Source: Candidatus Poribacteria bacterium (GTDB lineage: Bacteria; Poribacteria; WGA-4E; WGA-3G). Taken from it: DNA of 64,000 bases. A program made the translations under genes and the position numbers. This document shows, piece after piece, positions 1-64,000 of the stretch. The stretch covers positions 1 through 64,000 of the forward strand of contig JAJECK010000144.1 in assembly GCA_022822085.1 (NCBI GenBank), given 5' to 3'. Within the stretch, counting starts at the first letter, position 1; each line of letters starts with the position of its first letter. The notes beneath the pieces are model-generated. The model was given only the letters and a program-made list of their open reading frames with translations. It was not told the origin of the DNA and did no database searches.

Positions 1-216
1 AAGGGGGGGTCGGCCGGCTTTACCTTTCCCCAACCCCTAAATAACCGCCTCGTGTCGGTTATCGCACCCCATCTACCCGACCTACGATATAACTACCAGT
101 AATAATCATAAACTGAATATTCTTAAAACTAAATAACCCTGGTCAGTCCTACAAATCAATTGCAATAACTCTTGGAAAATGCTAATATGTAGGAAATACT
201 ATGAAAGAAGAATAAT

Positions 217-1245
217 TTGAGAAATATGAATACAAATGTCAGCATCGTAGAAGATGCGTTTTATATAAATGGAGAGATTACCTACGCAGACCGTCATTAC
301 GAAGGTCATAAGATAGAAGGACTTTTGCTTAACAGTCGTATGGTGCAGGGCATCTTTGACGATCGAAATCCTGAAACGGTACATCTATGGGAATATCCCG
401 ATACAGGGAAATGGGATGCAGAACGCAACACACGTGAATTCTTATCGGCAATGCCAGCATGGCGGGCACACGGAGTATTAGCATTCACAATTAACCTACA
501 AGGTGGAAGTCCAGAAGGATATTCAAAAGCACAGCCGTGGCATAACTCAGGAATAGAAGCGGATGGCAGTCTAAATCCCGATTACCTTTCTCGCCTCATA
601 CGTATCATCGACTTTGCTGATGAGCTTGGTATGGTAGTTATCCTCGGATATTTTTATTTTGGACAAGACCATCGACTGAATGATGAAGATGCTGTAAAAC
701 ATGCAACTGATAATGCTACTGGATGGCTGTTTGATAACGGATGGACCAACGTAATTATTGAAGTTAACAACGAATGTAACGTAAGGTATTCACATGAGAT
801 TTTACAACCAGAGCGGGTTCATGAATTGATTGAACGGGTGAAATCAATATCTCGGGATGGGAGAAGAAACCTTGTAGGTACAAGTTATGGCGGCGGTCGT
901 GTGCCTCTTGAAAATGTTGTGCGAGCATCAGATTTTCTATTGATGCATGGCAATGGAGTCAGTGACCCTAACCGTATCCTTGAAATGGTACAACAAGCAC
1001 GTCACGTTCCTGGATACCGTCCGATGCCAATCCTGTTCAATGAAGACGACCATTTTGACTTTGATAAACCGTTGAACAACTGTATTGCAGCTATTAGTCA
1101 ATATGCTTCATGGGGATATTTTGATCCGGGTGAAAACGATTATCATCATGGGTATCAATCTGTACCAGTGCAGTGGCAAATTAACACACCACGAAAACGT
1201 GCATTTTTTCAAAAAGTCCGCGACATCACAGGACACGGCGCATAG
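217..1245 (+). CDS. Putative glycoside-hydrolase-like (cellulase/GH5-type TIM barrel) protein
   Basis: 342 aa ORF; barrel-like motifs 'LSRLIRIIDFADELGMVVILGYF', 'NVIIEVNNECN'; in-frame ATG at 226 may be the start. Confidence 0.6.
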   Translation: MRNMNTNVSIVEDAFYINGEITYADRHYEGHKIEGLLLNSRMVQGIFDDRNPETVHLWEYPDTGKWDAERNTREFLSAMPAWRAHGVLAFTINLQGGSPEGYSKAQPWHNSGIEADGSLNPDYLSRLIRIIDFADELGMVVILGYFYFGQDHRLNDEDAVKHATDNATGWLFDNGWTNVIIEVNNECNVRYSHEILQPERVHELIERVKSISRDGRRNLVGTSYGGGRVPLENVVRASDFLLMHGNGVSDPNRILEMVQQARHVPGYRPMPILFNEDDHFDFDKPLNNCIAAISQYASWGYFDPGENDYHHGYQSVPVQWQINTPRKRAFFQKVRDITGHGA

Positions 1246-1260
1246 AAAGGAAATACTAAA

Positions 1261-2043
1261 ATGCCACAAGGAATAGAATCATATCATGTTGCCATTGCCA
1301 TTGCTGTAATTATTATGATTGCAACCAGTATTCGGATTCTCAAAGAGTACGAACGCGCTGTTATATTCAGATTAGGACGTTTCATCAACACACGCGGCCC
1401 AGGATTAGTTCTGATGATACCGTTTTGGATTGAACGGATGCAACGCGTAAGTCTGAGAGTTATCGTCAACGATGTCACCCCTCAAGATGTGATAACTAAG
1501 GATAACGTATCAGTCAATGTAAATGCAGTTCTTACATTTCGGGTTACTGAACCTGATAAAGCTGTGATTGAAGTAGAAGATTTTGGTTTTGCCATTAGTC
1601 AAATTGCTCAAACAACACTACGAAGTGCACTCGGACGGGCAGAACTTGACGACCTGCTGTCTGAACGTGAAAAGCTCAATCAGGATTTAGGTGAAATAAT
1701 TAAGAAGCAGTGTGAACCGTGGGGGGTTGAAGTACAATCAATGGAGATAAAACATGTTGACTTGCCTGTTGACATGCAACGTTTAATGGCAAAACAAGCA
1801 GAGGCGGAACGTGAACGAAGGGCAAAAGTTGTTCACGCTGAAGGTGAATTTGAGGCTGCAGAGGTTCTTACTGATGCTGCAGAAATCCTTAGCAAGACCC
1901 CTACTGCTGTTCAACTGCGATTTCTTCAGGCACTGGTTGAGGTTAGTGCGGAGAAAAACTCAACCGTAATATTCCCCATTCCAATAGACTTACTGACTCC
2001 ATTCATTCAACAGCAAGATAGTCCCACAGCAGAAAAGGAATAA
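1261..2043 (+). CDS. SPFH/Band 7 (slipin/stomatin-like) membrane protein
   Basis: N-terminal TM segment then '[29 protein letters not shown]' and '[15 protein letters not shown]'-like coiled region, typical of slipins. Confidence 0.9.
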
Positions 2044-2047
2044 GTCG

Positions 2048-3124
2048 CTATAACCAATCCTCATCAAAGAAGGGCGTACTCGGATAACTGTAGATGTTCC
2101 CTTCAAAGTTGCGTAGTTGAATTTCATCATCATCAAAAGTAACAACAGGATCGGGGATTAAGGCGATTTTTCCACCGCCACCAGGTGCATCAATTACATA
2201 ATGTGGAACGCCAAGCCCGGAGATATGTCCGCGTAATGCTGCGACAATATCTAAACCTGTTTTGACTGCTGTTCTAAAATGGTCAGTGCCAACGACAAGA
2301 TCCGCCTGATAGATATAATACGGTTTGACACGAATTCGCAACAAACCTTTCATCAGTTCTACCATCACCTTTGGATCGTCATTTACACCTTTTAAAAGGA
2401 CAGCTTGGTTTCCGAGTGGGATTCCGGCATCCGCTAACATACCACAGGCTTTTTCTGTTTCGGGTGTAATTTCTCGCGGGTGGTTGAAGTGAGTATTGAT
2501 ATAGAATGGATGGTTACGTTTTAGGATTGCACATAGTTCAGGTGTAATACGTTGAGGTAAAGTTACTGGGACACGAGAGCCAATACGAATTATTTCTATA
2601 TGTTCAATAGCACGAAGACCGCTAACTATCATATCAATTTTCTTGTCAGTTAGCATCAGCGGATCGCCACCTGAAATAATGACATCTCGTATTTCAGAAT
2701 GTGCTTGAATATACTTCAGTCCAATTTCTATATTATTCTCTGATATGGAATGCGGATCTCCTACCTTACGTTTACGTGTGCAGAAACGACAATAGATTGG
2801 ACACATGTAATTCACATAGAACAGAACGCGATCAGGGTATCTATGTGTGACATTTGGCACTTCACTATCGTCCTCTTCGTGAAGAGGATCTTCAACACCT
2901 GTGCTAATTAACTCACGTGGATCAGGAACTACCTGCTTCCAAATCGGGTCACCGGGTTTCTCAATAAGACTCAGATAATATGGATTAATACGGATCGGAA
3001 ATTCTTTGTGTATACGACGCATCTCCTCTATGTCAACATCGAATACAGCAGCAAGTTTTTCTGGCGTGTTAACAGTATCCCTAACAAGTTGTTTCCATTC
3101 TTCCATGAAGGACGTTCCTTTCAA
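2048..3124 (-). CDS. kamA: Lysine 2,3-aminomutase family radical SAM protein
   Basis: CxxxCxxC in 'CPIYCRFCTRKRKVG', 'DVIISGGDPLML', PLP-binding-type C-terminal region; start may be the ATG at 3106 (MEEWKQ). Confidence 0.9.
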   Translation of the reverse strand: MKGTSFMEEWKQLVRDTVNTPEKLAAVFDVDIEEMRRIHKEFPIRINPYYLSLIEKPGDPIWKQVVPDPRELISTGVEDPLHEEDDSEVPNVTHRYPDRVLFYVNYMCPIYCRFCTRKRKVGDPHSISENNIEIGLKYIQAHSEIRDVIISGGDPLMLTDKKIDMIVSGLRAIEHIEIIRIGSRVPVTLPQRITPELCAILKRNHPFYINTHFNHPREITPETEKACGMLADAGIPLGNQAVLLKGVNDDPKVMVELMKGLLRIRVKPYYIYQADLVVGTDHFRTAVKTGLDIVAALRGHISGLGVPHYVIDAPGGGGKIALIPDPVVTFDDDEIQLRNFEGNIYSYPSTPFFDEDWL

Positions 3125-3146
3125 AACGAATATTCAGGGACAATAA

Positions 3147-3698
3147 TCAGTTCAATTTATCAGAAGATGAACAAGTAACTTCGTTCATAATATCACCTTC
3201 ACGAAGTTTATCAACCACATCAATTCCATCAATGACGCGCCCGAATGTAGTATAACTTCCGTTTAGATGCACATATCCATTTGTATCATTGTTGAGACAG
3301 ATATAGAATTGGCTTCCCGCAGAATCCGGATCGGGTTTGCGTGCCATAGCAATTACACCTTTTTCGTGTGGTGGCATTTTTTTACGAAGATCTGGGTTTT
3401 GGAATTCACCTGGGATAGTCCAACCTGGACCACCTGTTCCTGTCCCATCTGGGTCACCACCTTGTATGACGAAACCTTTCACATACCGATGAAATGTTAT
3501 GCCATCATAAAACCCAGACTCAACTAATTTCACAAAATTTTCAACAGTCACTGGAGCACACTCCGGGTATAGTTCAATTATAATGTTTCCTTTATCTGTT
3601 TTAATCGTTACAATAGACAATTGATTATCAGAACTTGAAAATGACGCAGTTACAATATTTATAAATAATCCTATATTTATAAATAATCCTATTTGCAT
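3147..3698 (-). CDS. Cyclophilin-type peptidyl-prolyl cis-trans isomerase
   Basis: 'GNIIIELYPECAPVTVENFVKLVESGFYDGITFHRYVKGFVIQGGDPDGTGTGGPGW' is diagnostic; N-terminus uncertain. Confidence 0.92.
   Translation of the reverse strand: MQIGLFINIGLFINIVTASFSSSDNQLSIVTIKTDKGNIIIELYPECAPVTVENFVKLVESGFYDGITFHRYVKGFVIQGGDPDGTGTGGPGWTIPGEFQNPDLRKKMPPHEKGVIAMARKPDPDSAGSQFYICLNNDTNGYVHLNGSYTTFGRVIDGIDVVDKLREGDIMNEVTCSSSDKLN
3655..3690. repeat. Perfect 18-bp tandem duplication (atatttataaataatcct x2)
   Basis: Two identical 18-mers at 3655-3672 and 3673-3690; gives IGLFIN-IGLFIN at the N-terminus of the PPIase ORF. Confidence 0.9.
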
Positions 3699-4184
3699 AG
3701 TCCCTCGTCTTAGGTAATGTTTTTATTGATGCTTTTTGTTCATATTGGTATTATATGTATGACTTTATGATTATTCATGATACATGTATTTGGGCAATAA
3801 GTCAAGTGAAATGTTGGTGTCTATGTGTGTTATCGTAGCCGTTGAACATTGTTTAGATGGTATATTGTCGCTGTTTCTAAGACATCTGACTTTTGAAACT
3901 CTATTAAGTGAATTTTAATTGAATTTCGGATTGCAAAGTGGATATAAAAGAAGTTTACATCCACAATATCCGGACATAATTACGAAGATATTCTGAAATA
4001 TGGAGTTGTCTATTTAGATTAACTTGACATTTGCACTAATTTTATGTTACTTTAATTTTTAGGATTATGTTTTGATGGCAGTTCAACAATATTCTTTTTC
4101 AGTATCAAAGTGATCTTACATTTTGTCCATCTAATTATTATCTACTCTTGGTATTACATAACCTTTTACATGAGGAGTTGAATC

Positions 4185-5528
4185 ATGAAACAATTCTGTG
4201 TCTTTAAGGAAAAGACATTCTTAGTTAAAAAGAATCAGACACTAAACACAATTCTAATGTTTGTTCTCATCACGAGTACATTATTTGTAGCTGCGTGTGC
4301 AGGAAAGTTTGGACCGATTGAATCCCAAGATGTTGAAAGCCATCTCCTTGAGGCAGAACGGGAAATTGAATTCGCGCGTGAAGCCAATGCCGCATCCCTT
4401 GCCTTTGAGGAATTTGAACAAGCTGAAACCTTTCTTGAACAGGCACAAGATGCTTATAAAGCTAAAAATGGTATAGATGCACTCAAATTTGCTAACCGAG
4501 CAATCGCTCAGGCCAAACTTGCCAGACGAAAAGCAGCTCAGAATACCACAAACGCTGAATATAATGCCAAAATCCTTGAAAAAGACGCTTTGATCACGGA
4601 ACTCAGAAAGGACCTAAGTTCTAATGAAAGAAAACGCAATGACTTAGTAACGGAGATTCAACAACTCCGTGACACAGAGAAGTTGATGCAAAATAATATT
4701 CGCACATTAGAAAACCAAAATCAGGAATTGGTGAATGATCAAAGAGAACTCCAGCAAAAATTATCGGAAGTTAGTGAATCTTTGGATTCAATTCGTGCCA
4801 GAGCCACACGTTATGAAAACGAAGTCAAGGCTTATGGCAACCAAGTGGATGAACTGAAACAAAAGATTGATGTCACAGATACTATGATGAAATCTGCGAA
4901 TAAGCAAAAGCGTGCTGCGATTGCAGAAACTGAATCAGTTAGAAAACAGATGCGTGAACAAGCGAAAATCTACACGGACAAACTTACAGCAGCAAATAAG
5001 AAGAATATCGCCGCTGATCATGCGGAATATTTACGTAAAGCTGCTGCGGAAGCACGCGCTTTTGAAAAAGAGCTGCACAAAAATGAACCTAAACGTACGG
5101 GTAGGACATCGCTTTCTACGCAGCAAATCAATGCAGGAAAAGCAGCACTTAGTCAATGGGAAAACTCCTGGAATAGTAAGAATCTTGACGCACATTTAGC
5201 ATACTATATACCTAATGTTACTGCGAATAAGATTGTTACAATAGAGAGTAAAGAAAATCAGAGTAACCTCAAACGTGGTCAGATGGAAACAGATCTCCGT
5301 CAGATGAATACACAGGCTTGGGAGAAATTTGATACTACCTTAGAGGTAGAGCAGGAGAGTGTCATCGGCACATATAAATATAGACGATTAGTCGCTGCTG
5401 CTGAAACGGAAGATGATACGGCTTTATATGATATCTGGTTCCGTGAAGTTTGGATTCATCAGGTGCAGGGTAAATGGAAAGCGTATCGTGAGATATGGCA
5501 AATCTATAAGGATGTGCCAAAATTCTAA
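4185..5528 (+). CDS. Lipoprotein with coiled-coil region (DUF4398-like) and C-terminal NTF2/SnoaL-like domain
   Basis: Lipobox-like 'LFVAAC', long Glu/Lys heptad region, C-terminal 'ALSQWENSWNSKNLDAHLAYYIPNV...REIWQIYKDVPKF'. Confidence 0.65.
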   Translation: MKQFCVFKEKTFLVKKNQTLNTILMFVLITSTLFVAACAGKFGPIESQDVESHLLEAEREIEFAREANAASLAFEEFEQAETFLEQAQDAYKAKNGIDALKFANRAIAQAKLARRKAAQNTTNAEYNAKILEKDALITELRKDLSSNERKRNDLVTEIQQLRDTEKLMQNNIRTLENQNQELVNDQRELQQKLSEVSESLDSIRARATRYENEVKAYGNQVDELKQKIDVTDTMMKSANKQKRAAIAETESVRKQMREQAKIYTDKLTAANKKNIAADHAEYLRKAAAEARAFEKELHKNEPKRTGRTSLSTQQINAGKAALSQWENSWNSKNLDAHLAYYIPNVTANKIVTIESKENQSNLKRGQMETDLRQMNTQAWEKFDTTLEVEQESVIGTYKYRRLVAAAETEDDTALYDIWFREVWIHQVQGKWKAYREIWQIYKDVPKF

Positions 5529-5540
5529 GGAGTCGTTTAA

Positions 5541-6947
5541 ATGAATAACTTTCAAAATAATCCTAAAATCTCAAAGGCAGATATCATCAAATGGGGTTCA
5601 ATACCTGCAATAATAATCGTAATTGCCTTAGCAGGTATTATTCTAACCCGATCGAGTGAAACGTCTTCTGGTTTTTTGGTAAAATGGAAGAGTGCAATGG
5701 AATCCGGTAACCTTGAGAATTATGATGCACTGTGGGCAAAAAACGCACGTGAACAAATAGATTCAGGGTATCAAGATACAGCACGTCTATTTGCTGAAAA
5801 CTTTGTAATTGATGTGAATATAGCGAATGCCGTTGATCGAACAAGAAAAGTTGCACAATATCCTAATTATTTACAGATTGAAGAAATACCTTTACTCATT
5901 CATGCCATCGGAGAACCGAGACTTCAATCCAGAACATTGACTATAGCAAAAGAAGGTCTCATCAGACAACATTGGAAACTGATTAGTGATGATGTGGTTA
6001 GGGAGGAAATTGGTGGAGATATTTCTGCTTTTGAAGCGTCAAGATCAGAAGAATCTCAAAGCCAATCTCAATCCACCAGTCCAGCTGCACCTTTAGTTTT
6101 AGAATGGAAAAAAGCACTTGAATCTGGTGATAAAAAGAAATACGCATCTCTCTGGGACAAAAGTGCACGGAAAAAACGACAAAATAACTATCAATTTGCT
6201 CTTGATCTGATGTCTGAAGCTGCAGACGTTGATATTGTCCAGGCATCCTACAAACTTCTTGCAAATGCCAAAACACGGCATGTGGTTGATAATATAAGCG
6301 TTACTACCTACAGTGATGGGACTCCTATTAAACCTCACACACGCACATTAACAGTTGAGAAGAAAGGGTTTTTCGTCCGTCGTTGGAAAATAATGAACGA
6401 TGAAGTTCATAGTGATTATCTCACTGAACAACCAATCCCACAACAGGAGATGCCAGTTGTGGAACCGATATCTGAAGAATCGTCTTCTGGTATTTATGAG
6501 GGAAATGCGCCTATTGATACACAACTCAAATTGAGTCAGATTCTTGGAAAATGGCAGAAAGCGTGGGAAGATAAAGACATGGATACCTATATGGCTCTCT
6601 ATGCTGATAGAGCTTTAATCACCCGTGTCTCTGTCAGAAACGGGAAAGAGTCACATTCATATCTAACCAAGAAACAACTTCATCAGAAAATGAAACGTTT
6701 GAACGTCTATTACTCCGATATTCAGGTAAAGATCTCTGATCTTATAATCAATGGTGATAGGGCAGTTGCTGATGTAGAATTTTTACAAGAGTTTAAGGGA
6801 ACACCCGCCTCAGGTTCACGTCCAGCATACTCAGATATTGGCACAAAAAAGTTGGATATAATGATTGATCCTTCTGATGGTTATTGGAAAATATACGGTG
6901 AGACGTGGAGTCGGTATGAAGATGTGCCAAAATTCCCTAAAAACTAA
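5541..6947 (+). CDS. Membrane-anchored protein with three NTF2-like repeats
   Basis: N-terminal TM; repeats 'LVKWKSAMESGNLENYDALWAKNAREQ', 'VLEWKKALESGDKKKYASLWDKSARKK', 'LGKWQKAWEDKDMDTYMALYADRA'; C-terminus 'RYEDVPKFPKN' resembles the upstream gene. Confidence 0.65.
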   Translation: MNNFQNNPKISKADIIKWGSIPAIIIVIALAGIILTRSSETSSGFLVKWKSAMESGNLENYDALWAKNAREQIDSGYQDTARLFAENFVIDVNIANAVDRTRKVAQYPNYLQIEEIPLLIHAIGEPRLQSRTLTIAKEGLIRQHWKLISDDVVREEIGGDISAFEASRSEESQSQSQSTSPAAPLVLEWKKALESGDKKKYASLWDKSARKKRQNNYQFALDLMSEAADVDIVQASYKLLANAKTRHVVDNISVTTYSDGTPIKPHTRTLTVEKKGFFVRRWKIMNDEVHSDYLTEQPIPQQEMPVVEPISEESSSGIYEGNAPIDTQLKLSQILGKWQKAWEDKDMDTYMALYADRALITRVSVRNGKESHSYLTKKQLHQKMKRLNVYYSDIQVKISDLIINGDRAVADVEFLQEFKGTPASGSRPAYSDIGTKKLDIMIDPSDGYWKIYGETWSRYEDVPKFPKN

Positions 6948-7052
6948 TCTAATATTTAGTCCTGTATGAAGATTAAACAATAAACTAAGTGCTTATAGGG
7001 TCCGAGATCATCGGTGTCAGTTCAAAAGATTATCCCGTGTTTATGGTCTTCA

Positions 7053-7164
7053 GTCCCGTAGGGACGATATGTTTATAGAAAAACGCTGTCTCCACCCTCT
7101 TTAGTTCCGTAGGGACGATATGTGTATCATAACGCAAACTATAAACATATCGTCCCTACGGGAC
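7053..7164. repeat. 26-bp perfect inverted repeat gtcccgtagggacgatatgtttatag with a third degenerate copy between the arms
   Basis: 7053-7078 is the exact reverse complement of 7139-7164; 7104-7126 'gttccgtagggacgatatgtgta' is a third copy. Confidence 0.9.
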
Positions 7165-7267
7165 TTATGTGTCGAATCATCAAACTCACGTTAATATAGT
7201 AGTAATGTACTACATGCAGCATTTTTGACAGAATAGACATTGGTAACAACAGTATGAGTCATTCATA

Positions 7268-7681
7268 ATGTATTCAGAGTATAGAACGAAACGGAAGATT
7301 GAGTTTACTGATACCGATATGGCGGGTATCGTCCATTTTTCAAGGTTTTTTGTCTTTATGGAGACAGCAGAACACGAATTCCTACGGAGTTTGGGAACGA
7401 GTGTCGCAACTGAATGGAAGGGTGATAAAATTGGTTGGCCTAGACGGACCGCTTCGTGTGAATACCATAGTCCCTTAAGATTTGAAGATGAGGTGGATAT
7501 TCATCTTTGGGTATCTAAAAAAGGGACAAAGTCATTGACATATCAATTTTTGTTCACGCTTGAGGATAAAGATATTGCCCGCGGAGAACTTACGACTGTT
7601 TGCTGTGTGACAAATCCTGGGGAAAAGATACGCGCTATTCCTATTCCTGAATTCATAGCCTCACAAATTATACCCAAATAA
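7268..7681 (+). CDS. Acyl-CoA thioesterase, 4-hydroxybenzoyl-CoA thioesterase (hotdog) family
   Basis: 'EFTDTDMAGIVHFSRFFVFMETAEHEFL' motif. Confidence 0.88.
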   Translation: MYSEYRTKRKIEFTDTDMAGIVHFSRFFVFMETAEHEFLRSLGTSVATEWKGDKIGWPRRTASCEYHSPLRFEDEVDIHLWVSKKGTKSLTYQFLFTLEDKDIARGELTTVCCVTNPGEKIRAIPIPEFIASQIIPK

Positions 7682-7685
7682 AGCA

Positions 7686-8093
7686 ATGAAATATATCTAT
7701 CATAAAGAAGATGCAGAAGTGGTTCGCATTGAAGGAGATGCCCCACGAACACTCTATACGCTCATTGAGCCTAAGACACAAAACGACACACAATTTGCGA
7801 TGGGACTTGAGGAAATTGATCCTCACAGTGAGATTCCAATGCATTCCCACAGTCATGCTGAGGAGATCATTTTTGTATTTGGTGGGGAAGGACAAGCATA
7901 CATTGGTGATGAGGTTACAGAACTGAAACCTGGTTCAGTGATCTATCTACCACCGAATGTTGAACACCGTTTTGTCAATACAGGAGACGAACCGCTTTGG
8001 ATTACATGGACGCTTTCACCACCGGGGTTTGAAAAGCAGATCCGCAAAATTGCAGATGGGTCTGCGGGCATGGAAGTCTTTAGCGAATCTTGA
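7686..8093 (+). CDS. Cupin domain protein
   Basis: 'IPMHSHSHAEEIIFVFGGEGQAYIG' and 'PGSVIYLPPNVEHRFVNTGDEPL' are cupin motifs 1 and 2. Confidence 0.9.
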   Translation: MKYIYHKEDAEVVRIEGDAPRTLYTLIEPKTQNDTQFAMGLEEIDPHSEIPMHSHSHAEEIIFVFGGEGQAYIGDEVTELKPGSVIYLPPNVEHRFVNTGDEPLWITWTLSPPGFEKQIRKIADGSAGMEVFSES

Positions 8094-8098
8094 TTTGC

Positions 8099-10198
8099 TT
8101 AAGCAGATCCGCTGACAGACGACGGTGCTATATCGTAATGTGAAAACTCCAATGTAAATACTCCCCGTCCTTGTGTCATAGAACGCAGACGGGTTGTATA
8201 CTGAAACGTCTCGGCTAATGGGATGATTGCATTGATTACGTTGTTCATGTCTTGTGAAGTAGTCTCATTGATCTGCGCGCGTCGTGCATTCAAGTCCCCG
8301 ATGACCTTACCTAAATGTTCATCTGGTACTGTAATATGAATTTGCATAATCGGTTCAAGCAGTAGTGGATTTGCTTGTCTGACCGCCTTTTCAAATGCCA
8401 GTACTGCAGCTGCTTCATAAGCTACCTCTGAAGAATCGGTAGGATGGATTGAACCACCGATAAGCGTTACCTTAATATCTTGTAGCGCGTATCCCATAAG
8501 TGCTCCAGTTCCCATTGCACCTTCAAGCGCAGTTTCAATGGATGAGACAAACTGTCGTGGTATCTGTGTCTCATCGGTTATATCTTGGAATTGAAAACCC
8601 CCTTCACGTTCCAAGGGTTCAACACGAACTTGTACATCTCCAAAAATACCTTCCTCATCAGTTTTGTGTATGTGTGTGGCGCGTCCTTCTGCGGTAGTGC
8701 GGATTGTCTCTCTATACGCCACTTGTAATTTGCTGACTCGCGCATTCACACCGAATTCACGGATCATGCGATCAGTGAGTATTTCCAGATGAAGTTCACC
8801 CATACCAGAAATAATACGTTGTCCGGTTTCCTGATCAATACCAACGGTAAATGTGGGGTCCTCATCCATAAGTTTTTCAAGTGTTTCTTCCAGGGCATCC
8901 GTATCACTTGCGCGCTCAGGTTCAATTGCAACAGATATAACTGGTGGCGGAAATTCAATAGATTCCAGCAACAGTGGGTGCTGCAAATCACTCAGCGTGT
9001 GTCCTGTTTTTGTGGTTCGCATGCCTACAAGTGCAACGATGTCACCTGCATAAGCTGCATCACAACTCTCCTCTTTATTTGCGTGCATCTGTAGAATCCG
9101 ATTAACTCGCTCACGTTTTTCTGTTGCTACATTGAAGACAACTTCACCACGTTTGAGTGTACCAGAATATATTCGACAATAGACCAATTTATCCACAGTG
9201 TCATGACTTGCCACCTTAAATGCTAATGCAGAGAAGGGTTCAGAATCATCAGCATGACGAACGGCTTTTTCAACCTGTTGCGGTGTTTCTTTTTTCGAAG
9301 ATTTTCTTTTTGTCTGGACTGATACCTCACCTTCAATCGGTGGAACATCAATGGGAGAGGGCAAATAGTCAATGACTGCATTCAGAAGCGGTTGAACGCC
9401 TTGGTTTTTTAGAGAACTCCCGCAAAACACAGGAATGAAACTACCTTTAAGTGTAGCAGCTCGTATGCCTTCAATTAATTCATCATCTGTAATTTCTACG
9501 CCATCAAGATATTTCTCAAGCAGATTATCATCTTCAGATGCAACATTCTCAATAAGTGAATCACGAGCACTATTCGCTGCTTCTTGGTATTCAGGCGGGA
9601 CTTCTTTCTCTTCGAAGGTTTTGCCTTGATCAGTTTCATCCCAATAAATTGCTTTCATTGCAAGTAGATCAACAACACCAGTGAAATAGCGTCCCTCACC
9701 AATCGGGATCTGCATCGGAACAGGATTTGTGCCAAAGCGTTCTTGCATCATCTCAAGGACACGCGAGAAATTCGCACCGACTCGATCCATCTTGTTGACG
9801 AATGCAATACGCGGTATGTTATATCTTTCAGCTTGATTCCAGACCGTTTCGGACTGTGGTTCAACACCACCGACAGCACAGAATAGGGCAATAACACCGT
9901 CTAAAACCCGTAATGAACGTTCTACTTCTACTGTAAAATCTACGTGTCCTGGGGTGTCAATAAGATGGATTGCATGGTTTTGCCAGAAGCAGGTAGTCGC
10001 TGCTGCAGTGATTGTCACACCGCGTTCACGTTCCTGCACCATCCAATCCATTTCTGCGGTGCCTTCATCTACTGTGCCGATTTTATGTTTTTTTCCGGTA
10101 TAGAAAAGGATACGTTCGGTAGTGGTAGTTTTTCCAGCATCAATATGTGCTGCAATTCCGATGTTACGTACCTTTTCAATTGGATATTCGCGTGCCAT
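8099..10198 (-). CDS. fusA: Translation elongation factor G
   Basis: '[24 protein letters not shown]', '[21 protein letters not shown]', 'NKMDR', full-length five-domain protein. Confidence 0.95.
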
Positions 10199-10230
10199 CT
10201 GATTTCTTATTCCTCTTTCTTTGATATGTC

Positions 10231-12936
10231 TTATTTCCGTATCAACATTTTCCGTGTTGCGGTGAAATCTCCTGCTGTTAACGTATAGAAATACACACCA
10301 CTGGCGACTGGTTCACCGAGTTGATTATTGCCATCCCAATATGCAGCACGGTTTCTGCTCCTGTAGGTACCGGCAGGTTGATGTCCAAATGACAATGTGC
10401 GAACTAATTGCCCGTCCGTAGTGTAGACAGAGATATTGACATCTGCTGGGGCCGCTAACTGATAAGGTATCCAGGTTTCAGGGTTGAACGGATTTGGAAA
10501 GTTCGCCAGCAGTGCGTTTTTGTCGGGTAAGGTAACCTGGACGGTGGGTGCTGCTTGTGTTTCGATGACTTCGAAACGCGTGATTTCAGTAAAATCATTG
10601 TAAATGGTATTCTTTGCTTTGTCAGTAACCGATATTCCGATAACCCCCCAAATACCGGGAAAACTACCTTCTGGTAAGACAATATAGGCAATATATTTCT
10701 GATAAACATTTGGGTCCTCTTGAAAATAGATGTCCTTTGTAGAGTTAGAAGTGTAGGGTCCCCAAAGTTTATAGCTTCGTTCACCCCCCAACGGATCTCT
10801 GATACGAATAGACCCTTTTTCAAACCCACTTATATCGTCTTTCACATAATACTCTACAGTGACAAATGTCATACCATTAGGATTTTCTGGTTTCGCGGGT
10901 TCGGCATTAACAGTGATCCTGTTAACATCGAGTGTCGGTGGCATCGTATCTGGGGTCTTCGTTTCTACTGTTACTTTTTGTATCTGATCATCAATGTTAG
11001 GTAAGTACACATTTACCCTATTTATACCATCCTGAAAGTAGAGTCTGTTTAGTACATACTCCCCTCCGGTCATATAATGTGGGATGATAAAAGTAGATTT
11101 CAATGTCCAAATATCATTTTCTCTACTGACCATAGAAGCCCACACGTTATAACTACCAGTATGACTTAGGTGGTAGGTAACTGTGGGACTGTACCGTTCT
11201 TTTTGACTTATATTGGCATACCCGCTGAGCGTCCTATCCTCTTGGACTTGCCATGTTGCGGCTACGACGTAGTAATGCTCGTTTTTATCGGTGTATGCGT
11301 CTGACACCTTCAGTGTTGCGGAATTCGGCACATATTGGGGAGGGTATAAGTCTTCGTATGTGTTGTTGATATAGATTTGCAAGCCGAAGCCACCCGAATT
11401 ATATCTTGTTAGCCTATTCGCATCATAAGTTAACACTTGTGTTATTGTATAATTCCCTTTAGGTTCATTCTTGTGCACAGTCGTCTTTCCGCGCAATATA
11501 TTGCTCTGACGAAGATATTTACCTTCTGCATCTACAGGGGATAAGTAAACATCGAAGTACTTGAGCCGATTTCGATCCCCATTTAACAATCTGAAGAACA
11601 CACGTCCCCCTGTTGAGTAATCCAATTCGTTTTCTGTATGGGTTTCTATTTCAATCTCAACATCTTTAGGCCATTCTGGTTTACCGCTGACTGTCACATC
11701 CACCCGGACAACTTCACCGGGGTATACATAATCGGGATATAAGTTATAGACAACAAAGGTGAGGTCTTCGCGTATCGTAGAAATATAGCGTGTGCCGTGC
11801 ATAATCCTGTTCTGTATGAACTCATACTTAGCTGGCGATCTTGACCTCAGTTTATCCGGGGTGACGATATAGTAAGCGATACTTTCTGCCATATCTTCAT
11901 CTGGATTTACGCCATGTGCGTAGTCGGATACAAACTCGGTCTGATTGGTTGTCGACCACCTTCCATCTTCATAGTACCACCCGCCGAGTTCTATCCAGTC
12001 TGCTTTGAGTTGCGCATCAAATAGATACGCCCACAAGAAATGTGCTTTTTCATGGAGAATGAGTCGTTGTGTGTCGTGTGAGATCCCATCTATAAAAGCT
12101 TTGTCTGTAAACTCAATAAAGCCTTTCCCCGTATTCGCGCGTGCAGCGTATTCAACGAACGGATCGGGTGCGCGTCTGATAAGATATTTCAATCCTGGTG
12201 TCACATGCATGCCAGATGGATATTCTTCGAACATGACCATGATACCCATGATTTCTTCATAAGTAAATTTGTCAAACTTATCAGCAGGTTCACCAGTTAA
12301 AACTTTATAGTCGGGGACATGCACCGTAACACCATAGTTTCTTTGCAGCAGGCGGTCTATCGTTTGGTGTTGGATTCCTATGCCTGGGACGTATGTAGCA
12401 AATCTGAGAGCTGCACGCCACAGTCGCTTGGAAAAATATCGTCCTCTAATGCCATCTATTTTTGCAACAAACGGATGTGCATAAGTGAAAGCCTCTGATG
12501 CAATTGTTATTGTCCGAAGACTACCGTATTCAACTGCCACATCGGGACCCAGGTCAATGTCTTGTACCACATGCGCATCACTTAATATCCAATAACTGGG
12601 GTAAGAACTACCATACGCCCCTATATCTTGTAATGCCTGTAGCAGCAGATATGCTTTATCCTCATCCCATTCTGGCGATAAATACACTCTATACCGATCT
12701 GCTAATGTTTTACTCGCACTGCTTGTTAACAATGCGTTGATACCTGTATTTTCTATCTCTACCTCTATCGGTTTTGGCACAAAGACTGTTTCCTGCCCTG
12801 AGGGGACTTCATCTATTGCCCAGTGATATGTAGTCGTTTCATATTCTGCAATCGCCTGCCCTGAAAATAGGCTCATTAAGAAAAGAGCTATCATATAAAG
12901 GACTAATATTTGCTGGCGGACCAGAGTTTCACGCAT
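10231..12936 (-). CDS. Large secreted protein with FlgD-like/T9SS-type C-terminal sorting tail
   Basis: Signal peptide '[20 protein letters not shown]'; C-terminus '[40 protein letters not shown]...[22 protein letters not shown]'; internal '[13 protein letters not shown]' is HExxH-like (HEKAH). Confidence 0.75.
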
Positions 12937-13074
12937 TGCACTGTTCCTCTGTAATTATCAAGTTGATTCTTATGCGTCGCTATCAAAGTCAAATAGGACC
13001 ATTTCTAATTAATTTTGGACCATTCTTCCGTAGGTCGGGTAGAGGCACGAAACCCGACACGTTCAACCCTTGTC

Positions 13075-13127
13075 GGGTTTCGCTAACGCTTTACCCATAA
13101 GCGTCAATTTAGCGAAGATTTTCTTGT
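13075..13127. repeat. 53-bp dispersed direct repeat, copy 1
   Basis: gggtttcgctaacgctttacccataagcgtcaatttagcgaagattttcttgt; 49/53 identical to 13393-13445. Confidence 0.85.
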
Positions 13128-13186
13128 AGGAGCGAGCTTTGCTCGCGACAAAGGACGAACGATCGCGAGCAAAGCTCGCTCCTACA
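13125..13186. repeat. REP-like palindrome tgtaggagcgagctttgctcgcga
   Basis: 13125-13148 is the exact reverse complement of 13163-13186 (24 bp arms, 14 nt loop). Confidence 0.9.
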
Positions 13187-13328
13187 GAATATAAGAGGGC
13201 CAAACGCGCATTTGACGTTAATTCCTGGGGCTGAACACATCCAAAATACAGATAATATTCCTCATAGTAAAATCCGAAAATACGTTCACATTTCAATTAA
13301 CAACAATCCCCCGCACCATCGCTCGCTG

Positions 13329-13348
13329 GCGAGGTTTCCTAACCTCGC
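13329..13348. repeat. gcgaggtt-tcct-aacctcgc palindrome, copy 1
   Basis: 8-bp perfect stem, 4-nt loop; related copies at 36395 and 46726. Confidence 0.8.
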
Positions 13349-13392
13349 TAATGTAAAGGTAATTATGGATTTACCTATAAATTGACGCCTAT

Positions 13393-13445
13393 GGGTTTCG
13401 CTAACGCTCTACCCATAGGTGTCAATTTAGCGGAGATTTTCTTGT
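13393..13445. repeat. 53-bp dispersed direct repeat, copy 2
   Basis: 49/53 identical to 13075-13127. Confidence 0.85.
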
Positions 13446-13472
13446 CCGATTTTCTTATTCATGAGTATTTTC

Positions 13473-15701
13473 CTATTTGAAATTTTGTGCCACAATAATG
13501 AGATCTAATATATTGACAACACCATCGCCATTCAAGTCTGGTTCTGCTGCTTCAAAGGCATTTGCGACAATCACTAAATCTTGTATATTGACAACGCCAT
13601 CCATATTGACATCTGCTGCGATATTGTTTGTTTCAGTGGTGAGTTGTGGGAGTTCCCACAAAAGCACGGTGCCATCATCACTCCCACTGGCGAGGGTGCG
13701 TCCATCCGGACTGAACGATACACTATTGACAGCAGCGGTATGCCCTTCAAGTGTGTCTATTTCTACCCGCGCATCCCACAAACGCACGGTGTTGTCATCA
13801 CTCCCACTGGCGAGGATATGTCCATCTGGACTGAACGATACACTATTGACAGCAGCGGTATGTCCTTCAAGGGTGCTGATTTCTGCCTGCCTCCCAACAT
13901 CCCATAGGCGCACGGTGCGGTCATTACTCCCACTTACGATTGTTTTGCCATCTGGCCTGAACGATACACTATTGACCCAACCGGTATGTCCCCGAAGGAC
14001 AGCGATTTCTGTCCATGCTTCCACATCCCACAGACGTACAGTGCCGTCAATACTCCCTGCACTTGCCAGGGTGCGTCCATCTGGACTGAACGACACACTT
14101 TTTACAGCTCCAATATGTTCCCAGTGTCTGCCTATTTCTGTCTGCGTCTCAACATCCCACAGACTCACAATGTGATCGTGATTATAGTAGGAAAAATCAT
14201 ATACACTTATCACGGAATTATATCCACTTGCACAGGCGAGGGTGCGTCCATCGGGACTGAAAACAACACTATTGAGAGCCCCTACACCAAATGTGCCTAT
14301 TTGCGTCAGCGTCCCAACATCCCACAAAGATACACTCCCACTTACGATTGTTTTGCCATCTGGACTGAACGATACACTATTGCCCCCGGCCCAAAGTCTG
14401 CCTATTTGCGTCTGCGTCGCAATATCCCACAAACGCACGCCAGAGCCAGAAACCATAGCACCCCCACTTACGATTGTTTTGCCATCGGGACTGAACGACA
14501 CACTATTGATACCAGGATCACGAGCAGAAAAAGCAGCCGTATGCTCCTCAAGCATGGTGCGGAACCACGAATATCCCTTTTTTCTTTTTTGCGCTTCAAT
14601 AATCCACAATACATCCCATGTATGTACTTCCCATGAAAGTAATGTTGAATATTCTTTTTGGGCATTTACACCCCAGAAATCCACTCTTTCGGACACTCTG
14701 CCGCCAAAGATCTGCGAAGTTTTATATGCAAGTGTCTGACCATCTGGACTGAACGATATACCCGTGACACCCGGACCCACCATAGACATAGTTATTTCTG
14801 TCTGTGTAGCAACATTCCACAAACGCACTTCGCTATGACTCCACAAACGCGCGTGGACGTAGTCCCCTCCACTGGCGATTATCTGACCATCTGGGCTGAA
14901 CGATACACTATGGATCCAACCGGTATGTCCCGCCAGTGTTCCTATTTCTGTCTGTGTAGCAACATCCCACAAACGCACGGTGCGGTCATGACTCCCACTT
15001 GCAAGGGTTTTACCATCGGGACTGAATGATACACTACTGACATAGGCGGTATGTCCCTCAAGTGTGCCTATTTCTGTCTGTGTATCCACATCCCATAGAC
15101 GCACGGTGTTGTCAGAACTGCCACTTGCGAGGGTGCGTCCATCCGGACTGAATGATATATTATTGATATTTACCGTAAGCCCTTTAAGCCCAGTATATCC
15201 TTTAAGTGTGTGTATTTGCGTCTGTGTCCCCACATCCCATAGACGCAGGGTGTTATCCTCACTCCTACTTACCAAGGTACGTCCATCTGGACTGAACGAC
15301 ACACTATAGATACCCCCCGTATGCCCTTCAAGTCTGCCTATTTCTGTCCGTGTAGCGACATCCCATAGGCGCACGGTGTTGTCAGAACTGCCACTGGCAA
15401 GGGTGTGTCCATTTGGACTGAACGCTATACTATTGATACGCCCTGTATGGCCAGTGAGTAGTGCCAGTGCTTCGCTTGTCTGGACATCATAAATCCATAT
15501 ACCGATCGTACTCGCCACAGCAAGCAATGCCCCATCTTGTGTGCACGTTATATCATTTATTCCGCCTTTACCGAGCCTCGCTTTAGCACCTTCGGGGAGC
15601 CCCCACTGCGTGTAAGGTTCATTTTCTGCAGTCGTGTTGGGGACATATAGAAACGTTGACAATATCAACAACATCAAACTCAAAAACACTTTGGGTTTCA
15701 C
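13473..15701 (-). CDS. Secreted WD40-repeat protein (14 repeats) with C-terminal dockerin-like domain
   Basis: Signal peptide; repeats 'GHTxxVxSVSFSPDGRTLASGSxDxTVRLWDV'; C-terminus with two Ca-loop motifs 'DVNMDGVVNIQDLVIVANAF' and 'DLNGDGVVNILDLIIVAQNF'. Confidence 0.93.
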   Translation of the reverse strand: MKPKVFLSLMLLILSTFLYVPNTTAENEPYTQWGLPEGAKARLGKGGINDITCTQDGALLAVASTIGIWIYDVQTSEALALLTGHTGRINSIAFSPNGHTLASGSSDNTVRLWDVATRTEIGRLEGHTGGIYSVSFSPDGRTLVSRSEDNTLRLWDVGTQTQIHTLKGYTGLKGLTVNINNISFSPDGRTLASGSSDNTVRLWDVDTQTEIGTLEGHTAYVSSVSFSPDGKTLASGSHDRTVRLWDVATQTEIGTLAGHTGWIHSVSFSPDGQIIASGGDYVHARLWSHSEVRLWNVATQTEITMSMVGPGVTGISFSPDGQTLAYKTSQIFGGRVSERVDFWGVNAQKEYSTLLSWEVHTWDVLWIIEAQKRKKGYSWFRTMLEEHTAAFSARDPGINSVSFSPDGKTIVSGGAMVSGSGVRLWDIATQTQIGRLWAGGNSVSFSPDGKTIVSGSVSLWDVGTLTQIGTFGVGALNSVVFSPDGRTLACASGYNSVISVYDFSYYNHDHIVSLWDVETQTEIGRHWEHIGAVKSVSFSPDGRTLASAGSIDGTVRLWDVEAWTEIAVLRGHTGWVNSVSFRPDGKTIVSGSNDRTVRLWDVGRQAEISTLEGHTAAVNSVSFSPDGHILASGSDDNTVRLWDARVEIDTLEGHTAAVNSVSFSPDGRTLASGSDDGTVLLWELPQLTTETNNIAADVNMDGVVNIQDLVIVANAFEAAEPDLNGDGVVNILDLIIVAQNFK

Positions 15702-15895
15702 AAGAAACTCCTTAATTCCGATCTAACGTCAGAACGGACGAACTTATATTTTCCTGATTTGCGCCACTCTTTTTCTACTTCTTGGCAGTGTGCAATGAAT
15801 TTTGAAAGATCGTTTCCAAATTCCTCTGAAATCTTCAGACGCATTTCGCGAACTTCCTTCATAACATCGCTCATCTCGTTGGAGTCCTTTTCCAT
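15698..15895 (-). CDS. Small hypothetical protein
   Basis: 65 aa ORF, stop overlaps the WD40 start (4 nt), plausible charged helical protein. Confidence 0.5.
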   Translation of the reverse strand: MEKDSNEMSDVMKEVREMRLKISEEFGNDLSKFIAHCQEVEKEWRKSGKYKFVRSDVRSELRSFL

Positions 15896-15936
15896 AAGTT
15901 CTTGAATTTCCTTTGTTATTGGGACTGTCCTTTTTT

Positions 15937-16268
15937 CAGTCCCTAATGAAGATTAAGAAATAGTTTGGATAATTCTATGTTCGCCAAGACTGGGTAGGTG
16001 CGGTTTTCTAACCAATTCAGAGGACCAAACGCGTATTCTGACATAGACATCAATTTTAGGAAATAATCCTGTATTTCAGCCCCAGAGGGGCGGAATGTGT
16101 CCAGTTACCAGCATCAAGCCGTGGAACCCCAGAGGGGTGACACAACAGACATAGACACCTTTCGCCCCTCTGGGGCTTGCTTTTGAGGGCATCGTCACGT
16201 TCTATACACCTTTCGCACCTCTGGTGCTGCCAGGACCTGATTTATTTCTTAATCTTCGTACGGGACTG
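15937..16268. repeat. MITE-like element (332 bp) with ~26-bp terminal inverted repeats
   Basis: Left cagtccctaatgaagattaagaaata (15937-15962) vs revcomp of right 16243-16268 cagtcccgtacgaagattaagaaata, 23/26 identical; internal 15-bp perfect IR agccccagaggggcg at 16078-16092 / 16163-16177. Confidence 0.75.
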
Positions 16269-16420
16269 GAGACGATTTCTATATTTCAAATATACCTTAA
16301 GTTGACACATAAAGGGTTGAAGGACGAAACCCAACACGTATTGATTATGTCTATCATGTCCGGTTTCGCTTCGCTCTACCCGACCTACAATATAGCACTT
16401 GACAAAGCAATAGTTCATTC

Positions 16421-17422
16421 CTACATATCTTTATTCCACTGAAGAACAACACCGAGTAATCCAGGATTCCATTCCATAAGCAATTGATATGCATTCGGTG
16501 CTTCCTGTCCTGGAACCTTATGACTTATCAGTGGGGCAACATCAAACCTTTTATCTGATATAAGAGAAATCATCAAACGACTATCATCATCGCTTGTCCA
16601 GAAATTTGGTGATGATTCTTGACGCGGACGAATAGAATTGTGAGCACCATATAATATCAAACCCTTTTTATGCACATCACGATAGAAGTTGACCTTTGGC
16701 GTTTCGCCACGTGTGCTTGCCAATAGAACAATCCTTGCCCCCCAACCTGCAACTTTCATAGCAGTGGAAATGGCATCAGGATGCCCAGTTGCTTCAATTA
16801 CTATTGACGGACCTTTACCCATAGATGCACTGTGTAACTGTTCAGAAAAGTCTTTATCTTCAGGATTTAAGGTGTAGTCTGCTCCGATGGCTTTTGACAG
16901 TTCAAGTCGACTATCGGTTAAATCAGCTGCTATAACCGGATATGCTCCACTTAATTTTGCAAGTTGCAAAGCCAGCAATCCGATGAGTCCTTGTCCAATC
17001 ACCATAGTTGATTCACCCAATTCAATTCGAGCTTTGCGGACCCCTTGTAATGCAATTGCACTGAGGTTAAAAAAGACAAGTTCATCAGCAGGAACATCAG
17101 CGGGTTGGACCTTAAATAACCTATTTGGAGATGTGACAGAGTGGCTGGTATGTCCGAGGGTAGATGCGACACGATCACCGATTGCGAAACCATTAACATT
17201 TTTTCCAACTTCTACAATTTTACCAATATTACTATAGCCAGGTCGTGTTGGGTAACTGCCTTGTGCATTTGGTAATCCCAATAAAAATGCGCGTTCTGTT
17301 CCGGGACTAATGAGTGTGCACTCTGATTTTACCAATACTTCATCATCTTTGATGGCGTGTATTTCAAATTCTTCAATATCTACTTTTGCGCGACTTGGCC
17401 ATATAACACGTTGTCCTATCAT
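16421..17422 (-). CDS. Zinc-binding/medium-chain alcohol dehydrogenase-type oxidoreductase
   Basis: 'CTLISPGTERAFLLGLPNAQGSYPTRPGYSNIGKIVEVG', 'STMVIGQGLIGLLALQLAKLSGA'; start set at MIGQRV because the longer ORF start lies in a terminator hairpin. Confidence 0.85.
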   Translation of the reverse strand: MIGQRVIWPSRAKVDIEEFEIHAIKDDEVLVKSECTLISPGTERAFLLGLPNAQGSYPTRPGYSNIGKIVEVGKNVNGFAIGDRVASTLGHTSHSVTSPNRLFKVQPADVPADELVFFNLSAIALQGVRKARIELGESTMVIGQGLIGLLALQLAKLSGAYPVIAADLTDSRLELSKAIGADYTLNPEDKDFSEQLHSASMGKGPSIVIEATGHPDAISTAMKVAGWGARIVLLASTRGETPKVNFYRDVHKKGLILYGAHNSIRPRQESSPNFWTSDDDSRLMISLISDKRFDVAPLISHKVPGQEAPNAYQLLMEWNPGLLGVVLQWNKDM

Positions 17423-17439
17423 GATTCTCAACCTCTTAA

Positions 17440-17490
17440 CATAAAAAGGATAGTCGTTTTGGAAGTATATCACAAAAACGACTATCCTTC
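17440..17490 (-). terminator. Rho-independent terminator for the HtrA gene (minus strand)
   Basis: 14-bp perfect stem aaggatagtcgttt / aaacgactatcctt; on the minus strand the hairpin is followed by a T-run (tttttatg). Confidence 0.75.
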
Positions 17491-17557
17491 AAGAATAAAT
17501 AATTGGATGACTGTTCAAACTTCACGGTTTCTCAAAGGTATGACAGAAAGACATTAA

Positions 17558-19096
17558 TTATCTGTCATCACTATCGATTTTAAGTGTGACAAATACGCCT
17601 CGTTGACGCAAGTCTTTGAAGTAAACAAGTGCTAATTTTTCTTTACTCTCTTTTAATTCCTTCACAAAAGTCTCAAAATCATCCAAAGTTGCAATTTCAG
17701 TATAATCGATTTCTTTGATGAGATAACCAGGACTGATACCACTCCTTGCGGCAATACTTCTTGGTTCAACTTCTATGACAATTACACCTGTTTCATCTTT
17801 GTGACCAAAACGATTTGCCAGTTCAGGCGATAAGTTTTGAACATGCATTCCTGACAAAGTTACTTCACTTGTAACAGGATATACAGATGATTCAAAGCTT
17901 GCTAATGCTTCTTCAGTCCGTTTGTCAAGTTTTACGGTTACGAGGACCTCTTTCCCTTTTCTCAGCAATTTCACCTTGACTTTAGTACCAACACCAGCAA
18001 ATGCGACAGCCTGCATTAGATGTGGAATGTTTTTGATTGTTTTTTCATTAAATTCAAGGATAACATCCCCATGTTGTATTCCAGCCTTTTCAGCAGGACT
18101 ATTACGTCCGACCTCATTTACTATAACCCCATGTGTTTCGTCAAGTTTAAGTTTTTCTGCCATATTGTCATCAACAGCGGACATTCTTATGCCAAGCCAG
18201 CCTTTGACGATTTTTCCATTTTCAATAAGTTGGGGTAGCAGATCCCTTGCTATATTACTTGGGATTGCAAATCCGATACCTACATTACCAACATTATAGC
18301 CATTCGTTGCAATTAGTGTATTAATACCGACCAATTCACCGCGGATATTAATTAATGCACCACCACTATTACCTTTATTTATCGGTGCATCAGTCTGTAT
18401 GAAATTGGCATGTATGAAGTTGCGAACGCTGAGACTATTAATATTACTACTATATCTATTTTTTGCACTTACCACACCGCGTGTAACAGTCTGAGAGAGA
18501 TTAAACGGAGTTCCAATTGCTATAACCCACTCACCGACTTCAAGTGCTTCTGAATCTCCGAAAGGTAGAGCTGGCAGATCTTTCTCGTCAATTTTGAGGA
18601 CTGCTAAATCGGTACCAACGACTTCCGGACCCCCTGGATCGCTTCCAATTAATTCGGCAGTGTATTTTTTTCCATTATGTAAAGTAACAATTATTTCTTT
18701 CGCGTTCTGAATAACATGGTTGTTTGTCAGTATATATCCATCACCACTAACAATTACACCAGAACCTATTCCTGTTACTTCCATAGAAGGTTGTTGTTCG
18801 TTTGGAATAGTTTCACCAAAAAACCGTTCAATCCCAACGGGTCGATCTACTTTTGTATTAATTTGCACAACAGAAGGGGTTGTGTGTTTTACTAAATTTA
18901 TAAATGCTCGGTTCGCCCGGTCAAGATACTGAAAATCATCTGATTCAATGAACTCTTTGTGCGTTTCTCCGATCGCAGTCGGTACAACGAATTGTTCAGG
19001 ACCATTGTTAATAATGAATCCGATGGCAAATGCAAGCCCAATTAAAACCAAAAAAAGTGCTATTCTTTTGGGGAGTATGTTTCTGAAATTTAACAT
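17558..19096 (-). CDS. DegP/HtrA-family periplasmic serine protease with two PDZ domains
   Basis: 'ILTNNHVIQNAKE', 'GTDLAVLKIDEKDLP', 'TDAPINKGNSGGALINIRGELVGINTLI', PDZ regions. Confidence 0.95.
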   Translation of the reverse strand: MLNFRNILPKRIALFLVLIGLAFAIGFIINNGPEQFVVPTAIGETHKEFIESDDFQYLDRANRAFINLVKHTTPSVVQINTKVDRPVGIERFFGETIPNEQQPSMEVTGIGSGVIVSGDGYILTNNHVIQNAKEIIVTLHNGKKYTAELIGSDPGGPEVVGTDLAVLKIDEKDLPALPFGDSEALEVGEWVIAIGTPFNLSQTVTRGVVSAKNRYSSNINSLSVRNFIHANFIQTDAPINKGNSGGALINIRGELVGINTLIATNGYNVGNVGIGFAIPSNIARDLLPQLIENGKIVKGWLGIRMSAVDDNMAEKLKLDETHGVIVNEVGRNSPAEKAGIQHGDVILEFNEKTIKNIPHLMQAVAFAGVGTKVKVKLLRKGKEVLVTVKLDKRTEEALASFESSVYPVTSEVTLSGMHVQNLSPELANRFGHKDETGVIVIEVEPRSIAARSGISPGYLIKEIDYTEIATLDDFETFVKELKESKEKLALVYFKDLRQRGVFVTLKIDSDDR

Positions 19097-19208
19097 GATT
19101 TTATTCCTCCAGTAAATTTAATTCCAATCAAGTCTGTATCCATTTTGTGTTTGCTATAAAAACACACCAGTCATTTAAAATAGTTGCAAAAAATTTATTC
19201 TCAATAAT

Positions 19209-19562
19209 TTACTCACCTTGCGATATTCTATCTACATGTTCACGAACTATATGTTCAGGGCAGGATTTTATGAATAACCAGGCACCCGGTATAAGTATGA
19301 CAAACGCTCCTATGCAGATATCATCAAAACGACCAATTATAGGAAGGATGAAATCGGCATCAAACGGAAAGATAAAGTATGCAATTGCAAAAATAACAGC
19401 AAGTATCTCAAAGACGACGAGTATTGCTTTACGATATATGGGTATGCGTTCATCTCTAAAAAGTCGCATCGTCAACCGTATGAAGTTAGGTAGATTTAGA
19501 AAGATACGTAGAATACGGAAAATTCCACGTCCTTTACTACCAAAGAAAAAAGGATTTATCAT
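19209..19562 (-). CDS. DUF1232/YkvA-like small membrane protein
   Basis: 'RDERIPIYRKAILVVFEILAVIFAIAYFIFPFDADFILPIIGRFDD' resembles the DUF1232 pattern. Confidence 0.75.
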   Translation of the reverse strand: MINPFFFGSKGRGIFRILRIFLNLPNFIRLTMRLFRDERIPIYRKAILVVFEILAVIFAIAYFIFPFDADFILPIIGRFDDICIGAFVILIPGAWLFIKSCPEHIVREHVDRISQGE

Positions 19563-19690
19563 ATAACAATTTTATCAATTGATACATATTTATTGCAAAT
19601 GATTTTTCATAGAAATTCAAATAGAACTTGACATTAACAATCCTAATAAGTATACTACATCAAATTGATTTCAATATACAAGGAGAAATT

Positions 19691-20458
19691 ATGGCAACAC
19701 AACTCGCTGCACAACTTTATACAGTCAGAGAATTCACCAAAACTGAATCTGACATAGCGGAAACCGTGAAAAAGGTGAAAGAACTCGGTTATGAAGCAGT
19801 TCAATGTTCAGCTCTGGGACCTATTGAACCTGAAGCACTGAAAAAGATTGTTGATAATGAAGGTATTACGATTTGTGCTACCCACACAAGTTATACACGG
19901 ATGCGTGATGAACCGCAAGCCGTGATAGATGAACATCAATTGTGGGGATGTAAACATGCAGCAATAGGTGGACTTCCTGGAGAATACCGCAGCACAGAAG
20001 GATATTCAAAGTTCGCAAAAGAAGCGTCTGAAGTTGCAGCACATCTGGCAGAAGGCGGTATTACCTTTTCGTACCATAATCACAGTTTTGAACTGGAACG
20101 TTATGATGATGGACGGACTGGACTGCAAATCTTATATGAGGATAGTGATCCAAAATATTTCAATAGTGAAATTGATACCTATTGGATACAACATGGTGGT
20201 GGGGATCCTGCGGATTGGATTCGTAAATTAAAGGGACGCGCATATATTGTACATTTCAAGGATATGGCTGTAGTTGGGAATTCACAACGGTATGCTGAAG
20301 TTGGCGAAGGCAATCTGAATTGGGCAGCTATTTTGAACGCATGTACACATGCTGAAGTAGAATGGTATATTGTTGAACAGGATTCATGCTATGAACGCGA
20401 TCCATTTGAAAGTTTAAGTATCAGTCTTAAGAATTTGCAAGCGATGGGACTTTCGTAG
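19691..20458 (+). CDS. Sugar phosphate isomerase/epimerase (AP-endonuclease-2 TIM barrel)
   Basis: 'QLYTVREFTKTESDIAETVKKVKELGYEAVQCS', 'FSYHNHSFELER', 'DTYWIQHGGGDPADWIRKLKGRAYIVHFKDM'; SD aaggaga upstream of ATG 19691. Confidence 0.9.
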   Translation: MATQLAAQLYTVREFTKTESDIAETVKKVKELGYEAVQCSALGPIEPEALKKIVDNEGITICATHTSYTRMRDEPQAVIDEHQLWGCKHAAIGGLPGEYRSTEGYSKFAKEASEVAAHLAEGGITFSYHNHSFELERYDDGRTGLQILYEDSDPKYFNSEIDTYWIQHGGGDPADWIRKLKGRAYIVHFKDMAVVGNSQRYAEVGEGNLNWAAILNACTHAEVEWYIVEQDSCYERDPFESLSISLKNLQAMGLS

Positions 20459-20609
20459 CTTGATAATTCCGGACATATTATGGCAGGATATTGATTTGTT
20501 CAGTGTTCTGTCATATTTCTTAAATGCATGAATTGAGATCTATCAATCCATTTTATTTGACTTTTTCACTGATTTATGATACTATATTGTGGTAATTATT
20601 AATATTTTA

Positions 20610-20683
20610 CGGGGCGTGGCGCAGCCCGGAAGCGCGCTTGAATGGGGTTCAAGAGGTCGCTGGTTCGAATCCAGTCGCCCCGA
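20610..20683 (+). tRNA. tRNA-Pro (anticodon GGG)
   Basis: Perfect 7-bp acceptor CGGGGCG/CGCCCCG, D-stem GCGC/GCGC, anticodon arm CTTGA-ATGGGGT-TCAAG, T-arm GCTGG-TTCGAAT-CCAGT; followed by T-run. Confidence 0.95.
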
Positions 20684-20768
20684 TTTTTTCGTTGCTGTGG
20701 CGGTCTGTTTTACCGACGCTGAACAATAAACATAGATTGAACAAGTACACATAGAGGCAATTGGAGTC

Positions 20769-22091
20769 GTGGATAAATCTTGTATAAATGTTGGTATTTT
20801 AGGGTGGGGAACGGTTGGCACTGGTGTATCAAAAATACTGGTTAACCAGAATAATCTTATATCCAAAAATAATAATATCCAATTAAACTTAAAAAAAGTA
20901 GTAAAACGAACACTTCCTGCTACACGTGAAGGGATAGATTTACCTACAGATTGCCTTTCCACAGATCCAAACGAAGTCGTAGATGATCCAGAGATTGATA
21001 TAGTCGTGGAACTTATCGGTGGAGTTACCGACGCGTATTCACTCATAAAACGTTCAATTCAGAATGGTAAGCATATAGTTACTGCAAACAAAGCTTTATT
21101 GGCTGAGCACGGTAGTGATCTATTCCAATTAGCACAGAAAAATAGTGTTAGTCTGAATTTTGAAGCAAGTACTGCTGGTGGCATACCAATTATTAAAACA
21201 CTTCAGGAAAGTTTCACTGCGAATCAAATACAATCCGTGTGTGGAATCGTCAACGGAACATGTAATTACATCTTAACAGAAATGAGTGAAGCAGATGTTG
21301 AATATACTGATGTGTTATCGGATGCGCAGGAGAAAGGTTATGCTGAAGCTGATCCGACTATGGATGTAGAAGGTATTGATGCAGCACAAAAACTGACATT
21401 GCTGATTGCTCTTGCTTACGGTGTCAATGTCCCAGTTGACCAATTCCATGTAGAAGGGATTACGGAGATTTCACAGACAGAAATTCAATATGCGAAGGAA
21501 TTGGGTTATGTGATTAAACTTCTTGCTATTGCAAAGTTAACTGATGATAATCGTGTTGAAGCAAGGGTTCACCCTACACTCCTTCCAGAACGGAGTTTAT
21601 TAGCAAATGTGGGTGGACCGTTCAATGCTGTATGTGTCATCGGATCGGCTGTCGGTCCAACACTCTTCTACGGACAGGGAGCGGGTGAAATGCCTACAGC
21701 AAGTGCAGTCGTTGCGGATATTATTGATGCAGCGAAATCAATCCAATCTGGGGTAAGTTCTCCAATCTCACAAGCATGGCTTGATAAATCACACACTGAG
21801 ATGAGTGTGTGTGCTATTGAGGACATTGTAACACGCTATTACTTACGGTTTGTGGTTATTGATCGTCCAGGTGTCCTGGCAAGTATTGGCAGCATCTTAG
21901 GGAACTGCAATATCAGCATTGCATCGGTGATTCAGAAGGAACCTCACTGCACCGAAACTGTATCACTCATGATGTTAACACATAAAGCTCGCGAAAAAGA
22001 TATGCAAGCCGCTCTCAAACAGATCTATACGCTTGAAGTTGTTAAAGGTGATGCTAAACTCATTAGGATAGAAGAAGAAGTAGCATTTTAA
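20769..22091 (+). CDS. hom: Homoserine dehydrogenase (with ACT domain)
   Basis: 'VGILGWGTVGTGVSKIL', 'VTANKALLAEHG', 'GIVNGTCNYILTEM', C-terminal ACT 'RFVVIDRPGVLASIGSILGNCNISIASV'. Confidence 0.95.
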   Translation: MDKSCINVGILGWGTVGTGVSKILVNQNNLISKNNNIQLNLKKVVKRTLPATREGIDLPTDCLSTDPNEVVDDPEIDIVVELIGGVTDAYSLIKRSIQNGKHIVTANKALLAEHGSDLFQLAQKNSVSLNFEASTAGGIPIIKTLQESFTANQIQSVCGIVNGTCNYILTEMSEADVEYTDVLSDAQEKGYAEADPTMDVEGIDAAQKLTLLIALAYGVNVPVDQFHVEGITEISQTEIQYAKELGYVIKLLAIAKLTDDNRVEARVHPTLLPERSLLANVGGPFNAVCVIGSAVGPTLFYGQGAGEMPTASAVVADIIDAAKSIQSGVSSPISQAWLDKSHTEMSVCAIEDIVTRYYLRFVVIDRPGVLASIGSILGNCNISIASVIQKEPHCTETVSLMMLTHKAREKDMQAALKQIYTLEVVKGDAKLIRIEEEVAF

Positions 22092-22108
22092 TTTCGTTAG
22101 TCAAAACA

Positions 22109-22732
22109 ATGAAAGACACGTTGGTTTTTGACGTAAGATATTTACGTGACGGGGTTTTCAACGAACAGGAAGTGGATATCCCTGTTACTCAGATTAATTT
22201 TGAATTAGAAGAGGTGCAATTTATTAGTACTGTCCGTGGCAATGTTCAATTGTTACGGCACGGAGAAGTTGATGTCTATGTCATCGCTGAGGTGTCTACG
22301 GATATAGAGATGCAATGTGGTAAATGTCTCGAATTGTTCAGAACCGAAATTAATGCATCTTTTGAAGTACAATTCACACCAAGAAAAAATACAGACCAGA
22401 TTGAAGATGAGGAATTAGATAGTGGAGAACGTTACTTTGATGGTGAAACATTAGACATTTCTGATGATACTCGAAAGGCATTAATTTTACATATACCTAT
22501 ATGGCCTGTCTGTTCACAGTTGTGTGCAGGCTTATGTTTTCAATGTGGGACCAATCTTAATGAAGAAAAATGTCTCTGTGAAGAAACAGATGAATCTGAA
22601 AATAAAGCATTAGAAGTTCATTCACCCTTTGCTGAACTTGAACAAATGTTAGAATCGGCAAAATTGGATGCTGAATCGAAGACAAACAAACATAAGGAGA
22701 ATAGCCCTAAAAATGGCACACCCAAAACGTAA
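22109..22732 (+). CDS. yceD: DUF177/YceD-family 23S rRNA accumulation protein
   Basis: 'CGKCLELFRTEI' and 'IWPVCSQLCAGLCFQCGTNLNEEKCLC'; located directly upstream of rpmF. Confidence 0.88.
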   Translation: MKDTLVFDVRYLRDGVFNEQEVDIPVTQINFELEEVQFISTVRGNVQLLRHGEVDVYVIAEVSTDIEMQCGKCLELFRTEINASFEVQFTPRKNTDQIEDEELDSGERYFDGETLDISDDTRKALILHIPIWPVCSQLCAGLCFQCGTNLNEEKCLCEETDESENKALEVHSPFAELEQMLESAKLDAESKTNKHKENSPKNGTPKT

Positions 22733-22901
22733 AACGTCTAAATCTAAAAAAAGAATGAGAAGAAGTCATCATGCTCTCCAAAGTCTGGTTATAACTGATT
22801 GTTCATATTGTGGAGAAATGATGGTCTCACACAGAGTCTGTTCCAATTGCGGGCACTATAAAGGTCGTTCAATTCTTAGAACTACAGAAGAAACAGAATA
22901 G
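22713..22901 (+). CDS. rpmF: 50S ribosomal protein L32
   Basis: 'MAHPKRKTSKSKKRMRRSHHAL...CSYCGEMMVSHRVCSNCGHYKGR'; ATG at 22713 inside the longer ORF. Confidence 0.95.
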   Translation: MAHPKRKTSKSKKRMRRSHHALQSLVITDCSYCGEMMVSHRVCSNCGHYKGRSILRTTEETE

Positions 22902-23000
22902 TTAAGACATCCACGTCTCAACTTAAGCCAAATCACACCGATACAATTTTACATTTAATTGTCCGGTGTCCTGATAGGCTAAAAAGGGATTCTTATAAGT

Positions 23001-23990
23001 ATGAATCGATATGCAGAAATCACAGGGACTGGTTCTTATCTACCTGAAACCGTATTAACTAATTTTGATCTTGAAAAAATGGTGGAAACTAGCGATGAAT
23101 GGATTCGCCAACGTACTGGAATTGTTGAGCGGAGAATCGCTGAAGACAATATCGCAACTTCGGACTTAAGTGTACATGCAGCTCGGTTAGCAATTAAGAG
23201 AGCACAAATTGACCCTCTTGACATTCAGATGATACTTGTTGCGACTGTAACACCTGATACATTTTTTCCCTCAACCGCTTGTTATGTTCAGAAAGGAATT
23301 GGTGCCAAAAATGCATCAGCAATGGATATCTCAGCAGCATGTGCAGGGTTTTTGTATGGACTTGATTTAGCAAACGGATTGATTGTTTCTGGTCAGTATG
23401 ATACTATTCTCGTTGTTGGGGCAGAAGTCTTTAATAACATTGTAGATTGGAATGATCGTAATACTTGTGTCTTGTTTGGTGATGGTGCAGGGGCTGCAGT
23501 TGTTCAAGCAACTGATGAGCAGAAAGGAATTATTGAATCTTATATCGGATCTGATGGTGATTATGCGGATATAGACCTACTTGGTATACCGGCTGGTGGT
23601 TCAAGAATGCCTGTAACAACGGATGCGTTGGATAACAAACTCAACAAAATCCAGATGAATGGAAGAGAAGTCTTCAAATTAGGTGTTAGGTTGATGCCTG
23701 AAGCCGCTGAAAGGGTTCTGAAGAAGGCAAATATCAGTGTGGATGATGTGGACTTATTAATTCCACATCAAGCGAACTTACGTATAATAGAAGCAGTCGG
23801 TCACAGGCTTGGTGTGCCACGCGAAAAGGTATATGTAAATGTTGATAAATACGGTAATACCTCAGCAGCAACCGTTATCATAGCATTGGATGAAGCTATA
23901 CGTGAAGGTAGGGCAAAACCTGATGATCTAATTTTACTTGTTACTTTCGGTGCAGGATTGACCTGGGGAAGCACACTACTGCGTTTGTAG
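23001..23990 (+). CDS. fabH: 3-oxoacyl-ACP synthase III
   Basis: 'GTGSYLPETVLTNFDLEKMVETSDEWIRQRTGI', 'DISAACAGFLYGL', 'IPHQANLRI', 'NTSAA'. Confidence 0.96.
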   Translation: MNRYAEITGTGSYLPETVLTNFDLEKMVETSDEWIRQRTGIVERRIAEDNIATSDLSVHAARLAIKRAQIDPLDIQMILVATVTPDTFFPSTACYVQKGIGAKNASAMDISAACAGFLYGLDLANGLIVSGQYDTILVVGAEVFNNIVDWNDRNTCVLFGDGAGAAVVQATDEQKGIIESYIGSDGDYADIDLLGIPAGGSRMPVTTDALDNKLNKIQMNGREVFKLGVRLMPEAAERVLKKANISVDDVDLLIPHQANLRIIEAVGHRLGVPREKVYVNVDKYGNTSAATVIIALDEAIREGRAKPDDLILLVTFGAGLTWGSTLLRL

Positions 23991-24060
23991 GGATTATTAT
24001 TATTATAATCGGAACATACACATTATACCGGACAATTTTTTATTAAACACAAAATCTATA

Positions 24061-24999
24061 ATGACGGAATTCGCATTTATTTTTCCTGGACAGGGATCGC
24101 AAAAGGTGGGGATGGGTGCTGAATTGTCAACAACCTATCTGATTGCCGCTGAAGTCTTTGATGAAGCAGATGAGATATTAGGTAGATCAATAAGTGAACT
24201 CTGTTTTGAAGGACCGGAAACAGAATTAAAACAGACAGAAAACACACAAATAGCGATATTAACCTGTAGTGTCGCAACTTTAAGAATTTTGACACATCTG
24301 GGAATTGTTCCTAAAGTTGTTGCAGGACATAGTTTAGGGGAGTATTCCGCGCTAATAGCTGCAGGTGTCCTTGACTTTAAGGATGCCTTAAGGTTAGTCA
24401 GTGCGCGTGCCCAATTTATGGGAGAGGCTGGGGGTCAAAAGAATGGTACAATGGCTGCTATACTCGGAATGCCGACTGAACAACTCCAAAACATAATCAA
24501 TCAGGTTGATGGTGTAGTCGTAATCGCTAACTTCAACTGCCCTGGACAATTAGTCATTTCAGGTGAAAATGTTGCTGTGAACGAGGTAGTTGCTCTTGCT
24601 TCAGAGGAAATTGGAGCAAGAAGATGTCGTCCGTTACCGGTGAGTGGGGCATTTCATTCACCATTGATGGAATCTGCACAAGAAAAATTTAAGGCTGTTA
24701 TTGAATCGGTGTCTTTTAAACCGTTACAAACAGATATTGTCCTGAACGTAACAGGAGACTATGTAACAGATATTGACAACATTAAGAGACTGCTATTGCA
24801 GCAGATAATAGAACCTGTTCAATGGGAAAACACGTTAAATTCTATTGAAAAACAGGGAATTACAAATTTTATAGAAGTTGGTCCAGGAACAGTATTGTCG
24901 GGGTTAGTAAAGCGAACACTACCGGATAGCTCAGTAATGAATGTTGAAGATGTTAAAACGCTTTCGTTATTTACAGATGAATATGGAAACGGTGTATAA
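24061..24999 (+). CDS. fabD: Malonyl-CoA:ACP transacylase
   Basis: 'FIFPGQGSQKVGMG', 'GHSLGEYSALIAAG', 'VSGAFHSPLM'. Confidence 0.96.
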   Translation: MTEFAFIFPGQGSQKVGMGAELSTTYLIAAEVFDEADEILGRSISELCFEGPETELKQTENTQIAILTCSVATLRILTHLGIVPKVVAGHSLGEYSALIAAGVLDFKDALRLVSARAQFMGEAGGQKNGTMAAILGMPTEQLQNIINQVDGVVVIANFNCPGQLVISGENVAVNEVVALASEEIGARRCRPLPVSGAFHSPLMESAQEKFKAVIESVSFKPLQTDIVLNVTGDYVTDIDNIKRLLLQQIIEPVQWENTLNSIEKQGITNFIEVGPGTVLSGLVKRTLPDSSVMNVEDVKTLSLFTDEYGNGV

Positions 25000-25776
25000 A
25001 TGGATGAAAAAACTGACCGATGTGTATTTAACGCTGATATGCTCAGTAGGAAAACCGCTGTTGTAACAGGTGCTTCCCGTGGGATTGGTGCTGCAATTGC
25101 ACACAGATTATGTGAAGTAGGAGCAAATGTTGTTATCTGTTCACGCTCAACTGAGAGTGTTTCTCAAACTGCAACTTCATTAGAAACTAAGGGATATACA
25201 GTACATGCAATTGCTGCAGACATATCAAAAAAGGAAGACGTTGACACACTTATTGATGAGACTATCAACCAATTTTCGCAAGTTGATATCCTTGTAAATA
25301 ATGCTGGAATTACACGGGATATGTTACTGATGCGTTTGAAAGATGAAGACTGGGATGCAGTGTTGCAGACTAATCTGACTGGAACTATGTATTGCACCCG
25401 GGCAGTGCTTCGTCCTATGATACGTCAGAAAAACGGTCGTATCATCAATATCTCGTCAGTAATCGGATTGATGGGGAACCCTGGACAAGCTAGCTATGCC
25501 GCTGCGAAAGCAGGAATTATTGGTTTAACTAAGACTACCGCAAAAGAGGTAGGAACACGCGGAATCACTGTAAACGCTATTGCTCCTGGATTTATCACAA
25601 CAGACATGACTGCGAAAATCCCGGAAGAATTTCAGAACAAAATTTTGGATTTTATACCATTACAATATTTCGGTACACCTGAGGATGTGGCAGACACTGT
25701 CTGCTTTTTAGCATCCGATGCAGCACGTTATATCACTGGACAAACCATTCAAGTTGATGGTGGAATGGTGATGTAA
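25000..25776 (+). CDS. fabG: 3-oxoacyl-ACP reductase
   Basis: 'TGASRGIGAAIA', 'NNAGITRD', 'GQASYAAAKAGIIGLTK', 'PGFITTDMT'. Confidence 0.95.
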   Translation: MDEKTDRCVFNADMLSRKTAVVTGASRGIGAAIAHRLCEVGANVVICSRSTESVSQTATSLETKGYTVHAIAADISKKEDVDTLIDETINQFSQVDILVNNAGITRDMLLMRLKDEDWDAVLQTNLTGTMYCTRAVLRPMIRQKNGRIINISSVIGLMGNPGQASYAAAKAGIIGLTKTTAKEVGTRGITVNAIAPGFITTDMTAKIPEEFQNKILDFIPLQYFGTPEDVADTVCFLASDAARYITGQTIQVDGGMVM

Positions 25777-25946
25777 TCTTAAAGAAAATCAATGCTGCCT
25801 TTATGCACTAAATCGAATGATGTGGGGGCAAATTTTGAAATCATACTGCCCTACAACCTAACTCAAATATTATTTACTTTGTGTGGATTTACAACATATA
25901 GATTGTTGATATATTCGCTCATTATGATAGGAGATATAATAACAAA

Positions 25947-26180
25947 ATGGCAACAAACGAAGAACGACTTATAGAAATAATTGCAGAACAACTCGGTATT
26001 GCAGCCAAAAACGTTACACCTGATGCGTCTTTTATGGAAGATTTGGGTGCTGACTCCCTTGATACCGTTGAATTAGTTATGGCACTTGAAGAGGAATTTG
26101 ACCTTGAAATCCCTGACAGTGATGCTGAAAAGATACAAACTGTCCAAGATGCTCTTGATTACTTAGATGAGCATGTCTAA
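25947..26180 (+). CDS. acpP: Acyl carrier protein
   Basis: '[21 protein letters not shown]' phosphopantetheine site, 77 aa. Confidence 0.97.
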
Positions 26181-26259
26181 TTTCTCATTAACATATATCT
26201 TGAGGGTCAGTAGTTTATAATTGCTGCCCTCCTAACCAACTTCCAAAAGGATCGGTCTC

Positions 26260-27498
26260 GTGGAGCGAGTAGTTATTACAGGAATTGGAGTTGTCAATGC
26301 AATTGGCAACACGAAAGAAGAATATTGGCAAGCGCTTGCTAACGGTAATAACGGAATCGGACCTTTAAACTCTTTTGATGCAAGCGAATATCGTACGCAG
26401 ATCGCCGCGCAAGTCAAAAATTTTGAGGCGGAAAAGTATCTGGATAAGAAAGCTGCATCACGGTTTCCGCTTTTCATCCAGTATGCCCTTGCCGCTTCTA
26501 TAATGGCACATGAAAACTCCGGATTAGACTTGTCTAAAGTTGATCCCTACCGTGCTGGAGTCCAAATCGGGTCTGGTGTCGGTGGAATCGGTGTACTTGA
26601 GGAGAATGCTAAGATCCTTATTGAAAAAGGGCCTAAACGGGTCAGCCCATTCCTCGTGCCGTTTATGATAATTAACATGGCATCAGGACAGGTGTCTATC
26701 CACTTTGATCTTAGAGGTCCCAATTCTGCATCTGTTACAGCTTGTGCAACCTCAAACCATTCCATCGGTGAATCCTTGCGGCTTATACAACACGGATATG
26801 CAGATGTCATGTTTACCGGTGGTGCCGAATCGGCAATCACTCCTTTAGCATTTGCAGGATTCTGTTCAATGCGAGCTATGTCCGAACGCAACGATGACCC
26901 AAAAGCCGCTTCACGTCCATTTGACAAAGAACGTGATGGATTTGTTATGGGGGAAGGGGCGGGTGTTCTTATCCTTGAGTCCCTATCACATGCAAAGCAA
27001 CGTGGAGCTCATATCTATGCTGAAATTGTTGGGTTCGGTATGACTTCTGATGCGCACGATATGGTAAGTCCTCCATCTAATGGTGAAGGTGCTGCTAAAG
27101 CAATGGAATTCGCATTAAACGATGCTAAACTAACTACAGATACAGTTGATTATATCAATGTACACGGCACCTCTACACCAATAGGTGATGTAGCCGAGAC
27201 TAACGCTATTAAATCTCTCTTTGGTGATAGGGCATACAAAATTCCTATTAGTTCTACGAAATCTATGGTTGGACATCTACTCGGTGCGGCTGGTGCCGTT
27301 GAACTTATTGGATGTATCGGTGCAATGAAAAAAGGATTCATCCCTCCAACAATTAACTATGAAGTACCAGATGAGGAATGTGATTTAGATTGTGTGCCGA
27401 ACGAAAGTCGTGACGGTAAGATTGAAGTGGTACTTTCCAATGCATTTGGTTTTGGCGGACACAACACCTGTATAGTTATGCGTGATTTTTCGGCTTAG
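26260..27498 (+). CDS. fabF: 3-oxoacyl-ACP synthase II (GTG start)
   Basis: '[23 protein letters not shown]', '[18 protein letters not shown]', '[11 protein letters not shown]', '[15 protein letters not shown]'. Confidence 0.95.
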
Positions 27499-27538
27499 TT
27501 CTAATACAAGAGTCTTCCTCTGCAATTTTACAAATCCA

Positions 27539-28048
27539 GTGTATACGACTTATATTGGCTTCGGTAGCAACATTGGTGATAGACAATCGTTTATTAAACA
27601 AGCACTTCATTTCTTATCAGATACGAATGGTATCAAAATAAGTAAGATCTCCTCTCTTTATGAAACTGAACCTGTTGGAAATGTAGAACAAGGTAAGTTT
27701 CTAAATGGTGTTGTTTCCATAGAAACTCATCACTCTCCACAAACACTACTAAATATATTAAAGACGATTGAATTCAATGTGGGCAGACAACACCGCATGC
27801 ATTGGGGGCCAAGAGAGATTGACATGGATTTGTTAATCTATGCGGATTTGTGTCTACATACCCCAGAACTTATTATCCCTCATCCAGAGATGCATCTCCG
27901 TCGTTTTGTGCTTGTTCCATTGGCTGAAATTGCCTCAAACCTTATACATCCTGTTTTAAAAAAGTCAATCCAATTCCTCCTCAACCATCTTGAAGATGAT
28001 TATTCACTTGAGATTTTCATAGATGACGATTTCGTATCCGATTTATAG
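27539..28048 (+). CDS. folK: 2-amino-4-hydroxy-6-hydroxymethyldihydropteridine pyrophosphokinase
   Basis: 'YIGFGSNIGDRQSFIKQAL', 'YETEPVGNVEQGKFLNGVV', 'RQHRMHWGPREIDMDLLIY'; GTG at 27539 proposed, longer ORF from 27482 overlaps fabF. Confidence 0.93.
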   Translation: MYTTYIGFGSNIGDRQSFIKQALHFLSDTNGIKISKISSLYETEPVGNVEQGKFLNGVVSIETHHSPQTLLNILKTIEFNVGRQHRMHWGPREIDMDLLIYADLCLHTPELIIPHPEMHLRRFVLVPLAEIASNLIHPVLKKSIQFLLNHLEDDYSLEIFIDDDFVSDL

Positions 28049-28112
28049 AATAGACACCAATACAACTATCTGCTATAATTCTCTAAGCACTTAGAGGAGA
28101 ATATATATATAT

Positions 28113-29714
28113 ATGCGTTGGTTTGAAACACGAGGCCCCATTTATGCTGAGGACAACTATTTTGTTTCCCGCACTGAAGAGGTTAAGGATTTTGCAGATC
28201 GTTTGGAAAAGGGACGATATGTTGTTCTCTTTGCGCCGCGTCAGACAGGTAAAACAACCTTATTCCGTAATGCTCTTGATACGCTTGAAGAAAAAGGAAA
28301 TGGTTATCTCCCAATTCAGCTAAATTTCGAATCTTATGTTGATATTTCCGAATCGGTTTTTTACAAATATTTTTCAGTTGATCTTCCGGCAACAATAAAA
28401 AAGGCTCTTGAAAAAAAGGGTGATAAATTATCTGTTCAATTAACTAATTATTTAGATGAACCCAAGTTTACTGACCATACATCAATGGGAAAGTTTTTTA
28501 AACAACTGGGTAGTTTGTTGAGGAATCAACGCCTTGTTATAATTATTGATGAATTTGACGCTATTCCACCTACAGCATTAAGAGGGTTTCTACACACGCT
28601 ACGTCAAATTTATCTTTCTGGAAAAGAAAGGTGTCCCTACAGTGTTAGTATCGTTGGGGTTAAAAACATAACACAACTCAACTACGATCGTTCGATATCA
28701 CCTTTCAATATTCAGGATGAATTTAAATTGCCAAATTTCTCATTGGAACAAGTTCAGGAACTACTTTCTCAATATACTGAAGAAGTTGGTCAACCTTTTG
28801 ATTCTGAAGTTATCTCTTCTATACACAAACAGACTGGTGGACAACCGGTTCTTGTCAATCGATTTGCTCAAATTCTCACTGAGGAAATGGATATCCCAAA
28901 AACTGACCCGATTACAATGGAACACTTTTCTGAAGCACACTTAAAACTGCTGCGCGGAAGAAATACAAATATAGATCATCTGATAACCAATATCCGTAGA
29001 GATCGCAGATTTGAGAAACTTCTGATGAAGATTGTTTCTTACGATGATGGTGTAGAATTCAACTTGGACAGTGACTTAATTAGTGAACTTGCGATTTATG
29101 GAGTTATTTCTGAAAGTGCTGAAGGATTATGTGAAATTGTCAATCCCATATATCAATATCGTATTTTACGCGCATTCAAACCGATAGTAAATGGACTTGA
29201 ACATGAATATCTTCCTGAAGATAAAGCTACCGAATTTGATGATTATCTCACATCTGATGGATATATCCAGATGGATGCACTCATGGATAACTTTCGTGAC
29301 TTCATTGCACGTGCTGGTTACAAGATTCTGCAAGTCCCTGACACACCACAAGAATATGTAGGGCAGCACCTACTCTTTGCATATCTGAGTCAGTTTGTTC
29401 AAATTATTGGTGGAATGATGTACCTTGAAGTCCCAACGGGACGCGGGAGAATGGATCTACTGATTCTTCATAATGGTAGAAAATATATTGTTGAAACAAA
29501 GATATGGGGTGGAGACAGACGATTTCAAGCCGGGAAATCTCAACTTGCTGCTTACGTCAAATCTGAAAAAGCAGTATCAGGATATTATATCGTGTTTGAT
29601 CATCGGAAGCAACCTGAACCGATGGTTGAAACTGAAACCATAGACGGTTTATCTATTCGCAGCTATGTAATTCCTGTTCTACAAGAAATACCAACATCTG
29701 TATCGCAGAGTTAG
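28113..29714 (+). CDS. AAA-like ATPase fused to C-terminal PD-(D/E)XK nuclease-like domain
   Basis: Walker A 'FAPRQTGKTT', Walker B 'LVIIIDEFD'; C-terminal 'GRGRMDLLILHNGRKYIVETKIWGGD' has D...ExK nuclease signature. Confidence 0.8.
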   Translation: MRWFETRGPIYAEDNYFVSRTEEVKDFADRLEKGRYVVLFAPRQTGKTTLFRNALDTLEEKGNGYLPIQLNFESYVDISESVFYKYFSVDLPATIKKALEKKGDKLSVQLTNYLDEPKFTDHTSMGKFFKQLGSLLRNQRLVIIIDEFDAIPPTALRGFLHTLRQIYLSGKERCPYSVSIVGVKNITQLNYDRSISPFNIQDEFKLPNFSLEQVQELLSQYTEEVGQPFDSEVISSIHKQTGGQPVLVNRFAQILTEEMDIPKTDPITMEHFSEAHLKLLRGRNTNIDHLITNIRRDRRFEKLLMKIVSYDDGVEFNLDSDLISELAIYGVISESAEGLCEIVNPIYQYRILRAFKPIVNGLEHEYLPEDKATEFDDYLTSDGYIQMDALMDNFRDFIARAGYKILQVPDTPQEYVGQHLLFAYLSQFVQIIGGMMYLEVPTGRGRMDLLILHNGRKYIVETKIWGGDRRFQAGKSQLAAYVKSEKAVSGYYIVFDHRKQPEPMVETETIDGLSIRSYVIPVLQEIPTSVSQS

Positions 29715-29820
29715 CGGAAATGTCCCTTGATATTTATATAACATACTGTTATAATTACGGATAAAGATTGCGACATAGTTATACTCAATAAAGTGAATCT
29801 ATAAAATATGGAGAATTGTC

Positions 29821-30474
29821 ATGAAAAAACTGCTTGTTTTAACAACAATAGCACTACTCTTAGCATCTGGAATTGCAATTGCCACAAATTCCACGACTGT
29901 TCAAGGTGAATATCTTGAAGCAAGATCAGCAAGTGTATATGTTGGCGCGTGCCATTTTGGTGCAGAATTTGTAGAAGGTGGTAAAGAGGCAACACTTGTA
30001 TGGAACATTCATCGCGGAGAATGGGACAACGTTTCTTTGGATGGATTGACCGTAGTTGCAGTTATCAGTGCTAAAGATAACTTAGCGATTGATACGAAAT
30101 CCCGAAACAGTGTATTGTATCTGGATGGAAAAGCAACACCAGAACAGAGAACAGCCCTCACTGACATGATTGCTACAAAAAGTCAGGATGTCCTTGGTAA
30201 TGTCGTTGCAACACAGATCGCACCAATTGCCTATACTAAAAAGGGAACGAAATACAATGTGACGGTTGGAAAAGTTCTGACTCTATCGGTAAATCGTTAT
30301 CCTTGTGCAAATTGCACACAACCCCATCAAATTTGGTATGAACCCCTGACAAATGTAAAAAACGCGATCGTAGGTAAATCTGAAATCTACCGTTATAAAG
30401 ATTCTTATCTACCAGTGAAATGGCAACAAGGAGAAGTTTCCAATAACGTTTTTGTCGGTAGTTTTTCTATGTAA
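29821..30474 (+). CDS. DUF1326-like secreted protein
   Basis: Signal peptide then 'VQGEYLEARSASVYVGACHFGAEF...GKEATLVWNIHRGEWDNVSLDGLTVVAVI'. Confidence 0.6.
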   Translation: MKKLLVLTTIALLLASGIAIATNSTTVQGEYLEARSASVYVGACHFGAEFVEGGKEATLVWNIHRGEWDNVSLDGLTVVAVISAKDNLAIDTKSRNSVLYLDGKATPEQRTALTDMIATKSQDVLGNVVATQIAPIAYTKKGTKYNVTVGKVLTLSVNRYPCANCTQPHQIWYEPLTNVKNAIVGKSEIYRYKDSYLPVKWQQGEVSNNVFVGSFSM

Positions 30475-30481
30475 TAAACAG

Positions 30482-30526
30482 ATGTATGTAGTTGCTAACC
30501 ACTGGTAACTACATACATTTTGTTTT
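30482..30526 (+). terminator. Rho-independent terminator
   Basis: 12-bp perfect stem atgtatgtagtt / aactacatacat followed by tttgtttta. Confidence 0.8.
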
Positions 30527-30554
30527 ATGCTATTTATCCGGAAAATGAAAGTCA

Positions 30555-31412
30555 GTGAATACAGATACAACATCCGATGAACGACAATTTAGACTGATAC
30601 CTGAAGAACGAGTCTCATGGGAAGAGAACGGATACTTCGTCCGGCACAACGTTTTTTCCAAAGAAGAAAACGACATTTTAGCCAAGATAGCAGATGAAAT
30701 CGCTGAGCGAAAAAGAACTTTCCCAGAATATCATATCTTTGAAAATGCTTTAGTATTAGATGGTGAAGTTGAAGCATCTGGCATTTATGCGATGCATAAT
30801 ATCCAATATGTAAGTTGTAATTGTCCAGAATTCCTTAAACGGACACGTGATCCGCGTCTTACTGATCCAACAGTTGACATTCTCGGCCCAGATATCCTTG
30901 GACTTAACAATTTGTATATTTGGAAACCACCCAAAATTGGGTTAGGTTTTCCATGGCATCAAGATAAATGGTATTTCAATCATCAGTATAAGACGGGAAC
31001 AACTGTTGCAACATGGACTGCAATTGATGATGCGGATATAGAAAATGGTTGTCTATATGTTATTCCCGGCAGCCATAAAAATGAAGTGCTTGAACATAAG
31101 GTGCTTGAAGGTTCACAACAGGGAGAGTTTAGACAAGCAGAAGGAGCCAGAGATGAAGATGGTGTCCCCGTGGAAGTTCCCGCTGGATCCGTCATCTGGT
31201 TTAATAGCCAAGTCCTCCATAAAAGTACAGATAACCACAGTAATCGTTTCAGACGTGCAAATGTTGCACACTATATTGATGCAAGAACTGAATGGACGCA
31301 TCCAGAAGCGATAAATGTAAAACGGCCTCCTATGTGGATACGCGGTAAAACCTATCCCGGCATGGAAAAAGAAGTTCAATGGGATGTAATTCCAATTATT
31401 GAATCTGATTAA
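30555..31412 (+). CDS. Phytanoyl-CoA dioxygenase family protein (paralog 1)
   Basis: Fe/2OG HxD in 'FPWHQDKWYFN', distal His/Arg 'LHKSTDNHSNRFRR'; annotated start is non-ATG (GTG) at 30555. Confidence 0.92.
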   Translation: MNTDTTSDERQFRLIPEERVSWEENGYFVRHNVFSKEENDILAKIADEIAERKRTFPEYHIFENALVLDGEVEASGIYAMHNIQYVSCNCPEFLKRTRDPRLTDPTVDILGPDILGLNNLYIWKPPKIGLGFPWHQDKWYFNHQYKTGTTVATWTAIDDADIENGCLYVIPGSHKNEVLEHKVLEGSQQGEFRQAEGARDEDGVPVEVPAGSVIWFNSQVLHKSTDNHSNRFRRANVAHYIDARTEWTHPEAINVKRPPMWIRGKTYPGMEKEVQWDVIPIIESD

Positions 31413-31434
31413 CAAAATCTAAGGTTGTTGAATT

Positions 31435-32412
31435 ATGAATTTAGTACCAAAAGAATTTATCCGTATTATGCCCGATACGCTTCGAAACTTTATCAGTGAA
31501 GTCTTCCAGAAGGCTGGCACATCAGAAAAAGATGCTGAACACATTGCAAACCTGCTTGTTCAGACTGACCTACGCGGTGTATTTAGTCATGGGACTCGTC
31601 AAACTCCGGGCTATGTTGGAATGATGCTTGATGGAAAGGTCAATCCACGGCCAAACGTCCGTTGTATTGACGATTCTCCTACGACAGCAGTCTATGATGG
31701 TGATGGTGGAATGGGACACTTTGCATCATTTCAGGCTGCTGAGGCTGCGGTAAATAAAGCAAAAGAGATGGGAATTGGTGCGGCAACAAGTCGGAATCAC
31801 TTCCATTTCGGAAGTGCTGGTAAGTATACACGTCTTGCTATTGATGTGGATTGTGTCGGTTTTGCTGTCTCTTGCCACCGTTTTAGACACGGTTCTGGTG
31901 GTGCAATCATTACTGCGACTGGAGCATCACCCATGAGTTTTGCAATTCCTGCTGGAGATCAACCACCTATAGTTGTTGATATGGCAATAGGTATTGATGC
32001 TAAATTGCCATTAGATCAGGCATTTGAAAATAGTCCTGCAGCATTCTTTAAGATGTTAGGTTTAAGTCATGTGAGTCATGCACTTGGTGGATTTATGGCG
32101 GGGATATGGTTATTTGATAAACCACCGGATCCCCCAAGTATTTGGGAAGGTGCCAATCAAGGTGCTTTCATCGCAGCGTTTGATATTTCTCGTTTCCGAC
32201 CGATTGATGAGTTTAAAGAAGAAATTGATCAACATATACACGACGCACGACAGATGCAACCGGCACCGGGTTATGATAGAGCAGACCTACCCGGTGGATT
32301 AGAATGGGAACGTGAACAGGAATGGGAAGAAATCGGTATTCCGATAGGATCAGATCATCAGCAACAGTTGAAAAATGTTGCTGAACGGGTCGGTATTCCA
32401 GTACCGTTCTAA
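31435..32412 (+). CDS. Malate/L-lactate dehydrogenase family oxidoreductase (Ldh_2)
   Basis: 'LVQTDLRGVFSHGTRQTPGYVGMMLDGKVNPRPN', 'SRNHFHFGSAGKYTRLA'. Confidence 0.9.
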   Translation: MNLVPKEFIRIMPDTLRNFISEVFQKAGTSEKDAEHIANLLVQTDLRGVFSHGTRQTPGYVGMMLDGKVNPRPNVRCIDDSPTTAVYDGDGGMGHFASFQAAEAAVNKAKEMGIGAATSRNHFHFGSAGKYTRLAIDVDCVGFAVSCHRFRHGSGGAIITATGASPMSFAIPAGDQPPIVVDMAIGIDAKLPLDQAFENSPAAFFKMLGLSHVSHALGGFMAGIWLFDKPPDPPSIWEGANQGAFIAAFDISRFRPIDEFKEEIDQHIHDARQMQPAPGYDRADLPGGLEWEREQEWEEIGIPIGSDHQQQLKNVAERVGIPVPF

Positions 32413-32443
32413 TGCCAACTTCAGTTATTTTATAGGAGAATTA

Positions 32444-33307
32444 ATGGACGAAAATACTTCATCAGAAGAAAGGAAGTATAGACTAACACCTGAAGAACAA
32501 TCATCTTGGGAAGAAAACGGATTCTTTATCCGGCACGATGTTTTTACTAAAGAAGAAAACGACGCTTTAGCACGAGTTGCAGATAAAATCGCTACAGGAA
32601 AACGACCTTTCCCAGCAGCAAATATCCACCATAACGCCTTAGTTCGAGACGGTAGAGTTGAGGCATCTGGTACCCACGCGATGCATTGTATTCACCATAT
32701 TAACCATTATTCTCCCGAATTCCTTACACGAACACGGGATCCGCGGCTAACAGACCCAGTTGTCGACTTAATAGGTCAAAATGTCCTTGGTCTCAATAAT
32801 CTGTATATATGGAAACCACCAAAAATCGGATTAGGTTTCCCGTGGCATCAAGATAAATGGTATTTTAACAGAAACTATATTACTGAGCGGACGGTTGGTA
32901 CGTGGACAGCTATTGATGCAGCAGATCGTGATAACGGGTGTCTATATGTTATCCCCGGTAGCCATAAATATGGTGTACTTGAACATGAAGACCTTGATGG
33001 ATCACAACAGAATGAGTTCAAGGTAGCACGAGATGCAAGAGACGAAGACGGTGTCGCGGTTGAAGTGCCACAGGGGGCTGTTGTTTGGTTCAACAATTCT
33101 ATCCTACACAAAAGCACTGATAACCAAAGTAATCGTTTCCGCCGTTGTAATGTCGCGCATTATATCAGTGCAGAGTCTGAACGACTCCCAAAAAAACAGG
33201 CAATTAAAGTCCGTCCTGTCATGTGGGTTCGTGGTGATAAATACTCAGAAAAAATGGAACCCGTTCATCGTGATGTTTTACCTATTCCTGAAGAATTGGA
33301 GAATTAA
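32444..33307 (+). CDS. Phytanoyl-CoA dioxygenase family protein (paralog 2)
   Basis: HxD 'FPWHQDKWYFN', 'LHKSTDNQSNRFRR'; SD taggaga before ATG 32444. Confidence 0.93.
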   Translation: MDENTSSEERKYRLTPEEQSSWEENGFFIRHDVFTKEENDALARVADKIATGKRPFPAANIHHNALVRDGRVEASGTHAMHCIHHINHYSPEFLTRTRDPRLTDPVVDLIGQNVLGLNNLYIWKPPKIGLGFPWHQDKWYFNRNYITERTVGTWTAIDAADRDNGCLYVIPGSHKYGVLEHEDLDGSQQNEFKVARDARDEDGVAVEVPQGAVVWFNNSILHKSTDNQSNRFRRCNVAHYISAESERLPKKQAIKVRPVMWVRGDKYSEKMEPVHRDVLPIPEELEN

Positions 33308-34158
33308 TGAAACACCATAAATCAATAGCAAGTAAATTTGCCATGACACCTGATGAACTGTCCACCTGGAAGGAAAACGGATACTTTGTGCGATATGATG
33401 TCTTCACAGAAAAAGAAAACGACATTCTCCGTCAAATTGCAGATGACATTGTTGATGGAAAAAGACATTTCCCTACAGATAATATTAACCAAAACGCATT
33501 AGTTAGAGATGGAAAAGTTGAAGCAACCGGTATCCATGCAATGCACAAAATCCATCATATAAGTGTTTATATCCCTGAATTTCTTGCTCGTGTTCGCGAT
33601 CCACGGCTTACCGATCCGATCGTTGACTTGATCGGACCAAATATACTTGGACTTAACAATCTGTATATTTGGAAATCACCACAGATAGGTTTGGGATTCC
33701 CGTGGCATCAAGATAAATGGTATTTCAACTGGCAATATAGAACGGAGATGACAGTCGGGACATGGACTGCTATCGATGCAGCAGATAGAGACAATGGGTG
33801 CTTATATGTTATTCCTGGGAGTCACAAATTGGGTATACTCAAACATGAGGACTTGGAGGGTTCACAGCAGAATGAGTTCAAAATTGCTCGTGATGCAAAG
33901 GACGAAGATGGTGTCGCAGTTGAAGTGCCACCAGGATCAGTAATTTGGTTCAACAATCAACTCTTACATAAAAGCACTGATAACCACAGTCTACGTTTCC
34001 GAAGATGTAACGTTGCACACTATATTTCTGCAGATGCAGAACGTATTCCTAAAAAAGAGGGTTCAACTATACGTCCTGTCATGTGGGTCCGTGGTGATAC
34101 TTACTCAGAAAAGATGGAACCAGTCTATCAAGATGTTCAACCCATTCCAGAATCATAA
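33307..34158 (+). CDS. Phytanoyl-CoA dioxygenase family protein (paralog 3)
   Basis: HxD 'FPWHQDKWYFN', 'LHKSTDNHSLRFRR'; overlaps the previous stop (TAATGA). Confidence 0.93.
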   Translation: MKHHKSIASKFAMTPDELSTWKENGYFVRYDVFTEKENDILRQIADDIVDGKRHFPTDNINQNALVRDGKVEATGIHAMHKIHHISVYIPEFLARVRDPRLTDPIVDLIGPNILGLNNLYIWKSPQIGLGFPWHQDKWYFNWQYRTEMTVGTWTAIDAADRDNGCLYVIPGSHKLGILKHEDLEGSQQNEFKIARDAKDEDGVAVEVPPGSVIWFNNQLLHKSTDNHSLRFRRCNVAHYISADAERIPKKEGSTIRPVMWVRGDTYSEKMEPVYQDVQPIPES

Positions 34159-34239
34159 TGATATGTTGTCAAGTAATACTTTTTTGAGTTCATCAAGCTT
34201 CAAATCACACAGATTTCCCAAATGGCATGAACTGTAGTC

Positions 34240-34255
34240 GCGCAATTCATTGCGC
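34240..34255. repeat. Palindrome gcgcaattcattgcgc
   Basis: 7-bp perfect stem; near-identical sequence context at 39061. Confidence 0.6.
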
Positions 34256-34495
34256 CTCTTACATTATCCGCGCAATCCGTGCTATTCCCGCTCACATCCG
34301 TGATCCAGAACCAAATCCACAATTCATTACTCCCTTACATTATTTCAGTTGAGAAGGAAAAACCATCAATAGAATTGATATTATTCGCTCGTAAAAACTT
34401 TTTCTTTGACAAGTACATCTCATATCAATATACTTACTTATGGTCGGTTATATTGGATTTTCAATACATTTACAAAGAAATATGTGGAGGATTGT

Positions 34496-36247
34496 ATGCC
34501 TAAATTTCCCATCCGAACAATTGTTGTTGTTTCGGTACTTTTCCTTTTTGTCGTATCAATTGTCCCTACAAATGCACAAAGACCTGAGTTTCCTGAACGG
34601 ATGCCAATTGTAGAACGGACCTTTTCAACTGACCCTGATAAATTCACATTTGCAATTATAGGGGATAAAACAGGAGGAGGATTGAATAAATGGCACATCT
34701 TCGACCGTTCTATAGATGAGATCAACGTCTTAAAACCTGATTTTGCCATAATGGTTGGTGACCTCATTCAAGGTGATACATCAGACATAAAACAATTGGA
34801 TGCAGAATGGAAGGAATTTTGGAAACATCAGTCTGAATTAAATGTGCCATTTCTACCATTACCGGGTAATCATGACATAACTAATAGAGTGATGTATGAC
34901 TATTGGATGAAACACATCGGACGCACTTATGCTGCATTTACATATAAGAATTGCCTTTTTCTATTACTCAATACTGAGGAGTGGCATACAAACACAGGCG
35001 AATGGACGAACTGGTTCGGAGAGGAACAGATTAAATATGTGCAATCTCAACTTCAACTACATGCTGATGTCCGACACACATTTGTTTTGTTACACAGACC
35101 GTTATGGCTACAGAAACACTCTGGATGGGAGGAGATTGAAGAAGCACTCGGAAAAAGACCATACACTGTTTTTGCTGGACATTACCATAAGTTAACCCTC
35201 CATACCCGTAATGACCGCAGATATTTTGTGCTCGGTGCTACAGGCGGAGGGTTTACACCGCAGCAGGTCAAAGAATACGGGGCATTTGACCATTACAGTC
35301 TTGTAACTGTTGACGATGATGAGGTGAACATCGCAATAATTGAACCGGGTAACATACACCCCGCTGACCTATCAACTGCAGTATTCAAAGATAAAGTGTC
35401 TAAACTACTCAATTTTAGTCAGAATTTCAATTTAATTAACTCTCAGGACATTTCTAACGGAAACCTTGAAATTACATTTGAAAACACCCTTGAAAAACCA
35501 ATTCAACTTGAATTAGCATTCAACGAGAATGATACATGGCAGATTTCACCTAACCAACTAACTATTAAAGCAAAACCGGGACAAACATCAAAAACTAATG
35601 TTTCCTTATCAGTAACATCTGATGATTACCTACCTTTTCCAGTCTACAAATATTCAGCATTATTTGGTGGTGAACAATTGCTAAGTGGAACGAGATTATT
35701 TCACCCTATAGAAAGAGAACACATGCGTGTTATCAAAGATTGGATGATACTCGGTCCTTTCGATCTTGGTATTGATAAAATACCAGAAAACACAAGCGAA
35801 GTGCCACATAAGTTTCTTGAGATACCAATTGAAACCGTTAACCTTGCAAAAACATATAATGGTAAAACTGGAGAAATCACTTGGCAAGAACACAATTCTG
35901 AAATAGAACGGATCAAATTAGATCAGCTTTTTGGAAATGCGGAGATGGCTTACGGATATGGGGTGTCGTATATCAAGAGTCCATCTGAGAAACGAATCTT
36001 TGCACAGATAGGATGGGGGAGTAATCTCGGTAAAATTTATCTCAACGGTAAAGAAATTCCAAGTGCCGCAATCCCCGGTAAAAACTTGTTTTCTTGGTGG
36101 GCCCACTTTGAAATTACATTGAAAGAGGGTTGGAACACCTTAACAATCCTATCTGCTGATTATAATGGATGGTGGGATTATCGTATGGAAATAGCCGACC
36201 CAGCTGATGAATTGATATTTAGTTCTCAACCGATAAACACGGAATAA
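34496..36247 (+). CDS. Secreted calcineurin-like metallophosphoesterase
   Basis: Signal peptide; 'FAIIGDKTGG', 'MVGDLIQGD', 'LPGNHD', 'FAGHYHKLTLH'. Confidence 0.88.
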   Translation: MPKFPIRTIVVVSVLFLFVVSIVPTNAQRPEFPERMPIVERTFSTDPDKFTFAIIGDKTGGGLNKWHIFDRSIDEINVLKPDFAIMVGDLIQGDTSDIKQLDAEWKEFWKHQSELNVPFLPLPGNHDITNRVMYDYWMKHIGRTYAAFTYKNCLFLLLNTEEWHTNTGEWTNWFGEEQIKYVQSQLQLHADVRHTFVLLHRPLWLQKHSGWEEIEEALGKRPYTVFAGHYHKLTLHTRNDRRYFVLGATGGGFTPQQVKEYGAFDHYSLVTVDDDEVNIAIIEPGNIHPADLSTAVFKDKVSKLLNFSQNFNLINSQDISNGNLEITFENTLEKPIQLELAFNENDTWQISPNQLTIKAKPGQTSKTNVSLSVTSDDYLPFPVYKYSALFGGEQLLSGTRLFHPIEREHMRVIKDWMILGPFDLGIDKIPENTSEVPHKFLEIPIETVNLAKTYNGKTGEITWQEHNSEIERIKLDQLFGNAEMAYGYGVSYIKSPSEKRIFAQIGWGSNLGKIYLNGKEIPSAAIPGKNLFSWWAHFEITLKEGWNTLTILSADYNGWWDYRMEIADPADELIFSSQPINTE

Positions 36248-36318
36248 ATTGATTTATAGTGGAATCTATAATTACTTGCCTACATTTGTCCCGTCCACTT
36301 CCAGTTTGCACACACTAC

Positions 36319-36460
36319 TGCACAAACTGGATGAAGATTAATTTATTAATTCGGTCCTTTTTTATCCGTAGGAGGCAGGTTTCGCTCCTCTGCTGGCGAG
36401 GTTAGGAAACCTCGCCAAAGGACCGATTTATTTTCTAAATCTTCATCCACAGTTTGTGCA
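36319..36460. repeat. MITE-like nested inverted repeat, second element
   Basis: Left tgcacaaactggatgaagatta (36319-36340) vs right taaatcttcatccacagtttgtgca (36436-36460); nested cggtccttt (36352-36360)/aaaggaccg (36417-36425) and ggcgaggtt-agga-aacctcgcc (36395-36416). Confidence 0.8.
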
Positions 36461-36610
36461 GATACACACACAAACTAAAAGATTGTCATACGGAATATCC
36501 AAATAATTATTACTTGACTATATATGGTATTGCATTTATTGCTTGTCAGAAACAAGATTCAGAAATTGCGATGCACAGTGTCCCGCTCTACACTGCTCAA
36601 AAAAGGCTTT

Positions 36611-37687
36611 TCAATAATCAAAAGGAAAGGTAACAGGGGCACCGTTATTAGCACAGGAACGTCCCATCGCAACATCTATTTCTCTATCTTTACGTCCATT
36701 ATATGCACCATATTCGGGTTCTGTGTCATGTCGGACAGCATTTGCAATACTCATTAATTCAGACGCAACAGTGATTTCACCATCACTAAGAGGATAATAA
36801 TGCAGTGGGTTTTCCCATACAACTTCTGGATTGGTATCAGCAACAAGTGCTGCCAGTGTTTCATATCCATCAACGTCATTAGTTTTACGCGTGATTGTGA
36901 TGGGACGTTGTTCATCAGCAGACTCATTCAGAATAACTGCATCGTCTCTGAAACACATCCCGCGTTCTGCATAGAATTTCGTTCCGTTATTTCCTCGTAA
37001 TGGAGACCCGTAAGAAAGACTAGTAAAGTTAAAAATACCAACTGCACCATCAGCGAATTCAATGACAGAATGTATCCAATCCTCTTTCTTTCGGGTAGGT
37101 TGTCCCTGCCGCCACACGTGCTCCTGCACACTGAACGATTTATTGAAACCGTAAACTTGTGTAGGTTCATTGTCAAATCCGACGTAGCTTCGAATAAGTC
37201 CAATACCGTGATAACCATGACCCCGAAAGTCATTGAAAGCGAGGTTTACTTTTCCAAATACACCTTTGAGGATCATCTCCCGCTTAATTCGTTCAGATGG
37301 ACGACGATAGTAGTTTTCGTTTACCTCTAACTTTGTGCCGTGCTCTTTCGCTGCTTCTATCATCATGTCTGCACGTTTAAGGTCAGTGTTAATCGGTGTC
37401 TCAGTGCAATAACTAACCCCGTGTTGAGAACAGAGGAGCCCCGGAACATGATTATTACTCGGTGTAATCACGATGGAACATATATCCGGTTTTTCCTTCT
37501 GTAACATCTCTTCGGTATCCGTATAGGCTGGAACACCATACTTTTGTCCCTGCTCTGCAACTCTTCCTTCGTGAACATCACATACAGCAACAAGTTCCAA
37601 GTCTTGTGATAGTTTGGATATTAGTGGCAGATATGTGTTGGTCCCACGATTCCCTGTTCCGATATGAGCGATCTTAATTTTTTCCAT
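36611..37687 (-). CDS. Gfo/Idh/MocA family oxidoreductase
   Basis: 'IKIAHIGTGNRGTNTYLPLISKLSQDLELVAVCDVHE', 'YCTETPINTDLKRADMMIEAAKEHGTKLEVNENY'. Confidence 0.9.
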   Translation of the reverse strand: MEKIKIAHIGTGNRGTNTYLPLISKLSQDLELVAVCDVHEGRVAEQGQKYGVPAYTDTEEMLQKEKPDICSIVITPSNNHVPGLLCSQHGVSYCTETPINTDLKRADMMIEAAKEHGTKLEVNENYYRRPSERIKREMILKGVFGKVNLAFNDFRGHGYHGIGLIRSYVGFDNEPTQVYGFNKSFSVQEHVWRQGQPTRKKEDWIHSVIEFADGAVGIFNFTSLSYGSPLRGNNGTKFYAERGMCFRDDAVILNESADEQRPITITRKTNDVDGYETLAALVADTNPEVVWENPLHYYPLSDGEITVASELMSIANAVRHDTEPEYGAYNGRKDREIDVAMGRSCANNGAPVTFPFDY

Positions 37688-37822
37688 GTGTCCTCTCCTT
37701 CAAACGACTTCATTGTCAAAATCCTGTAGACATATACTCATTATGCTGCTAATATAAAGTTGTGTTTATTGTATCAAATAGTTCACTTGAAAAGCAACTG
37801 TTTACCAAAAAGGAAAAACTTC

Positions 37823-39010
37823 ATGGCAGGTCCATTGGACGGCATAAAGGTCCTAGATTTAACGAGAGTTCTGGCAGGACCATTTGCGACTATGATTTTA
37901 GCCGACCTGGGGGCAGAAGTCATAAAAATTGAACAACCTGATACTGGAGATGAATCAAGAAATTTCGGTCCCTTTAAAAATGGATTCAGCCTCTATTTTA
38001 TGAGCGTCAATCGTGGTAAACGGAGTGTTACACTGAATCTTAAATCTGATCGTGGTAAGGCAATCTTTAAGCAACTCGTTCAACAGAATGATATATTGGT
38101 TGAAAATTTCCGCCCTGGAACCATGAAAAAACTCGGTTTAGATTACGGGATGCTTGCAGTTGAATATCCGCAACTGATATATGCAGCTTGTTCAGGTTTC
38201 GGACAAACTGGACCCTATGCTGAAAAAGGTGCTTATGATATGATTATTCAAGGCATGGGAGGGATTATCAGCATAACGGGTGAACCTGATGGATCCCCAG
38301 TCAGAGTCGGCACATCTATCAGTGATATTACTGCTGCACTCTTCACGACTATTGGCATACTGTCTGCACTGCATCATCGCAACATAACAGGTAAAGGGCA
38401 GTTTGTTGATGTGGCAATGTTAGATAGTCTTGTGGCAGTTTTAGAGAATGCAATTGTCCGCTATTTTGCGACGGGTGATAATCCGCAACCACTTGGTAGC
38501 AGACACCCGGCAATAACTCCATTTGAAGCATTCAAATCCGCTGATGGACAGATTATCATTGCTATCGGAAATGATGTTCTGTGGTCAAAATTCTGTGAAT
38601 CTGTTGATAAGAAAGACCTAATTACTGACGCACGGTTTAACACAAACAACAAACGCACGGATAATCATGATGAATTACAACCTATACTCTCAGAAATTAT
38701 GTGTCAGAGGACAACAGACGAGTGGATTGAAGCACTTGAAAATATAGGAGTACCGTGTGGACCTATCAATACTATTGACAAAGTAGTCAATCACCCACAA
38801 ATAGAGGCACGAGAAATGATAGCGAAAGTTGTTCATGAAATTACTGGCACAGTTCAGGTCCCGGGTGTTCCGATTAAGATGTCTGATACACCAGGCAAAA
38901 TAGAGACACCTGCCCCAAGCCTTGGTGAACATACGGATGAAGTGATGCTAAACGAATTGAAATTATCTGTTAATGAAGTAATCAAGTTAAAACAGGAAGG
39001 GATTATATAA
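37823..39010 (+). CDS. CaiB/BaiF-type (family III) CoA transferase
   Basis: 'GIKVLDLTRVLAGPFATMILADLGAEVIKIEQPDTGDESRNFGPF', 'NFRPGTMKKLGLDY'. Confidence 0.95.
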   Translation: MAGPLDGIKVLDLTRVLAGPFATMILADLGAEVIKIEQPDTGDESRNFGPFKNGFSLYFMSVNRGKRSVTLNLKSDRGKAIFKQLVQQNDILVENFRPGTMKKLGLDYGMLAVEYPQLIYAACSGFGQTGPYAEKGAYDMIIQGMGGIISITGEPDGSPVRVGTSISDITAALFTTIGILSALHHRNITGKGQFVDVAMLDSLVAVLENAIVRYFATGDNPQPLGSRHPAITPFEAFKSADGQIIIAIGNDVLWSKFCESVDKKDLITDARFNTNNKRTDNHDELQPILSEIMCQRTTDEWIEALENIGVPCGPINTIDKVVNHPQIEAREMIAKVVHEITGTVQVPGVPIKMSDTPGKIETPAPSLGEHTDEVMLNELKLSVNEVIKLKQEGII

Positions 39011-39060
39011 TACCATTTCTAAATAATAACTTATCATTATCAAAACTGGCAATTGTTCTC

Positions 39061-39075
39061 GCGCAATTCATTGCC
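39061..39075. repeat. gcgcaattcattgcc repeat, second copy
   Basis: Shares tcgcgcaattcattgc...ctctta with 34239-34261. Confidence 0.5.
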
Positions 39076-39517
39076 TCTCTTATATGCTCTGCCTCATCTT
39101 GAATTCATAATCTCATAATGAACTATGCTTTATTAGAAATGGTGTTACTTGTGCTTTTTTAGTATGGGTTCACTTGATGCAAAAAGCAGACGAAACAGGT
39201 CAAACATAATCCATTCTCTGATTATTTACGTCAACAATTGAAATCACCTGCTCTAAATATAAATGCTGCGTAAGTCCTACGTTTTCTATCTAATTATGGA
39301 GGTCCAAAGTGCATTACTATCCAAACAATATTCTTTATTCCCATTTTCAGACATTAGTTTTCCATAGAATTTTATGCTTATTGCATTTTTTTGCTAAAAA
39401 AAAGCTAAAGAATTTTATTTGAAACGTATGTACTTAATATAAAAGGTGATCACCTTGTTTTTCATAGTTGGAAAAGATTAATTTTCTCGTTATTTAACAC
39501 TTGGGAGGTATAAAGCA

Positions 39518-40186
39518 ATGAGATACCTACGCGGTCCACGTTACAATCAGGATTGTCCGTTCCCTATTGTCCCTAACGATCCACTCTCTGCTGAGAAAGC
39601 AGTCCGTCGTTGTGCGGCATGTGCTACAGCGTTCAACACTCGGTTGGGAACTCTGACAGAAGACTTCTTTCAAATCGGTATGTTGACGGTTTTGAAAGCT
39701 CTACCGAAGTATGACCCGAACCATTCGAGTGGTGCAAGCTTGATGACATATATGAAGAAAGTCGTGTGTAACCGTCTCTGGAAAGAACGACAGAAAGAAC
39801 TACGGAAGGAGCAAAAGGACCTACTATATCCGTTTGAAGAAGAACACACGGATGATGAAAACTTTAGACCCAATCCGTTGGTTGCAGGTTTGAATGCAGA
39901 GGCGTGTGCACGTGAAACATTCGTAGAAGAATTTATCAAACAGCTTGAGTTGGAAAAGTTCTGTGAACATTTACCAGATATTCTAACTAAACTCTCTGAG
40001 AGGGAACGTCGGATCCTTGAAATGAAGTATTTTGAAGAACGTAGCGGTGTTGAAATTGCTGAAGAACTTTGCATCTCTGAAGGCAGGGTGAGTCAAATTA
40101 CGAAAACTGCCTTGGAGAAGTTGAAAAAGGCTTACCTTCTTGCACTGGAAATAGGTTTTGACAACCTTAACACCAGTCCAGAATAG
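39518..40186 (+). CDS. RNA polymerase sigma-70 family factor
   Basis: Region 2-like 'LTEDFFQIGMLTVLKALPKYDPNHSSGASLMTYMKKVV', region 4 'LSERERRILEMKYFEERSGVEIAEELCISEGRVSQITKTALEKLKKAY'. Confidence 0.85.
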   Translation: MRYLRGPRYNQDCPFPIVPNDPLSAEKAVRRCAACATAFNTRLGTLTEDFFQIGMLTVLKALPKYDPNHSSGASLMTYMKKVVCNRLWKERQKELRKEQKDLLYPFEEEHTDDENFRPNPLVAGLNAEACARETFVEEFIKQLELEKFCEHLPDILTKLSERERRILEMKYFEERSGVEIAEELCISEGRVSQITKTALEKLKKAYLLALEIGFDNLNTSPE

Positions 40187-40281
40187 TGATGTTGAACAGC
40201 GGGAAACCCTTTACAAAGAACAGTAAAATGTTCACATCGCCACTCTTGGCGAGAAACTATTTCTTACAAGGAGAAAAGAAA

Positions 40282-41112
40282 ATGTTAAGGCAAAGACAGA
40301 AGTTAATCGGTATCGCAGTAGCGATGCTTTGTTCCCTATTTCTGTTCGGAATGGTCAATAGTAGTGAAGCACTTGAGATTCTCTCGTTGTACTCGACTTC
40401 AAATGAGTATGACTGGGGAAATGGCGGCTGGCATTCTGCACGTGTAGAAGTGGATGAAGGCAATTGCTATGTCGTCTGGTATGTGGGAAGTTCAGAGGAC
40501 GATATTGAATATCACTCCACCGATTGGATAAGTGAACCCAATAGATCCGCCACTTTTAGCGACTACCTTTCCGGGCACATCATAGGTGAAAAGCATATCA
40601 TTGCGGCATACCTTACTAAATACCGTGAGGATGAGAGGCTCTGGCAGTTCACACCATTCACTTGGTACGCTACCAAAGTCTACAAACCGGAATTTGAAGC
40701 ATACGAACAACTTGGTGTAGGTGGAGGTGTATATCTCTACAGTTTAGATTATAGTCATCCCTATATAACCCCAACCGGTGAGGCATCCGCCTACAATAAC
40801 TCTAACGCGCCTCGAACTGTTTTTCACAGGTTTAGGCACCTGGTCACAGGTCCGAACCACTTCAAGATAGATAGAGAAGATATAACCAATGGGGAACTAA
40901 AGCATATACCGCTCCCAGACTCAGGGTATTCGGCTTCTATCCCATCAAGATTATCTATCTCTATCGATAGCGGAGAACCGGGTGAAATATATCGGTCTCA
41001 GGTCTACATGCGCCTTGAAGTGGCAGGATTCGACGACGAAAAGAAACGGGAGAGAAAAGTAAACTGGTTCGCTGGTGCAGATGAAACGTTTGTACGTGAA
41101 GATGATGAATAA
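40282..41112 (+). CDS. Hypothetical secreted protein
   Basis: Signal peptide 'KLIGIAVAMLCSLFLFGMVNSSEA'; SD aaggagaaaag before ATG 40282. Confidence 0.6.
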   Translation: MLRQRQKLIGIAVAMLCSLFLFGMVNSSEALEILSLYSTSNEYDWGNGGWHSARVEVDEGNCYVVWYVGSSEDDIEYHSTDWISEPNRSATFSDYLSGHIIGEKHIIAAYLTKYREDERLWQFTPFTWYATKVYKPEFEAYEQLGVGGGVYLYSLDYSHPYITPTGEASAYNNSNAPRTVFHRFRHLVTGPNHFKIDREDITNGELKHIPLPDSGYSASIPSRLSISIDSGEPGEIYRSQVYMRLEVAGFDDEKKRERKVNWFAGADETFVREDDE

Positions 41113-41188
41113 CCACCTCTGGAATTTCTAACTCACTGGTGGAAGGGATACGATATCCCTTCCACCTCTCTCTATAAGGAAAAATATC

Positions 41189-42226
41189 ATGCGAAAACAG
41201 ATTGTCTTATGTTGTCTTTTATTTCTGTTGTCTGTGACCATATCACCTGCTGCAATAGTATTCAAGCAAACAGGAGACCTTAAAGGTATTTATGTGATGG
41301 ATGATAATGGAACAAATGTCCGACTTCTCACCGATCAACTGAACCCGTCTGCTCCCAGATGGTCACCCGATGGGAAACAGATCGTTTTTAGTAGAGGCAG
41401 AAATACTCAAAGAAAACATCTATCCATCATGAACGCAGACGGCACAAACATACGCGATATTACGCCACCTTCAAACGAAAAGCGTGATAGTCATCCATCC
41501 TTTTCACCTGATGGGAAATATATCGTTTTTAGCAGGTATGAACATAAGGCACCCAGAGAACCTATTGACAAACGCAACAGCGTTATGGTGATGCACCTTG
41601 CGACCGGCAGGTTCAAGAAAATATCTAACCTCGGTATAAACAGACCTGAATTTTCGCCCAATGGTAAGCACATCATATTCACGACAATTACAGTGTTAGG
41701 CGGAGAAGGTAGCAACGTCTGGATCATGGAAGTCGATGGCGCAGATCTGCGTAGACTCTTACCACCGCCCCCTGAAGGTGATCTCTCTATTAGCCGATCG
41801 ACTCCCCGATGGTCGCCTGAGGGACAACGCATATTCTACACAGAAGACCATTACACATCCGCTGTTGTAGATGGCATTCTACACGCTTTTATTCCAGATG
41901 GGTATTACTATTTCTTATGTGATAAAGACGGAAAGAACATAAAGAAACTGAATATCCCAAAAACATTGAGACATTGGGGAAAGAGTTGGATAGATGACGG
42001 TAAATCTATTGTTTTCACTGCTTATGAAGCTGTCCTCAACGACCCGAATATAGAACGGGCACAAACCAAAATGTATAAATACCACATCACCAGCGAGAAA
42101 CTCACAACGCTTTATGTGCCCCCACCAGACGCGAACGTATCCCAAGTGGATTGGATCAGTGATGATGTGCTACCTGTATCTCCGCAAGGCAAAAGAAAAG
42201 TAACGTGGGGAACGGTCAAACAATAG
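41189..42226 (+). CDS. TolB-like (PD40) beta-propeller secreted protein, paralog 1
   Basis: 'GIYVMDDNGTNVRLLTD...APRWSPDGKQIVFSRGRNTQRKHLSIMNADGTNIRDIT'. Confidence 0.88.
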   Translation: MRKQIVLCCLLFLLSVTISPAAIVFKQTGDLKGIYVMDDNGTNVRLLTDQLNPSAPRWSPDGKQIVFSRGRNTQRKHLSIMNADGTNIRDITPPSNEKRDSHPSFSPDGKYIVFSRYEHKAPREPIDKRNSVMVMHLATGRFKKISNLGINRPEFSPNGKHIIFTTITVLGGEGSNVWIMEVDGADLRRLLPPPPEGDLSISRSTPRWSPEGQRIFYTEDHYTSAVVDGILHAFIPDGYYYFLCDKDGKNIKKLNIPKTLRHWGKSWIDDGKSIVFTAYEAVLNDPNIERAQTKMYKYHITSEKLTTLYVPPPDANVSQVDWISDDVLPVSPQGKRKVTWGTVKQ

Positions 42227-42306
42227 GGCAGTGAGTAGTCTGAACATAAAACCCGTTCTAACGGCAGGGACACGCACCCCTGCCACTTCCTTTAAGGAGC
42301 ATACCC

Positions 42307-43332
42307 ATGAACACACGAAAAGTCATTTTGCTCTGTGTGGTTGGACTGCTTGTGTCGACCGCAGCACACGCCAAAATCACCTTTAGTTCAGAACGCAACG
42401 GTGTAAAAGGTGTCTACGTGATGGACGATGATGGGAGCAACCAAACAGTCCTGATAGAAAACGAATGGAGACCCTTCCCCACTGCCTGGTCCCCTGACGG
42501 TAAACAGATTCTGTTTGATTCAGGAATAGGCAGATTCTTGATGAATCCTGACGGCACGAACGTTCAAAAAATCAAAAATGTTGGACGTATCGGCAGATTT
42601 TCACCGGATGGAGAACATATCGTTTCCAGTAAGAGTTTCCGGGTGAACGACGTGTGGAAAGCCGGTATCTATGTGCTGAATATAAAAACAGGAAAGACGA
42701 AAGAGATCTTCCAATCGGAACAAGTCATGGCGAATCTTTGCGATTGGTCGCCCGATGGCAAACATATTATCTTCTCTGAGGGGATTGCTATCGGTGGTGG
42801 GAGTAACACAATATGGATTATGGGATCAGGTGGACAGAACCCACGACGACTTATACCTACCCCCGGTTTGCAGAAGGACAATTTCGCTATTCACCGAAAC
42901 TGGCCGCGTTGGTCGCCCGATAGTCAAAAGATAGTTTGGACAGAAAAGGATCAGAAATGGGAGTTCGTGCCGAATGTTGGCAACTCACGATTCTTCGGTG
43001 GGTTTCGGTATATGATTTGTGATCGCGAAGGTGGGAACATCAAACAACTCAAAATACCGAAAGATTGGGAGTGCTACGGCATTGACTGGATGGATGACGG
43101 TGAATCTATCGTTTTTAGTGCGCGTGAAGGTATACCTGTGGATGGACCCATACCACGCGGTTTTGAGTGGCCACCTTGTTATATCTATAAGTATCATATC
43201 CAAACAGAAAAAATCACACAACTCACAAACGATCCGGGCTGGGATCAGTCGTTAGACTGGATCAGTGATGATGTGCTACCGGTATCCCCGAAAGGCAAAA
43301 AAAAAGTAACGTGGGGAACGGTGAAGCAGTAA
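42307..43332 (+). CDS. TolB-like (PD40) beta-propeller secreted protein, paralog 2
   Basis: 'GVYVMDDDGSNQTVLIENEWRPFPTAWSPDGKQILFDS'; tail nearly identical to paralog 1. Confidence 0.88.
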   Translation: MNTRKVILLCVVGLLVSTAAHAKITFSSERNGVKGVYVMDDDGSNQTVLIENEWRPFPTAWSPDGKQILFDSGIGRFLMNPDGTNVQKIKNVGRIGRFSPDGEHIVSSKSFRVNDVWKAGIYVLNIKTGKTKEIFQSEQVMANLCDWSPDGKHIIFSEGIAIGGGSNTIWIMGSGGQNPRRLIPTPGLQKDNFAIHRNWPRWSPDSQKIVWTEKDQKWEFVPNVGNSRFFGGFRYMICDREGGNIKQLKIPKDWECYGIDWMDDGESIVFSAREGIPVDGPIPRGFEWPPCYIYKYHIQTEKITQLTNDPGWDQSLDWISDDVLPVSPKGKKKVTWGTVKQ

Positions 43333-43404
43333 AACCGTAATCTGCAAACATTCCTATAGTCATGCTGTTTTATGTATGTCTCAGTGTAAACAAGTGAGAA
43401 TATC

Positions 43405-45660
43405 ATGTCAAATGAAAACGTCCAAATATTACAAGAAACTGCACCACTAACTTATGAAGGTGACCTTGCAGCGCAGATGGTTGAAGACCTTGATAACTAT
43501 GTGTCCCGTGCTATAGAAACTTCTTATGAAAAACGAGAATCTTTGTGGAATCGGGATTATAGTTCACACGATGCTTATGCCGAATCTATTGAACCCAACA
43601 GGCAACGTTTTATGAAGCAGATTGGGTGTCTTGATGAACGCATACCGATAGATGAACTTTCATTTATGGGAACAACAAAGTCCACTGCGCACATTGGAAA
43701 AGGTGAGAACTTCACCATCTCACGAGTACGGTGGGAGGTTTTTGATGAAGTTGAAGGTGAAGGACTGCTATTAGAACCGATGAAAAATGTTCCTATCGTT
43801 GCACAAGTAGTGGCTCTACCAGATGCTGATTGGACACCTGAGATGATTACTGGCATCACCGATGAATTACCACCATCCGCTCAGTTCGCAAGACATTTAG
43901 CGTTTGCAGGATGCAGGGTAGTTCTTCCAGTTCTCATAAATCGTCAGGATACCTACTCAGGTAATCCAAAAATAGGTACAAGGACCAATCAACCACACCG
44001 TGAGTTTATCTACCGAATGGCATACCAATTGGGACAACACATCATCGGTTATGAAGTGCAAAAGGTCCTATCACTGGTTGACTGGATGTCAAACTTTGAT
44101 GAACCCATAGGTGTTATTGGGTTCGGAGAAGGTGGGTTGATCGGATTCTATAGTGCTGCTGTTGATACGCGCGTCCAGTCGACGGTTGTCAGTGGATACT
44201 TCCAATCAAGACAAGAGGTATGGCGTGAACCTATCTACCGAAATGTGTGGGGACTGCTCCATGAATTTGGTGATGCTGAGATTGCAAATCTCATAGCACC
44301 GCGCAACCTCATCATAGAAACAAGTCGAGGGCCTGAAGTAATGGGGCCACCAACTGCACGTGATGGACGAAGAGGGGCAGCACCCGGACAACTTGTCTCT
44401 CCGCCAAAGAAATCCGCAGAAAGAGAATTCTGTCGTGCACAATCCATATATCAGGAGCTCGGTTGCGTTGATAACATAAAACTTAACACGCCAGATGATG
44501 GTTTGCCAGGTTTCGAAGAGACATTAACCACTTTCCTGACAAGTCTCACCAAAGAAGATTTCCGTATTGACAAAAACCGGATTCTTTCCGCGATTGTTGA
44601 AGAATCGTTTGATTACGAAACACGTCAACAGCGTCAGTTTGCCCAACTCGTCAATCTGACACAACGATTTTTGCGAGAAGCAGAGACACGGCGTGAGACA
44701 TTCTTCTGGAATAAAACAGACACATCATCATTAGACAAGTGGGAGGAATCATGTGCAGATGCAAAGACATATTTCTGGGATGAGGTTATTGGTAGATGTC
44801 CAGCACCAAACGTACCAGCAAATCCGAGAACACGTCTAATCTATGACCAACCCAAATGGAAGGGTTATGAAGTTGTGCTGGATGTTTATGAAGATGTATT
44901 TGCTTATGGTATTCTACTTCTACCGAATGACATTGAACAGAATGAAAAACGTCCGGTGGTTGTTTGTCAACACGGGTTAGAAGGTAGACCGCAAGATACT
45001 GCCGACCCGAACATAAACTCGGTGTATCATTCTTATGCTGCACAGTTAGCAGATAGGGGTTTCATTACTTATGCTCCACAGAATCCGTATATAGGCAATG
45101 ACGCTTTCCGTGTTATTCAACGCAAAGCAAATCCCATTAAATGGTCTCTATTTTCGTTAATCATCCGTCAACATGAACGTACACTTGACTGGTTAGCAGA
45201 ACTACCTTATGTTGACGAAGACCGTATCGGTTTTTATGGATTATCTTATGGTGGTAAAACCGCAATGCGAGTGCCTGCAGTGCTTGAACGATACGCTTGT
45301 TCTATCTGCTCAGCCGATTTCAACGAATGGATAGTTAAAAATGCTACTTATGATTCACGGTATAGTTACATGTTCACAGGAGAGTATGAGATGCCTGAGT
45401 TTGACTTAGGTAACACATTCAACTATGCGGAGATGGCAGGACTCATCGCACCCCGTCCGTTCATGGTGGAACGCGGGCATGACGATGGTGTAGCACCAGA
45501 TGAATGGGTTGCACAGGAATTTGCAAGAGTTCGTAGACTTTATGTACGTCTCGGTATAGCAGATAAAACTGAGATTGAATTTTTTGATGGCGGACATCAG
45601 ATCAATTCCGACAAAACTTTCCAATTCTTGCATAGACACCTGAATTGGCCAGAACCATAG
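43405..45660 (+). CDS. Two-domain alpha/beta hydrolase, acetyl-xylan-esterase/dienelactone-hydrolase-like
   Basis: C-terminal half 'EDRIGFYGLSYGGKTAMRVPAV...GHDDGV...GGHQIN'; N-terminal half has the parallel 'IGVIGFGEGGLIGFYSAAV...LIAPRNLIIE'. Confidence 0.8.
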   Translation: MSNENVQILQETAPLTYEGDLAAQMVEDLDNYVSRAIETSYEKRESLWNRDYSSHDAYAESIEPNRQRFMKQIGCLDERIPIDELSFMGTTKSTAHIGKGENFTISRVRWEVFDEVEGEGLLLEPMKNVPIVAQVVALPDADWTPEMITGITDELPPSAQFARHLAFAGCRVVLPVLINRQDTYSGNPKIGTRTNQPHREFIYRMAYQLGQHIIGYEVQKVLSLVDWMSNFDEPIGVIGFGEGGLIGFYSAAVDTRVQSTVVSGYFQSRQEVWREPIYRNVWGLLHEFGDAEIANLIAPRNLIIETSRGPEVMGPPTARDGRRGAAPGQLVSPPKKSAEREFCRAQSIYQELGCVDNIKLNTPDDGLPGFEETLTTFLTSLTKEDFRIDKNRILSAIVEESFDYETRQQRQFAQLVNLTQRFLREAETRRETFFWNKTDTSSLDKWEESCADAKTYFWDEVIGRCPAPNVPANPRTRLIYDQPKWKGYEVVLDVYEDVFAYGILLLPNDIEQNEKRPVVVCQHGLEGRPQDTADPNINSVYHSYAAQLADRGFITYAPQNPYIGNDAFRVIQRKANPIKWSLFSLIIRQHERTLDWLAELPYVDEDRIGFYGLSYGGKTAMRVPAVLERYACSICSADFNEWIVKNATYDSRYSYMFTGEYEMPEFDLGNTFNYAEMAGLIAPRPFMVERGHDDGVAPDEWVAQEFARVRRLYVRLGIADKTEIEFFDGGHQINSDKTFQFLHRHLNWPEP

Positions 45661-45667
45661 AAGGAGT

Positions 45668-46720
45668 TTGATGATATATTCAATTTTCGTTCATGCAGGG
45701 TTGGAAAACATTGCCCGACAAGAAATTATCAAGCGTTTCGGTGATACAAAAGAATTTAAAATCGTCACGCGGAAACCGCAACGAATTATCTTCCAATACA
45801 TGGGAAATCCGAAAGATGTATTATCGCTACGGACTGCGGAGAGTCTTTTTCTGGTTATCAAACATTTTACCAATATGACTCGTTCACGTCGTTCCCTGAC
45901 ATCAATCCGCAACTCTCTTAATCGACAGAACTTTTCTCAAGCACTTACTGCATGTCGTCAGGTTGGATTGAGTGTTCGCAAACGGGTATCGTTTCGTGTC
46001 ATCAGTCGAATGTCGGGGTACCGCAACTTTCAAAAGCGAGACATGCAACAGATTGTAGAAAGGTCGTTGATTGATAAAGGGTGGACTTTATCTCAATCAG
46101 GAACAGGAATAGATGTTTGGGCAGAGGTCCACGGTGAAGACGGTTATATCAGTGTTCGGTTATCTAAACCCGACATGTCGCAACGTTTCTACAAACAAAT
46201 TCAAGTGCCACATACTCTTAAGCCTACAGTGGCACATAGCATGGTGATGCTTTCAAAACCGCATCCGGATGACATATTTTTAGATCCGATGTGTGGTGCT
46301 GGAACTATCCTGTTAGAACGCGCTTTTTCTGGACGCTATCGTTATCTGATCGGTGGTGACCTATCTGAAGAAGCGTTACGTGCAACTCAGAAAAACTTTG
46401 GTAGACAGCATCAACCACGACAATTCATTCATTGGGATTCAGAAGTTCTACCAATTCAACCAAATTCTGTTGATAAAATCGTGTGCAATCTTCCAATAAA
46501 TGGGATAGGTACTACTAATACTGAAATATATAATCACTATCAGCGTTTTATCAAACAATTTGAAGATGTGATCAAACCTGGAGGGAAGATGGTCCTGCTA
46601 TCCATGCAACCTTCCCCTCTAAACAGAGTACTCAAAAATCAGAATCAGTTAAAAACAAGACAACAGGTTGGTATTAACCTAAATGGGAAACGGGGAAGGA
46701 TCTTTGTAGTGCATTGCTGA
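45668..46720 (+). CDS. THUMP-domain RNA methyltransferase (UPF0020/Trm14-RlmL-like)
   Basis: 'LRTAESLFLVIKHF', 'HSMVMLSKPHPDDIFLDPMCGAGTILLERAF', 'KIVCNLPINGIG'. Confidence 0.85.
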   Translation: MMIYSIFVHAGLENIARQEIIKRFGDTKEFKIVTRKPQRIIFQYMGNPKDVLSLRTAESLFLVIKHFTNMTRSRRSLTSIRNSLNRQNFSQALTACRQVGLSVRKRVSFRVISRMSGYRNFQKRDMQQIVERSLIDKGWTLSQSGTGIDVWAEVHGEDGYISVRLSKPDMSQRFYKQIQVPHTLKPTVAHSMVMLSKPHPDDIFLDPMCGAGTILLERAFSGRYRYLIGGDLSEEALRATQKNFGRQHQPRQFIHWDSEVLPIQPNSVDKIVCNLPINGIGTTNTEIYNHYQRFIKQFEDVIKPGGKMVLLSMQPSPLNRVLKNQNQLKTRQQVGINLNGKRGRIFVVHC

Positions 46721-46725
46721 GAATT

Positions 46726-46747
46726 GGCGAGGTATAAATACCTCGCC
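46726..46747. terminator. ggcgaggta-taaa-tacctcgcc hairpin between convergent genes
   Basis: 9-bp perfect stem, 4-nt loop, between stops at 46720 (+) and 46766 (-); related to copies at 13329 and 36395. Confidence 0.6.
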
Positions 46748-46765
46748 GACAGAAATAAAATCAAT

Positions 46766-47851
46766 TTAGAATTCTGGAACCTTTACTGCGACCTCTTTGC
46801 CAGATGCATGTGACCTGAAGATACCATCCATAATCACATTCGTCAGGAGTACTCCCTCCGGTGAAATCGGAGATGGCGCATCGGCTATGATCGCTTCACG
46901 GAATGCGGTCATCTGTGCAGCCCAGTTGTCTTCGGATGGGAATCCAGAGAAACTGATAGTCGTCATCCCTTCAGGTGGGTCTGGTTCTGCTGTTAATCCT
47001 TCTGATTCGACAAACTTCTTGAGATCCCCTGAGTATGAATCTGCAAATACGACAGGTCCGTCCAAGGAAATTCCAGCTTTTGTACCAAGATGGAAGTTGC
47101 CACCGAGCGAGTTTGCGTGAACTGCCCAAGAGATCTTAAACACCATAACGCCACCATTTTCAAATCGGATCCAGGCTGCACCGAACTCCTCTACATCCAT
47201 CTTATCTTTGAATCTATCATCTTGCATTGATATGTAATCTTCAGTAATAGCGGAGACACGCACCGGTTTCGGATACCCCATCGCAAACAGCGATCTGTGC
47301 ATATTGTAGACACCGATGTCAACGATTGCCCCTGCCCCTGCTGTCTTTTTATAGATGAAAGTATGTCCTGGATTTCCACGTCGTCTACACCCCGCAGATT
47401 CAGAGTAATAGATATCACCCAGCAATCCTTCATCATACAACTTCCTTGAGAATTGGAGCCTCGGACTAAACGTGGGGTTGAGACCGATTTGCAGAATTTT
47501 GCCTGATTCTTTTGCTGCGCGTACCATTGCAGTTGCATCTGGCAGCGTCGCTGCCATCGGTTTCTCACAGAGGACGTGCTTGCCAGCCTTCAATGCTGCG
47601 ACCGTCGGTCGTCTATGTCCTTGATTGTAAGTCGTAACACTCACAGCATCAAGTTCGTCCATTTCAAGCATCTTGTTATAACTTGTGAAGGCGTTCTTTT
47701 GGGGGACACCCCACTCTTCTGCGGCTTGGTTTGCCTTACTTTTAATGATGTCGCACACCGCGATAATCTCAAAACCACCTACTTTCTCATAGGTGCCACG
47801 GTGAGCACGTGAAATACCACCTGTACCAATAATTCCAACTTTGACAGCCAT
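46766..47851 (-). CDS. Gfo/Idh/MocA family oxidoreductase (paralog A)
   Basis: 'VKVGIIGTGGISRAHRGTYEKVGGFEIIAVCDI', 'HVLCEKPMAATLPDATAMVRAAKESGKILQIG'. Confidence 0.93.
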   Translation of the reverse strand: MAVKVGIIGTGGISRAHRGTYEKVGGFEIIAVCDIIKSKANQAAEEWGVPQKNAFTSYNKMLEMDELDAVSVTTYNQGHRRPTVAALKAGKHVLCEKPMAATLPDATAMVRAAKESGKILQIGLNPTFSPRLQFSRKLYDEGLLGDIYYSESAGCRRRGNPGHTFIYKKTAGAGAIVDIGVYNMHRSLFAMGYPKPVRVSAITEDYISMQDDRFKDKMDVEEFGAAWIRFENGGVMVFKISWAVHANSLGGNFHLGTKAGISLDGPVVFADSYSGDLKKFVESEGLTAEPDPPEGMTTISFSGFPSEDNWAAQMTAFREAIIADAPSPISPEGVLLTNVIMDGIFRSHASGKEVAVKVPEF

Positions 47852-47948
47852 AAAGTCATCTCCTTTTGAGATAAGCAATTATTTGATGTGTTAGTTTAGA
47901 GGATATTCTGTTGGAAATCAAGGAAAAAATGAGATATGTGGCAAAATC

Positions 47949-49034
47949 TTAGATTTCAGGCACTTTCACTGGGACCTCTTTCTTACTCTCATGTGATCGG
48001 AAGATTCCATCCATAATCACGTTGGTCAGTAGCACTCCTTCTGGTGGAAGAGGTGATACACCATCAGCATTAACGGCTTCACGGAAAGCTGTCATCTGTG
48101 CTTGCCATACATCTACCTTGGGAAATCCTTTGATGTTAATAGTCGTCATTCCCTCTGGAGGATCTGCAGTTGCAGTTAAACCTTCTGATTCAACGAGTTT
48201 CTGTAGTTCAGGACTATAGGAATCAGCATATACAATAGGACCGTCCAAAGAGATACCTGCCTCTTTACCGAGACAGAACAACCCACCGAGAGAGTTTTGG
48301 TGGACCGCCCACGATATCTTAAATACCATAACACCACCATTGTCAAACCGAATCCACGCAGCACCGAATTCTTCTACATCCATTTTATCTTTAAATCTCG
48401 GATCTTGCATAGAGATGTAGTCTTCGGTGATAGCAGAAACCCGTACAGGTTTGGGATACCCCATTGCATAGAGTGCATTGTGTAGGTTATAGATACCGAT
48501 GTCTACGATTGCACCTGCACCTGCAGTCTTTTTATAGATAAACGTCCGTCCAGGATTCCCTCTACGACGACATCTTGCTGATTCGGAATAGTAAATATCT
48601 CCAAGTATACCTTCATCTATCACTTTTTTAGCAAATTGTAGTTGTGGTGTAAATGCACTTTTAACCCCAATCTGCAGTATCTTTCCTGATGCTTTCGCAG
48701 CCCGCACCATTGCAGTTGCATCCGCAAGTGTTGCCGCCATCGGTTTCTCACAGAAAACATGTTTGCCTGCATTCAATGCAGCGACGGTAGGTCGTCGATG
48801 TGCTTGGTTGTAAGTACAAACGCTCACAGTATCAATCTCATCCATTTCAAACATCTTGTTGTAGTTTGTAAATGCATACTTTTTGGGGACACCCCAGTTT
48901 TCTGCAGCCTGTAATGCTTTTTCATGAATAATATCGCACACAGCGACAATCTCAAATCCCTCGACTGCCGTGTAAGTTCGGTGATGTGCACGCGAAATAC
49001 CACCTGTGCCAACGATCCCCACGCGAATTGCCAT
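47949..49034 (-). CDS. Gfo/Idh/MocA family oxidoreductase (paralog B, tandem duplicate of A)
   Basis: 'IRVGIVGTGGISRAHHRTYTAVEGFEIVAVCDI', highly similar throughout to 46766-47851. Confidence 0.93.
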   Translation of the reverse strand: MAIRVGIVGTGGISRAHHRTYTAVEGFEIVAVCDIIHEKALQAAENWGVPKKYAFTNYNKMFEMDEIDTVSVCTYNQAHRRPTVAALNAGKHVFCEKPMAATLADATAMVRAAKASGKILQIGVKSAFTPQLQFAKKVIDEGILGDIYYSESARCRRRGNPGRTFIYKKTAGAGAIVDIGIYNLHNALYAMGYPKPVRVSAITEDYISMQDPRFKDKMDVEEFGAAWIRFDNGGVMVFKISWAVHQNSLGGLFCLGKEAGISLDGPIVYADSYSPELQKLVESEGLTATADPPEGMTTINIKGFPKVDVWQAQMTAFREAVNADGVSPLPPEGVLLTNVIMDGIFRSHESKKEVPVKVPEI

Positions 49035-49166
49035 AGGATTGTCTCCTTATGAGAAATACAACATTATGATGTGTTAGTTTAGAGGATATTGAAATGGAAA
49101 GCAAGGAAAAAGTGGTATTGAATTACTAAATAGGACTGAGGAGATATCGTTGATAAGACGGTGCTG

Positions 49167-51080
49167 TTAATCAGCAGTTGCGGTTTCCAAAGGTGGTAAT
49201 TCAGGATAATTCCCACGCGCATTTCGCCATGCCATGATACCTTCAGCAATCATCCAAACCTGCAGTCCCTCAACAACAACCCCGAAACCAAAGAGAATAT
49301 ATTCCCCAGTAAACAACCATCCCGTCTCGGGATTGAACATCTGATGCAACATTGCCCAAGCAGGCATGAGGAGCATGACTACCATTGGCAGGAAAGCAAA
49401 CCATATCGGTTTGTTGCGGCGCACAAGATAGAAGACGATTACCATGAATGCTAATCCTGCCAAGAGTTGATTTGTCGCGCCAAAGAGAGGCCAAAGAGTC
49501 ATGCCACCACTACCAGGTCCATTCGGTCCCTGTAGCAACGCCACAGCAGCTGCAAGGACCAACGCAAATGCTGTAGCAACATAACGATTTGTTAGAGGCT
49601 TGAACTTAGCAGTTTGCGCGAGCTCTTGAATTACATATCGTTGTAATCGTGTAGCGGTATCAAGGGTTGTTGCTGCGAAACTTGCAACAAGTACCGCCAT
49701 AATCGCTATACCCATTTTAAGAGGAATTCCGAGAGAGGCGAGGAAATTTCCACCACCATCAACAAAAGCACTGACCTTTTCTCTGAGTTTGTGACTTGCC
49801 CAACCACCACCAACCACCGTAGTTGTACCATCGTCATCAGTCTCTACTTCACCTGTTGCATAACGTGTTCGCCATGCATCTTGATTTAAAACGGGTTGTG
49901 TACTTCCTTCTTTTAGGATAGGTTGGAATGTGTAACCTCCAGCAATTGTAGTGTCTGCAGTGCGGTTGAAAATACCCATTCCAATCCCAGCACAACATGC
50001 AATAATCACGACAACGGCAAGTCCACCTTCAAGCAGCATTGCTCCGTACCCAACGTATTGTGCATCGCTTTCGGATTCGACTTGTTTACTTGAAGTTCCA
50101 GAACTGACCATACAGTGGAAACCACTAACTGCACCACACGCTATCGTAATAAAGAGGAAGGGCCAAATTGGTGGAGCATCGGGGGGAATGTCTGAGGCGA
50201 CTACGGGGGCAGATGCAAATAAGTTCGCTTGTCCTGTCAATCCTGCAACTGCGAGTCCAAGCACTAATAGAACAAGTGCTAAAACTAATTCATGACTATT
50301 AATAAAATCTCGCGGTTGTAAGAGAGTCCATACAGGTAGGACAGAGGCAATGAAGCAATAGACAAACAGGACTAACGTCCAGATAACTACTACGTTCAGA
50401 TAAGTCGGTCCAAGCAGTGGAATACCTAACCAAGTGCTTAAATCAATAGGCAGTAAATACGCACCGATCCCCATGCCTATATACATAATACCGAGTGCAA
50501 CAATAGATGGAATAAGGATATTACCACCACGACGATAAATCCACACACCAATAGCAACAGCAAGCGGTATTTCTATCCAGACAGAAAGGACAGATTCAGG
50601 ATAGTAGGAAAAAATGAGCGCAATGACCAAACCGAAGATAGCAAGGACAATGGTTAAACCCATGAAGAGCACAAATAGGAACAGAAACTTGGCTCGCGGT
50701 CCAACCATTCTACCGGCAACTTCACCCACACTTTGGCCACGATTACGGAGAGAGACAACTAATGAACCAAAATCATGAACAGCACCGATGAAAACTGAGC
50801 CAAGCACGACCCAGAGCAATGCTGGCAACCACCCCCAAAAAACTGCAATGGCGGGACCAACAATTGGACCGGTTCCAGCAATACTGGTAAAGTGATGTCC
50901 AAAGATGATCTCTTTTTTAGTCGGAACGTAATCTACATCGTCTCTTAATTCTTGGCTCGGAACTCTTGCTTGTGGATCTAAACCAAAGATCTTTCTCGCC
51001 AACCATTTTCCATAGGTGTTGTATGCAACAATGAAACCGACAAAGCTTAAAACAGCAATTATAAGTGTGCTCATAAGCAA
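49167..51080 (-). CDS. cstA: Carbon starvation protein CstA-family transporter
   Basis: 'GHHFTSIAGTGPIVGPAIAVFWGWLPALLWVVLGSVFIGAVHDF', 'CGAVSGFHCMVSSGTSSKQ'; multiple TM helices. Confidence 0.95.
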   Translation of the reverse strand: MLMSTLIIAVLSFVGFIVAYNTYGKWLARKIFGLDPQARVPSQELRDDVDYVPTKKEIIFGHHFTSIAGTGPIVGPAIAVFWGWLPALLWVVLGSVFIGAVHDFGSLVVSLRNRGQSVGEVAGRMVGPRAKFLFLFVLFMGLTIVLAIFGLVIALIFSYYPESVLSVWIEIPLAVAIGVWIYRRGGNILIPSIVALGIMYIGMGIGAYLLPIDLSTWLGIPLLGPTYLNVVVIWTLVLFVYCFIASVLPVWTLLQPRDFINSHELVLALVLLVLGLAVAGLTGQANLFASAPVVASDIPPDAPPIWPFLFITIACGAVSGFHCMVSSGTSSKQVESESDAQYVGYGAMLLEGGLAVVVIIACCAGIGMGIFNRTADTTIAGGYTFQPILKEGSTQPVLNQDAWRTRYATGEVETDDDGTTTVVGGGWASHKLREKVSAFVDGGGNFLASLGIPLKMGIAIMAVLVASFAATTLDTATRLQRYVIQELAQTAKFKPLTNRYVATAFALVLAAAVALLQGPNGPGSGGMTLWPLFGATNQLLAGLAFMVIVFYLVRRNKPIWFAFLPMVVMLLMPAWAMLHQMFNPETGWLFTGEYILFGFGVVVEGLQVWMIAEGIMAWRNARGNYPELPPLETATAD

Positions 51081-51121
51081 AAGCCCTGACTCATCAGTTG
51101 AAAAAGAGAAACTCTATGTAG

Positions 51122-52291
51122 TTATCTGACACCAGTTAGTATTTCAAATGTAAGTTGATCTAATTTTTCGTACCCAAGTCCTTTTTGAGCAATGGTATCC
51201 GGTTTAAAATCAATCTTTCTCAATTTCTCAGTATTCTCTGCACTGTATTTTGCCATAATTGATTCAAGTTCTGTATCTCCGGCACGTAAATCAGCAAGGA
51301 TACCTTGTATTTCAGAGTCTTCATTGAATTGACGCGCTTTGTCTTTCAAAATCAGATAACTCCGCATACATCCAGCTGCAAAGTCCCAAACCCCTTGTTC
51401 ATCTTCTGTCCGGTAAGCGTGTGCATCAAAGTGGCGGTTACCATCCCAATTGACATCTTCAAGAAATTTTACGAGAAAGAATGCACTCTTGATGTTTTCT
51501 GAACCGAAACGTAAATCCTGATCGAAACGACTCATCTTCTGGTCATTTAAGTCAATATGGAATAACTTCCCTGCTTCATACGCTTGTGCGACACCGTGTA
51601 AAAAACTTAAACCTGCCATCGTCTCGTGGGCAAATTCTGGATTGACACCAACCATTTCTGGATGATCAAGAGTCTCAATAAAGTGGAGCATGTGTCCTGT
51701 GGTAGGAAGATAAATGTCTCCACGGGGTTCATTCGGTTTCGCTTCTAAAGCAAATTTTAGGTCGTATCCTTGGTCATTTACATAGTGTGTGAAGTAATTC
51801 ATCGCTTCACGGTTCCATTTCACTGTGTCTGGACCGTCTTTTGCTGCATCAACTTCTGCCCCCTCACGTCCACCCCAGAAGACATATATTTTAGCACCGA
51901 GTTCTACACCGAGATCTATAGCATTCAAAGTTTTTTGTATAGCAAACGCTCTAACTTTAGGGTCATTTGAGGTAAACGCACCATCCTTGAAAATAGGATG
52001 ATAAAATAGGTTTGTTGTAGCCATCGGCACTTTCATACCGTTGTCTGAAAGTGCTTTTTTAAATTCACGTACAATTTGATCACGTTCAGATGCGGATGCA
52101 TCAAATGGAACAAGATCGTTGTCGTGTAAGTTGACTCCATACGCTCCTAATTCGCTTAATTTTTTGACGCTGTAGGTGGGTTTCAATGGAGGTCTAACGA
52201 CATCCCCGAATGGATCTCGTCCGGGATTTCCAACGGTCCACAACCCGAATGTGAACTTATGTTCAGGTTTGGGTTGAAACTGATCTGACAT
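51122..52291 (-). CDS. xylA: Xylose isomerase
   Basis: '[25 protein letters not shown]', '[13 protein letters not shown]', '[23 protein letters not shown]', 'HIDLNDQ'. Confidence 0.95.
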
Positions 52292-52360
52292 TCAATAACT
52301 CCTATAATTACATTTTTTGTATGATTATAACACATTTGTACTATATTGTGAAGAAAATTT

Positions 52361-53683
52361 TTATTCACCCAATTGTTTGTCGATCTGATTAAGTACAGTT
52401 TCATAATCTGCTTCCAATTCCAGTGGAACATTATGATAACGAGGTGTGGGTTTATCAGGAACAACATTGTGATATGCTACCTTGAAATCAGGGAATTTTA
52501 GTCCGTTTGCTGTAGAAATCACGATAACTCTGTCGTCATTTTGTATCTGTTTGCGTTCAACCATTTTTATGAGGACAGCTAATGCCACACCCGTGTGCGG
52601 ACAGTTGAAAAGTCCAGTTCTGTCTGCTCTTGCAGCAGCATCAGCTAATTCTTCTTCAGAGGCCTGATCGACAATTCCTTCAAATCGCTGTAAAACTCGT
52701 ATGGCACGATGAACAGATACAGGATTACCAATTTGAATTGCTGTAGCTTGTGTGGATTGTGCGGTTATGGCTTTGAACTCCTTGAAATCTTTTTGGAAAC
52801 TGCGATATAATGGATTTGCTCGTTCCGCTTGTGCACATGCAATCCGTGGCAATTTGTCGATCATACCAAGTTCTAACATCATCAAGAAACCTAACCCCAG
52901 GGCAGAAACATTCCCCAGATTTCCTCCAGGTATGATGATCCAATCGGGGACTTCCCAATCAAACTGTTGGACAATTTCTATACTAATGGTTTTTTGTCCT
53001 TCAATCCGAAGTGAATTGATTGAGTTTGCCAGATAGAAGTCTTTCCTCGCAGCAAGTTTTTGAACAATTGCCATACATCCATCAAAATCTGTTCTTAGCG
53101 ACAGTGTTAATGCACCGTTAGCGATTGGCTGAATCAGTTGTTCTCTTGTTACTTTTTCCTTCGGTAATAGTATAATTGCTGGTATTCCTGCGGCAGAGGC
53201 ATACGCTGCTAACGATGCAGACGTATCACCTGTTGAAGCACACATGACAGCACGGACGTTACCTGACTCAGAGATAATCTGATTTACCATTGAGACCAGA
53301 ACCGTCATACCAAGGTCTTTGAATGAACCGGTATGACTGTTGCCACACTGTTTAATCCACAAATCAGAGAGACCGAGTTGACTACCAAACCGTTCTGCCC
53401 AAAAGAGATTTGTTCCACCCTCATACATAGAGATGATATTATCATTATCAATGTTCGGACAGACGAGTTCTTTCTTTCCCCAGACACCACTACCGTAAGG
53501 ATATTGTGTACGCATATACCGCTGTTCAAATAGGGATTTCCAATCTTCCGCCTTTCGCTGTTTCAACACCTTCATATCGTGTTTGACTTGTAATAAACCG
53601 TTGCAATTCTTACAACGATAAATTATTTCAGTGAGAGGATATTTACATCCTTTATCACATTCAAACCAAGCATCATATTGCAT
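52361..53683 (-). CDS. thrC: Threonine synthase
   Basis: N-terminal Zn-ribbon-like Cys pairs 'CDKGCKYPLTEIIYRCKNC'; 'NSHTGSFKDLGMTVLVS', 'CASTGDTSASLAAYASAAGIPAIILLPK'. Confidence 0.92.
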   Translation of the reverse strand: MQYDAWFECDKGCKYPLTEIIYRCKNCNGLLQVKHDMKVLKQRKAEDWKSLFEQRYMRTQYPYGSGVWGKKELVCPNIDNDNIISMYEGGTNLFWAERFGSQLGLSDLWIKQCGNSHTGSFKDLGMTVLVSMVNQIISESGNVRAVMCASTGDTSASLAAYASAAGIPAIILLPKEKVTREQLIQPIANGALTLSLRTDFDGCMAIVQKLAARKDFYLANSINSLRIEGQKTISIEIVQQFDWEVPDWIIIPGGNLGNVSALGLGFLMMLELGMIDKLPRIACAQAERANPLYRSFQKDFKEFKAITAQSTQATAIQIGNPVSVHRAIRVLQRFEGIVDQASEEELADAAARADRTGLFNCPHTGVALAVLIKMVERKQIQNDDRVIVISTANGLKFPDFKVAYHNVVPDKPTPRYHNVPLELEADYETVLNQIDKQLGE

Positions 53684-54312
53684 TATTCTGTTTCCTCAAG
53701 AGATGTGTGAATACTCTCATTGCTATTGGAGGTGGAAAGAAGTTGCTCAATTTCTTCAAGTGATGGTAATTCTGATGGATCTTTCAACCCGAACTGTTGA
53801 AGAAAGGTATCGGTAGTGGAAAATAGAAGTGATCGTCCTGCTCCTTCCTTTCTGCCAGAAACACGGACAAGACCTTTTTCAACAAGCGCACTGATGACAC
53901 TATCGCTATTAACACCGCGTATCGTTGAAACGTCATTTCGTGTGACAGGTTGTTTATAGGCTACAATTGCAAGTGTTTCCAATGCAGAAGGTGATAATGT
54001 TACACGAACCTGTTGTATAAAGAACTTCCGAATCCAATCCGAATATTCTGGTTGGGTACATATTTGATATCCGTTGGCTATTTCAATAAGACGAAAACTC
54101 CGGTTCATTTGCTCATAGTCTTGTTGAAGTTCAGAGAGAGCATTTCTAATCTCACGTACAGTTATTTTAGGTATTGCATGCTGAAACTGTTTAACCGTAA
54201 TTGGTTCACTTGCAGCGAACAATATCGCTTCTAAAATTGACTTTGTATTATCCTCAGGTACATCATCGGAAATTTCCACCTGATCTTCAGCAATATCCAT
54301 CTCAGATTCCAT
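53683..54312 (-). CDS. scpB: Segregation and condensation protein B
   Basis: 'ILEAILFAASEPITVKQFQHAI', 'LSPSALETLAIVAYKQPVTRNDVSTIRGVNSDSVISALVEKGLVRVSGRKEGAGRSLLFSTT'; ATG at 54312 preferred over TTG at 54333. Confidence 0.93.
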   Translation of the reverse strand: MESEMDIAEDQVEISDDVPEDNTKSILEAILFAASEPITVKQFQHAIPKITVREIRNALSELQQDYEQMNRSFRLIEIANGYQICTQPEYSDWIRKFFIQQVRVTLSPSALETLAIVAYKQPVTRNDVSTIRGVNSDSVISALVEKGLVRVSGRKEGAGRSLLFSTTDTFLQQFGLKDPSELPSLEEIEQLLSTSNSNESIHTSLEETE

Positions 54313-54334
54313 TTTCTGATAATCCCTTTCCAAT

Positions 54335-55111
54335 TTATTCTGTGGAATTAATACTCTTGGCTTTTACGAGATATATGCTTTCAAATAGACCTGTTTGTAC
54401 TGTTACAATTGTTCCTAATCTAATTAATTCCAAAACAGCCAAGAATGTAACGATTAAGTGTAATTTACTGGATGTTAGTGTGAACAGATCATCAAATAGC
54501 AATTGGTCTGAATTTTCTAATTGGCTTTCAATATAAGCCATCTTTTCTTCAACAGTGATTGTTTCTTCTTCAAAGGTCTCGTATTCATCATCCAAATCAA
54601 GTTGTGTTATTCTGTCATTAATGTTTTTGAAAGCAGTGAGTAGATCAAATAGGGTAGCTTTTATCTCGTAAGAACGCGTTTCATCAAAACCTGAATGTAA
54701 TTTTGGACTTCTATTATATATTGTAGTTCTATGCTCGGCATATATATCTAAGACTTTAGCTGCTTCTTTATATCGCTTATATTCTAAAAGCTGTTGCACA
54801 AGTTGTTCTTGGTTACCAATATTATGTTCTGACTTTGCTTCATTTTTTGGTAAAATACTATGTGATTTTATTTGTAACAATGTTGCAGCCATCACCAAAA
54901 AATCGGATGCTAAATCTAAATCTAACTGCTCCATAAGATTCACATATTCAAGATATCTGTCTGTAATTTTGGCAATTTGGATGTCGTAGATATCCATCTC
55001 TTCCTTCTGAATTAGGTGTAGGAGTAGGTCAAGGGGGCCCTCAAAACCGTCCAGTTTAACAGCATATATAGGATGTGATGATGGATGTGATAAAGAAAAT
55101 TCAGAAAGCAT
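54335..55111 (-). CDS. scpA: Segregation and condensation protein A
   Basis: 'YAVKLDGFEGPLDLLLHLIQKEEMDIYDIQIAKITDRYLEY', 'LASDFLVMAATLLQIKSHSILP'. Confidence 0.95.
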   Translation of the reverse strand: MLSEFSLSHPSSHPIYAVKLDGFEGPLDLLLHLIQKEEMDIYDIQIAKITDRYLEYVNLMEQLDLDLASDFLVMAATLLQIKSHSILPKNEAKSEHNIGNQEQLVQQLLEYKRYKEAAKVLDIYAEHRTTIYNRSPKLHSGFDETRSYEIKATLFDLLTAFKNINDRITQLDLDDEYETFEEETITVEEKMAYIESQLENSDQLLFDDLFTLTSSKLHLIVTFLAVLELIRLGTIVTVQTGLFESIYLVKAKSINSTE

Positions 55112-55144
55112 AATCGTATTCGTTTAATATCAACTACTACAAAT

Positions 55145-55834
55145 TTATCGTACTGCAAGAGTTTTGGCAATTATATCTACAATGTCGCGACTGATTTCAA
55201 CGATGATAAAAAGTGGACTATCTATCCCGATAAAGTATGGTAAGAAGATAATAAGCATCAGAATGGGCATGCCGTAAGGTGCAAGTTTTTCAAATTGACG
55301 TGAGGCACTTTCTGGTAGTAAACCGTTTACTACGCTAAATCCATCTAACGGAAAGAGTGGTATCATATTAAACATGGCAAGAATTACACTATAGAAAGCC
55401 GAAGTTTCCAAAAACGTGTGAATACCAAATAGTGTTTTGGAGGGATACGGTTTCAAATCAAACATGTACAACATCTTTATGATTATGAATATCACAATTG
55501 TCAACAAGATATTCATAATAGGACCTGCAGCTGCAATCAACATCAGGTCTCTTCTCGGTTTCTTCAGATTATATGGATTAACTGGAACAGGTTTTGCCCA
55601 TCCAAAGAATCCTCCTCCATACAATGACCCTGCCAAAGGTAAAATCAGTGTTCCAATAGGATCAATGTGTACTGCAGGGTTAAATGACATACGACCTAAA
55701 TCTTTTGCAGTGGGATCTCCTAACATATTTGCAGATTTAGCATGCCCCCATTCGTGAAAGGTCAAGAGAATAATGAACTGACAGACGACAAGAATCGCCT
55801 TGGCTATATTGTCTGGCGAAAATAAATCAATCAT
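55145..55834 (-). CDS. Site-2 protease (M50) family metalloprotease
   Basis: 'LLTFHEWGHAKSANMLGDPTAKDLGRMSFNPAVHIDPIGTLILP', 'FNMIPLFPLDGFSVV'. Confidence 0.92.
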   Translation of the reverse strand: MIDLFSPDNIAKAILVVCQFIILLTFHEWGHAKSANMLGDPTAKDLGRMSFNPAVHIDPIGTLILPLAGSLYGGGFFGWAKPVPVNPYNLKKPRRDLMLIAAAGPIMNILLTIVIFIIIKMLYMFDLKPYPSKTLFGIHTFLETSAFYSVILAMFNMIPLFPLDGFSVVNGLLPESASRQFEKLAPYGMPILMLIIFLPYFIGIDSPLFIIVEISRDIVDIIAKTLAVR

Positions 55835-55867
55835 AATTCTATTCTATAATCTTATGAAATGAAAAAT

Positions 55868-57322
55868 CTAACCTCTTTCCTGGTTCTTTAGTTGTTGATA
55901 GCGTGTATAACCATCGGATTTTGTTTTGAATTTACCGTCCAATTGATCATGAAATATTTCCTTGAGTAATCTTTCAAAGTTTTTACTTGGTTTCTCACCC
56001 CATTCAATTAAGTCATCACCGTTGATAATTGGTTTTATTGGACGCATCTTAAGTAGGTAATCACCAATCTTTATCCGTTGCATTTCAGCTATTTTTACAT
56101 TACAAAAAGCCAATACAAGTACTTCAAGTGAAACTGGATTTAAGAGTTGATAAATTGCACTCGGTTCGGTATCTTCGGTTATGGATTCAAAGAGTGTATG
56201 CAGTTTACGATATGCGGTAATTGGTGTCTGCACTCGGTAAATTCGTCCATCTGCATATACATAAGTGTTTTCATTATCGTAGTCTACGATACACCATTTT
56301 CCGTTGTTGTATTCAAAGGATGCATCTTTTGAAAGCGAAATACCGTTCATTTCAAAACCGCATCGTATTTCTTCTTCATCAGAGAATTCCTTTTGTGTGT
56401 TTGAGGTGCGCCGTAGTTGATGTTTTAAGACTAATTTGTAGCAAAGGACTTCAATTACATGTAATGGTAAACCGTTTCCGTTTTCCAAACCAAAAAATGA
56501 CATCCATAGAATCAGATTTGCACGTATTTCTTTGTCATCAATATGCTCGGATGCCCATGCAATCGCTTTCTGTGCTGTCTGAAAATCACAAGAGAAAGTA
56601 GAAGGGACATTCCAACTTTTTGAGATTGCTTTGAATACACCAAAATGGTTAAGTAGTTGTACAATTTCTGAGACGTTAGCTTCTACAAATACCCTTTCAA
56701 TTTCATTCCGTATACGTTCTCCACTCAGTTGTGAAATGAGAGAAATCGCTTCCTGTATGAGTAGTCCATCTGAATCAGTAATTTGGAAGTTAAACCGCCC
56801 AGCATATCTGCATGCACGAAAGATACGTGTCGGATCATCTGTATAACTTCGGTTATGCAGAACTCTTACGGTTCCAGACTTAAGATCGTCAAGCCCTCCA
56901 CTGATATCAATTACATTACCATAGGTATTTGCATCTAAACTCATTGCTAAAGCGTTGATAGTAAAATCTCTACGAAGTAAATCATCTGTAATAGTACCAG
57001 GTTCTACCTTAGGTAACGTAGCGGGTTTTTGATACGTTTCACTGCGAGCGGTTACGAAATCTATTTTCGGTTTATCTGGATTCTCTGGTGTAACTGTTGC
57101 AGTACCAAATTGTGGATGTATCTGCAATTTTCCATTCCAACGTTTTTGCAGCTGTTTTGCAACAATGATTGCATCCCCTTCAACTACGATATCGATATCT
57201 ATTATTGGTCTTTTCAAAAGCATGTCTCTGACTGAACCACCGACAAGGTAGACATGTTCACCACCTATCCCTCCAATTTCACGCAATGATTCAGAGAGTG
57301 AATCTGGTATATGCATTTCCAT
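55868..57322 (-). CDS. CCA tRNA nucleotidyltransferase / poly(A) polymerase family protein
   Basis: 'VYLVGGSVRDMLLKRPIIDIDIVVEGDAI', 'RRDFTINALAMSLD', 'TVRVLHNRSYTDDPTRIFRACRYAGRFNFQI'. Confidence 0.93.
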   Translation of the reverse strand: MEMHIPDSLSESLREIGGIGGEHVYLVGGSVRDMLLKRPIIDIDIVVEGDAIIVAKQLQKRWNGKLQIHPQFGTATVTPENPDKPKIDFVTARSETYQKPATLPKVEPGTITDDLLRRDFTINALAMSLDANTYGNVIDISGGLDDLKSGTVRVLHNRSYTDDPTRIFRACRYAGRFNFQITDSDGLLIQEAISLISQLSGERIRNEIERVFVEANVSEIVQLLNHFGVFKAISKSWNVPSTFSCDFQTAQKAIAWASEHIDDKEIRANLILWMSFFGLENGNGLPLHVIEVLCYKLVLKHQLRRTSNTQKEFSDEEEIRCGFEMNGISLSKDASFEYNNGKWCIVDYDNENTYVYADGRIYRVQTPITAYRKLHTLFESITEDTEPSAIYQLLNPVSLEVLVLAFCNVKIAEMQRIKIGDYLLKMRPIKPIINGDDLIEWGEKPSKNFERLLKEIFHDQLDGKFKTKSDGYTRYQQLKNQERG

Positions 57323-57369
57323 TTGTTTATGGTAGTATTATCCGAGGGTGAGCAATATGATCACTTACA

Positions 57370-58050
57370 TTATACAAATGCAAGAACACGGGTCGGTGCG
57401 CCAGAACTCTTGGCTAATTTTAGTGGAGCAATCACAACAAAAAAATGTGTTGGTAGTTGACTTAAATTGCACAAATCTTCTACATGCGGTATACCTGCCC
57501 CGAGAAAAACAAGATGAGCAGGTGGTAAACCATCATGCAATGGTGGATGTCCTGCTACAGAGTCAATGCTACAAGCATCAGTTCCTATAACTTTAATACC
57601 TTTCTTGACGAGGAGTTCTGCAGCATCTTCACTAAAACCGATCCATTCCCGGTTGAAGTTATCCTGATAGACAAATCTGTCCATCCCTGTCCGCATAAAC
57701 ACGATACTATCTTTTGGTATATCTGAATTTTCTTCCATCCAATTCTCGACATCCACAGCAGTGACCGCATCAGTCGGTTTCTTTATGGAAGAGAAGTCCA
57801 TTAATATAGCGTTTCCAGTCAATTTCTCTTTTGGTATTTCAGCAACAGTATAACCATCTGGATACATCAGACAAGGGGTATCAATATGTGTTGAACAATG
57901 ACCAGACATGTCAACACGACTCTCAAAGTATCCATCTTTTTCTAATGTGGCTTGATCATAAATCTGCACTGGGTCTATCGGCAGTTCCCGTGGACTATTT
58001 TCGTCTACTATATAGGAAAGATCTAAAACTTCTTTGTAGTCAAGGTGCAT
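57370..58050 (-). CDS. Cyclase/kynurenine-formamidase-like metal hydrolase
   Basis: 'SGHCSTHIDTPCLM' (HxxTHxD), 'IGTDACSIDS'. Confidence 0.9.
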   Translation of the reverse strand: MHLDYKEVLDLSYIVDENSPRELPIDPVQIYDQATLEKDGYFESRVDMSGHCSTHIDTPCLMYPDGYTVAEIPKEKLTGNAILMDFSSIKKPTDAVTAVDVENWMEENSDIPKDSIVFMRTGMDRFVYQDNFNREWIGFSEDAAELLVKKGIKVIGTDACSIDSVAGHPPLHDGLPPAHLVFLGAGIPHVEDLCNLSQLPTHFFVVIAPLKLAKSSGAPTRVLAFV

Positions 58051-58361
58051 TTTGTTGTCTCATTTCTTTTTCAATATTGGATATAGTATAGCATATTCCT
58101 GCATCACAATTCAAGCAGCAAAGTTATCCTTCATAGAACCATACAATTATCGATTTTTGCTAACAAGTGTCATCCGAAAAACAGTATTCTATTAAAATTA
58201 TGCACCCATTTCTTCCCAATTCGCGACTATACTATATATTATGAAGCGATTAATTAGACGTTTCTTCAGGTTTCCAGCATTCCTACCCAGAAACGTCCTT
58301 TCCATATATTCACAGATTATACTATAATTATATGTCAATCAAGCCTTTCCGGAGATGTCAG

Positions 58362-61163
58362 ATGAATACAGACGATGTTGTGTTGATCCAATCCATACTT
58401 GCGGGTGATGATGCTGCCTTTGCGAGTTTAGTAAGCAAATACCAGGAGCAGGTTCACGCATACACGTACCGGAAAGTTGGCGATTTCCACATTGCTGAAG
58501 ACATTACACAAGATACGTTTTTTGAAGTGTATCAGAATCTGGATAAGCTGAGAGACCCGACTAAGTTTTCAACTTGGCTCTTTGCGATTGCGAATTACCT
58601 CTGTATAGCGTGGTTTCGAAAAAATCACTCAATGTCCGAATTATTACGTGAAACCTATACAGTGAAAACAGAGACAGATTCATATTCACGGTATGTGGCT
58701 TTGGAAAATGAGAGGGATGCTGCTGAAGCACAACGCGAATTAGTCCAACAGATGCTATCAAAACTGAAGGAAAGCGATCAACAGTTAATCACACTCCACT
58801 ATTTTAAAGAGATGACATCCGCTGAGATAAGTCGCTATTTAGGCATCCCCCAAAATACGATTAAGAGTCGGCTGCGACGCGCAAAACAAAGGTTAAAACA
58901 GGACGATTTATTAGTCCAAGGGACAAAACATAGTTCTATTGAAAAGGGACACAGTTCACAAGGAGAAATTAGCATGGCAGATAAAATGAGTTCAGATATA
59001 CTCAAAATTAAGTCCTTCTCAGACCGATCACGAATGCAACTTTCCGTAGATGGAGAGTGGCTTGCCTATGTAGTAGTTGACCCCGACCGAAAATCATCGT
59101 TCGAACAACAGACTGATGAATTTTCATTTCATCAACTGACTGGCGCATTGATAGAAAATCATAGTCAGGAAATATGGGTTACCAACCTCAAAACGAAGAA
59201 AACATATCAACTTGGAGCAGATGAAGGGGTTGACTGGGCACCTCGCTGGTCTCCAGATGGAAATCACTTAGCGTTCTTTTCTGACAGAATGGGGACACCC
59301 CATCTTTGGGTTTGGGATAGGGTCGGAAATGAACTGCGGCAGGTTAGCGAAAAACCGATTACTGCAACACACGGTCTTGAAGTCCCGCAGTGGACTTCGG
59401 ATGGAAAACATATCATCACAAAGTTATGTCCCGAAGATATGGACCTTCCCACAATTATCTCAAACAAAACGATTCCACAAGCGATAAACGTTTGGCATAC
59501 GGATACGGATGAAGAGTCTTCTTTAGATGAAGATTTAGACCAATTCGTGTGGATCAAAGGAGATTTAGGTGTCTTCAACGTTGACACGGGTGATGTGCAA
59601 GTTCTCGCACGAGGCTTGTTTACGAGAAAAATTATACTCTCCCCAGATAATACTGCAGTTGCCGTGCTCAATATAATACGAGGAAGGGAGTTGACATCTC
59701 AAGAAACCCTTTATGAGTTGCTATTAGTTCCTTTAGATGGAACGCCTGTCAGAAGTTTGGCGACAAATCTCATCGAAAGTACGCTATTCGTGAGTTGGTC
59801 ACCAGACAGTAAGTATCTGGTATATGCGCAATCGGATGGATTGTTTATTGTTTCAGTTCAAGATGGTGAACAGAAGAACTTGACTGCCGAGCTTACAGAG
59901 AAACTGCGTTTTTACGCACGTCCGTTATGGCGACCATCAGGAGAGTCGTTTTTCTGCGGCATCGACGGAAATATATGGGAATTCGCAGCAGACGGTAGCA
60001 GTGCCCGGAAACTGACAGAAGAATTGAAGAAACACATCATGGGTATTGTCGCGAAAGTAAATACCCACGTCGTTTGGCAGTCAAGCGATGCACAGTCTAT
60101 CTGCGTCCAGACTCATGATCCAGAAACGAAGAAAGATGGTTTTTATTTGATAAACAGTGCGGAGGCACGTGCTACTTGCCTGTTTGAAGAACCAATTAGC
60201 ATAACCCGTCAAATCGCAGACGAATACGATTTAAAGGTTGTCAGTGACGACACACAGATTGTCTATAGAGCGCAAAATGCGACGCATCCAGAGGAAATCT
60301 GGATGTGTAATACAGACTCAGGAGAACGACAGCAGGTGTCCAATCTCAATCCGCATCTGCGCGACTTACAATTTGGTGAGGTCCGTTTCGTCGAATCACA
60401 AAGAGAGAACGGCGAGCGTTTACGTGGTGTTTTGATGCTACCTGCCAACTATGAGGAAGGCAAAAAGTATCCTCTGATTACGTGGGTCTGTCCGGGCAGG
60501 CACTTGTCAATGTATATTTATAGTTTTGGGTTAGATAAATTTGTCATGAACTTTCAACTCCTTGCTGCACGTGGTTTTGCCGTGCTTGGTGTTGATGTGC
60601 CGTCAAGATCCAGCGAATCGTTGAAAAAATTGTCCGAATATGTGCTGCCTGCGGTAGACAAAGTGATTGAAATGGGGATCGCCGATGCGGATCGATTGGG
60701 AATAACGGGGTACGGTCACGGTGGATACTCCACAGCCGGACTGCTTACACAAACCAACCGTTTCAAAGCCGCAGTTTGCGGGGGCGGTTTTTATAATTTG
60801 ACCAGAATCTACGGGAATCTTACGAAACTGGGAAGAAGTCTTGGTATTAAATGGATAGAAGATAAGGATCGTATGGGTATAGGTGGTTCGCTCTGGGAAG
60901 AACGCCAACGATATATCGACAGTTCACCGCTTTTTCACTTAGATAAGGTCGAAACACCTGTTCTAATCTATTGTGGTGAAGGGTTTAATGGTGATGATTA
61001 CACGCAATCTGGGGAGCTTTTCTCTGGATTGCGCAGGCTTAAAAAGAAAGCGACTTTTGCGTGGTATCGTGGTGAAGGGCATCTCGTGAGGTATTGGCGA
61101 CCTGAACACCGCGCTGATTGTTGGGAACGTGTCATCGGTTGGTTTGAAAAGCATCTGAATTAA
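58362..61163 (+). CDS. ECF sigma factor fused to S9 (acylaminoacyl/prolyl-oligopeptidase-like) protein with TolB-type propeller
   Basis: N-terminal 'DDAAFASLVSKYQEQVHAYTYRKVGDFHIAEDITQDTFFEVYQNL' and region 4 'LSDQQLITLHYFKEMTSAEISRYLGIPQNTIKSRLRRAKQRL'-type; C-terminal 'DRLGITGYGHGGYSTAGLL', 'RGEGHLVRYW'; ORF track start 58332. Confidence 0.85.
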   Translation: MNTDDVVLIQSILAGDDAAFASLVSKYQEQVHAYTYRKVGDFHIAEDITQDTFFEVYQNLDKLRDPTKFSTWLFAIANYLCIAWFRKNHSMSELLRETYTVKTETDSYSRYVALENERDAAEAQRELVQQMLSKLKESDQQLITLHYFKEMTSAEISRYLGIPQNTIKSRLRRAKQRLKQDDLLVQGTKHSSIEKGHSSQGEISMADKMSSDILKIKSFSDRSRMQLSVDGEWLAYVVVDPDRKSSFEQQTDEFSFHQLTGALIENHSQEIWVTNLKTKKTYQLGADEGVDWAPRWSPDGNHLAFFSDRMGTPHLWVWDRVGNELRQVSEKPITATHGLEVPQWTSDGKHIITKLCPEDMDLPTIISNKTIPQAINVWHTDTDEESSLDEDLDQFVWIKGDLGVFNVDTGDVQVLARGLFTRKIILSPDNTAVAVLNIIRGRELTSQETLYELLLVPLDGTPVRSLATNLIESTLFVSWSPDSKYLVYAQSDGLFIVSVQDGEQKNLTAELTEKLRFYARPLWRPSGESFFCGIDGNIWEFAADGSSARKLTEELKKHIMGIVAKVNTHVVWQSSDAQSICVQTHDPETKKDGFYLINSAEARATCLFEEPISITRQIADEYDLKVVSDDTQIVYRAQNATHPEEIWMCNTDSGERQQVSNLNPHLRDLQFGEVRFVESQRENGERLRGVLMLPANYEEGKKYPLITWVCPGRHLSMYIYSFGLDKFVMNFQLLAARGFAVLGVDVPSRSSESLKKLSEYVLPAVDKVIEMGIADADRLGITGYGHGGYSTAGLLTQTNRFKAAVCGGGFYNLTRIYGNLTKLGRSLGIKWIEDKDRMGIGGSLWEERQRYIDSSPLFHLDKVETPVLIYCGEGFNGDDYTQSGELFSGLRRLKKKATFAWYRGEGHLVRYWRPEHRADCWERVIGWFEKHLN
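58961..58976 (+). promoter_or_regulatory. Putative internal ribosome binding site and start for the peptidase moiety
   Basis: aggag at 58961-58965, 8-nt spacer, ATG 58974-58976 in the same frame as the fused ORF (MADKMSSDILKIKSF). Confidence 0.55.
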
Positions 61164-61287
61164 AGAAAGATCCTATCTATATTGTATTAGAAGCACTCGG
61201 AATCTTCATTTTCTCAATAAAAACAATTATGGCAAAATTTCATGTTCGCTTGATGCAATATACATAAAATCTAAAAAGGGAAAGAAT

Positions 61288-62325
61288 ATGGCGAAACAAA
61301 CATGTTTGATGATCGGTGGCGGTGGTATGGCAGCTAACTGGATCCAAATCTTCACCGACAATTTCAGTGATCGGGTTGAAATCGTCGGTTTAGCAGACGT
61401 GAATACAAAGGTTCTCACAGCACAAAGCAAAGCGTTAGGACTCAGCACTTCGCAATGCTTTACAGATTTTAACGAGGCGTGTGTGGAGGTTAAAGCAGAC
61501 TTTTGTGGTATTGCTACTCCACCTAAATTTCACAGTCCTGCCGCAATTGCTGCTATGGAGAACGGGATGCCTGTTATATGCGAAAAACCGATCGCGGATA
61601 CCTGGGATGCCGCGAAAGCAATGGTGCGTACCGCACAGAAGACCGGATTACCTTGCACTATTATCCAAAACTACCGCTATGCGGACAATAAGCAAGAATT
61701 GATTCGGATTCGTGATGAAGGTAGATTGGGAGGACTTCAATACGTTGTCGGTAGATATGGGTGCGACTTTCGCCGCTATTCTGAGTGGGGAGCCTGGCGG
61801 CACGATATGGATTTCGGACTTCTTATTGAAGGTGCCGTTCATCACTTGGACATGCTTCGGTTTCTCTCTGGCGGCGATTGCGAAACCTTGATCGGATTTG
61901 GGTGGAATCCTGAATGGTCGAGTTTCCGACACTACTCCAGCGGTTTCTATCTTATGCGTATGGACAACGGTGTTCACGCCTCTTATGAAGGCAACAGTTC
62001 GGCGGCTGGCATTGAATATTGCTGGAACCATGAGTCCTACCGCGCCGAGTTTGAAAAGGGCACAGTCGAAATAGGCGGTGGAAACCAGATGGTAATCCAT
62101 CGTGTTGGTGGTGAAACGGAAGTTTACGCAGCACCGCCGGTCCGCTACGAACATCATCACCATCTATTCAATGAATTCCTGAATTGGATTGACGGTGGTA
62201 AACCTTCTGAAACACGGGTTGAGGATAACATCAAAAGTTTTGCGCTTGTCATCGCCGCCATGGAAACGACCGTTGATGGACAACCGAAGCAGATTGCTAA
62301 TTACCTAAGTGATTTAAGTCTCTAA
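61288..62325 (+). CDS. Gfo/Idh/MocA family oxidoreductase
   Basis: 'CLMIGGGGMAANWIQIFTDNFSDRVEIVGLADVN', 'PVICEKPIADTWDAAKAMVRTAQKTG'. Confidence 0.92.
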   Translation: MAKQTCLMIGGGGMAANWIQIFTDNFSDRVEIVGLADVNTKVLTAQSKALGLSTSQCFTDFNEACVEVKADFCGIATPPKFHSPAAIAAMENGMPVICEKPIADTWDAAKAMVRTAQKTGLPCTIIQNYRYADNKQELIRIRDEGRLGGLQYVVGRYGCDFRRYSEWGAWRHDMDFGLLIEGAVHHLDMLRFLSGGDCETLIGFGWNPEWSSFRHYSSGFYLMRMDNGVHASYEGNSSAAGIEYCWNHESYRAEFEKGTVEIGGGNQMVIHRVGGETEVYAAPPVRYEHHHHLFNEFLNWIDGGKPSETRVEDNIKSFALVIAAMETTVDGQPKQIANYLSDLSL

Positions 62326-62352
62326 GTCGTAAAGGAGAAAAGGAAAACTCTC

Positions 62353-62957
62353 ATGCAAAAAACAGTGATTTTGATTTTAGCGATTGGATTAGCGATGTGT
62401 GTTATTTCCCAAGACACGTTCACACAAGACACAAAAGAGGGGCAAATGACTCACAAAACATTAACGATTCCGGATATTCTTAAAATTAAGTCGTTTTCAT
62501 CCCGTTCACGATTGCAGATCTCCCATGACAGAGAGTTTCTTGCCTATGTTGTGCAAGACCCTCATCACAAGTCATCGTTCCAAGATAAACCACCGAATAC
62601 TTCCATGTTTCTACCGACCAGAGTATTCATTGAACATCATAGTAGTGCCATCTGGGTTACCAATATCAGAACAAAGGAAACTTTTTAACCCGGTTCAGAT
62701 GAAGGAGGTTGACTGGACACCACGGTGGTCTCCGGATGGACGCTACTTAGCATTCTATTCTGACCGAATAGGCGCACCACAACTTTGGTTTTGATGCACC
62801 ACAATGGACATCGGACGGAAAACATCTCATTACAAAGTTACGTCCAGAAGATATAGATATTTCCAGACTTATCTCACCCGATACCAATCCACAAACGATA
62901 AACGTTTGGGAAATTGAAACAGATGAACAGCTTCCTTTAATAGCACAGTTCACATAG
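62353..62957 (+). pseudogene. Decayed S9-peptidase/propeller paralog (frameshift, internal deletion, truncated)
   Basis: 'DILKIKSFSSRSRLQISHDREFLAYVVQDPHHKSSF...IWVTNIRTKETF*' then other frames 'VDWTPRWSPDGRYLAFYSDRIGAPQLWF*' and 'FDAPQWTSDGKHLITKLRPEDIDISRLIS...INVWEIETDEQL', colinear with 58974-59530. Confidence 0.88.
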
Positions 62958-63049
62958 CAATTCAAACAGCAAATCTATCTTCACAGAATCCTTAGAAGAT
63001 GCATCCGTTTTGGTGTTAATAACAAAATTGGAGGTATGAAAGGATATAC

Positions 63050-63934
63050 ATGAACAGAGAAGTTATATATAGACATTGGCAGCCCGGCGATGACGACGTT
63101 GTTCTGAATTTGTTAGTGCCTGCTGAACAATGTAGAGAAGACCATTACCGAAAAAAGTTTAACAGTCCATCCCTTGAGCCAGAAGGAATTCGTTTAGCAC
63201 TTGTTGGTGAAAGAGTTCTTGGACATGTACTTGGTTCACGAACTTCACTATTTGTTGAAGGAAAACTACAAGACTTCGGGATGGTGACACTTGTATATGT
63301 TGATAGTGATATGCGCCGACAAGGTATTGCTACCCGCTTGATGCAGGACCTAAATACATACTTTGAGGGAAAAGACTATAGAGGAAGCATTCTTTATGTT
63401 GAGACTGCCGAGGCTTATCAATTGTATCAAAAAGTTGGATATCAAAAGGTTACCAGAGAGTTACGAACAGAACTTCCTGCTCGTCCCAATTCCTCTCCAC
63501 TTAAATGGAAAGCGGTAGTGCAAGAAGATTTCAATATCTTACATGAACTTAAAAGGTGTTGGAGGACTCATAATTTTCCTGTATTTTGGAATACTCAAGG
63601 TATAGAGATACATCAGTTCAATATGAAGCAGTATCGTGTCCTACACCGCGGAAAGAGAATTATCGGATATGCAAAATGGGACGATCCTTCGGAACACCGT
63701 CCACAAGGATTGATCCATGATCCGGTAGTACCAGGTGAAGATCCGACGGACATCATTGCATCAGTGCAGGCAGAGATCACAGCAACACGTGCCTGGAAAA
63801 CTACTGAAGGGAGTATATATGAAACTCCACTGCGGTCCTATGGTTGCATACTCCAGCAAGAAAAGAGGGTCGATATGGTTGCCTCCTTTGGTCAGGACAT
63901 TGATTTGTCCGAGATGCACCGAACCTCGTGGTGA
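63050..63934 (+). CDS. GNAT-family N-acetyltransferase
   Basis: 'MVTLVYVDSDMRRQGIATRLMQDLNTYFEGKDYRGSILYVETAEAYQLYQKVGYQKV'. Confidence 0.85.
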   Translation: MNREVIYRHWQPGDDDVVLNLLVPAEQCREDHYRKKFNSPSLEPEGIRLALVGERVLGHVLGSRTSLFVEGKLQDFGMVTLVYVDSDMRRQGIATRLMQDLNTYFEGKDYRGSILYVETAEAYQLYQKVGYQKVTRELRTELPARPNSSPLKWKAVVQEDFNILHELKRCWRTHNFPVFWNTQGIEIHQFNMKQYRVLHRGKRIIGYAKWDDPSEHRPQGLIHDPVVPGEDPTDIIASVQAEITATRAWKTTEGSIYETPLRSYGCILQQEKRVDMVASFGQDIDLSEMHRTSW

Positions 63935-64000
63935 AAAGTATGGTCATAAAAACGAAGGGACTCTATGGGGTCATATCATTGTTCTTCATTAAAATAATCA

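What the first reader, a model, noticed from the sequence alone, without database searches (positions are those of the whole stretch)
58362..61163. ECF sigma factor fused in frame to an S9-peptidase-like propeller/hydrolase protein
A single open frame encodes a sigma region 2 + region 4 domain (about 200 aa) followed directly by a TolB-like propeller and alpha/beta hydrolase domain, with no stop between them. Sigma factors with C-terminal extensions are known, but I do not recall this partner as a standard architecture. A peptidase-shaped sensor physically linked to a sigma factor would be an unusual one-component regulator.
Basis: partly seen in the sequence, partly recalled or inferred. Interest (0 to 1): 0.75.

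Follow-up and report, generated by a model that had tools for sequence, protein, structure and literature searches.

The report
Sigma factor fused to dead peptidase
In sponge-associated Poribacteria a gene-switching protein (an ECF sigma factor) is joined in one reading frame to a peptidase-shaped domain that has lost its catalytic serine, and a conserved ribosome-binding site inside the gene suggests that the dead peptidase is also made on its own; the same layout recurs with many other partner proteins across the genome.

Summary
Window 58362-61163 (+) is one open frame of 933 aa: sigma-70 regions 2 and 4, a PD40/DPPIV_N propeller and an S9 alpha/beta-hydrolase. It is neither an assembly error nor unique. 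I found 16 loci, all Candidatus Poribacteria, 13 intact, one on a closed chromosome. Purifying selection acts on both halves (dN/dS about 0.2-0.3), while the linker is neutral (about 1.0).

Three additions change the reading. (1) In every fused copy the S9 nucleophile serine is glycine (16/16); in every readable free homologue it is serine (70/70). The 'peptidase' is a pseudo-peptidase, sister to a serine-bearing one with a signal peptide. (2) The junction contains an invariant AAGGAGAA-N6-ATG at exactly the native start of free S9 proteins, so a free S9 form is probably made too. This layout recurs in most of the roughly 50 sigma fusions of the genome. (3) An ECF-type promoter lies upstream, the only such hit in the window, so autoregulation is likely.

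Best explanation: a cytosolic, autoregulated one-component sigma factor whose dead peptidase domain senses a ligand, co-produced with the free sensor domain. The sensing step is inferred. [quoted passage not shown]

The parts
58201..58231 (+). predicted ECF-type promoter: -35 TGCACCCATTT, -10 CGCGACTATA (probable autoregulation)
   Evidence: Conserved in orthologue upstream regions. Motif in 49 of 129 sigma upstream regions against 0.05 expected in shuffles, total length fixed at 26-28 nt, only hit in the whole window. Consensus match, not tested.
58351..58355 (+). ribosome-binding site of the sigma start (GGAGA)
   Evidence: GGAG invariant in the 14 orthologues aligned
58362..61163 (+). single ORF, 933 aa: sigma factor - linker - S9-like pseudo-peptidase
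58428..58625 (+). Sigma70_r2 (PF04542)
   Evidence: 5.7e-15
58737..58895 (+). Sigma70_r4_2 (PF08281)
   Evidence: 4.5e-15
58896..58959 (+). fast-evolving linker (median dN/dS 1.02)
58960..58965 (+). internal Shine-Dalgarno AAGGAG, 8 nt before ATG 58974
   Evidence: AAGGAGAA invariant in 13/13 intact orthologues beside a neutrally evolving linker; predicted unpaired
58974..58976 (+). internal in-frame ATG; corresponds to the start Met of free S9 homologues without signal peptide; a free 729-aa form is predicted from here
58974..60371 (+). PD40/DPPIV_N-type beta-propeller
60372..61160 (+). alpha/beta-hydrolase (Peptidase_S9) domain, catalytically dead
60714..60716 (+). codon GGT (Gly) at the nucleophile position: GYGHGGY in place of GxSxGGY
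62353..62957 (+). decayed free S9 paralogue with a signal-peptide-like N-terminus (stops and frame changes between fragments); intact copies exist in relatives, e.g. L185:8475-10784

Best explanation
This gene encodes an autoregulated cytosolic ECF sigma factor permanently joined to a non-catalytic S9 peptidase-like sensor. The RNA polymerase-binding sigma half is always made tethered to the dead peptidase half, because no stop lies between them. The dead half has kept its propeller/hydrolase fold but has no nucleophile and no signal peptide, and most likely binds a peptide-like ligand without cutting it. Binding (or loss of binding) would change whether sigma regions 2 and 4 can engage RNA polymerase. 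A conserved internal ribosome-binding site makes a second product, the free dead-peptidase domain, which could titrate the ligand or mix with the fusion as a subunit. Active sigma would raise its own expression from the promoter at 58201. Shown: one ORF, conservation, selection on both halves, serine loss tied to fusion, no predicted transmembrane helix. Strongly indicated by sequence: internal start, autoregulatory promoter. Inferred: ligand, direction of control, role of the free form.
For: Single ORF and domains. 16 loci, all Poribacteria. One origin: fused clade 100/100 and sister to signal-peptide-bearing S9. Serine-to-glycine in 16/16 fused, serine in 70/70 free. dN/dS 0.18 sigma, 0.28 propeller, 0.23 hydrolase, 1.02 linker. 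AAGGAGAA-N6-ATG invariant at the junction. SD+ATG enriched about 11-fold at the junctions of sigma fusions of this genome and relatives: 57 in 3840 codons against 58 in 43330. SD codons conserved beyond the amino acids: GGA 36/37 against 34% background, although the next codon is Glu, Asp or Gly. Promoter motif in 49/129 sigma upstream regions against 0.05 expected. No transmembrane segment in the window protein, unlike most paralogues, which have one near residue 220-250. S9 fold confirmed against the PDB.
Against: No expression data. An SD and ATG do not prove initiation, and a promoter consensus does not prove autoregulation. The fused clade is one evolutionary event, so the serine-loss association counts as a single change on one stem branch, maintained since. 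The sigma half is modelled poorly (pLDDT about 30-60), so no interface between the halves could be examined. Gene neighbours are only partly conserved, so no ligand or target is suggested by context.
Confidence: 0.5

Rival explanations
1. The gene is in effect an in-frame operon. The two halves were neighbouring genes whose separating stop was lost, the S9 protein is mainly translated from its own start, and the tether has no regulatory role of its own.
For: The junction Met matches the native start of free S9 proteins and keeps a ribosome-binding site; the linker evolves neutrally; most sigma fusions in the genome keep such a site. In G011/L197 the sigma half is frameshifted while the S9 half and its start are intact.
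Against: No stop has reappeared in a neutral linker in 13 intact orthologues over substantial divergence (median dS about 0.4-0.5). Only fused copies lost the serine, so the partner changed its role once joined.
Confidence: 0.28
2. The dead S9 domain acts as a built-in anti-sigma factor, released by proteolysis, as for IutY-type fusions.
For: In the most common paralogue class the partner begins with a short cytosolic stretch, a transmembrane helix and a large outer propeller, like a sigma/anti-sigma pair joined in frame. Proteolytic release from a fused anti-sigma factor is known for IutY (PMC8999054).
Against: The window protein has no transmembrane segment, and no anti-sigma domain was matched.
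Confidence: 0.12
3. Assembly or sequencing artefact joining two genes.
For: The window is from a multi-contig draft genome (158 contigs).
Against: 13 intact orthologues from independent assemblies, including a closed chromosome.
Confidence: 0.01

Closest known systems
[quoted passage not shown]
   Same: sigma regions 2 and 4 followed by an extension thought to replace an anti-sigma factor; at least 26 ECF groups have such extensions (PMC8999054)
   Different: no S9 partner among the examples described in the section read; the extension here is about 730 aa, derives from a peptidase and has its own internal start
IutY (ECF243) and ECF48/52/53, sigma fused to a membrane anti-sigma part
   Same: one polypeptide carries sigma and regulator; the transmembrane paralogues in this genome look similar in layout
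   Different: the window protein is soluble by prediction and has no anti-sigma domain match
S9 prolyl oligopeptidase family (8wt1 S9 carboxypeptidase, D. radiodurans S9 peptidase 5yzm-5yzo, PH0594 4hxe-4hxg)
   Same: propeller plus alpha/beta-hydrolase fold
   Different: nucleophile serine replaced by glycine; sigma factor in place of a signal peptide
Bacterial genes with an in-frame internal start giving a long and a short product (CheA-L/S, ClpB, IF2; from general knowledge)
   Same: internal SD and ATG within one frame
   Different: here the start sits between two unrelated domains and recurs across a whole sigma family; expression not shown

Membership tests
ECF (group 4) sigma factor | sigma-70 region 2 and region 4.2 without regions 1.1 and 3 | tested here: met
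   PF04542 and PF08281 over cut-off, no other sigma regions; TIGR02937 sigma70-ECF 95.8 bits against cut-off 42.9
ECF (group 4) sigma factor | binds RNA polymerase and directs an ECF-type promoter | not testable with these tools
   indirect only: conserved ECF-like promoter upstream of the gene and of its paralogues
ECF sigma factor with regulatory C-terminal extension | extension in the same polypeptide, conserved with the sigma domain | tested here: met
   13 intact orthologues; dN/dS 0.18 to 0.28 in both halves
ECF sigma factor with regulatory C-terminal extension | extension controls sigma activity | not testable with these tools
   needs an experiment
Named ECF phylogenetic group (numbered ECF groups) | score against the published ECF group models | not tested
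   those models are not among the libraries on hand
S9 peptidase family | propeller plus alpha/beta-hydrolase fold | tested here: met
S9 peptidase family | nucleophile serine in GxSxGG | tested here: not met
   Gly in all fused copies. So it is an S9-like pseudo-peptidase, not a peptidase.
S9 peptidase family | catalytic Asp and His | tested here: inconclusive
   His column kept; the Asp column cannot be assigned firmly in this subfamily
Gene with internal in-frame translation start | conserved SD and start codon within the ORF | tested here: met
Gene with internal in-frame translation start | short product observed | not testable with these tools
   no proteomics or ribosome profiling on hand

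The most novel reading that the evidence does not exclude
Poribacteria use a general, still-evolving sensor platform. ECF sigma cassettes carrying a built-in internal ribosome-binding site capture copies of the cell's own proteins (a dead S9 peptidase here; DnaN, FtsZ, FtsZ plus DnaE, and PurC elsewhere) and turn them into sensor or decoy domains of sigma factors. Each gene yields both the tethered sigma and the free partner. One version is immune-like, with captured housekeeping proteins serving as bait for phage or host effectors, comparable in logic to integrated decoys.
Probability: 0.2. Interest if true: 0.9.

Novelty: new variant of a known kind. Interest (0 to 1): 0.62.

Why it matters
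ECF sigma factors with fused regulators are known, but a catalytically dead peptidase as the fused sensor, with a conserved internal start that also frees it, is a testable new way to build a one-component sigma switch. The same layout in about 50 genes of one genome makes Poribacteria a natural collection of sigma-sensor fusions. It would let one ask directly how new regulators arise from captured genes.

Tried and rejected
Artefact: rejected by 13 intact orthologues and a closed chromosome. Active one-component peptidase: rejected by the serine loss in all fused copies. Membrane-tethered sensor: rejected for this protein, no transmembrane segment, though most paralogues have one. SD at the junction by chance or by amino-acid constraint: rejected by the enrichment and codon tests. 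Conserved gene neighbourhood as a clue to function: an oxidoreductase (Gfo/Idh/MocA by my reading) and a further S9 copy recur downstream in only some relatives, so no conclusion. The structure model cannot show the sigma-S9 interface (sigma pLDDT about 30-60). The RNA fold at the internal start is unremarkable, with the SD and ATG unpaired. Literature: no paper in the library combines Poribacteria with ECF and sigma factor. A first strict promoter pattern missed the window's own site because of its different spacing within the -35 element; the broader one found it.

Full report
What is there. The window carries one uninterrupted frame from an ATG at 58332, or better 58362, to the stop at 61161-61163. 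Pfam gives sigma region 2, sigma region 4, PD40/DPPIV_N propeller and Peptidase_S9, all over cut-off and in one frame. The start at 58362 is right: the upstream ATG is not conserved, whereas MKTDDV with a GGAG site is. The protein is then 933 aa.

It is real. A search of 59 relatives gave full-length orthologues at 75-88% identity, and a scan of species genomes gave 15 more loci, all titled Candidatus or uncultured Poribacteria, one on a closed 6.66-Mb chromosome. Of the 16 loci (window included), 13 are intact. One has a TAG in the S9 part, one a frameshift in the sigma part, and one ends early. Some loci are the same genomes under different names. Between intact copies the median dN/dS is 0.18 for sigma, 0.28 for the propeller, 0.23 for the hydrolase and 1.02 for the linker. 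Both halves are therefore kept by selection and the linker is not.

The partner is a pseudo-peptidase. The S9 nucleophile motif GxSxGG reads GYGHGG in the window and GYG(H/Y/S)GG in the orthologues. All 16 fused copies have Gly (one of them read from the downstream piece of the broken gene in L186). All 70 free homologues in which the site can be read have Ser, across Poribacteria and several other phyla. The PDB alignment puts the same Gly opposite the active Ser of an S9 peptidase, and the predicted fold matches S9 peptidases. The tree shows the fused copies as one clade (100/100), sister to free copies with a signal peptide (N-termini). So one event, or a short series of events, joined the domain to a sigma factor and lost the nucleophile. 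Because it is one clade, the perfect association is one historical change, maintained since, and not 16 independent ones. Substrate-bound S514A mutants of the Deinococcus S9 peptidase (6ikg) show that an S9 domain without its serine can still hold a peptide, which makes a binding sensor plausible.

The junction is a translation start. AAGGAGAA at 58960-58967 is followed six bases later by the ATG at 58974. The eight bases are identical in all 13 intact orthologues, although the linker next to them evolves freely. This Met is the native start of free S9 proteins that lack a signal peptide. Across the sigma fusions of this genome and a few relatives, an ATG with an SD is about 11 times more frequent at the junction than elsewhere in the same frames (57 in 3840 codons against 58 in 43330). 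In the class to which the window belongs, the Gly codon of the SD is GGA in 36 of 37 genes (background 34%), and the next codon starts with G whether it encodes Glu, Asp or Gly. In the transmembrane class AAG and GAG are preferred against background. The RNA signal, and not only the peptide, is what is conserved. These are paralogues, so the counts are not fully independent; the median conserved column in the same alignments has a top-codon share of only 0.56-0.68.

Autoregulation is likely. An ECF-like promoter, TGCACCCATTT - CGCGACTATA, lies at 58201-58231. The motif occurs in 49 of 129 sigma upstream regions against 0.05 in shuffles, with a length of 26-28 nt although the pattern allowed a wider range, and only once in the 64-kb window. 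A genome-wide scan gives 56 hits against 22 for the reversed control, and about a dozen of the hits lie just upstream of sigma genes.

It is part of a system. The genome has 76 Sigma70_r2 matches. About 50 have C-terminal partners: 41 form one cluster of propeller proteins (WD40, Sortilin/YCF48-like among those scanned), most of them with a transmembrane helix 20-50 residues after the sigma domain. Others carry FtsZ, DnaN, crystallin or unnamed domains. Relatives add complete DnaN, PurC, HTH_20, and sigma plus FtsZ plus DNA polymerase III alpha. In the genomes searched, DnaN, FtsZ and PurC also exist as ordinary separate genes, so the fused ones are extra copies. One is recent: the PurC part in G034 is 96.3% identical over 901 bp to the chromosomal purC and spans only its coding sequence. 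The partner set is still changing. More distant families of the phylum also have long sigma frames, with fewer sigma matches per genome in seven of the eight genomes searched.

How it most likely works. Translation from 58362 always yields sigma tethered to the dead peptidase; translation from 58974 would yield the dead peptidase alone. The tethered domain is soluble by prediction and has no catalytic serine, so the simplest role is to bind a ligand and change how regions 2 and 4 meet RNA polymerase. The free form would compete for ligand or join the fusion as a subunit (S9 proteins often form oligomers; general knowledge). The main rival is an in-frame operon in which the tether has no role. 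A stop codon placed in the linker separates the two.

Compared with what is known. A review lists at least 26 ECF groups with extensions, acting by conformational change, protein interaction or proteolysis, with SnoaL, TPR, WD40, Cys-rich and anti-sigma-like extensions (PMC8999054). No S9 partner is named in the section read. Membership in a numbered ECF group was not tested. It works like an ECF factor with an extension; it is not an S9 peptidase, because the defining serine was tested and is absent.

Limits. All evidence is from sequence. The genomes are mostly metagenome assemblies. Expression, binding and activity were not tested.

Noticed in passing
L171:4281-8369 (G035, contig of 5.7 Mb); same-length frame in G034 (L160): 1363-aa frame: sigma factor + full-length FtsZ + DNA polymerase III alpha (PHP, NTPase, finger domains; cut short). 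A sigma-FtsZ-DnaE fusion; the frame of equal length in a second species was matched for FtsZ only.
   Followed up: partly
L132:1501-3318 (-), L107:5321-7075, L110:634-2388; L084 in the window's genome (broken by a frameshift): Sigma factor fused to a complete extra DnaN sliding clamp with an SD+ATG at the junction; recalls clamp-linked sigma in phage T4 late transcription (from memory).
   Followed up: partly
L106:460-2298, L174:1817-3073 (-), L173:1975-3792, L172:15529-16764, L180:4047-5300 (-): Sigma factor fused to extra FtsZ copies, several reduced to the GTPase half without the T7 loop; an ordinary ftsZ exists separately.
   Followed up: partly
L170:4144-5739 and L169:2860-3760 (G034): Sigma factor fused to a PurC copy 96.3% identical to the chromosomal purC over the coding sequence only: a recent capture, at the place where a relative (L183) has a sigma-HTH_20 gene.
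   Followed up: partly
window 62353-62957: Decayed free S9 paralogue with signal-peptide-like start, two genes downstream of the fusion; intact copies exist in relatives.
   Followed up: yes
L077, L079, L081, L083, L088, L089: Tandem arrays of two or more sigma-propeller genes (with or without a transmembrane helix) on the same contig; possible recombination hot spots.
   Followed up: no
G000:C68:13103-13130 (L285): A strong copy of the ECF-like promoter about 1.35 kb upstream of a second copy next to a sigma gene; possible non-sigma target of this sigma family.
   Followed up: no
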